A program made the position numbers and the translations under genes. 29,190 bases of DNA, from the IMG/VR virus record IMGVR_UViG_3300027734_000245, positions 1 to 29,190 of that record; one strand, given 5' to 3'. The notes beneath the pieces are model-generated. The model was not told where the DNA came from and searched no databases. It was given only the letters and a program-made list of their open reading frames with translations. Below are positions 1-29,190 of the stretch, in pieces; within the stretch, counting starts at the first letter, position 1; every line of letters starts with the position of its first letter. Source of the stretch: a virus.

Positions 1-2121
1 CTGATACAAATGGCCAGCCAAGGCCAACTCAGTGCAGAGATCATTGGCAAGGCCTTGATCAACAGCAATCAGATTGCACAAGATTATGGTAATACCATTA
101 GGACTTTGCCACAGGCAATAACCAACTTCAATACCAGTCTCACACTGGCAGTGAAGAAACTGGATGACAAACTAAAGATCACACAATTACTCAGCAAGGG
201 ACTAGGGTTCCTGGCAGACAATGTTGGTCTTGTGGTGGGTGGCCTAGTGGGACTCACAGCAGGTATCATTGCACTTACCATAGCCATGATTCCCCTGGCC
301 ACACTCACAGCCATTGCTTCAGGTGGTCTTGCACTACTTGCCGCGGCAGGTGTTGGTGCCGCAGTTGGCTTGGCTGTGCAAGAAACCAATAAACTAGTGG
401 ATGGCACAAACAAAGCAACCAAGAGTCAACAGGAATTGGCAGCAGAGGCCCAAAAAGGTCTCAAGATTACTGCACAACGCACCACTCAAGAATTAGATCT
501 TGACAAAGCGTTGGGTGAACAAATCACCAAACTCAAACAAACCAATCAGTATCTCAAGCAAGAAGGTCCAATCAAGGATCGTAATCTTGAAGTCAGCAAA
601 GCCATTGCTGTGGAACAGGCCAAGTATCTTTCTATTGGCAAACAAATACCTGCAGGCTTAGAAAGTCAATTGCGAGCACAGTTGATGATCAAGGCTGTGG
701 AAGAAGATCGAATCAACACAGCCAAGACTCTGTTGAGTTTGTCACAAGCCATGACCATGGCAACCAAGACTGATGCACTTGAACGTGCAGTTCTTGGCAA
801 GATGCAGGCCTATCAAAATTCAGTAACCAAACAAGAATACGAAGCCAAGAAAGCCACTGTTGAACAAGCAATAAGGCAAACACAGATTGCAGAATACAAC
901 AATCAGTTGACTCAGGATAGTATTGCCAACCAACAGAAGATTGTGCAGTATGGCATTGAAGATGCCGCACAACGAGCCAACCTAGTGGCCCTGGATACTG
1001 CACGTAACAAATATGGCAAAGAGTTTGTGGATCAAAATGCACAGACCATTGTGTTGCAAGCAAGCCAATTGCGTATTGCTGAACAAACTGCCAAACTAAA
1101 ACAAGAACTTGGTGACAGAGAAAAAGTGATCCGTGCCGCAATGGGTGCCACTACCGAAGAAGCCAAGATCCAAGAAGCAGTTCAGATCAGAATCAATCAA
1201 CTGGGCAGTGACTTCACTGTCAAGCAACAAGAACAATATGCAAATGAACTACGTGCCATTGCCGCACTGGAAAAGAAAAGAGACATAAGTCAAGCCATTG
1301 CTGACATGAAGGCACCGCCAACCACACAAGCAGTGATTGGTGCGGCACAACAACAGTTTGGCACCAGCAATACAGGCATTGACAAGCAACGACAAACACA
1401 AGAAGAAGGCTTGCAACTGTTGCGTGACCAAAGTCTAATCAGTGAACAAGATTATCAGAATAGACTGCTAATCATACAACAAACAGCAGGTCAACAAAGA
1501 CTCACACAGCAACAGGCCGAATCAGCCGCAATCCTAAAAAATGCAGGTGTTACCAATCAAGCAGTGATTGACATTGTGATGAAGCAACAGGAACAAGTGG
1601 CCATGATTCGTCAAGGCGGTGTCACTGCCGCACAAGGCATGCTGGGTGCCACTGCCAACATCTTCCAACAACTGGGCACCTATAACAAGGATGCTTTCAA
1701 CACATACAAAGCATTGGCCATTGCACAGGCCATGATCAGCACATACCAAGCGGCAGCAATGGCAATTGCCATGCCACCTGGACCTCCAATATCATTCATC
1801 TATGTGGCAGGTGCCATTGCGGCAGGTCTTGCACAGGTATCAGCAATCAAGAATCAACAGTTCTCTGGACGTGCATTAGGTGGACCTGTCATGGGTGGCA
1901 AGTCATACATGGTTGGTGAGAATGGACCTGAACTGTTTACTCCTACCAATTCTGGCTCAATCACAAGAAATGATCAACTGGGTGGTGGCGGAACAACCAA
2001 TGTTACATTCAACATCACTGCCAATGATACCGCAGGTTTTGATCAACTGCTAACAAGCCGTCGTAGCCTGATCACCACAATCATTGCAGACGCACAACTA
2101 GAAAGAGGACGTAGAGCATAA
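1..2121 (+). CDS. Tail tape-measure protein, C-terminal part (5' end cut by window)
   Basis: This frame is open from base 1 (first codons read LIQ before an internal Met at 10), so it is a partial gene, 706 residues shown. The protein sets tail length and spans the tail tube lumen. Seen: a long hydrophobic Gly/Ala/Leu stretch at about residues 65-125, then about 400 residues of Gln/Ala-rich coiled coil, and near the end the tape-measure C-terminal signature RALGGPVMGG and YMVGENGPELF followed by a Gly-rich tail. The opening residues LIQMASQGQLSAEII match the end of the tape-measure N-terminal domain, whose first half is at 28688-29190. Its stop overlaps the next start (TAATG). I am sure of the family; full length should be near 880 residues. 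Confidence 0.92.
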   Translation: MIQMASQGQLSAEIIGKALINSNQIAQDYGNTIRTLPQAITNFNTSLTLAVKKLDDKLKITQLLSKGLGFLADNVGLVVGGLVGLTAGIIALTIAMIPLATLTAIASGGLALLAAAGVGAAVGLAVQETNKLVDGTNKATKSQQELAAEAQKGLKITAQRTTQELDLDKALGEQITKLKQTNQYLKQEGPIKDRNLEVSKAIAVEQAKYLSIGKQIPAGLESQLRAQLMIKAVEEDRINTAKTLLSLSQAMTMATKTDALERAVLGKMQAYQNSVTKQEYEAKKATVEQAIRQTQIAEYNNQLTQDSIANQQKIVQYGIEDAAQRANLVALDTARNKYGKEFVDQNAQTIVLQASQLRIAEQTAKLKQELGDREKVIRAAMGATTEEAKIQEAVQIRINQLGSDFTVKQQEQYANELRAIAALEKKRDISQAIADMKAPPTTQAVIGAAQQQFGTSNTGIDKQRQTQEEGLQLLRDQSLISEQDYQNRLLIIQQTAGQQRLTQQQAESAAILKNAGVTNQAVIDIVMKQQEQVAMIRQGGVTAAQGMLGATANIFQQLGTYNKDAFNTYKALAIAQAMISTYQAAAMAIAMPPGPPISFIYVAGAIAAGLAQVSAIKNQQFSGRALGGPVMGGKSYMVGENGPELFTPTNSGSITRNDQLGGGGTTNVTFNITANDTAGFDQLLTSRRSLITTIIADAQLERGRRA

Positions 2122-2741
2122 TGGCTGATATATCACCAGGTCAATATCCCACAACACCAAGTTTACAAGCAGTAAACTTTAGAGTTATTACTCCAACTAT
2201 CTCCAGCGAAACCAACTCAGGCAAGATACGCAGAGTAGGTTATGGTCATAGTTTTTATACATTTGAAGCCAAGTATCCCAGCCTAACTGCCAGCCAACTG
2301 GGTGAAGTAAATGGATTCCTGGCAACCACAATGGGTCCGTTGTTTTCATTTGAGATTGTGCTACCAGAACTCAGTGTGAGCAAAGCATCAAACACCAGTG
2401 CCAACAATGTGGCCATCACAGGCACAGTGGCAGTGGGCCAACGCTGGGTCAACCTCACAGGTGTGGGTGTGAACAACACAACGATTCTCAAAGCAGGTGA
2501 CTTCTTTAGATTCAACACACACAGCAAGATGTATATGGTCACACAAGACGTGACCACTTCGGGATCTGGCACAGCTAATGTGCAGTTTTCCGGAAGTTCA
2601 GTATCCAGTGTTGCATCAGGCACACGTATCTGGACCAATGGTGTGCCATTCACAGTGATTGCAAGAGAAACAGAACAGGCATTTGAATCCAGTTATGGTG
2701 GTATCAGCACACTGAGTGTGAGCATGAGAGAGGTATGGTAA
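2121..2741 (+). CDS. Minor tail protein, distal-tail-like
   Basis: A 206-residue protein directly after the tape measure, where lambda-type phages encode minor tail (gpM) or distal-tail proteins that cap the tube and bind the tip. The N-terminal half is beta-rich (residues 15-85 with RRVGYGHSFYTFEAKYP), and a Ser/Thr/Gly-rich inserted domain covers about 90-175 before the frame returns to a compact C-terminus ending in SMREVW. The start ATG overlaps the previous stop and has AGAGGA upstream. The assignment rests mainly on position and general character; I see no catalytic motif. Confidence 0.6.
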   Translation: MADISPGQYPTTPSLQAVNFRVITPTISSETNSGKIRRVGYGHSFYTFEAKYPSLTASQLGEVNGFLATTMGPLFSFEIVLPELSVSKASNTSANNVAITGTVAVGQRWVNLTGVGVNNTTILKAGDFFRFNTHSKMYMVTQDVTTSGSGTANVQFSGSSVSSVASGTRIWTNGVPFTVIARETEQAFESSYGGISTLSVSMREVW

Positions 2742-3329
2742 ATGAAAGTATTTTCAGATGCAGTAAGAACTGAGTTCTATCGTGAAAACTTCATTGCAGT
2801 TGACCTAGTTGAACTGCACCTGACCACACCGTTGTATCTTGCATCAGGTGGTATCAATATTGCCTATGATAGTGCCACAGCACCCACCGCTGGTTCAAAC
2901 ACATACACCGCACAAGGTGACTTCATGGGATTCTCAAGTTTATCAGAAGACTTTGATGTTCGTGTAGGCAAGTTCACCATCTATCTTTCAGCCGTGGGAA
3001 ACAGTTACGTAAATAAATTTGTTGATCAAGATTATGAAGGCAAACGTGTGGTTGTCTACAAAGCATTCTTGAACTATTATGATCTAAGCATTGTGGGAAC
3101 ACCAATTATGATATTTGATGGACAGATTTATAATGCCGCTATCACTGAGAAAAGTAATAGTTGTCAGATAAATGTTGACTGTGCCAGTTTGTTTGCTGAC
3201 TTTGAAAGAACAGCAGGTCGCAAGACCAATACCAATAGCAATTGGTTTTATCAAGGCGTGAATTATGACACCAGTATGGAAAAGTCTGGTATTGTGGGAC
3301 AAAGTGAATTCAAGTGGGGTAAACTATGA
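2742..3329 (+). CDS. Minor tail / tail-tip assembly protein
   Basis: A 195-residue protein in the slot of lambda gpL or the DUF2163-type hub proteins of marine phages. It begins one base after the previous stop. The central part is beta-strand-rich (LYLASGGINIAYDS; GDFMGFSSLSEDFDVRVGKF), and the C-terminus has AGRKTNTNSN followed by FKWG, similar to the ending of hub-family proteins. It probably forms part of the tail tip between tube and J-like protein. No cysteine cluster of the iron-sulfur gpL type is evident: cysteines near residues 142 and 147 are the only ones seen. Family assignment is moderate. Confidence 0.6.
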   Translation: MKVFSDAVRTEFYRENFIAVDLVELHLTTPLYLASGGINIAYDSATAPTAGSNTYTAQGDFMGFSSLSEDFDVRVGKFTIYLSAVGNSYVNKFVDQDYEGKRVVVYKAFLNYYDLSIVGTPIMIFDGQIYNAAITEKSNSCQINVDCASLFADFERTAGRKTNTNSNWFYQGVNYDTSMEKSGIVGQSEFKWGKL

Positions 3330-3793
3330 TTGTTCGCCGGATGCGTCCAGAGGAATTTAATTCAACCATGACCTTGTTTGGTTACTATCGTGACGAGGCT
3401 GTGGAATCAATGCCACGCATTGCTGATGAATATGATGAGAATAGTGTGCTTGAAACCATTCGTTTGTTTTCAAGCAATTATGAATACTCTTGGTTCAATG
3501 CATATGACAATGCTAGACCAGTGGGATTTGTGGCAGGCTACTTTACTGCTTGTCCCTGGAACAAAACTATTGTGATTGCAAACATTGCATTTATCTATCT
3601 CTTGGACAGTCATCGTGGTATGGATAACTTTCGAGAATTGATCAAGGCCATTGAAGAGTGGGCACGAATTGGCGGCGCCACACAAATCACTGCTGGCGAT
3701 ATTGGTATCAACCCTGAACGCACACAACGTTTATTTGAATATTTTGATTTCAAACCAGGTGTTTGGATGGGTAAGGAGTTGATCAATGGCTAA
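3326..3793 (+). CDS. GNAT-like N-acetyltransferase in the tail operon
   Basis: A 155-residue protein whose shape resembles GNAT acyl-CoA-dependent N-acetyltransferases: an opening strand MIVRRMRPEEF, a middle pair of strands ARPVGFVAGYF and IVIANIAFIYLL, then DSHRGMDNFRELI where GNATs have the pyrophosphate-binding loop and helix, and a closing NPERTQRLFEYFDFKPG segment typical of the last helix and strand. The classical R/Q-x-x-G-x-G/A loop is only loosely present (HRGMDN). It overlaps both neighbours and sits where lambda has gpK/gpI. Its substrate is unknown; a structural role in tail-tip assembly is also possible. Confidence 0.6.
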   Translation: MIVRRMRPEEFNSTMTLFGYYRDEAVESMPRIADEYDENSVLETIRLFSSNYEYSWFNAYDNARPVGFVAGYFTACPWNKTIVIANIAFIYLLDSHRGMDNFRELIKAIEEWARIGGATQITAGDIGINPERTQRLFEYFDFKPGVWMGKELING

Positions 3794-6700
3794 TGTATTC
3801 AAAGCGGCAGGTGATTTTATTGGTGGTGTTGTCAATGGTGTTGTAAATGCTGTTGTAGGTGTTGTCAAGGCAGTTGTTGGTGTAGTGGCCAGTGTGGTCA
3901 GTATGGTTATACAGCCATTCATGGGTCTCATGGGAGGCATGCCTGATATTGGCAATGCACAAGAAGCAGAACGGCAACAAGGTGTGCTGGTGCAACAGAA
4001 TGGTGGCGGTGCTGTGGCTATTCCTGTTGTGTATGGTTTTCGCAAAATGGCAGGTGTCACAACTTTTGCAGAAACAGGATCTACCAACAACAAATATCTC
4101 TGGGTGGTGTATACATTCTGCGAAGGTCCTGTTAATGGACTTAGAGAAGTGTATCTCAATGATGAAAGTTTACCTGCCACAATGATTGCTTCATTGAATG
4201 CAGGCACACAAGTAGATATCACCGAAGGCAAGTTCAAAGGTCGTGTGAGTATGCTGTGGTCACCAGGTGTGTATTTTGCATCACCTGCTTCAAGCACACT
4301 AGGCACAACTCTTAAAAATGGCTTGTTCAAAGATGCACCAAGTTTCAAATCAACCATGACACACAACGGCCTTGCTGCCTTGTTTGTGCGTTATGAATGG
4401 TTGGAGATCAAAACACAAGCAGATGCAGATTCAAATCCATTCTCAGGTTCAATACCTTCCATGCAAGTGGTCATGCAAGGTCGTAGAATCGCCAGTCTTG
4501 AAACTTCAACCAGTGAGAGTTATGAATATGGTGCTGCCGGTTACACCGAACGCTACTCAACCAACCCTGCTGAGATCTTGTTGGATTACCTACGTAATCC
4601 AAGATATGGCAAAGGCCTAACAAACTCAGAAATTGACTGGGCCACCTGGCGTGTGGCTGCTGCCAAATGTAATACCACTGTGACCTATGCCGGCACCACT
4701 GTGAATGGTCCTATCTTGACCAGTAACTATGTGTTGGACACAGGTTATAGTATTTTTCAAAACGTAAAATTGCTGTTGCAAGGTTTCCGTGCCTACATGC
4801 CTTATGTGCAGGGCAAGTATAAACTCAAGATTGAAGATGCAGGACACCCAACCAATATTCTTTCTGGTGCGGCAACCATTGTGGCTGAATGCACCAGTGA
4901 TTATCAGATACGTAACTCAAGCATATTGGACAACCAATATGATATCATGGGTGATGTAACCTACACAGGTATTGAGCGAAGTGCCAAATACAATGTTGTG
5001 GTAGTGACCTATGTTGAACCCAGTTCTAAATGGGCCAACAACCAAGTGGTATATCCTGCAACAGAAGCAGAACGCCAAACATATATTGCTATTGATGGCG
5101 GCAGAGAAAACAAACTTGAAGTCACATTCAGCACCATTACCAATCAGGCCATGGCTTGGGATTTTGCAAGACTATTGTTCAACAAGAGTCGCAATCAAGA
5201 GTCATGCAGTCTCAAAGTATCTAGTTCAGCATTTGAACTAGAGCCAGGTGATAATATTCGTATTCAAAGTCAAATATTGAACTTTGGTGACACACCTTGG
5301 CGTGTGGTCAATATTGGATACAATGATGATTACACATTTGATCTTGGTTGTATCCGCAATCCAGACAGTTTGTATCCTTACACCAAAGTAGGTGAGCCTG
5401 ATGTGGTGTTGCCTATCTATGTGCCAAAGGGTGCAACAATTTATTATCCTGTGGAAGTTGATGCATTACCACTTGGTCTTGTGCCTCCGGCTACCATTCC
5501 GTTTACAGGTGGCGGAACTACTTTGAATCCTGCACCAAACAATCCCAATGCTGGCACAGATGCAGGTGGTATTGGTGGCACAGGCAGTAGCACCAACATC
5601 AATGGAACCAACAACACACCACCTGGCTCACCCAAACCGGTGCCCTTGGATGATGTGATTGATATCACCAATGTAGAATACATTACCAAAAACAGCCTGA
5701 TCTATGCACGATTGACTGTGAAACAACCGGCTCACAGCATGTATGCAGGTGTGAATGTATACTTTGCACTCAACGGCAATAAACTAGGCTATTCAGCCAT
5801 AGAAGACCGTCAAAAACCCGGCGCAGGAGGCACATTTTACCTGGAAGTAGGTCCTCTTGCAGTGGTGTCTAGCCTGCAGGCCACGTTCAATCAATACGTG
5901 GCTTATTTCCGAGTGGTCTACATCACAGGTGAATACAGCACACGATTCTTTAACACAACCCTTAATCCAGCAACCAATGAAGCCGCTGCCACCAATCCAA
6001 GTGAACTGATTCAAATTGCATCTAGTTCATGGCCCAACTTGATCATTGCACAAGCCGGTGCAAGAGATAACAAAGTTGATATCATCCGTTTTGTTGTGCC
6101 TGTTCCAAGTTCAGGCAGTCAAACAAACCCTAGAACAGGTTCATTCCAGTTCAGTCAAGATATCCGAACTCAACCATATAACCTTGATGTCACAGGCATG
6201 AACATCTATGCCAAGAGTGATGCAGAAACCTACTGGACCAAGACCAGTTATGCATTTGCAAACTACTCACCAGGAACTGAATATAGTATCCCTTACACCG
6301 GTTATCTTGGAGTGCTGGGCACTGGTATAAATGGTTCAGTAATTACACCTGGTGGCGGTGCAATTTATACATTTGTTTTTAGACTTACCTATAAAGATGG
6401 CACTGAGTCTACCAACCAATATGTAGCAACTGGTAAAGTTCAATCACCTGGATATGCAGCCAGTGCCACAGGTGTGAATATTTTCTACGGCACAGGTGTT
6501 GCTTCAGATCCTGCTGTGCCCACAACAGGACACATGAATGTGAATGCCATGACAGTGACTGAACCACCAGCAGGTTCAGTTGCCAACTCATTGAACACAC
6601 AAACCATCATGAATGCTGTGATTGTTTCAACCAGCACTGGTGGTATCAAGTTTGGTATGTTAGCACCTGATGCTGCCAATCGTAACACATGGCAAGGTAT

Positions 6701-7859
6701 GAAAATACGTTATCGTGCCTATGTGCCAGGAACAAATCCTGTGTTCACCACAGTAGAATTCAAAGGTGCTCCTGATACAGTGGTAGATGCAGGAACCTAT
6801 ACTCCTTATTATGATATCACAGCAATGAAACATGACACATACTATGAAGTTGTTGCCACACCCCTGGTATTCAATGGTGGGGTCAATTATAAAGAAAGTA
6901 ATTATAGTTCTTATGGAATAGGATATGTTAGTAGAAGCACTACTGACCCATACTACCCAGGAACAGTTATTTCTGGAGCACCCAACTGGGCACCACTTTG
7001 GAAATTCAAACAAATGGACACAGGCATTGCCACCAACAGCCTCAGCACAACATTTGACAATGCCACACCTGTGGCCAGCATAACCAGTTGTGTGGGCCGA
7101 CTGGCTGACTTTGATTATGGAGCATATGGTCAAACACCCAAAGTGGTCAAACTGCGACACTGGATTGAAATATCTTGGGACTGCACACAAGTAGCCAATT
7201 TTTCAAAGTTACAAATTTATCGTAGAAGTTTCAGCAATAGTGCCTATACCAATGTGGCCAAACACTATGGTATTGGTCGTTGGGAATTGATTGAAGTTGG
7301 TAGTGCCAGTGTCAAATCTGGAACTGCCAGTTTGAGATTCCCCACAGGGTTCAATGAGTTTGATCCCAGATATGGTGTGAGTGGCTATGCCACATCAAAT
7401 CCAAATCTAACCAAAGGTCAAGACTTTTATCCTCTTGGACTTGCCGCAGACAATGCCACCAATGGCGATAGTCGATATTGCATGCCAATGACCACTGATC
7501 TTGCACAGGTCCAATTGTTGTTCCGCGTGGTATCTGGTGTGGTGCCTGTGGCAAGTAGTAAGGCATTACTGGTCAAAGGACAATCAAACTCTGGTGGTTT
7601 ATATAGAGTTGATTTGTTGACTCCAACCAAACCAATTGCATTTGATTGGAATAGTGCAACAGATCCAACTGCTGTGAATATTCGTGATGCAGACTTTACT
7701 GCTGGCTATAGAAGAAAACTAAGTGATGCAAGAACACAAATGGTAAGTGTGAATGACATGTATTATTATGATCCATTGAATGCAATTGGCGAAAATAAAT
7801 CAAGTCCGTCATATGGCACAGTAATTTCAACAACCTTACCTGGAACAGGAACCGTATAA
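3786..7859 (+). CDS. Tail-tip / central fibre protein (lambda J-like)
   Basis: The largest gene, 1357 residues, in the position of lambda J, the host-specificity tail-tip protein. The N-terminus (residues 8-50) is an unusual Val/Gly-rich run (VVNAVVGVVKAVVGVV) that may insert in the tip or a membrane. Next comes a J-like hub region (QQGGVLVQQ-type start, IPVVYGFRKMAG, YTFCEGPVNG, PAEILLDYLRNPRYGKGL), then a Gly/Pro/Asn linker near residues 570-620 and a series of beta-rich domains resembling fibronectin type III repeats. The C-terminal part likely contacts the receptor. AAGGAG lies upstream of the ATG, inside the previous gene. Confidence 0.85.
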   Translation: MANVFKAAGDFIGGVVNGVVNAVVGVVKAVVGVVASVVSMVIQPFMGLMGGMPDIGNAQEAERQQGVLVQQNGGGAVAIPVVYGFRKMAGVTTFAETGSTNNKYLWVVYTFCEGPVNGLREVYLNDESLPATMIASLNAGTQVDITEGKFKGRVSMLWSPGVYFASPASSTLGTTLKNGLFKDAPSFKSTMTHNGLAALFVRYEWLEIKTQADADSNPFSGSIPSMQVVMQGRRIASLETSTSESYEYGAAGYTERYSTNPAEILLDYLRNPRYGKGLTNSEIDWATWRVAAAKCNTTVTYAGTTVNGPILTSNYVLDTGYSIFQNVKLLLQGFRAYMPYVQGKYKLKIEDAGHPTNILSGAATIVAECTSDYQIRNSSILDNQYDIMGDVTYTGIERSAKYNVVVVTYVEPSSKWANNQVVYPATEAERQTYIAIDGGRENKLEVTFSTITNQAMAWDFARLLFNKSRNQESCSLKVSSSAFELEPGDNIRIQSQILNFGDTPWRVVNIGYNDDYTFDLGCIRNPDSLYPYTKVGEPDVVLPIYVPKGATIYYPVEVDALPLGLVPPATIPFTGGGTTLNPAPNNPNAGTDAGGIGGTGSSTNINGTNNTPPGSPKPVPLDDVIDITNVEYITKNSLIYARLTVKQPAHSMYAGVNVYFALNGNKLGYSAIEDRQKPGAGGTFYLEVGPLAVVSSLQATFNQYVAYFRVVYITGEYSTRFFNTTLNPATNEAAATNPSELIQIASSSWPNLIIAQAGARDNKVDIIRFVVPVPSSGSQTNPRTGSFQFSQDIRTQPYNLDVTGMNIYAKSDAETYWTKTSYAFANYSPGTEYSIPYTGYLGVLGTGINGSVITPGGGAIYTFVFRLTYKDGTESTNQYVATGKVQSPGYAASATGVNIFYGTGVASDPAVPTTGHMNVNAMTVTEPPAGSVANSLNTQTIMNAVIVSTSTGGIKFGMLAPDAANRNTWQGMKIRYRAYVPGTNPVFTTVEFKGAPDTVVDAGTYTPYYDITAMKHDTYYEVVATPLVFNGGVNYKESNYSSYGIGYVSRSTTDPYYPGTVISGAPNWAPLWKFKQMDTGIATNSLSTTFDNATPVASITSCVGRLADFDYGAYGQTPKVVKLRHWIEISWDCTQVANFSKLQIYRRSFSNSAYTNVAKHYGIGRWELIEVGSASVKSGTASLRFPTGFNEFDPRYGVSGYATSNPNLTKGQDFYPLGLAADNATNGDSRYCMPMTTDLAQVQLLFRVVSGVVPVASSKALLVKGQSNSGGLYRVDLLTPTKPIAFDWNSATDPTAVNIRDADFTAGYRRKLSDARTQMVSVNDMYYYDPLNAIGENKSSPSYGTVISTTLPGTGTV

Positions 7860-9967
7860 TGGCACTACCACAAGATACCAGTATTATTGATCAAGAGAGT
7901 GGCTATGCACGACCAAAGAGCAATTCAACTTGGTCAGCATTGGCCAATGTTGTGACCTGGGGGTCATGGACATCATGGAACAACCAACCTGCCAATGCCA
8001 TGATTGTGGTCAGCACAGTTCAGGATCGTGGTAGTATTGGTTACTTCAATCTCAAAACCACAGCAGATGTCACAGGCAATATTTCTTATTCGGTTTATAC
8101 CTCAAACACAGGTGCATTTGCTGGCGAAGAAATTGTAAGCAACATCAATCCCAATACTGGCAACTTATCAGCATTCTATGGTCGTTACTATTCAGTGGTT
8201 GCCAATGTAACTGATCCTAGTGGTCAGATTCAACTGCGTAGTTTGAACAGTATCAGCACCAACAGCAGATTTGATATACAATACAATGATGTTGACAGCG
8301 CCACACTGGCAACCAATGATCTAGGTGTGGTATTGCCACTGAGTAGAACCATTAGTGCTGTGTTGAACATGAGTGTGACACCTCATGATCCTGGAATTAC
8401 CACCTTGCGATATGTGAGTTCCAATTATGTGTATGATTGGAAATCCAATGCAGAAGCACGACTCACTGCCAATCTAGGCACAAGACCTACCTATACAGGT
8501 TATGCAATTACTCTTACCAGTGATGACATTACCAGCAAGGCCAATGTGTATTTGACCACAAATGGCACTGACTTTAATGCTAGAACACTACTCAGCAACA
8601 CAGGTGCCTATAGAGGTGACAGCGTGGACTGGCAAAGAGATGCACTTTATTTTGCCTATGGTGATGAATCACAAAATAACAATAATCTGCGTATCTTTGC
8701 TAGAACAATTGGTAGTAGTTTTGGCGATGCTGTTTATGAAAAATCAGCAGATCCCAACATTTGGCCCACAGGTCCTGTGCATGATGTTTGTTGGAACAAA
8801 TCTACCAATCCCACAAATGGCCTATTGGCAGTGGCACATGATAATTCACCATATGTCACAATCTATGAAAATAATCCTGCAGGAACATTTACCAAACTAA
8901 GCAATCCTGCAACTTTGCCTGCAGGCAATGCACTGGCAGTGGCATTCAGTCCTACAGATGCATATCTTGCAGTGGGCAGTAGTTCCAGCCCATATCTACA
9001 GATATATTCTCGTTCAGGCACAACATTTACCAAACTATCTGATCCTGCCAGTTTGCCAAACGACACAGTGATCAATCTTGAATGGGATCCAACAGGAACT
9101 TATCTTTTGGTATCATACAACTCAGGAACCAATGCCAGAGTCCGAGCATACTATCGCTCTGGGTCTACATTTATTTCTCTTGGTGATATTTCTGGTGTTA
9201 ATTTTCTCAACACTGGTGTGTTCAATCTAGACTGGAATCAATCCAGCAATGTGATTGTGATAGGTTACACAGCAAGTTCTACCAATCGTGTGAGCCAAAC
9301 AAATGATTTCTTGTTGTATAGAAACTATGGCAATAGTTTTGTGCAGGTCAGTGGCAATGTGATTACCAACAGCGCAGGTGTATATGATGTGGAATGGTGT
9401 GCTGGTGGCACACAGTTGGCAGTGGCCAGCCGTGGTAGTGTTGCAAGTTACAATGGTTTGAGTCTATATGAATTTGATGCAAATACCAATGTGGTTGTGA
9501 GCACCACTGGTATCAGTGGCAATATTGGTAATCTATATGCAGTAAGCATGAGTCCTGTTGTGGTAACTGATTTGCTAGAACTAGGTGCAGGCAATGCCAG
9601 CCAGTTTCCAGAATCAGGAACAATTTTGATTGGTAGTGAAACAATTGATTATACCTATCGTGACGCTGATACTCTTAGAACCTTTACTAGAGGCACAACC
9701 ACTTCTAGATTTGGATCTAGTGTGAAAAGCAGTCATCCTGCAGGATCCATGGTCACATTGATTTCTCCAGATGTAGATACCACACAAAAATACTTTGCAA
9801 CAGAAACTGCATCACAGATTTTTATGTATGTTGGCAGCAAAGATCGTGTTGAACCAACGGTGTCAATCAAGAACACAGACGGGGATGCCGCCGGCGGAAC
9901 ATTTGATGCACTACTCTATGTGTTGCCAGAACAATACATGGACTCGACCAATTTAGGCACCAGATAA
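7859..9967 (+). CDS. Tail fibre with WD40-like beta-propeller
   Basis: A 702-residue protein translated from an ATG overlapping the stop of the J-like gene. The middle (about residues 290-580) contains repeated units that read like propeller blades: VHDVCWN..GLLAVAHDNS, ALAVAFSPTDAYLAVGSSSS, VINLEWDPTGTYLLVSYNSG, VFNLDWNQSSNVIVIGYTAS, VYDVEWCAGGTQLAVASRGS. Each pairs a x-W/F-x-P/N-x core with a strand and is spaced about 45-50 residues apart. The N-terminal 280 and C-terminal 120 residues are beta-rich fibre-type. It probably serves in receptor or glycan binding at the tail tip; that role is inferred from position. Confidence 0.75.
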   Translation: MALPQDTSIIDQESGYARPKSNSTWSALANVVTWGSWTSWNNQPANAMIVVSTVQDRGSIGYFNLKTTADVTGNISYSVYTSNTGAFAGEEIVSNINPNTGNLSAFYGRYYSVVANVTDPSGQIQLRSLNSISTNSRFDIQYNDVDSATLATNDLGVVLPLSRTISAVLNMSVTPHDPGITTLRYVSSNYVYDWKSNAEARLTANLGTRPTYTGYAITLTSDDITSKANVYLTTNGTDFNARTLLSNTGAYRGDSVDWQRDALYFAYGDESQNNNNLRIFARTIGSSFGDAVYEKSADPNIWPTGPVHDVCWNKSTNPTNGLLAVAHDNSPYVTIYENNPAGTFTKLSNPATLPAGNALAVAFSPTDAYLAVGSSSSPYLQIYSRSGTTFTKLSDPASLPNDTVINLEWDPTGTYLLVSYNSGTNARVRAYYRSGSTFISLGDISGVNFLNTGVFNLDWNQSSNVIVIGYTASSTNRVSQTNDFLLYRNYGNSFVQVSGNVITNSAGVYDVEWCAGGTQLAVASRGSVASYNGLSLYEFDANTNVVVSTTGISGNIGNLYAVSMSPVVVTDLLELGAGNASQFPESGTILIGSETIDYTYRDADTLRTFTRGTTTSRFGSSVKSSHPAGSMVTLISPDVDTTQKYFATETASQIFMYVGSKDRVEPTVSIKNTDGDAAGGTFDALLYVLPEQYMDSTNLGTR

Positions 9968-9976
9968 GCATCTGGT
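9959..9976 (+). other. Perfect hairpin over the stop codon of the propeller gene
   Basis: ACCAGAT, a four-base loop, then ATCTGGT (9959-9965 and 9970-9976). It covers the stop codon and abuts the TAAATA element. There is no T-run, so it is more likely an mRNA 3'-end stabiliser than an intrinsic terminator. Confidence 0.6.
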
Positions 9977-9983
9977 TAAATAC
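9976..9983 (+). promoter_or_regulatory. T4-type late promoter candidate
   Basis: TTAAATAC, 18 bases before the ATG of the next gene, with no -35 box visible. One of nine such elements at gene boundaries. Confidence 0.5.
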
Positions 9984-10000
9984 AAACAAGGACAACGAAA

Positions 10001-10435
10001 ATGACATTTCCAACAGCAACAGTTAGCACAAGTAATTTAGACTCAGCAACAGATGATCCCAGTGCGGCTCGTGCTGACCTGTTGGATGCTGTGCAAAAAC
10101 TCAATACCATTATTACAGATGGTGGTGTGGCATCAGGTGTGGCCATACTAGATGGATCAGGTTACCTACCTACTGCACAGATTCCGCCCACAATCTCCAC
10201 TACCTCAGCAGACATCACGCTGGCACCCAGCTCTGGTATTGTGAACATTCAAAATATTTTACGTCTCACACAGTTTCCAACCAGTGTTATTTTAAGTTTC
10301 ACTAGCAATGTGTCAGGTGACATGGTCATGTGTTCAAACGTGGGCAACATTGCATCAAACCCAGGTGTGGCATTCTATAATGGTAGTGCTTGGAAAGGCT
10401 TGCCATTCAATGCCAATGTATTCGTAACACTATAA
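10001..10435 (+). CDS. Small fibre-type protein with shared N-terminal module
   Basis: A 144-residue protein with an AAGGA site upstream. The first 41 residues (MTFPTATVSTSNLDS...) match the start of the protein at 17286-17822: both have ST.STSN.DS, a D.P..ARA run and a DG ending. This looks like a shared virion-anchoring or trimerisation module fused to different C-terminal parts. Residues 42-75 (GVAILDGSGYLPTAQIPP) resemble the collar region found in many phage fibres. The remaining residues are beta-rich. Probably a short tail or head fibre; exact location in the particle is not known. Confidence 0.6.
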   Translation: MTFPTATVSTSNLDSATDDPSAARADLLDAVQKLNTIITDGGVASGVAILDGSGYLPTAQIPPTISTTSADITLAPSSGIVNIQNILRLTQFPTSVILSFTSNVSGDMVMCSNVGNIASNPGVAFYNGSAWKGLPFNANVFVTL

Positions 10436-10473
10436 TTGAGTATAGTTCAAAAAATGTTGATCAAGGAGTCCGT

Positions 10474-10953
10474 GTGGACCAAGAAGAATTCAAATCACGA
10501 CTTCGAGAAGTTGCTGTTCTCAAACAAGTCAAAATAGCCAGAGACCCACAAGGCAGTCGCCTGGTGGATGCTGATGCACCCACTGAGTTTGTGATTGACC
10601 ATACTCTCCCCGAAACTAGACCCTGTGCCTACTGTGATCGATCATGCACCACATGTATGAATCATGTGTTTATGCTGGACAAACAACAATACCGGCGAGC
10701 CTGGGTCACACAGTGTGATACTTGTAAAAAAAAGGTAGACTTGAAGAATGGGTGCTTGATTAACCCATCTGGTGCAGGTGTCAACTACATCTCTCGAGGC
10801 CTACGAACAGCCAAGCCTGGCAATCGATTAGGACGTCCAAGAAAAGACTTTTGGAATGAACCTGTGCAGATCTTCACAGAAGAACAAGCACGTGAAATGA
10901 GCCTGAAACAAGCAGGCATCCTGGATCGATTGAGTGAACTGCGTAATAAATAA
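10474..10953 (+). CDS. Zinc-finger protein with AT-hook-like motif
   Basis: I choose GTG at 10474 because AAGGAG sits five bases upstream; the frame stays open to an ATG at 10390, but that lies inside the previous gene with no site. This gives 159 residues. Seen: CAYC at about residue 49, then CTTC, and CDTC about 30 residues further on, together a likely zinc-binding arrangement, and near the C-terminus RLGRPRKDF, which has the GRP core of an AT-hook, a minor-groove DNA-binding motif. It could be a nucleic-acid-binding regulator or head-associated protein. I do not recognise the family. The stop codon overlaps a TAAATA element. Confidence 0.6.
   Translation: MDQEEFKSRLREVAVLKQVKIARDPQGSRLVDADAPTEFVIDHTLPETRPCAYCDRSCTTCMNHVFMLDKQQYRRAWVTQCDTCKKKVDLKNGCLINPSGAGVNYISRGLRTAKPGNRLGRPRKDFWNEPVQIFTEEQAREMSLKQAGILDRLSELRNK
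10946..10953 (+). promoter_or_regulatory. T4-type late promoter candidate
   Basis: ATAAATAA overlapping the upstream stop codon. A start site some six bases downstream would place the RNA 5' end right at the foot of the structured leader that begins at 10957. Confidence 0.5.
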
Positions 10954-10956
10954 TTG

Positions 10957-11024
10957 TGCAAAGCCGGATGTCTACCGACACCTCATATATGGATTCTACG
11001 GCCATTGAATCCACCGGCTTTGCA
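10957..11024 (+). ncRNA. Three-way-junction structured RNA / 5' leader
   Basis: Closing stem: TGCAAAGCCGG at 10957-10967 pairs perfectly with CCGGCTTTGCA at 11014-11024 (11 bp). Inside are two hairpins: TGTC-TACC-GACA (10969-10980) and TGGATTC/GAATCCA (10990-10996 with 11007-11013, loop of ten bases containing the palindrome GGCC). The second hairpin abuts the closing stem with no gap, so the two could stack. Nine unpaired bases join the hairpins. No T-run follows, so it is not a terminator. It lies between a late-type promoter and the methyltransferase start, so it is either a 5' regulatory leader or a small RNA. Confidence 0.7.
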
Positions 11025-11032
11025 TCCCCCAT

Positions 11033-11584
11033 ATGAATATTGAAACTCTAGCCAGTGCCTGGAAAGGGCACAGATCATTTGCACAATGGCTGGTGCATGA
11101 ACTCCAACCCCGAGTCACTGTGGATCTTGGTGTAGATACTGGATACTCAACATTCTGCTGGGCTGAACACAATCCTGGTCATGTGTATGGCATAGACTCA
11201 TTTGAGGGAGATGCTCATGCTGGATTCCGAAACACCCGCGATCAAGTCACACATGATCAACAGCAACTGGGCTTGACCAATATCACCTGGATCCAAGGTT
11301 GGTTTGATGCGGTGGCCAAATCCTGGACCCTGCCCATTGATATCTTGCACATTGATGGCCTGCACACATATTCAGCAGTGAGTGAAGACTACGCCAACTG
11401 GCATGGTCATGTGCGTGATTCGGGTGTGATCCTGTTTCACGACACTCAGGCCTTCCCAGAAATTGGCCAATTCTTCCAAGAATTACCTGGTTTCAAGCAT
11501 GAATTCTTGCACTCAGCAGGGCTAGGTATTGTTGTAAAAAACCCACAGATTTACCATATGATTGTTGACTTCAAATCCATTTAA
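11033..11584 (+). CDS. Class I SAM-dependent methyltransferase
   Basis: A 183-residue protein with a Rossmann-type methyltransferase core of the Methyltransf_24 kind. Motif I is VDLGVDTGYST (residues 30-40), the SAM-binding loop. The acidic end of strand 2 is GHVYGIDSFEGD, the central motif IDILHIDGLHTY is typical of this family, and SGVILFHDT is the following strand. It would transfer a methyl group to a small molecule or sugar, or to a protein or nucleic acid; the sequence does not say which. The start has no clear Shine-Dalgarno and lies nine bases after the structured leader, so translation may be controlled by that fold. Confidence 0.78.
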   Translation: MNIETLASAWKGHRSFAQWLVHELQPRVTVDLGVDTGYSTFCWAEHNPGHVYGIDSFEGDAHAGFRNTRDQVTHDQQQLGLTNITWIQGWFDAVAKSWTLPIDILHIDGLHTYSAVSEDYANWHGHVRDSGVILFHDTQAFPEIGQFFQELPGFKHEFLHSAGLGIVVKNPQIYHMIVDFKSI

Positions 11585-11593
11585 TGCTACAAT
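11565..11593 (+). promoter_or_regulatory. Sigma70-type promoter
   Basis: TTGACT at 11565-11570 and TACAAT at 11588-11593, spaced exactly 17 bases. Starts within the end of the methyltransferase gene and points to the two tiny genes at 11636 and 11788. A small inverted repeat, GTAG-six bases-CTAC (about 11604-11617), lies just after the expected start and could be an operator. It is the only good sigma70 promoter I found. Confidence 0.7.
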
Positions 11594-11635
11594 AAGAGCA
11601 TGGTAGTATATCCTACTATTTGATTCGGAGTCAAA

Positions 11636-11806
11636 ATGTCAAGTATAGATCAAAGTCGTGCATACCTTGCACTTAGAGAACAGATCACACAAGTTAGGCG
11701 TGAATTCGGAGAAGATACTGCCTGGCACATTGTGGAACAGGCCGTGGTGGCCAATATTGCATTGGCAATGAAATCACAGGAGGCTGTATGTTCCGAGTCA
11801 TCATAA
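11636..11806 (+). CDS. Small hypothetical protein (56 aa)
   Basis: Starts MSSIDQSRAYLALREQI and ends SSIDs-like in SESS. ATG is preceded by CGGAG at good spacing and lies about 40 bases downstream of the strong sigma70 promoter. It is mostly helical by eye (REQITQVRREFGEDTAWHI, then VVANIALAM), with no motif I recognise. Its last 19 bases overlap the next gene, whose ribosome site AGGAGG is inside this one, so the two are probably translationally coupled. Position right after the only sigma70 promoter suggests early or constitutive expression. Confidence 0.6.
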   Translation: MSSIDQSRAYLALREQITQVRREFGEDTAWHIVEQAVVANIALAMKSQEAVCSESS

Positions 11807-11970
11807 TCATCACATTACTTGCACTCACAGGTTGCACAACCTATCAAGGTTATCCTGCACTGATTGCCTTGCCCTCAGGCACACCAGGCGTGACAGGTTC
11901 GCCAACAGGTGTAAACATATATTCTGGCACAGTAAACGGACGAGGATTCTCTGCTGTGGTGCCTAGGTAA
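11788..11970 (+). CDS. Small lipoprotein (lipobox LTGC)
   Basis: A 60-residue protein with a classic type II signal: MFRV, a run of Ile/Leu (residues 4-13) and the lipobox L13-T14-G15-C16. After cleavage a 45-residue Gly/Ser/Pro-containing peptide would be lipid-anchored, facing the periplasm of a Gram-negative host. It has a strong AGGAGG site. Candidates are an outer-membrane spanin subunit (Rz1-like) or a superinfection or surface-exclusion lipoprotein; no inner-membrane partner with the usual overlapping arrangement is present, so the spanin reading is weak. Co-transcribed with 11636-11806. Confidence 0.65.
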   Translation: MFRVIIIITLLALTGCTTYQGYPALIALPSGTPGVTGSPTGVNIYSGTVNGRGFSAVVPR

Positions 11971-11974
11971 CGGC

Positions 11975-11981
11975 ATAAATA
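11975..11981 (+). promoter_or_regulatory. T4-type late promoter candidate for the small RNA
   Basis: ATAAATA five bases after the lipoprotein stop. The expected start is about 11987, precisely where the first stem of the downstream RNA begins. Confidence 0.5.
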
Positions 11982-11985
11982 TTAT

Positions 11986-12163
11986 TGTCCTAAGGGGTTA
12001 CAGCCATTACCTCCTACCTAATTGACTTCTTCGCGGTTGTCAGGACACATGTTGTTGATGCCATTTGTTCTTAGACTCCGAAATCTAAATCCTTATAATC
12101 AACAACACCGAATGCAATGTTCGGACCCTGAGCCCAGTAACTGACCTTACTGGGCTTTTTTTT
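11986..12163 (+). ncRNA. Probable small structured RNA of about 178 nt ending in an intrinsic terminator
   Basis: This gene-free stretch holds, in order: TGTCCT (11986-11991) paired to AGGACA (12042-12047), enclosing GGGGT/ACCTC (11994-11998 with 12009-12013); TGTTGTTGAT paired perfectly with ATCAACAACA (12050-12059 with 12098-12107), enclosing TTAGA/TCTAA (12071-12075 with 12084-12088); CCGAA/TTCGG (12108-12112 with 12120-12124); then the terminator hairpin. Nearly every base is accounted for by a plausible stem. A late-type promoter abuts the 5' end. It could also be the 3' UTR of the lipoprotein mRNA. No known RNA family recognised. Confidence 0.6.
12131..12163 (+). terminator. Strong rho-independent terminator
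   Basis: Perfect 10-bp stem AGCCCAGTAA/TTACTGGGCT with loop CTGACC, followed by eight T (12156-12163). It ends the transcript of the lipoprotein genes and the small RNA. Confidence 0.93.
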
Positions 12164-12169
12164 GACCTC

Positions 12170-12198
12170 GTTTTGAGCCCCAAAACCATAGGTTTTTT
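12170..12198 (+). promoter_or_regulatory. Two mutually exclusive hairpins before the 12271 gene
   Basis: GTTTTG (12170-12175) pairs with CAAAAC (12181-12186), or AAAACC (12182-12187) pairs with GGTTTT (12191-12196), the latter followed by more T. The shared arm allows only one at a time, as in attenuators. A second weak terminator, or an operator, are alternatives. Confidence 0.4.
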
Positions 12199-12211
12199 AT
12201 GCATAATCATA

Positions 12212-12217
12212 TATACT
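12212..12217 (+). promoter_or_regulatory. Possible -10 box (TATACT)
   Basis: TATACT in an AT-rich stretch (12199-12220) upstream of two closely spaced ribosome sites. No convincing -35 at 16-18 bases. A promoter is expected here because a strong terminator lies just upstream. Confidence 0.35.
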
Positions 12218-12245
12218 ATTACATCGGAGTCGCAAGGAGAACAAA

Positions 12246-12287
12246 ATGGCAATTTATATAAGGAAACAACATGAACTATACCACTGA
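12246..12287 (+). CDS. 13-residue leader peptide candidate
   Basis: MAIYIRKQHELYH followed by TGA. AAGGAG lies seven bases upstream, a better site than that of the following gene, whose AAGGAA site and ATG are inside this reading frame. Stop falls 15 bases after the next start, so ribosomes could couple translation of the two. Could be chance. Confidence 0.35.
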   Translation: MAIYIRKQHELYH

Positions 12288-13032
12288 AGAAATACTGAGC
12301 ATGGTTGCAAATGCTAGACAAAAGCAATCATTTGACCTCGAGGCGCGAGAAGTAATAGATCTCGCGCGGCGCGAGAAGCATGTAAACATTAAAACATATA
12401 AACATATTTCTCGCGAACATGATCGCGAAGAAAGTGATGGAACTAGTCCTTCGGACTCAATTGGCCCTGCTTCGCAGAAGAGCCCAGAGGGCTTGGAGGA
12501 GATTGTCATCACGCCCAGCGATAACGTTAGTTCTCGCGCCTACACAGGTATTGAAGCATATCATGTGATCAGTAGCAAAGGCATCAAACTAAACCTCACA
12601 CTACAAACACCTGCAGATGCTGAACTAGGTGCTGTGGTAAAACTCACAGGCGAACTCAAAAGACAAAAGCGTTGGAGAGAGATCAAACCCTATGCAGGTG
12701 ATGCAGAATACTTTCAATCCTTTGTGCAAGAGATCAAAGATCAACTGCAAACAGATCGTCCTGTAGGACATGAATGGTGTATGGGTAGAGTTCACACAAG
12801 AGGCAAACGCAATGCTTGGTTTGCCAATGTGGTTGTGCTGGCAAGAATACAAGATAACAAGATCACACAAGCAAAGATCTGTATTGAAGATGATATCTAT
12901 GAAATTGATCTTGATCTAGATCTAAATGAAAACCAAAAGAAATATTATTCTGCAGGCGGAAGATATGGGGTTATTCGAAGTGCAAAGAGTGTGCCTACAC
13001 TGGCCACAGCCGCAAGAGTTTTATACAAGTGA
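12271..13032 (+). CDS. Unknown 253-residue protein with hairpin-encoded N-terminal region
   Basis: Not recognised. Residues 1-22 are helical; about 23-90 are charged, Arg/Glu/Ser-rich and probably disordered, encoded by the CGCG-rich hairpin array; from about residue 92 the protein becomes ordered (YTGIEAYHVISSKGIKLNL; GAVVKLTGELKRQKRWREI; WFANVVVLARI; EIDLDLDLNENQ) with a strand pattern that could be an OB-like nucleic-acid fold, though this is a guess. Codon use in the first third (many GCG, CGC, TCG) differs from neighbours, pointing to an inserted segment. It follows a terminator and a probable promoter, so it heads its own unit. As the largest unplaced gene, it is the best candidate for a replication or regulatory function. 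Confidence 0.7.
   Translation: MNYTTEEILSMVANARQKQSFDLEAREVIDLARREKHVNIKTYKHISREHDREESDGTSPSDSIGPASQKSPEGLEEIVITPSDNVSSRAYTGIEAYHVISSKGIKLNLTLQTPADAELGAVVKLTGELKRQKRWREIKPYAGDAEYFQSFVQEIKDQLQTDRPVGHEWCMGRVHTRGKRNAWFANVVVLARIQDNKITQAKICIEDDIYEIDLDLDLNENQKKYYSAGGRYGVIRSAKSVPTLATAARVLYK
12336..12540 (+). repeat. CGCG-rich hairpin array inside the 12271 gene
   Basis: A direct repeat GGCGCGAGAAG occurs at 12342-12352 and 12368-12378, with its inverse TTCTCGCGCC at 12531-12540. Hairpins: GCGCGAGA/TCTCGCGC (12343-12350 with 12360-12367); TCTCGCG/CGCGAGA (12360-12366 with 12370-12376); a 10-bp stem with one bulge (12407-12416 with 12423-12433); and three tandem triloop hairpins, AGTCC-TTC-GGACT (12445-12457), CTGC-TTC-GCAG (12467-12477), AGCCC-AGA-GGGCT (12481-12493). 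The palindrome CCTCGAGG is at 12336-12343. CGCG is much rarer in the rest of the window. Confidence 0.8.
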
Positions 13033-13035
13033 TTG

Positions 13036-13041
13036 TAAATA
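13036..13041 (+). promoter_or_regulatory. T4-type late promoter candidate
   Basis: TGTAAATAC context just after the 12271 gene stop. It is only five bases before the ATG at 13046, which would make that start leaderless or favour the ATG at 13058. Weakest of the set by context. Confidence 0.3.
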
Positions 13042-13045
13042 CTTG

Positions 13046-13414
13046 ATGCCAACCAACATGACACAGCCCTGGGATGCAGGATTTGATTGGTGTATTGCTT
13101 CATGGTGGGTGGCCATGAATGAATCACACCCATTTAATATCAAACTGGCAGCAGGTGGCCGGGACCCCATGCTGGACTGGATGCACCAAACTACTGAAGA
13201 TGTGATCTGGTATTATGGGCTGGATGACTGGCAGGAAGATGACTTTCGCAACAGACTTTGGTTGGCACAACACACCACGGACATAGCGGCTGTGCATGTG
13301 GTCACTGCCTTGTATCTCACTAGTATGGTGAGTGATGATATCTTGCATGATCTGGAGATACCCGGAGTGTGGCTTGTCAGAGTCCAAAAGACTTGCAAAT
13401 TGCTGGTAAACTAA
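13046..13414 (+). CDS. Hypothetical acidic, Trp-rich protein
   Basis: A 122-residue protein if ATG at 13046 is used; ATG 13058 is equally possible, and the frame is open back to 12926 inside the previous gene. None of these has a clear ribosome site. It is rich in Trp and Asp (PWDAGFDWCIASWWV, DDWQEDDFRNRLW) and mostly helical, with DILHDLEIPGVWLVRV near the end. No family recognised. It belongs to a run of small unplaced genes up to 14557 that separates the tail-tip module from the fibre module. Confidence 0.55.
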   Translation: MPTNMTQPWDAGFDWCIASWWVAMNESHPFNIKLAAGGRDPMLDWMHQTTEDVIWYYGLDDWQEDDFRNRLWLAQHTTDIAAVHVVTALYLTSMVSDDILHDLEIPGVWLVRVQKTCKLLVN

Positions 13415-13417
13415 ATA
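13412..13417 (+). promoter_or_regulatory. T4-type late promoter candidate
   Basis: CTAAATAC overlapping the end of the previous gene, 30 bases before ATG 13448. No -35 box. Confidence 0.5.
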
Positions 13418-13447
13418 CAATAAGCATTCAAGTTGAAAGGAACTCAA

Positions 13448-13852
13448 ATGAAGCAACCCACACCAGACCGCGAACTGGTATACATATTATTCCACAGAGA
13501 ACACACAGGTGCCAGCCGAATCAATGCCGGAGCAGAAGTCTGGCGACTACACTGGTATTGTGCAGACGACGGCAGTCACTGGATCACTGACGTGGACACC
13601 TCCATGAACAACTGGAAGAGAAGCAACTGGGCTGAGATAGTTCATAGTGCCAACCCTTGGGGCATGTATCGCAATCTACGCAGAGTTCAAACCAGAACCA
13701 CCAGAGTATTTGATGACCCTGTGTTATCAGCAGACAGCCGTTGGGTCATGATAGAACGCAACACAGCCCAAGACATTGCCGAGGCCATCCAGGCACTGGA
13801 AGCACACCATTTTCCACAAAACCACACAAGATACCAGGAACTATTTGCATGA
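13448..13852 (+). CDS. Hypothetical protein (134 aa)
   Basis: I choose ATG 13448 because AAAGGA lies seven bases upstream; an in-frame TTG at 13433 precedes that site and would not be served by it. The N-terminal half is strand-like (LVYILFHREHTG, AEVWRLHWYCADDGSHWI), the middle has NNWKRSNWAEIVHSANPWG, and the C-terminus is helical (NTAQDIAEAIQALEAHHF). Not recognised. It may head a four-gene unit (13448-14557) linked by 4-base overlaps. Confidence 0.65.
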   Translation: MKQPTPDRELVYILFHREHTGASRINAGAEVWRLHWYCADDGSHWITDVDTSMNNWKRSNWAEIVHSANPWGMYRNLRRVQTRTTRVFDDPVLSADSRWVMIERNTAQDIAEAIQALEAHHFPQNHTRYQELFA

Positions 13853-14085
13853 GCATCACAAGCATCACAACACAAACACAGCCACGAGAACTCAACGCTG
13901 AACAAATCACACAGGTGCAAGAGGCTGTGCAAAAGTTAATCAATGACCCTGCGGCCTTGGCCCTGGCAAGACTGCAATTGATCATGAACATTGCTGAAAC
14001 AGATGACAAGTTCAGAGCACAGTTTCATGTGCGTATACTAGAACTTTTGGATCTTGCAAGAAGCACAGGACATGAAGTATTCTAA
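13849..14085 (+). CDS. Hypothetical small helical protein (78 aa)
   Basis: Starts with the ATG of an ATGA overlap with the upstream stop. Sequence begins MSITSITTQTQPRELNAEQI and is largely helical afterwards (VQEAVQKLINDPAALALARL; HVRILELLDLARSTGHEVF). No motif recognised. An AGGA site is nine bases upstream. The upstream frame extension is open but has no ribosome site, so I reject the longer form. Confidence 0.6.
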   Translation: MSITSITTQTQPRELNAEQITQVQEAVQKLINDPAALALARLQLIMNIAETDDKFRAQFHVRILELLDLARSTGHEVF

Positions 14086-14330
14086 TGCCCATATACACCT
14101 CACCCGATGGCGGACACACCATTTACCAAGATACGCCTGCTGGCAAGACCTTTGTGCAGGAAGATGACCATGCACGACATCGCAGACGCTTGGGATACTT
14201 GCAACAAGCAATTACCTTGGCTGATCGTGACCCAAGAGTAATGGCTGTGTTGGAAGACAAGATGTATGAAGTGCTGGTATATGCTGTGCTGTGTGGACAT
14301 GAAGTTCGAGACTGGAGTGAAACACCTTGA
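14085..14330 (+). CDS. Hypothetical small protein (81 aa)
   Basis: ATG overlaps the previous stop (TAATG). It has a short strand-like start (MPIYTSPDGGHTIYQDTPAGK), a basic patch HARHRRRLGYLQQ, and a helix followed by LVYAVLCGHEVRDW. The C-terminus of this protein and the previous one both end in a GHEV motif (TGHEVF and CGHEVRDW), hinting at distant relationship between the neighbours. Function unknown. Confidence 0.58.
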   Translation: MPIYTSPDGGHTIYQDTPAGKTFVQEDDHARHRRRLGYLQQAITLADRDPRVMAVLEDKMYEVLVYAVLCGHEVRDWSETP

Positions 14331-14557
14331 TCACAGATTTTGACCCACTACAGATGTTGCAGGAACTACAGCAGGGATTTCAACTGCTGGCAGATAATCA
14401 GCGCATATTAAACGACAATCAAACCAGACTTACTGCTGCCAATGAAGCACTGGTCGCTGCCATGCAAAACTTGCAGACTCGACAAGACATCATCAAGGAA
14501 TGCTTGGACTTAGTGATCTTAGCACAAAAAACTATTGAATCTGATCTCCATAAATAA
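14327..14557 (+). CDS. Coiled-coil hypothetical protein (76 aa), TTG start
   Basis: Start is a TTG overlapping the previous TGA, with GGAG nine bases upstream. Almost the whole protein is one amphipathic helix: MLQELQQGFQLLADNQRI, then NDNQTRLTAANEALVAAMQ and further heptads to the end. It would form a coiled coil dimer or trimer. Position immediately ahead of the fibre genes suggests a fibre chaperone or linker, but that is only inference. The stop codon falls within the late-type promoter of the next unit. Confidence 0.58.
   Translation: MITDFDPLQMLQELQQGFQLLADNQRILNDNQTRLTAANEALVAAMQNLQTRQDIIKECLDLVILAQKTIESDLHK
14551..14556 (+). promoter_or_regulatory. T4-type late promoter candidate
   Basis: CATAAATAA overlapping the stop of the coiled-coil gene, 32 bases before the next ATG. 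No -35 box. Heads the fibre operon. Confidence 0.55.
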
Positions 14558-14588
14558 AGTGTCTAGACAACACTAAGGAGATCTCCCC

Positions 14589-15200
14589 ATGGCAATTCCC
14601 AGCCTAACACTTCGCGCAGTCAAAGGTTCAGCACTGACCTTTGCAGAAGCCGATGCAAATTTTCAAGACTTGGCCAACGTTAAAGTTGGCGTAAGCGCAG
14701 GTGGCACCACATCAAACGTGGCACTTAATGGCACAACAGGCTCACCCACTGCAATCACATTCGCAAACTCAGCCACAATTGGTGCAAGCCAAACATCAGG
14801 CACTGTGACACTCACAAGCCTAGTTGATCCTACCAATTGGACTGCCAACGTTCAAGGCAATGGTCAATATCTAACCAATGCAATCCTGGTAGATTACAAA
14901 GAAAAGATTGCCAACGTGGGCCCATTCACAGGCACACTCACAATCAATGCCAACACAGCACCTGTGCAAACAGGTGCAGTCACAGGGTCAATCACAATCA
15001 ACACCAACAACCTCACCAACTTGGCAGCAGGTGAAAGTGTGACCTTGTTGTTGTATCAAACAGGCAACTTCACACTCACAAGTAACCTTAAATTTGTGCA
15101 AGGAACCAAAACAATTTCAACCACAGCAGGCAATGTGGATGCACTCACAATCTTTTATGATGGGACCTCATACATCGCTGGCCTAGCCAAATACTTCTAA
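14589..15200 (+). CDS. Tail fibre / structural protein
   Basis: A 203-residue protein with a perfect TAAGGAG site. The N-terminus SLTLRAVKGSALTFAEADANF contains the L-T-x-A-E-x-D-A-N-F motif seen at the start of many aquatic phage fibre proteins. The rest is Thr/Asn/Gly-rich beta structure (TGTLTINANTAPVQTG, GAVTGSITINTNNLTN, GNFTLTSNLKF), suggesting a trimeric beta-helix or prism. Located at the head of a fibre operon that runs to 17822. Confidence 0.65.
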   Translation: MAIPSLTLRAVKGSALTFAEADANFQDLANVKVGVSAGGTTSNVALNGTTGSPTAITFANSATIGASQTSGTVTLTSLVDPTNWTANVQGNGQYLTNAILVDYKEKIANVGPFTGTLTINANTAPVQTGAVTGSITINTNNLTNLAAGESVTLLLYQTGNFTLTSNLKFVQGTKTISTTAGNVDALTIFYDGTSYIAGLAKYF

Positions 15201-15210
15201 GGATCGCACA

Positions 15211-16149
15211 ATGTTTCTAACAAGGCAAGTTCTTCAAGGTATTCTGGGTGTGCCCGCGACAGCAGGTGCTCCTTCATTCAACTTTGCATTCTTTGCAGGT
15301 GGCACTACAGGGTCTGGTGATTCTGGTGTGACCACTGCTACTAGAACTTATGATCTAGGTGATGCAACCTGGGCCAGCGAAGGCGCACTCAGCACCGCAG
15401 TATTCAACGCTGCCGGCTTTGGTGACAAGGTAAATGGTTGGATTGTGGGTGGTTACACAGGTGCAGTCAATGCCACACAAAATAGAGAATACACCAACGC
15501 TGATGGCGCCTCAATGACCAGTGCGGCAGCAAGCACCACAAGTGTCACAATGCAAAACGGCTGGCGTGGTGGAGCCACAACCACAACAGGATATGTTTTT
15601 GGTGGCACGTTTGTGAGCACAGTGAGAAAGTATTCAATCTCTGGCGACTCATGGTCAGCAGGCACAGCACTGGGTGGTGCCAGTGGCTGGATGGCTGAAC
15701 ACAACAATGCTACCTATGCTCTAATCTCTGGTGGATATGATAGTTCGGCCAATTTAAGTCGTAATGATCGTTACACATTCTCAGATGACACTAGAGCCGC
15801 ACAAACAGCACTGGGCACAGCACGTCGTGAACTCACTGCCACAGGCGACCAATCATTCAGTTATCTATATGGCGGCACTACCAGTGCTGTGGTCAATACT
15901 ATTGAAAAGATCAGTCTCACAGACGGCACTCAGAGTTCAACATTTACCAACTCAGTGGCCAACCGTTTTGCTGAAGCCGCAGGCTCGGATACCAAAGGTG
16001 TGTTTGCAGGTGGTCAAGATGGCACGCCAGGCACAACCATTGCTACCACAAGACAAGTGGTGTATGCTGACGGTGATGACACAGCAGCCACAGCATTACC
16101 CACTGCCACAGCACAGATGGCAGCATTCTCAGGTGTTCAAGTGTCATGA
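15211..16149 (+). CDS. Kelch-like beta-propeller virion protein
   Basis: A 312-residue protein with AAGGA upstream. It contains about six repeats of a Kelch-type unit: FAGGTTGSGDSGVTTATRTYDL, WIVGGYTGAVNATQNREYT, YVFGGTFVSTVRKYSI, ALISGGYDSSANLSRNDRYT, YLYGGTTSAVVNTIEKISL, GVFAGGQDGTPG. Each has the GG pair followed about ten residues later by an aromatic-centred strand. Likely a receptor- or glycan-binding propeller of the fibre, and distinct from the WD40-like one at 7859. It overlaps the next gene by four bases. Confidence 0.72.
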   Translation: MFLTRQVLQGILGVPATAGAPSFNFAFFAGGTTGSGDSGVTTATRTYDLGDATWASEGALSTAVFNAAGFGDKVNGWIVGGYTGAVNATQNREYTNADGASMTSAAASTTSVTMQNGWRGGATTTTGYVFGGTFVSTVRKYSISGDSWSAGTALGGASGWMAEHNNATYALISGGYDSSANLSRNDRYTFSDDTRAAQTALGTARRELTATGDQSFSYLYGGTTSAVVNTIEKISLTDGTQSSTFTNSVANRFAEAAGSDTKGVFAGGQDGTPGTTIATTRQVVYADGDDTAATALPTATAQMAAFSGVQVS

Positions 16150-16781
16150 TTGTGAAAAGACATAGAACCAATTCAAACTTTCAATTGGCCTACTTCATTG
16201 CAGGCAAATGCTACACCGCTGACGCTGCCTACATTGCACTCCTAAATCAGCGTGATGATCGCGTGATGGCCTTGAATCATGCACGAGTGCAGGCCATGAA
16301 ACAGCAAGCCAGGATCCAGCGTATTCAACAAGACATGTTGACTGCTGATGCAATCGCACAACTAGAACTTCGAGCAGATCTCTTGGAGATTGAATTGGCA
16401 CAGCCCATGACAGATCAATTGGTCACAGCCGCACAAGACGAATTGGCCTTTATTGATCTGTGCATTGAACGTGTGCAACCATTGAGACAATATGCACACA
16501 TGTCTGATGCTGATGCTGCCGAAGCCTGTCAGCGTGAAGAGTTTAGACTGGAGTTTCAACATAGAATTGAAAACTACATGATCACCACTGGACAGATACC
16601 TGCCAATGAGTTTGAAAGCATGAGACGACATCCAGACTTCACAACCTGTTTGTTGCCACACATACACACTGTGCAAGAACAATTGATATCAACAGGTGGT
16701 GCACAAAAGTTTTTATCACACACAACCGCAGGCTTTGATTTGCCTGCCTTACTAGGATTTGATCATGCAACAACTAACTAA
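16146..16781 (+). CDS. Fibre-associated coiled-coil protein
   Basis: A 211-residue protein with an ATGA-type overlap onto the propeller gene. It is Gln/Ala/Glu-rich and helical from about residue 50 to 120 (QAMKQQARIQRIQQDML, AIAQLELRADLLEIEL). The N-terminal part (FQLAYFIAGKCYTADAAYIALLN) resembles the start of tail-fibre assembly proteins, and the C-terminus is a compact helical end. Likely fibre assembly chaperone or connector; uncertain. Confidence 0.55.
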   Translation: MIVKRHRTNSNFQLAYFIAGKCYTADAAYIALLNQRDDRVMALNHARVQAMKQQARIQRIQQDMLTADAIAQLELRADLLEIELAQPMTDQLVTAAQDELAFIDLCIERVQPLRQYAHMSDADAAEACQREEFRLEFQHRIENYMITTGQIPANEFESMRRHPDFTTCLLPHIHTVQEQLISTGGAQKFLSHTTAGFDLPALLGFDHATTN

Positions 16782-16998
16782 AACAACTGGTGAAACACTC
16801 CGACAATCATTTGCAGGATATTCCACTTATCAGACCTGGGTCACAGCAGGTGATGTCACAGCCACTGCACAGGCTACAGATTCAGGAATAGACATTGTGT
16901 TGTCTGGTGGCACACCAGGTTCACATCTGGTCACATTCAAAATTACAGGTCCTGGTGTAGAAATCCTTGACACCTTTGACATCACTGTGACAGGATAA
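16765..16998 (+). CDS. Small beta-sandwich virion protein (77 aa)
   Basis: I use ATG 16765, which has AGGA seven bases upstream; an in-frame TTG at 16759 does not. The protein has an Ig-like or adaptor-like strand pattern (TWVTAGDVTATAQATDSGI, SHLVTFKITGPGVEILDTF) and resembles in style the fibre-tail adaptor at 19682. It overlaps the end of the coiled-coil gene. Probably a structural adaptor. Confidence 0.5.
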   Translation: MQQLTKTTGETLRQSFAGYSTYQTWVTAGDVTATAQATDSGIDIVLSGGTPGSHLVTFKITGPGVEILDTFDITVTG

Positions 16999-17002
16999 CA
17001 CC

Positions 17003-17284
17003 ATGAGCCAACTAGAACTCATACCCCGCATTGAAGCAGAGCGTGAAAGCCTTGAAGTGCATGTAGACATCTGTGCTCAACGCTATGCTCTGCTGTTACA
17101 ACGATTGGACGGCATGGATGCACGTTTTGATCGTATGGAAACTGTTGTCCAGGAGATCCATGCAAGGATCACCAAGAACCAGGATCAGACTCTTAAGACC
17201 TATTTGACATGGGCAGGTGTGATCATCACGGGGTTGATCTCAGTCACGGGCTACCTCCTGGCAACTTTTGTGATAGGAAAATAA
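17003..17284 (+). CDS. Holin-like protein with C-terminal membrane anchor
   Basis: A 93-residue protein: an N-terminal coiled coil of heptads (about residues 5-60, RLDGMDARFDRMETVVQEI) and one transmembrane helix near residues 68-90 (LTWAGVIITGLISVTGYLL). This layout is that of XhlA-type hemolysin/holin proteins, which help permeabilise the membrane at lysis. No endolysin gene is found beside it or elsewhere in the window, so lysis may rely on another protein. An alternative is a membrane-anchored coiled-coil protein without lytic role. Confidence 0.6.
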   Translation: MSQLELIPRIEAERESLEVHVDICAQRYALLLQRLDGMDARFDRMETVVQEIHARITKNQDQTLKTYLTWAGVIITGLISVTGYLLATFVIGK

Positions 17285-17285
17285 C

Positions 17286-17822
17286 ATGACATGGCCCAAC
17301 ACAACAATTAGCACAAGCAATGTGGATTCAGGATCAGACACACCTGCCAATGCACGAGCACAGATCTATGATGCAATCACTGCGGTGAACAGCATGATAT
17401 CAGATGGACCCACACGCGGTGAAGTTCAGATATACACTGGTGGAACAAGAGTTTATACTGCCAGTGCTGTGCAGAGAATTAGAGCCAATGCCGCAATCAA
17501 TTATCAAATAGGCACTACTATTGTAAGCAGTATCCTAGACAATGGTGAATTGGTTATACAACCAGGAACATATGTGATAGATGTTCTTAGCAGTCAAGGC
17601 ACAGGTGATTGGCAATTTCAAAGCAATAACACCAGTATTGGCATGCCTAGTGGAACCAGTGTAAATTATACCACTCCGGGCAGTGGTTATAGTGCCGCTT
17701 TCACCACTGTTGGTGGTGCTAACACAGTGGTCACAGTTACCGCAGTCATGAGTGCCAACCTCAATACTCTAAGCGGAGCCGCAGGTTATCCCAACTACTA
17801 CCGTATCACACGCATAGCCTAA
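17286..17822 (+). CDS. Fibre-type protein sharing N-terminal module with 10001 protein
   Basis: A 178-residue protein. Residues 1-40 (MTWPNTTISTSNVDSGSDTP..) align with the start of the 10001 protein. The rest is different: a beta-rich region (TRVYTASAVQRIRANAAINYQ, GTYVIDVLSSQGTGDWQF) and a Ser/Gly/Thr tail with YRITRIA at the end. Likely a second fibre carrying the same anchoring module with a different tip. AGGA lies upstream of the ATG. Confidence 0.6.
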   Translation: MTWPNTTISTSNVDSGSDTPANARAQIYDAITAVNSMISDGPTRGEVQIYTGGTRVYTASAVQRIRANAAINYQIGTTIVSSILDNGELVIQPGTYVIDVLSSQGTGDWQFQSNNTSIGMPSGTSVNYTTPGSGYSAAFTTVGGANTVVTVTAVMSANLNTLSGAAGYPNYYRITRIA

Positions 17823-17828
17823 AGCCCA

Positions 17829-17834
17829 TAAATA
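17829..17834 (+). promoter_or_regulatory. T4-type late promoter candidate
   Basis: CATAAATAAC shortly after the previous stop, 41 bases before ATG 17876. No -35 box. Heads the fibre-terminase-portal operon. Confidence 0.55.
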
Positions 17835-17875
17835 ACAAGTCATGACAGACTCACAACCCTTAAGGAGACAATAAA

Positions 17876-18301
17876 ATGTCAGCAGCCAGTAATTATCTAG
17901 AGAACAAAGTTCTCGACCACGTGCTAGGCGAAGGTGCCAGAACTTTCACCAGCCCAGCCACAATCTATCTTGCCTTGTTCAAGGAAACAGGCACAGGAAC
18001 TCTTGCCAACCTTGAAGCAGGCACCCTAACAGATGAGATCTCCACATCAGGCACAGCATATGGCCGTCAAGGTGTGAACTTCTCAGCCGCCGCATCAGGC
18101 ACAGCAGCCACAAACGGCACAGTGACCTGGACCACAGCCACAGCAGATTGGGGCACAGTCACAGCAGTTGCAGTGGTAGACAGTCCAACTGCACTGGCAG
18201 GCAACGTGTTGTTCTATGGCAACCTTACCACCAGCAAGAGCATTGCAAATGGTGATACATTCCAAATTTCATCTACCAACTTGACAGTTAGCCTGGCTTA
18301 A
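17876..18301 (+). CDS. Phage tail fibre protein (family common in aquatic phages)
   Basis: A 141-residue protein with TAAGGAG upstream. It has the family form: an N-terminal NYLENKVLDHVLG helix, TSPATIYLALFKETGTG, an AYGRQGVNFSAA strand, then TNGTVTWTTATADWGTV and FYGNLTTSKSIANGDTFQI, an arrangement typical of small tail-fibre proteins in marine phage genomes. It is probably an oligomeric tail-side spike or adaptor. Confidence in the family is good, in the exact role moderate. Confidence 0.75.
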   Translation: MSAASNYLENKVLDHVLGEGARTFTSPATIYLALFKETGTGTLANLEAGTLTDEISTSGTAYGRQGVNFSAAASGTAATNGTVTWTTATADWGTVTAVAVVDSPTALAGNVLFYGNLTTSKSIANGDTFQISSTNLTVSLA

Positions 18302-18306
18302 TTGCG

Positions 18307-18320
18307 CCTGTGAACACAGG
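18307..18320 (+). promoter_or_regulatory. Hairpin at the ribosome site of the repeat protein
   Basis: CCTGTG-AA-CACAGG, overlapping the AGGAG ribosome site (18318-18322) of the TTG-started gene that follows. It could limit initiation. Confidence 0.4.
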
Positions 18321-18328
18321 AGTAGGCC

Positions 18329-19669
18329 TTGGCTGATATCATCTATGTTGAGTTAGACTATGTAGTTCCTGGTTACACAGTTTCTACACTAGACGGTGCT
18401 GTGGCAATTGTCACAGCATTCAGCATGGATGGACCTGCCGATTCAGGTTGGGCAGTGGATTCATATTGGGATCCTGGCTATGTCTCATCAGGCCCTGAAG
18501 GCGAACGAGTCACAGTCAAAACTGGTTCAGCCACGCTGGCCAGTGTATCAACTGTGGTGGCCACGGCTGGTAAAATAGTCGAAGCCCTGGCCTCACTGGC
18601 CTCAGTAGACGCTTTTGGTGTCACTGCCCTGGCACAAAAGAACTTTGTGGCCAATCTCTCAAGCACAGTGGCTGTCACAGCCACTGCTAGAGTAACACGT
18701 GGCATAGCCACACAGCCTATCACTTGGGATCAGCAGACAGCAGGTTGGATTGACTTCATTGGCACCACTTGGGATGGCAACTTCACAGGCTTGATACTGC
18801 CTGCTGTGAGCACACTCACAGTAGAATCCAAGACCAATCTAGATGCTACTCTTGATGCACAGTTCATAGCCACAGTTGTTGCCACAGGTGCCACTGTTGC
18901 TGGTGGTCGATCTAGTCTAACCAGTGCCAGTAGTGTTGCAGGTCAAGCAGACAAGTTTAGACCAGGTGCGGCCAATTTAATCACTGTCAGCACCTTGAGT
19001 GTGAATGGTGGACAAAGTGCCACAGGCGCTGCCTCTCTAACTTCAGTCTCAAGTGTATCAGCATCAGGATCTGTAACAGCAACAGGTGCCAGTGCTGTCA
19101 CAAGCACAGTGACACTAGCAGGCACACCTGAAAGAGTTCGACCTGGCGCAGCCAGTCTTGCCGCTACAGGAAGTCAATTGGCAGCAACTGCCATTGTTCG
19201 CGGAACAGGCGCCACAATATCTGCGGCAAGCACAATAACAGCAAGTGCCGCATTCACAGCCGCAGGCACTGCCAGTATTGCTGCCTTGGCCAGTGTGACT
19301 TGTGCAGGAGACCAAATTTCTGCCAACAGAGCCGTGGTCACTGCGGTATCAACCCTGGCAGCGACTGGCATAAGAATACAGCCTGGTGCCACTGGAATAG
19401 TCGCAAACTTTAGTGTAACTGGTCTTGGTGGCAAAGTTGCCAGTGCCAGTGCCAGCATTTCTGCCAATGGATTTGTTGTGTCAGTGGGTGACGTGTTTGC
19501 ACTTGACCTAGATTTCCAGATACGTATCACACCAGAATCAAGAATCTACCCTGTGCTGGCTGAAACCAGGTTGATTAGTATCCGTGAAGAAACACGGGTA
19601 AATAGTATATTACCAGACCTGCGCTCGATAGATGTCGCACCTGAAACGCGAGTGCTCGAAGTGCTCTAA
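18329..19669 (+). CDS. Repeat-rich virion protein with C-terminal ETR repeats
   Basis: A 446-residue protein starting at TTG with AGGAG about seven bases upstream. Residues 1-60 form a distinct domain (DIIYVELDYVVPGYTV). From about 70 to 400 it has irregular Ala/Ser/Thr/Val repeats of about 35-40 residues (GAASLTSVSSVSASGS, AAGTASIAALASVTCAG, RVRPGAASLAATGSQL). The last 45 residues carry short repeats of the E-T/S-R type: PESRIYPVLAETRLISI, EETRVNSIL, ETRVLEVL. Such ETR tails are frequent in aquatic phage structural proteins. A fibrous virion component is likely; it precedes the adaptor and terminase genes. Confidence 0.7.
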   Translation: MADIIYVELDYVVPGYTVSTLDGAVAIVTAFSMDGPADSGWAVDSYWDPGYVSSGPEGERVTVKTGSATLASVSTVVATAGKIVEALASLASVDAFGVTALAQKNFVANLSSTVAVTATARVTRGIATQPITWDQQTAGWIDFIGTTWDGNFTGLILPAVSTLTVESKTNLDATLDAQFIATVVATGATVAGGRSSLTSASSVAGQADKFRPGAANLITVSTLSVNGGQSATGAASLTSVSSVSASGSVTATGASAVTSTVTLAGTPERVRPGAASLAATGSQLAATAIVRGTGATISAASTITASAAFTAAGTASIAALASVTCAGDQISANRAVVTAVSTLAATGIRIQPGATGIVANFSVTGLGGKVASASASISANGFVVSVGDVFALDLDFQIRITPESRIYPVLAETRLISIREETRVNSILPDLRSIDVAPETRVLEVL

Positions 19670-19681
19670 AGGACAAACAAG

Positions 19682-20011
19682 ATGACAACACAAACAGGAT
19701 TCAAACAAGACACATACGGCAGTTACATAGAAAAAGATCCTGCCGCTGTGCTGGTCTACAGTCTCAACTGGTCGGACTGGATTGAACCAAATAAAACTGT
19801 GGCCAACTCAACAATGACAGTGAGCAACATTGCAGGCGATCCCAGCGCCTTGACCATCAAAAGTTCAGGACTCACAGCCAATATATCCTATGCTGAACTG
19901 CAAGCAGGTTCAGCAGGCAATGTTTACACAGTGACCAATACCATTACCACCAGTGATGGATCAGTTGATGCACGCCGCTTCCGTGTGAAGGTCATGAACA
20001 GAAACGTATGA
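19682..20011 (+). CDS. Fibre-tail adaptor protein
   Basis: A 109-residue protein with AAAGGA upstream. It shows the adaptor family pattern: DPAAVLVYSLNWSDWI at the start, then TMTVSNIAGDPSALTI, and the closing Ig-like strands GNVYTVTNTITTSDG and RRFRVKVMNRNV. Known members join fibre to tail. It overlaps the terminase small-subunit gene by an ATGA. Confidence 0.7.
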   Translation: MTTQTGFKQDTYGSYIEKDPAAVLVYSLNWSDWIEPNKTVANSTMTVSNIAGDPSALTIKSSGLTANISYAELQAGSAGNVYTVTNTITTSDGSVDARRFRVKVMNRNV

Positions 20012-20478
20012 TAGACGCATTAGAACAAATCATAGGCCCAGACTTGCCCATGGAGGCTCCTGAACAGCAGGAACCTGTGAAATGGGAATACAAGCCACGA
20101 AAGAATCCCAAGTGGGGAGAAGTGACCAAAAAAGGTCTTGTGGTTGGCCGTGGCCCCAACCAGAAGGTCGTTGACCCTGATGAAGTCTACAGACTCAGTG
20201 GCATGGGATGCACCATGGAAGAGATGGCACATTTCTTTGGCATTGATCGTGAAACCCTGAAATACAACTTCTTGCCTTACATTCAGCGCAGTGAATCAGA
20301 ACTGTATATGAAGATCCGCAAGAAACAGATTGAAGTTGCCTTGGATGGCAACCCTACAATGTTGATTTGGCTGGGCAAGAACATGCTGGGTCAAAGTGAC
20401 ACACCAACCAACACAGATGCAAACAAGATCCTACCTTGGTCGGACAACAGCACGACAAAGGAAGCAGATGAGTCTTAA
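20008..20478 (+). CDS. terS: Terminase small subunit
   Basis: A 156-residue protein just upstream of the large subunit. The middle has a helix-turn-helix (about residues 56-85, VYRLSGMGCTMEEMAHFFGI and DRETLKYNF), which recognises packaging sites in this family, then a helical oligomerisation part (SELYMKIRKKQIEVALDGN, MLIWLGKNMLGQSD) typical of small terminases, and a disordered acidic tail. The ending overlaps the large subunit gene by 11 bases. Confidence 0.85.
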   Translation: MIDALEQIIGPDLPMEAPEQQEPVKWEYKPRKNPKWGEVTKKGLVVGRGPNQKVVDPDEVYRLSGMGCTMEEMAHFFGIDRETLKYNFLPYIQRSESELYMKIRKKQIEVALDGNPTMLIWLGKNMLGQSDTPTNTDANKILPWSDNSTTKEADES

Positions 20479-21709
20479 TCCTGGCCAACTAGAAGTCACC
20501 AACTCAGGCGCACGTTTTCGTGTGGTCATTGCTGGTCGCCGCTGGGGCAAGACTCACTTGGCTATTCGTGAATTGGCCAAGGTATGCCGTCATCCTATGA
20601 AACGTGCATTCTATGTTGCACCAACTTATAGACAGGCCAAACAGATTGTGTGGGACACACTAAAATGGCGTATGCAGGATCTAGGCTGGAGCCGCAAGGT
20701 CAACGAAAGTGATCTTACCATCACCCTGATCAATGGATCTACAATAAGTCTACGTGGCGCAGATAATCCTGACAGCCTGCGTGGTGTGGGTCTTGACTTC
20801 TGTGTGCTGGATGAGTTTGCAATGATAGATGAAAAAGCATGGTCAGAAGTGCTACGTCCTACCCTTTCTGACAAGCAAGGCTCTGCCATGTTTATTTCCA
20901 CTCCTATGGGACAGGGAAACTGGGCAAATGACCTCTATCAACGTGGTAAAGCCCGAGATGAACACAACTGGGAATCATTCCAATACACCACACTAGAAGG
21001 TGGGAATGTGTCAGCAGATGAGATTGAACAAGCAAGACGTGATCTAGATGAGAGAACATTTCGTCAGGAATACCTGGCCACGTTTGAAACCGCAGGCAAC
21101 CGTATTTACTATGGCTTTGATCGTGGCACACATGTTGTTGCACACAGCCATGACACACAAGCGTTATATACCGGTTGGGACTTTAACATTGACCCTATGT
21201 CAGTGGTTGTTGCTGTTCGCACAGGAGATCATTTGCATGTCATTGACGAAATCCGTATGTTTTCTTCTAACACCCAAGAAGCAGTCGAAGAGATCAAGGG
21301 CCGGTATCCAAAGAGCCGCATCTGGGCATTCCCAGACCCTGCTTCCCGTCAGAGAAAAACGTCAGCAGGCGGCACTACTGACCTCACCATCTTGCAAAAC
21401 GCAGGATTTGTAGTCAAGTGTCCTCCTGCACACACACCTGTGCGTGACAGGATCAATGCAGTTAATTCACGAATGAAAAGTGCAAGCGGCAACATTAGTT
21501 TGACATTTGCACCCACTGTGAAACATGTGATAGAAGGCCTGGAGAGACAAACCTACAAGCCTGGAACAACCACACCTGACAAAGACTCAGGATATGATCA
21601 TATGAACGATGCACTGGGATACATGGTAGATTACCTGTTCCCAGTCAAACGTGATAGAGATCCCAACATGATTCAGCCCGCTCGGTGGGGTCATTCAATT
21701 GCCGCATAA
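20468..21709 (+). CDS. terL: Terminase large subunit (packaging ATPase and nuclease)
   Basis: I choose ATG 20468 because AAGGA sits six bases upstream; the frame is open to 20396, inside the small-subunit gene. This gives 413 residues. Walker A is GRRWGKT (residues 23-29), Walker B DFCVLDE (110-116), and STPMGQGNWANDLY follows at the coupling position. The nuclease half begins with YTGWDFNIDPMSVVV (about 233), with further acidic residues in WAFPDPASR and the closing DHMNDALGY motif (about 377). It drives DNA into the head and cuts it. All expected catalytic motifs are present, so packaging function looks intact. Confidence 0.96.
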   Translation: MSLNPGQLEVTNSGARFRVVIAGRRWGKTHLAIRELAKVCRHPMKRAFYVAPTYRQAKQIVWDTLKWRMQDLGWSRKVNESDLTITLINGSTISLRGADNPDSLRGVGLDFCVLDEFAMIDEKAWSEVLRPTLSDKQGSAMFISTPMGQGNWANDLYQRGKARDEHNWESFQYTTLEGGNVSADEIEQARRDLDERTFRQEYLATFETAGNRIYYGFDRGTHVVAHSHDTQALYTGWDFNIDPMSVVVAVRTGDHLHVIDEIRMFSSNTQEAVEEIKGRYPKSRIWAFPDPASRQRKTSAGGTTDLTILQNAGFVVKCPPAHTPVRDRINAVNSRMKSASGNISLTFAPTVKHVIEGLERQTYKPGTTTPDKDSGYDHMNDALGYMVDYLFPVKRDRDPNMIQPARWGHSIAA

Positions 21710-21721
21710 CAAGGAAAGATT

Positions 21722-23332
21722 ATGGATAGAACATTAGCCGACGCATACAACAGCGTCACAAGTCAAAATTTACTGTATCAACGCAATAGACTGCGTTGGG
21801 AGTTCCTGTTGCAGAGTTACATTGGCGGCGAGGAATATCGTGAAGGTAATCACCTGACCAAATACTACAATGAAACAGCACAAGAGTATGAAGCACGACT
21901 GGCTGTGACACCGCTAGATAATCATTGCCGCAGTATCATATCAGTCTATACCAGTTTCATGTTCCGCAGTGATCCAGAACGAGACTTTGGTAGCCTAGAT
22001 GGTGACCTGGATCTCAAACAGTTTCTTGCTGATGCTGACCTAGATGGCAGAACCATTGATGCATTCATGCGTGATGTGGCCATCTGGGCTGCTGTGTTTG
22101 GTCACTGCTGGATCCTGACTGTGAAGCCACAGACCAATAGTGCCACTCGTGCAGATGAAATGGCATCAGGTGTGCGACCTTATGTGAACCTAATTACTCC
22201 ACTCACTGTGACAGACTGGACCTGGCGCAGAGAACTATCAGGTGCATATGTGTTGAGTTATCTCAAGTATGTGGAAGAAGCCAATGACACATTCTCAACC
22301 ATCAAAGAATGGACTGAACAAGAGATCACTACCAGCCAAGTGAATCATAACACACGTGAATTGACAGATAGAATTATTGAACCCAATGGCCTGGGTCGCA
22401 TTCCTGCAACCATTGCCTATGCCACAAGATCACCTGTGCGTGGCATTGGTGCTAGTATGATCAGTGACATTGCTGATGCACAGAAAATGATCTACAATTT
22501 AAGCAGTGAAGTGGAACAAAGTATCCGAATCAATGGTCATCCTACATTGGTCAAAACAGTGGACGTGGAAGCCTCAGCAGGAGCAGGATCAGTTGCACTC
22601 ATGCCAGATGGCATGGATCCTGGCCTGAAACCATATCTACTAAATGTGTCAACAGACATCAATCAGATCTACACCAGTATCAATAGTCTTGTGGACAGCA
22701 TTGACAAGATGGCCAACACAGGTGCTGTGCGTGCTACAGAAAGCCGTAGTCTGTCAGGTGTGGCCATGGAAACAGAATTCCAATTGCTCAATGCACGACT
22801 GGCAGAATTCTGTGACAACCTAGAACTGGCAGAAGAACAGATCTGGCGTTGGTATGCTTTGTATCAAGGCATGGCATTTGATGGCGAGATTGATTATCCA
22901 GATGAGTTTGATGTGCGTGATGTGCCCAATGCCTTACGCAGTCTACAAAGTATCTCAGGTAGTATTAAAACACCTGAAGCACAGGCCTTGTTGGAATTCC
23001 GTGTGCGTGAACTGCTGGAAGATCCACGCTATGAAATTCAATATGAAGAAAGCCGTGAACAGGCCATGTATCAGGCCGAGATTGATGAGATCAACAAGAT
23101 ACAGGTCAGTTTGCAAAATCTTGCACGTGCAGAAAGCGCAACTGTGGCACCTGTGAACAACAGTGAAGGTGAACATCCTAGTCTAGCCAACATGACACAG
23201 GCACAACGACTAGAACACATTCAAGGCATGTTGATGGAAGGCTATTCAAATGATGAAATCCTTGCACTACACCCTGAACTTGAATTACAAGATATCATTG
23301 ATGCAGGTGCCGCTGCCGCAAGGAGCAACTGA
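21722..23332 (+). CDS. Portal protein
   Basis: A 536-residue protein directly after terL with AAGGAAAG upstream, as in other tailed phages. N-terminal RWEFLLQSYIGGEEYREG and NETAQEYEARL match the SPP1 gp6-type portal family, followed by TPLDNHCRSIISVYTSFMF, the wing domain, and the long helical stem (EVEQSIRINGHPTL to MANTGAVRATES). A crown-like helical C-terminus follows. It forms the dodecameric ring for DNA entry. Length fits the family. Its stop overlaps the next start (ATGA). Confidence 0.93.
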   Translation: MDRTLADAYNSVTSQNLLYQRNRLRWEFLLQSYIGGEEYREGNHLTKYYNETAQEYEARLAVTPLDNHCRSIISVYTSFMFRSDPERDFGSLDGDLDLKQFLADADLDGRTIDAFMRDVAIWAAVFGHCWILTVKPQTNSATRADEMASGVRPYVNLITPLTVTDWTWRRELSGAYVLSYLKYVEEANDTFSTIKEWTEQEITTSQVNHNTRELTDRIIEPNGLGRIPATIAYATRSPVRGIGASMISDIADAQKMIYNLSSEVEQSIRINGHPTLVKTVDVEASAGAGSVALMPDGMDPGLKPYLLNVSTDINQIYTSINSLVDSIDKMANTGAVRATESRSLSGVAMETEFQLLNARLAEFCDNLELAEEQIWRWYALYQGMAFDGEIDYPDEFDVRDVPNALRSLQSISGSIKTPEAQALLEFRVRELLEDPRYEIQYEESREQAMYQAEIDEINKIQVSLQNLARAESATVAPVNNSEGEHPSLANMTQAQRLEHIQGMLMEGYSNDEILALHPELELQDIIDAGAAAARSN

Positions 23333-23535
23333 TGTCAAATATCATAAAGAAAAAGTCTGATCCAATTGACACCTATCATCACGAAGCAGGCAAAGGCAGT
23401 ATCTACAGACCCGCCAATCGTGAACGTTTTGACAGCAACTGGGATCTAATATTTGGTCGAAAGGAAAATAAAAATGACACCACTTCCAACACGCGGGTCC
23501 AGGACTCGCAAGAATCGCAACAAGCGTCCACCTAA
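23332..23535 (+). CDS. Small head-region hypothetical protein (67 aa)
   Basis: ATGA overlap with the portal gene. MSNIIKKKSDPIDTYHHEAG, then RPANRERFDSNWDLIFGRK, ending in a Gln/Ser/Asn-rich tail. No motif recognised. Its last third overlaps the micro-ORF at 23474 in another frame. Likely a small protein of the portal-scaffold region. Confidence 0.6.
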   Translation: MSNIIKKKSDPIDTYHHEAGKGSIYRPANRERFDSNWDLIFGRKENKNDTTSNTRVQDSQESQQAST

Positions 23536-23548
23536 GAAAGGCTATTGA
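23474..23548 (+). CDS. Basic micro-ORF (24 aa) ending PPKKGY
   Basis: MTPLPTRGSRTRKNRNKR followed by PPKKGY and stop. AAGGA lies about nine bases upstream. Eight of 24 residues are Lys or Arg. Its last codons (aag aaa ggc tat) contain the Shine-Dalgarno of the next gene at 23550. A related ending, PPRKRGY, occurs at 23770-23802 before the gene at 23804. Confidence 0.5.
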   Translation: MTPLPTRGSRTRKNRNKRPPKKGY

Positions 23549-23549
23549 T

Positions 23550-23735
23550 ATGGCCACATATTTTGGCAGTCCTTGCAAAGGCAACTGTGATGGTCACAAG
23601 GCCGGTGCACGATATGCCCGCAATGGCGGACGCAAACTCACCAAGAGCAGTAGTAGTTTCAACAATGGCATGCGTATTGTGCAAAAGCAAGCCAAGAATC
23701 AAGGAACTACTATTCGATTGAGAAAACCCAAGTAA
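23550..23735 (+). CDS. Small basic protein with CKGNC motif (61 aa)
   Basis: MATYFGSPCKGNCDGHKAGA, then RYARNGGRKLTKSSSSFNN and a basic tail ending TIRLRKPK. The C-x-x-x-C followed by DGH, with Lys/Arg-rich flanks, looks like a small metal-binding or nucleic-acid-binding protein. Similar small basic genes often lie between portal and scaffold in aquatic phages. It starts two bases after the micro-ORF stop, with the ribosome site inside that micro-ORF. Confidence 0.6.
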   Translation: MATYFGSPCKGNCDGHKAGARYARNGGRKLTKSSSSFNNGMRIVQKQAKNQGTTIRLRKPK

Positions 23736-23744
23736 GGAAACATC

Positions 23745-23819
23745 ATGCCAATTCACAAAGCAAAAGAAAATGCCCAAACCACCACGCAAGCGAGGCTACT
23801 AAGATGGCTCGTAGATTAA
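23745..23819 (+). CDS. Truncated paralogue of the MPIHKAK gene (24 aa)
   Basis: AAGGAAA precedes ATG. The first seven residues MPIHKAK equal those of the protein at 24072, and the first 22 bases match it with one mismatch; after that the frames diverge and this one ends RWLVD. In the +1 frame, ATG 23770 reads MPKPPRKRGY (23770-23802), whose last codons supply the ribosome site of the gene at 23804. It may be a decayed copy or a deliberate short leader. Confidence 0.45.
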   Translation: MPIHKAKENAQTTTQARLLRWLVD

Positions 23820-24061
23820 CCAAGTGGCAGACCTTGGCCACCAACTCATCCACAGCACAAGCCACCACAGCCATTGGTGATACCTCCATAACCATAATGT
23901 CAAGTCTACAGACTCATTTCATCAAGATCAACGGCACTGCAGACAGCACCAGTATTGTAATCCCACAAGGTGCAGTGGTAGATTTTGAAATACCCATAGG
24001 AGCCACCATAAGTGCTTTGACACACAGTGGACAGGGACATATCACAGTTCTATATTACTAA
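23804..24061 (+). CDS. Small beta-rich head protein (85 aa)
   Basis: MARRLTKWQTLATNSSTAQA followed by strands TSITIMSSLQTHFIKINGT, SIVIPQGAVVDFEIPIG and HITVLYY. This looks like a small all-beta decoration or head-fibre-base protein; the family is not recognised. It starts two bases after the end of the micro-ORF, with a weak GCGAGG ribosome site formed by that ORF's codons. Confidence 0.58.
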   Translation: MARRLTKWQTLATNSSTAQATTAIGDTSITIMSSLQTHFIKINGTADSTSIVIPQGAVVDFEIPIGATISALTHSGQGHITVLYY

Positions 24062-24071
24062 GGAGCAACAA

Positions 24072-24224
24072 ATGCCAATACACAAAGCAAAAGGCCCTAG
24101 AGGCGGAAAAGGATACCAATATGGTGAAAGCGGTAAAGTATATCCAACAAAGGCTCAAGCAATTAAACAAATGGTTGCTATCAAAATTAGCCAAGGCAAA
24201 ATAAAACCAAAGAAGAAGAAGTAG
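24072..24224 (+). CDS. Small basic protein, aquatic-phage AIK..S type (50 aa)
   Basis: AAGGAG lies upstream. MPIHKAKGPRGGKGYQYGES, then GKVYPTKAQAIKQMVAIKIS and a Lys-rich end. The A-x-x-K-Q-x-x-A-I-x-x-S pattern with a preceding GY-x-YG-x-x-GKVY is shared by small proteins in many phage head operons, of unknown role. Its first 22 bases are duplicated at 23745. Confidence 0.65.
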   Translation: MPIHKAKGPRGGKGYQYGESGKVYPTKAQAIKQMVAIKISQGKIKPKKKK

Positions 24225-24235
24225 TTTTCTTTTGG

Positions 24236-24243
24236 TATAAATA
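24236..24243 (+). promoter_or_regulatory. T4-type late promoter, perfect consensus
   Basis: TATAAATA exactly, 31 bases before the scaffold ATG, with only purine-rich sequence where a -35 would be. Drives the capsid operon, the most highly needed late products. Confidence 0.65.
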
Positions 24244-24274
24244 AACAACAAACTCTTTAAGGAGGCGATGCACA

Positions 24275-24955
24275 ATGTCAGACAATACATTGGTTAACGA
24301 CACAGCAACTGATGCTACAGGCGAAACTGAAAATCAGGCACAAGCGACAAAGACTTACAGTCAGCAAGAAGTAGACAACATGATGGCCCGTATGCGCGGA
24401 TCATTGGAAAAGAAACTTCTCAAGCCCTACGAAGATCTAGGCGATGTTGAAGAACTACGTTCAATCAAAACTGAATGGGAGAAGAAGCAACAGGAGCAAC
24501 AGATCAAGAAGGGTGAGTTTGATACTCTGATTCGAGACTTAGCCGCAAAAAAGGATGCCGAAATCCAGAAACGAGACAGCGTGATTAAGGAATACAAAGT
24601 TAATACGCCTTTACTCTCAGCCGCCGCACAGTATCGTGCTGTAAATGCAGAACAAGTAAAAGCACTATTGACTCCACAAGTAAGACTTAATCCTGAAGGT
24701 GAAGTAGAAGTAGTTGATAACAAAGGTTTAGTTCGCTACAACGACAGCGGTGAACCCCTAGGTGTGCAAGATCTAGTGCGGGAGTTCCTCGATTCGAATC
24801 CGCATTTTGTCTCTGCAAACCCTGCTACAACCAACACCAAGTCCAGCGTTGCCAATTCAGGCCAAGGCAAATTAGATATCACCAAGTTGGATATGAAGAA
24901 TCCAGCCCATCGTGATTTATATCGCCAGTATCGCAAAGATAACGGTATTGGCTAA
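24275..24955 (+). CDS. Capsid scaffolding protein
   Basis: A 226-residue, highly charged helical protein just before the capsid gene. Strong TAAGGAGG. It has an acidic/Gln disordered start (DNTLVNDTATDATGETEN), coiled coil at about 28-110 (QQEVDNMMARMRGSLEKKL, KTEWEKKQQEQQIKKGEF), and a C-terminal DMKNPAHRDLYRQYRKDNG that could be the coat-binding helix. It would organise shell assembly and leave or be cleaved. Confidence 0.85.
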   Translation: MSDNTLVNDTATDATGETENQAQATKTYSQQEVDNMMARMRGSLEKKLLKPYEDLGDVEELRSIKTEWEKKQQEQQIKKGEFDTLIRDLAAKKDAEIQKRDSVIKEYKVNTPLLSAAAQYRAVNAEQVKALLTPQVRLNPEGEVEVVDNKGLVRYNDSGEPLGVQDLVREFLDSNPHFVSANPATTNTKSSVANSGQGKLDITKLDMKNPAHRDLYRQYRKDNGIG

Positions 24956-24976
24956 ACCAAACCAAAGGAGCCTATA

Positions 24977-25837
24977 ATGGCATTAACAAATACAACAACC
25001 CTAAACGACCTGCTACCTAGCATCGTCGCTGAAGCACTTTTCGTAGCATCAGAAAAATCCATCATGCGTGGTCTAGTTCGCAACTACACTCTCGCACCAG
25101 GCAACGGCAAGACAGTTACTGTTCCTATCTACCCACAGGTAACAGCAGCCGCTCTAACTGAAGCCACTGCACCAAGCACAACCACTGTGAGCACAGACGG
25201 CGCAACATTGACTGTTAGTGAAGTTGGCTTATTGGCCACCATCAGCGATTTGTCCATGATGGCCTCAGCCAGCAACGTTGTGAGCGACATTGGTCGACTG
25301 TTCGGCGAAGCAATCGCTCGCAAGATCGACGGCGACTTGATGGTCTTGTTCAACAGTTTTGCAACCAACACAGTTGGTGGCGTTTCAACCACTGCCACAG
25401 CCGCATTGTTGTTCCAAGCAATCGCTAAACTACGTAGCCAAGGTTACGATACTGCCAATGACTGTGCAATCGTATTGCACCCAGCCGTTGCATATGACGT
25501 GGCTTCAACATTGACCAGCACTTTTGCCGCACCAGCCAGCATGATCGGTAACGATGCATTGCGTAATGGTTTCATGGGCACACTAGGTGGTGTTCCTGTG
25601 TATCAGTCCAGCCTGGTTCCACAGTCTACATTGTCAAGCAATGCTTCTGGTGACTATGGTTGCGGTGTGTTCCACAAAGACGCATTGGGTCTAGCAATCA
25701 TGCAAGACATCAAGATTGAAACACAACGTCAAGCCGGTATCCGCGGTTATGACATCGTTGGTAGTGCAATTTATGGCACAGGCGAGTTGTATGACAATGC
25801 AGGTGTTCTAGCAACATTCGACTCAAGTATTGTTTAA
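24977..25837 (+). CDS. Major capsid protein (HK97 fold)
   Basis: A 286-residue coat protein with AAAGGAG upstream. The start MALTNTTTLNDLLPSIVAEA, GNGKTVTVPIYPQVTAAAL and a strongly repetitive alanine/threonine pattern, followed by DSGVL-like helix FGEAIARKIDGDLMVLFNS and GYDTANDCAIVLHPAVAYDV, fit the HK97-type coat of aquatic phages. The C-terminus has GIRGYDIVGSAIYGTGELY. Codon use is richer in C-ending codons here than in flanking genes, consistent with high expression. A terminator follows. Confidence 0.92.
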   Translation: MALTNTTTLNDLLPSIVAEALFVASEKSIMRGLVRNYTLAPGNGKTVTVPIYPQVTAAALTEATAPSTTTVSTDGATLTVSEVGLLATISDLSMMASASNVVSDIGRLFGEAIARKIDGDLMVLFNSFATNTVGGVSTTATAALLFQAIAKLRSQGYDTANDCAIVLHPAVAYDVASTLTSTFAAPASMIGNDALRNGFMGTLGGVPVYQSSLVPQSTLSSNASGDYGCGVFHKDALGLAIMQDIKIETQRQAGIRGYDIVGSAIYGTGELYDNAGVLATFDSSIV

Positions 25838-25861
25838 TCCTAGTCAGGATTAGCATGACGC

Positions 25862-25888
25862 AAAAGGGGCCTCACAAGGGCCCTTTTT
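25862..25888 (+). terminator. Rho-independent terminator after capsid gene
   Basis: Stem AAAAGGG(G)CC at 25862-25871 paired with GGCCCTTTT at 25879-25887, one bulged G, loop TCACAAG-like, followed by a T-rich run. It closes the scaffold-capsid unit. Confidence 0.85.
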
Positions 25889-25896
25889 GTTTGGAC

Positions 25897-25902
25897 TAAA
25901 TA
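25897..25902 (+). promoter_or_regulatory. T4-type late promoter candidate
   Basis: ACTAAATAAAC nine bases after the terminator, 45 bases before ATG 25948. Restarts transcription for the connector and tail operon. Confidence 0.55.
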
Positions 25903-25947
25903 AACAAGCAAGAAGGACTTGCACTACATTTTGAGAAGGACTCACAG

Positions 25948-26382
25948 ATGGCTTATGCTACCCTCGCCGACCTCCTATTGGTCGAACCAAACATTCAAGA
26001 ATATGGCGTGATTGAATGGAACACTGAATTGACTCGCAGTCAGACCGAAGTTAATCGTGTTATTTCTGTTCGTTGGTGGCCCACATACCGCAAGAACTTT
26101 GGATCAAGCGACACAACCTTGATGGATACTACCAAACTAGATTCCACTCAATGGAAGCAAGCCACTGTTTATCATGCACTGGCATACCACGTATGTCCTA
26201 AACTCACACAATTCGCCCCAGACAAAGACAAATTCCAGGTCATGATGGATTACTATCGTGGTCGCTTTGAACACGAGATGGATCTGTGCATTCGTGAAGG
26301 TGTGCGTTATGATACTGATGCTTCAGGCACATTCAGTGATGCAGAAAAAGCCAGTGACACCAGCCTGAGACTACGCAGATGA
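25948..26382 (+). CDS. Head-tail connector (gp6-like adaptor)
   Basis: A 144-residue protein, first of the connector genes. Helical start MAYATLADLLLVEPNIQEYG, ELTRSQTEVNRVISVRWW, QATVYHALAYHVCPKLTQF, and FQVMMDYYRGRFEHEMDL, the pattern of HK97 gp6/SPP1 gp15-type adaptors that bind under the portal. Ends in RLRR and overlaps the next start (ATGA). Reasonably sure of the role from position and helices. Confidence 0.75.
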   Translation: MAYATLADLLLVEPNIQEYGVIEWNTELTRSQTEVNRVISVRWWPTYRKNFGSSDTTLMDTTKLDSTQWKQATVYHALAYHVCPKLTQFAPDKDKFQVMMDYYRGRFEHEMDLCIREGVRYDTDASGTFSDAEKASDTSLRLRR

Positions 26383-26819
26383 GTCTACGTCAAAGTATCA
26401 TTGATGCAATTGACATTGCACTAACAGAAATCCGTGACCCCAAGCCTGTGTTGGTCACACGCGAACCTTTTGAGCCAGAGAAACTGGCTATCACACAATT
26501 CCCTGCGCTACTGATCAACTTCATTGATGAAGAACGTGAAACCACAACCATGGGACTCACTGCTGTGGGTCGTCGTGCTGGTAATATTCGTTTTGAGATC
26601 CGTTGTTTTGTGCGTGGCACTGAATTGGACAAACGACGCAATGACATATTGAATGCCATTGAGAATGCACTAGATGCAGATCGTTATCTTGGTTTGAAAG
26701 CCTCAGGTGTGACAGACAGTCAAGTTGAATTGATTGAAAATGTTCCACGCCTGGCACCACTTGCAGAACTACGCATTGAATATCGTGTGAGATACAATTA
26801 CGTGAGAGGAACACAATGA
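26379..26819 (+). CDS. Tail terminator / tail completion protein
   Basis: A 146-residue protein. Starts MSLRQSIIDAIDIALTEI, then LAITQFPALLINFIDEERE, GNIRFEIRCFVRGTELDKRR and a C-terminal strand LRIEYRVRYNYVRGTQ, the pattern of lambda gpU-type tail terminators, which cap the tube at the head end. Follows the adaptor with a four-base overlap, as expected. Confidence 0.72.
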   Translation: MSLRQSIIDAIDIALTEIRDPKPVLVTREPFEPEKLAITQFPALLINFIDEERETTTMGLTAVGRRAGNIRFEIRCFVRGTELDKRRNDILNAIENALDADRYLGLKASGVTDSQVELIENVPRLAPLAELRIEYRVRYNYVRGTQ

Positions 26820-27010
26820 AAATAACAAAAGAAACATTGACCCGCGACATATTACCCAGTCGTTGGCCAGAGTATGAAGCCGCAGGCTGGAAGTCAGCGG
26901 TAGATGAACAGGCTGGAGAAGAAATTATTCGTCTCAAGCCCCCGGTGAAACCTAAGGCCACCGAAATAGTCTTGGACCTAGCCAATAATAACCTTGAAGG
27001 AGACGAATAA
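26816..27010 (+). CDS. Small hypothetical protein before tail tube (64 aa)
   Basis: AGAGGA upstream; overlaps the terminator gene by four bases and the tube gene by one. MKITKETLTRDILPSRWPEY, then EAAGWKSAVDEQAGEEIIRL and a Lys/Pro linker KPPVKPKATEI. The compact helix followed by a Pro-rich tail has the look of small head-tail or tube-associated proteins. Not recognised. Confidence 0.58.
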   Translation: MKITKETLTRDILPSRWPEYEAAGWKSAVDEQAGEEIIRLKPPVKPKATEIVLDLANNNLEGDE

Positions 27011-27423
27011 TGGCAACAATAGTTGGAAATGACGGTTCAATCGCAATCGGCGGTGTGGGCCTTGTAAACGTGCGTAATTTCAGTTGTGATATCACAGCAG
27101 ACACAATCGAAACATCTACCATGGGCACTGACAGCCGCACTTATGTGCGCGGTCTAGCATCATGGAGTGGTTCAGCAGATGTGTATGTGGATCCAGCAAA
27201 CTTGACCGGTGGTGCAAGCGTAATCAGTCGACTGATCGCCACAGGCGGTGCAGTTGGTGATGGTGTTGCTACTTTCCGTGGCAACCTAAGTGCAAGTGGT
27301 GCAAACAACCTGCAGGGCAACGTGATTATCACTGGCTTCAGTGTTAACTCAACAATGGATGGCTTGGTCGAAGGATCAGTATCATTCCAAGGCTCTGGTG
27401 CAGTAGCATTCGCAGCCAGTTAA
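27010..27423 (+). CDS. Major tail tube protein, paralogue 1
   Basis: A 137-residue tail tube subunit with GAAGGAGA upstream. MATIVGNDGSIAIGG opening, then the tube fold signature DITADTIETSTMGTDSRTYV and the closing strands VIITGFSVNSTMDGLVEGSV, GSGAVAF. Hexamers stack to form the tube along the tape measure. The next gene is its close paralogue, 12 bases downstream. Confidence 0.85.
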   Translation: MATIVGNDGSIAIGGVGLVNVRNFSCDITADTIETSTMGTDSRTYVRGLASWSGSADVYVDPANLTGGASVISRLIATGGAVGDGVATFRGNLSASGANNLQGNVIITGFSVNSTMDGLVEGSVSFQGSGAVAFAAS

Positions 27424-27435
27424 GGAGAACTAACC

Positions 27436-27855
27436 ATGGCAACATTAGTTGGTAATGACGGCGCAGTCACTCTAAATGGTGTTGCTGTGGCCGCTGTGCG
27501 AAACTTCAGTATAGACATCACAGCAGATACCATTGAAACTTCTACCATGGGATCGGACTCACGCACCTACGTGCGTGGGCCTGCTTCTTATTCTGGTAGT
27601 CTTGATGTGTATTTTGATCCTGCGAACTTTAACGGTAACGTGGCATTCAACCCCACGTCAGGCACAGTTGGTCAAGCCAACTATGCTGGAACATTTTATC
27701 TTGTGCAAGATGCCACTAATGACGTGGCATTCACTTGTGCAGGTATGGTGGTCACTGGTTTCAGTATCAACAGCACATTTGATGGTCTTGTGGAAGCAAC
27801 CATTTCTGTGCAGGGATCTGGCGCAGTAACATTCTCACAAACAGGCAACGTTTAA
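27436..27855 (+). CDS. Major tail tube protein, paralogue 2
   Basis: A 139-residue paralogue of the previous protein with TAAGGAGA upstream. It shares the opening MAT.VGNDG, the block ITADTIETSTMG, the following DSRTYVRG, and the ending FDGLVEATIS..GSGAV. The middle (about residues 58-95) diverges, so the surface loops differ. Two tube subunits may alternate, mark different ends of the tail, or be a recent duplication. Both keep intact frames and ribosome sites. Confidence 0.83.
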   Translation: MATLVGNDGAVTLNGVAVAAVRNFSIDITADTIETSTMGSDSRTYVRGPASYSGSLDVYFDPANFNGNVAFNPTSGTVGQANYAGTFYLVQDATNDVAFTCAGMVVTGFSINSTFDGLVEATISVQGSGAVTFSQTGNV

Positions 27856-27858
27856 TCC

Positions 27859-28173
27859 ATGGCATTCTCAATTGAATTTGTTGACAAGGACCTTAACAGT
27901 CGTGTTAGAAAAACAATTGATCGAGAAGTGCAAAAGATTGGCCGTGAACTGCTAGATGAGATAAAAACACGAACGCCTGTTGACACAGGCACAGCCAGGG
28001 CCGGGTGGAGGAAAACAGCCTCCACCACTGGTTTCACAATTGAGAACAATGTGCCATATATTGGTGTATTGGATCGAGGTAGACACATGACCAATCGAGG
28101 TATGCGAGGATCACAACAAGCACGATATGGTATCGTGGGTCCGAGTTTGAAAGCAATCAAAGGAAAAAATTAA
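27859..28173 (+). CDS. HK97 gp10-like neck/tail protein
   Basis: A 104-residue protein with the family hallmark ELLDEIKTRTPVDTGTARAG, followed by a basic GRHMTNRGMRGSQQARYG stretch and end GPSLKAIKGKN. Members act in head-tail joining or tail completion. The ribosome site is weak (only GGCAACG is seen), so translation probably depends on the upstream tube gene. Confidence 0.82.
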   Translation: MAFSIEFVDKDLNSRVRKTIDREVQKIGRELLDEIKTRTPVDTGTARAGWRKTASTTGFTIENNVPYIGVLDRGRHMTNRGMRGSQQARYGIVGPSLKAIKGKN

Positions 28174-28521
28174 ATGAGTAAAATTATTGAAAACGCAACA
28201 GCGCACTTTCGTAACAAGATAGGTGGACAGATGGCACACGTAGAAGTTCCTGAATGGGACGCAAAGATCTACTTCAAGACCGTGAGCACTCTCAAAGAAG
28301 AAAGTCGCATTGTAGAATTAACACAGCAAGGCAAGACAGTTGAAGCCTTGGTGGAAGGTATTATCATTCGTTCCAGAAATGAAGATGGCAGCAAGATGTT
28401 TACCATTGCTGACAAGCCAGCACTCATGAACGAAATTGATCCAGGCGTGATCATCCGTGTGGCCAGTGAAATGAACAATGCCACTGCTGTTGAAAGCCTG
28501 GAGCAAGCAGAAAAAAACTAA
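28174..28521 (+). CDS. Tail assembly chaperone G
   Basis: A 115-residue protein: MSKIIENATAHFRNKIGGQM, then strands and helices up to EQAEKN. In lambda-type phages gpG and the frameshifted gpGT guide tube polymerisation around the tape measure. It lies between gp10-like and tape-measure genes as expected. The gene ends on a slippery sequence, described separately. Confidence 0.82.
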   Translation: MSKIIENATAHFRNKIGGQMAHVEVPEWDAKIYFKTVSTLKEESRIVELTQQGKTVEALVEGIIIRSRNEDGSKMFTIADKPALMNEIDPGVIIRVASEMNNATAVESLEQAEKN

Positions 28522-28688
28522 AAGGAGATCCTGATCTGTTGTTTGCTTATAAACTAGCAAAAGATCTGGGTCTCCTGGTAGAACAAGTGATGGATATGTC
28601 GGTGGCTGAGTTTGTGGGATGGGGAGCCTTCTACAAGATCGAAGCCGAAGAAACTAAAAAAGCCATGGACAAGGCAAGGAGAAAATAG
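28174..28688 (+). CDS. Tail assembly chaperone GT, -1 frameshift product (171 aa)
   Basis: At 28512-28518 the heptamer A AAA AAC is in register with the G frame, right before the G stop. A -1 slip continues through LKGDPDLLFAYKLAKDLGLL, then VEQVMDMSVAEFVGWGAFYK to a TAG at 28686-28688. The extension has the gpT-like form (helices with EF.GW.AFYK). The total is 115 plus 56 residues. The tape-measure start GTG overlaps its stop. Confidence 0.85.
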
Positions 28689-29190
28689 TGGCAACTGAAA
28701 CAACCACCATAAAAGTCGTAGCCGACACAAGAGATGCAGAGCGTGCCATCAGCGGATTGACTACCGCCATAGCCGCACTGGGTGGACTAAGTTTTGCCAC
28801 TGGCATAGCCGCGCAATTTATTACCTTGGCCAATTCAGCCGCAGAGATGACCAACAAGTTGATCTTTGCCACTGGAGGCATTGCCAATGCTGATGCTGCC
28901 TTGAGTATTCTAGGTGCCAGTGCGGCAAGAACAGGCAGTGACCTAGGCGGCACAGTTGACCTATTCCAAAAACTGGCACAGAGTTCAACCTTTGCAGGAT
29001 CCAGCACTGAGAGCTTGGCCTACATCACAGAACAGTTCAACAAGACACTGCAAATCTCTGGTGCATCAGGTGCAGGTGCTGCCAGTGCCTTGTATCAGTT
29101 TGCACAAGCCATGCAAAAGGGCACCTTGAACGGTGACGAAATGCGAACCATCATGGAAACCAACGGTTACCTGATGAAAGTTCTGGAAGA
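28688..29190 (+). CDS. Tail tape-measure protein, N-terminal part (3' end cut by window)
   Basis: GTG start with AAGGAG six bases upstream, overlapping the GT stop by one base. The visible 167 residues begin with VATETTTIKVVADTRDAERA, a tape-measure N-terminal opening, then QFITLANSAAEMTNKLIFAT, and end with TLNGDEMRTIMETNGYLMK. That last segment is the first half of the conserved tape-measure domain whose second half opens the window at base 1. Confidence 0.9.
   Translation, partial: MATETTTIKVVADTRDAERAISGLTTAIAALGGLSFATGIAAQFITLANSAAEMTNKLIFATGGIANADAALSILGASAARTGSDLGGTVDLFQKLAQSSTFAGSSTESLAYITEQFNKTLQISGASGAGAASALYQFAQAMQKGTLNGDEMRTIMETNGYLMKVLE

Follow-up and report, generated by a model that had tools for sequence, protein, structure and literature searches.

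Structure and genomic setting of the RNA

A compact structured RNA lies directly in front of a methyltransferase gene in an uncultivated phage, which raises the question of whether it is a leader of that gene, possibly a riboswitch for SAM or a related ligand as the initial annotation suggested, or an element of its own. The window analysed here, the whole 29,190-nt stretch of IMG/VR record IMGVR_UViG_3300027734_000245, is a 29-kb siphovirus-like record with terminase, portal, capsid, tail and tape-measure genes. Its large terminase is of the phrog_2 type, and the nearest named phages for this protein are DSL-LC06 and Pelagibacter phages. The record looks circularly permuted, because the tape-measure frame appears to cross both record ends (positions 1-2121 and 28540-29190).

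The RNA, termed ncRNA1 (10957-11024, + strand, 68 nt), is a three-way junction. Its closing stem P1 (10957-10967/11014-11024) consists of 11 perfect pairs and encloses two hairpins: P2 (10969-10980, pairs 10969-10972/10977-10980, UGUC-UACC-GACA), with 4 bp and the loop UACC, and P3 (10990-11013, pairs 10990-10996/11007-11013), with 7 bp and the family loop UACGGCCAUU at 10997-11006. P3 adjoins P1 with zero unpaired bases between them. The 11-bp perfect stem, the two inner hairpins with one stacked on it, and the lack of a T-run behind the junction had all been described in the initial annotation and were recovered here. An ordinary terminator was rejected as the identity of the window copy, since no T-run follows the stem. 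The minimum free energy of ncRNA1 is -28.4 kcal/mol, compared with a mean of -13.0 (sd 2.65) for dinucleotide shuffles, none of which folded as stably (0/200, z = -5.8). The junction is a real fold; chance folding is ruled out by this z-score together with the covariation described below. No Rfam family reached its gathering score anywhere in the window, and the Rfam models, those of c4 antisense RNA and phi29 pRNA included, likewise matched none of the 25 loci that were scanned. An in-frame 22-codon ORF (10968-11036, + strand) begins inside the junction and runs into the ATG of the methyltransferase (overlap ATGA), a possible translational coupling in this phage only.

Upstream of the RNA, an ATAAATA box (10946-10952, + strand), a candidate T4-late-type promoter, overlaps the stop codon of a zinc-ribbon gene (10474-10953, + strand). 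In T4-type late promoters the first transcribed base is placed 6 nt after the last A of the box. Because ATAAATA ends at 10952, the transcript is predicted to start at 10958, the second base of the stem, in agreement with the late-type start proposed earlier. The window contains 11 TAAATA boxes on the + strand and a single one on the - strand; many of these boxes stand shortly before gene starts. A PHROGs scan of the early ORFs found no gp55-like sigma factor. The zinc-ribbon gene, recognizable by its CxxC pairs, matched no Pfam family above the cut-off; its own HMM finds homologues, it precedes the RNA in relatives, and it was used as the synteny anchor.

Occurrence in related phages

Relatives were fetched by TerL or a tail gene, and later freshwater and marine sets by pattern scans, of which the matches were kept only with promoter and stem and the remainder was read as chance. 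The merged sets comprise 47 records with 41 distinct members. Their common layout is the zinc-ribbon gene, TAAATA (usually with the zinc-ribbon stop codon inside the box), a stem at the expected start, a hairpin with the loop UANNGCCAUU and usually an intrinsic terminator. All 33 distinct regions downstream of the zinc-ribbon gene, a count that takes in only loci with a detected zinc-ribbon ORF, have TAAATA; TANNGCCATT is present in 29 and GCCAT in the other 4. Many of these regions had been fetched by RNA patterns, and the cleaner figure comes from the 12 first reached via the neighbouring tail gene, a query that contained no RNA sequence (TAAATA in 12/12, the full loop in 9/12 and GCCAT in 12/12). 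A descriptor scan of terminase-linked loci for TAAATA, a stem and an abutting hairpin revealed four further loci (L016, L020, L022 and L052) with GCCATT in the loop, most other listed matches being AT-rich noise. Of the 99 occurrences of TANNGCCATT, 8 sit on a closing stem of 5 bp or more, compared with 7 of 897 for 40 permuted motifs.

The key relative is L008, whose terminase is 83% identical to that of the window. It has a zinc-ribbon homologue (31%) followed by the same AATAAATAATTG and by a three-way junction whose stem letters differ from those of the window (GTAATCCGGG/CCCGGATTAC). Because a perfect intrinsic terminator follows, without a methyltransferase, the RNA in L008 looks like a unit of its own. 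A covariance model trained on 15 freshwater members (R1) scored the window copy at 13.0 bits (E = 1.3, rank 2), which is not above noise, did not recognise the L008 copy, and found no convincing new member beyond its training members or their near copies. The link of the window copy to the family rests on synteny, promoter, loop and architecture. The pattern TAAATAATTG...TGTCTAC was also tried in viral contigs and rejected; among its 31 stretches, real folds were seen only in the near-copy of the window and in L008.

Bacterial genomes searched with the neighbouring tail gene yielded none, and DNA searches of named phages with the RNA regions of the relatives yielded no match. With the window region as query, the only match among named phages was distant and partial (query 161-313), downstream of the RNA. 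The partial records of pelagiphages HTVC111P and HTVC112P and of a Vibrio phage showed no combination of TAAATA, stem and GCCAT. A literature search covering part of the published work found no description of such an RNA, and the portions consulted of PMC10611076 and PMC12197685 contain none. ncRNA1 is a member of an apparently undescribed small-RNA family in many uncultivated lake and sea phages, which seem to transcribe it at a late stage of infection, and on these comparisons the existence of a stand-alone RNA family can be considered highly probable.

In freshwater relatives, a long stretch without a 60-aa ORF, conserved by eye, was observed after the RNA terminator (L033, about 4730-5295; L122, about 5170-5900; and similar places). 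It begins with GACAGGCA and in L033 precedes a SegE-type GIY-YIG endonuclease. No believable Rfam match was found in the L122 stretch at E up to 1, where only a sub-threshold sR5 appeared on the minus strand. In DSL-LC06 (L147), a 756-nt gap without annotated CDS (572-1328) ends near a terminator and shares GGGGTTAAAACACGACCC with L126; it had no Rfam match at E up to 1.

Compensatory changes in the helices

Pairing was examined by an alignment-free swap test, in which the 5' stem strand of each member was paired with its own or with other members' 3' regions. The 41 members contain 20 distinct P1 stems, for which the mean score was 24.2 with own strands and 11.6 with swapped ones (0/10,000 permutations reached the observed value); the own strand was best in 18 of the 20. 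For the 27 distinct P3 stems, 4.56 of 5 pairs formed with own strands and 2.39 with swapped ones (0/10,000). An alignment not fitted to the structure (20 freshwater members, 17 distinct rows) gave a covariation score of 0.377, compared with 0.124 after shuffling (0/500) and at most 0.090 in slid controls, and both sides change in 6 of 7 P3 pairs. Single-sequence shuffles of P1 by itself were weaker, the stem score being matched in up to 16 of 60 shuffles (33 regions), so that the claim for P1 rests on the comparison among members. The stems vary in sequence with pairing kept, as expected from compensatory changes in helices, and the changes that the initial annotation had proposed to look for in related phages were found in both P1 and P3. 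Sequence comparison supports the family together with its structure, synteny, covariation and terminators.

The same pairing might be kept for DNA, as in a cruciform or a replication or packaging site, and the position of an inverted repeat inside an intergenic gap would suit such an element. However, all 17 distinct freshwater rows retain a G-U pair within P1. Since G-U pairs in RNA and not in DNA, this speaks for RNA and against a DNA cruciform. The upstream promoter and the downstream terminator, both on one strand, also argue against a DNA-level element, which we regard as extremely improbable.

Relation to the methyltransferase gene

The methyltransferase gene (11033-11584, + strand; Methyltransf_24, Pfam E = 2.7e-19) occupies the place taken by the terminator in relatives and is absent from the syntenic L008. 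Its ATG at 11033 lies nine bases past the end of the stem with no Shine–Dalgarno sequence ahead of it, exactly as first noted. This arrangement and the ATGA overlap are what a cis-acting leader of the methyltransferase would offer, acting either as a SAM/SAH riboswitch or by translation control via the overlapping 22-codon ORF. A similar order is seen in phage DSL-LC06, where TAAATA and an 8-bp stem are followed after 14 nt by a methyltransferase CDS. We treat this as a weak parallel, because the enzyme is not clearly homologous (E = 0.018) and the RNA lacks GCCAT; no zinc-ribbon homologue was found there either. Against a leader, 40 of the 41 distinct members have the stem without a methyltransferase gene after it, the window copy being the single exception. 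An ORF of at least 60 aa starting within 40 nt past P1 was found in 3 of 41 members (the window methyltransferase, L127 and L134), and we judge those of L127 and L134 to be spurious because their start sits at the terminator. Homologues of the enzyme were found only in a near-identical record and in three contigs at 43% identity; in the one of these contigs that was inspected (L002), the RNA does not stand in front of the gene.

Rfam SAM riboswitch families gave no match at the gathering score, nor did they in a scan of 10900-12300 at E up to 1, where the sole Rfam match was a sub-threshold SdsR at the terminator of the second RNA copy described below. A SAM riboswitch was rejected, given no Rfam support and no linkage to SAM-related genes in relatives, and a methyltransferase leader of either kind is very unlikely. 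Of the original reading, the structured RNA at a late-type start with compensatory changes in homologues stands, and the leader or riboswitch role with SAM or a related ligand is not supported. The methyltransferase looks like a passenger beside ncRNA1 and not like the thing controlled by it. In the window, the terminator was probably replaced by this gene, and ncRNA1 may now also form the 5' end of its message. A single genome with a moved-in neighbouring gene can mislead toward a leader or riboswitch reading.

Transcript ends and the stand-alone unit

P1 begins 4-6 nt past TAAATA in 28 of the 33 regions, the place expected for the first base in T4-type geometry (a TATAAATA-like box with transcription beginning about 6 nt after it). 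A strict terminator, defined as a perfect hairpin followed by a T-run, was found in 29 of the 41 distinct members, the window copy having none; some members failing the strict test show imperfect terminators by eye. With TAAATA in every one of the 33 regions and these terminators behind most members, other than the window copy, the family appears to have a promoter and a terminator of its own. From these positions we infer promoter use and transcript ends as follows. ncRNA1 would be a late noncoding RNA that stands alone, about 70 nt long here and 75-110 nt in most relatives, transcribed from a T4-type late promoter with its first transcribed base already paired in P1, and in most relatives an intrinsic terminator would end it.

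In HK022, put is a structured element at the 5' end of its transcript, and ncRNA1 could likewise promote antitermination in cis from the 5' end of late messages. It is structured, begins at the predicted first base and, in the members with a strict terminator, has that terminator close behind. However, several TAAATA boxes of the window have no such RNA, and a ribosome site and gene come directly after them; moreover, RNA and terminator often form a unit with no gene of at least 60 aa within 100 nt. Antitermination is accordingly a reading to which we give very little credence.

The conserved loop and the second copy

The conserved working face of ncRNA1 is probably the apical loop UANNGCCAUU. 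Its GCCAU complements AUGGC, with which 11 of the 39 listed window genes begin, and the loop, complementary to AAUGGC start regions, might act in trans at translation starts. The complement of the full loop, AATGGCATTA, was matched 19 times across 17 of 19 marine records; a second match was found only in two of them (G010 and G018), and the single match of most records we interpret as the RNA locus. A phage target complementary to the complete loop was not seen among the marine records, and in freshwater the run AATGGCARTA showed scattered extra sites. RNAduplex energies of the ncRNA1 loop with window start regions reached -12.6, barely better than the 1% level of random segments (-12.3). Loop variants were inconsistent with a downstream AUGGC start (L138 fits, L137 and L145 do not). 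The missing full-loop target, the unremarkable duplex energies and the loop variants that do not track the next gene are points against a trans mechanism. Loop-loop dimerization via GGCC was rejected, the palindrome being present only in the window (L001) and L052 among the loops listed.

The window holds a second, permuted copy, ncRNA2. Behind a TAAATA box (11976-11981, + strand), its core (11987-12046, + strand) has P1 GUCCU/AGGAC, beginning at the expected transcript start, a 5' hairpin with the loop UACAGCCAUU (11999-12008) and a 3' hairpin; the core is conserved in L008, where P1 is GUCCC/GGGAC. An intrinsic terminator follows (12130-12163, + strand). The ncRNA2 tail contains GACTCCGA (12074-12081, + strand), which is complementary to TCGGAGTC in the leaders of the flanking genes (11625-11632 and 12224-12231). 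TCGGAGTC has 3 matches in the window, compared with 0.18 expected (0/100 shuffles reached 3), and the sites at 11625 and 12224, just before the flanking gene starts, are the only such sites in the window. L008 keeps the ncRNA2 antisense and one of the two leader sites. The enrichment of TCGGAGTC hints at pairing in trans, in which ncRNA2 would use GACUCCGA, complementary to the Shine–Dalgarno leaders of both flanking genes.

The main rival to trans-pairing is a protein-binding role, in which a protein of the phage or of its host (a coat or packaging protein, RNA polymerase or an RNA-binding regulator) would bind the invariant loop, with the RNA serving as scaffold or decoy. A loop that is almost invariant on a freely changing stem, both RNA ends closed in P1 and the lack of a seen full-loop target would all fit such a role. 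No candidate protein was identified, however, and the over-represented Shine–Dalgarno antisense of ncRNA2 would be needless in a pure protein binder; we consider protein binding rather unlikely. A late RNA acting in trans at translation starts, with the targets that we infer for it, is a tentative proposal, plausible and still somewhat doubtful. Taken as a whole, the best explanation, and a reasonably probable one, is a stand-alone late RNA with its loop acting in trans at translation starts. A bolder version is a widespread new family of riboregulators, sometimes with two copies per genome, in which the exposed GCCAU loop is a general antisense to AUGGC starts and ncRNA2 is also an antisense to Shine–Dalgarno leaders. 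This is speculative and improbable; if true, such riboregulators would reprogram translation in aquatic bacteria during the late phase of infection.

Comparison with known systems

The apparently undescribed family occupies a fixed genome place in abundant uncultivated freshwater and marine phages of about 30 kb, behind apparent T4-type late promoters, and its near-invariant loop on freely varying stems makes the function directly testable. GOLLD and ROOL RNAs have been reported from lake and phage-associated DNA, but those are large, whereas the family here measures about 70-110 nt and has no Rfam match. SAM/SAH riboswitches are likewise multi-helix RNAs before a SAM-using enzyme; they differ in that no family match was found here and the RNA of relatives is not tied to methyltransferases.

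In the c4 antisense RNA of phages P1 and P7, loops of a small structured RNA pair with a ribosome-binding site (PMC12197685). The RNA here is also a small structured RNA encoded by a phage, and a c4-like action would be its proposed mechanism; it differs in having no Rfam match and in being equipped with an apparent T4-type promoter and a terminator of its own instead of being cut from a leader.

Like put of HK022, ncRNA1 is a structured RNA at a transcript 5' end, but in most members here a terminator of its own comes next, and no gene. The pRNA of phi29, which serves a late step of that phage, has a three-way junction, and its ends are paired. ncRNA1 has no Rfam match and other loops, and belongs to a phage with a phrog_2-type large terminase, but it shares with phi29 pRNA both the three-way junction and the paired ends.

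Follow-up and report, generated by a model that had tools for sequence, protein, structure and literature searches.

A probable replication origin inside the 5′ part of a putative initiator gene of a small environmental siphophage

An array of CGCG-rich inverted repeats in the coding frame of a small siphophage is probably a cis-acting, lambda-style replication origin, placed inside the 5′ part of the phage's own probable initiator gene. The observations behind this reading are the clustering of the repeats, their conservation at the nucleotide level, a constant layout, motif copies that change together within single phages, and a complete genome in which no other gene is recognisable as one for replication. 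From these we infer that the array is the origin, that the gene product is its initiator and that this protein binds the dyads. Among the options an origin is the best, because conserved dyads adjoin an A-rich, low-stability tract inside the gene. A preliminary description of the same DNA had left the choice between an inserted palindromic element, a replication origin or packaging site, and a regulatory RNA; its suggestion of an origin fits best, while the others have lost ground.

The window, by which we mean the whole stretch of DNA analysed, is the IMG/VR virus record IMGVR_UViG_3300027734_000245 (29,190 bases). L073, a further contig with a 100% match, bridges its two ends via 25 further bases; the genome is therefore circular and complete at about 29,215 bp. 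The circle had been cut within the tape measure gene (window positions 1 and 29190), and the missing 25 bases are supplied by L073. The window encodes the terminase, portal, scaffold, major capsid, tail and tape measure genes of a siphophage, and its terminase is approximately 50% identical to those of Pelagibacter phages and of the lake phage DSL-LC06. Amid the tail genes lies an acetyltransferase-like gene (3326-3793; PHROG 1249), and an acetyltransferase or acyltransferase is annotated at the matching position in DSL-LC06, HTVC111P and HTVC026P. Searches of the complete 29,215-bp genome with PHROGs and Pfam recognised no polymerase, helicase, primase, loader or integrase, leaving no replication gene recognisable elsewhere than at the array. 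The parts of the array and its surroundings are as follows (positions in the window).

11965..12165, plus strand: upstream noncoding structured stretch and terminator, then the leader to the array gene (folding z -2.87).
12271..13032, plus strand: host gene of the array, an open frame with homologues in L006, L007, L072, L085 and L082.
12343..12367, no strand: dyad D1, iteron-like, GCGCGAGA-9 nt-TCTCGCGC, with arms at 12343-12350 and 12360-12367.
12360..12376, no strand: overlapping dyad TCTCGCGC-G-GCGCGAGA; similar overlaps lie at L006 8084-8096 and L072 1741-1764.
12370..12377, plus strand: left boundary of the core, CGCGAGAA, with CGAGAA invariant in six of six sequences.
12378..12407, plus strand: A/T-rich tract of low stability between CGAGAA and TTCTCG, a candidate unwinding element.
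12408..12432, plus strand: right boundary TTCTCGCG, with TTCTCG invariant in six of six, followed by the hairpin TTCTCGCGA-ACATGA-TCGCGAAGAA.
12445..12493, no strand: three small hairpins, read from the sequence.
12527..12541, no strand: right-hand inverted copy (half of dyad D4), TTAGTTCTCGCGCCT, pairing with 12341-12355 at 14 of 15 positions.
12532..13029, plus strand: C-terminal folded domain of 166 aa with a conserved G-R-x-H-x-R (AlphaFold2 pLDDT 89).

The place and content of the array were as first described, with six small hairpins, repeats and TCGCGA palindromes (at 12411 and 12423) all located, one of the hairpins, TCGCGAACATGATCGCGA (12411-12428), carrying a central mismatch pair. 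GGCGCGAGAAG occurs twice (12342-12352 and 12368-12378) and TTCTCGCGCC once, at 12531-12540, and the three hairpins beyond the core are AGTCC-TTC-GGACT (12445-12457), CTGC-TTC-GCAG (12467-12477) and AGCCC-AGA-GGGCT (12481-12493). Within 12343-12540 lie seven of the window's 25 CGCG and all five copies of CGCGAGA/TCTCGCG in the 29.2-kb genome. When the genome was shuffled 300 times with dinucleotides preserved, no 200-bp stretch had more than five CGCG or more than two CGCGAGA/TCTCGCG, against the observed seven and five; and when the gene was recoded synonymously, keeping its residues and using the phage's own codon usage, the maxima were again five CGCG and two CGCGAGA, the observed counts never being reached in 2000 trials. 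The claim that CGCG is rare elsewhere did not hold, since the 25 copies compare with 20.3 expected and the tetranucleotide beyond the array follows compositional expectation, with no depletion. The frame does stay open throughout 12271-13032, as stated earlier, and codon use does differ: AGA serves none of the six arginines of the array and CGC four of them, whereas AGA serves eight of twelve in the remainder of the gene.

Viral contigs yielded five distant homologues of the gene, at about 29-39% amino-acid identity (L006, L007, which is the contig of L002, L072, L085 and L082). In all six sequences, the window included, the array lies between the gene start and the conserved C-terminal domain, so that the proposed comparison with homologues lacking it found none to compare. 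Across the full length of four contigs (L006, L007, L072 and the identical twin of the window), CGCGAGA is confined to the array. L007 carries virion genes unrelated to those of the window phage, and gene and array therefore appear to travel together as a module.

Across the six sequences the constraint falls on nucleotides and not on the protein alone, because the motif is read in each of the three codon phases (GCG CGA GAA; CGG CGC GAG AAG; CCC GCG AGA ACA) and because in L082 every copy has been changed to TCGAGAA, including both tract-flanking arms and the hairpin arm. In the homologue comparison, the fraction of same-residue pairs that also share the codon is 0.74 for the core and 0.49 outside it. 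Had relatives kept the residues and lost the palindromes, the DNA structure would have been marked as incidental; the comparison shows the opposite, with changed residues and retained palindromes. A 20-bp dyad particular to L072 recurs there four times, in frame and in tandem every 42 nt, and the dyad particular to L007 is present in two mutually inverted copies. Such concerted change is what would be expected of sites that track a phage-encoded binding protein.

The homogenised copies within each phage and the in-frame 42-nt tandem units of L072 might instead reflect palindromic repeats that spread or expanded in frame by slippage or gene conversion, without a selected function. This explanation is very improbable, as the repeats occupy a single site in a single gene in six of six sequences and are absent elsewhere in the four contigs, the core is conserved with its spacing fixed, and the array has been kept in L007, a phage with unrelated virion genes. 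The earlier idea of an inserted palindromic element finds no support on the same grounds, with the array at the matching site in all six homologues and its motif nowhere else in the four contigs. In Rickettsia palindromic elements, palindromes are likewise translated in frame; unlike them, the present array is undispersed, in one gene and at one place.

The shared core opens with 18-23-bp dyads, after which come CGAGAA, the A-rich tract of low stability and TTCTCG; a hairpin that ends in GAAGAA closes it. The second arm of this hairpin is similar across the homologues (GCGAAGAA in four, ATCGAAGAA in L082 and weaker in L072). Measured from start to start, CGAGAA and TTCTCG are 44 nt apart in five members and 36 nt apart in the window, a difference of eight nt that is not a multiple of three. 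In the five homologues the tract has 25-28 A and 32-34 purines in 40 positions, placing it in the top 0.01-0.13% of each locus, and in L006 and L072 no other 40-bp stretch of the entire locus is as unstable. The window tract is the weakest of the six, with 19 A in 40, and 0.5% of the 40-bp stretches of its genome are less stable. Outside the core the anatomy is looser. Counterparts of D1 lie at L006 8071-8090, at L007 8071-8090, in the four copies of L072 and at L082 387-406, the last a perfect 20-bp dyad; the left-hand dyad is missing in L085. At the D4 position L007 and L085 have full 20-bp dyads, as does L006 with one arm imperfect, and no right-hand dyad was found there in L072 or L082. 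Dyad spacing is irregular, and L006 and L085 have different hairpins in the interval matching 12445..12493. Separately, a scan of viral contigs for TTCTCGCG..TCGCGAGAA pairs returned 64 stretches, which we kept out of the evidence for the array.

The lambda origin lies inside gene O, with iterons that are 18-19-bp inverted repeats bound by O dimers and a 39-bp AT-rich region beside them, and Shiga-phage relatives have two extra iterons that add 13 residues in frame (PMC7466680, PMC5043065, PMC6022878). As a control we put lambda through our analysis: of 40 tract positions 26 are A and 32 are purines, and relative to the gene O frame its four iterons begin in phases 0, 2, 2 and 1. The present array is similar: its sites are inverted repeats some 18-20 bp long that are translated in each of the three codon phases, an A/purine-rich tract of about 39 bp lies alongside, and all of this is within a coding frame; as in lambda and its lambdoid relatives, the number of copies differs from one relative to another without loss of frame (PMC7466680, PMC6022878). 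It differs from lambda in that the motif sequence is unrelated, the array lies near the 5′ end of the gene rather than in its middle, and sites flank the tract on both sides.

The main rival to an origin is an operator array without origin function, in which the dyads would be sites for the gene product or another phage protein that controls transcription through the gene, with no role in starting replication. The 20-bp dyads with their 2-nt centre, perfect in L082, do resemble sites for a dimer, copies co-vary within each phage, and a terminator and leader lie directly upstream. An operator, however, leaves unexplained both the A/purine-rich tract at its 44-nt CGAGAA-TTCTCG spacing in five phages and the confinement of the genome's sites to a region about 40-330 bp into the gene, and we regard it as unlikely, if worth keeping in mind.

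Structured RNA is a further reading that the folding data bring up. The hairpins could act in the transcript as a structured mRNA element (cis-regulatory, for antitermination or for stability), and RNA folding z-scores of about -2.9 to -5.7 in all six sequences, together with one compensatory change from G-C to U-A in L082, are in keeping with it. The minus strand, however, folds equally well, which is expected of DNA dyads and not of a transcript shaped by G-U pairing; moreover, double changes occur at one of eleven core pairs, there is no Rfam match, and the 2-nt centres of the perfect dyads would make poor RNA loops. We therefore consider an mRNA element rather improbable, and the regulatory RNA of the preliminary description has become less likely for the same reason of equal folding.

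Upstream of the gene, a strong intrinsic terminator stands at 12130-12165, and the noncoding stretch is about 76% identical to L006 7489-7622. The stretch at 11965-12165 has a sub-threshold likeness to the SdsR/RyeB RNA (E 0.035) and may be a small phage RNA. In L072 the leader of the homologous gene (1380-1475) has a perfect inverted repeat of about 21 bp (TAGTCTTATTAGTGAGGGGTT...AACCCCTCACTAATAAGACTA), and L007 and L082 have further hairpins upstream of theirs. TAAATAYT, considered as a possible promoter, was rejected because its frequency equals chance.

Packaging and partition sites can be inverted repeats within coding DNA, and the array could in principle be one of these. Such a role is most improbable here. 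For packaging, the array (12.4 kb) and the terminase genes (20008-21709) are about 7.6 kb apart, which makes the site proposed earlier unlikely; for partition, no ParA/ParB-like gene was seen in the window genome among the families searched.

Turning to the encoded protein, the 253-aa product has a disordered N-terminal region of about 87 aa encoded by the array, followed by the folded C-terminal domain; about 23 residues precede the array in the window and about 13 precede the first motif in L085. A first AlphaFold model, from four sequences, was poor in the linker; the separate model of the C-domain is good. None of the six members gave a convincing family match above cut-off in Pfam, PHROGs or NCBIfam, and none has a recognisable DnaD or O domain. 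The C-domain model found no PDB fold match below E 0.1; the faint matches to LEF-3, RadD and GID4, with E above 0.1, were discarded as fold relatives. BFVD returned two matches, both uncharacterised phage proteins, and array-gene homologues were absent from the genome contigs and the annotated phage records searched. The product is probably a replication initiator. No DNA-binding domain was recognised in it. The window also encodes, at 10436-10953, a small protein with paired CxxC motifs that is conserved in L006 (6467-6997) and L085 (4434-4886), which may bind zinc and DNA and could be the dyad-binding protein in place of the array-gene product.

In lambda O the DNA-binding domain precedes the iterons. 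The present protein is unrelated to O, has its only folded domain after the array, and is accompanied by no P-like gene that we could find; membership of the lambda O family was rejected on the position of that sole domain and the lack of a known-family match. By analogy, then, the element may work like the lambda origin while the protein itself is not an O protein. No partner helicase loader, whether P or DnaC-like, was found by PHROGs or Pfam, searches that could miss a diverged one.

Other systems offer partial parallels. Plasmid iterons are mostly direct repeats located outside the rep coding frame, and the array-gene protein, unlike the initiators of iteron plasmids, has no Rep family match. 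The array shares with iteron plasmid origins the arrangement of repeated initiator sites adjoining an AT-rich opening region (PMC5043065). The pelagiphages HTVC111P and HTVC026P, which are terminase relatives (about 50% identity) of similar genome size, have an annotated DnaD-domain gene that itself contains clustered CCACCT repeats: three of the four plus-strand genome copies in HTVC111P (L079, 5558-5669) and four of nine in HTVC026P (L080, 5963-6074). These clusters are possibly the two pelagiphages' own origins. We found no family link between their DnaD-domain protein and the present one, and their genomes have no CGCG. DSL-LC06 (29.8 kb, with a related terminase) has no comparable CGCG cluster.

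Several results count against an origin, namely the failure to find a helicase-loader gene or to recognise a DNA-binding domain in the protein, the short run of residues ahead of the array where lambda O has such a domain, the weak tract of the window, the dyads missing from L085, L072 and L082, the irregular dyad spacing, and the absence of a skew signal. GC skew at fourfold sites, a check proposed at the outset, lent no support, with no significant origin signal and a maximum, not a minimum, near the array. No DnaA boxes were found near the array.

If the array is an origin, the dyads (CGCGAGAA..TTCTCGCG) would serve as iterons for a dimeric protein, probably the product of the array gene. 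Binding at the dyads would open the neighbouring A-rich tract, where host replisome proteins could then load, and the encoded stretch would be a disordered linker that accepts whatever residues the repeats impose. It is about an even chance that the protein represents a new family of phage initiators with a fold outside the PDB and with its origin in the part of the gene that encodes the disordered N-terminus, as a module that small siphophages from the environment share with a phage whose virion genes are unrelated. Replication genes are not recognisable in many small phage genomes from the environment, and one such group thereby gains a testable origin and initiator. The data also suggest that the lambda arrangement, with the origin inside the gene for the initiator, evolved a second time around an unrelated protein, and the conserved dyad-tract-dyad pattern could serve to find origins in other unannotated phages.
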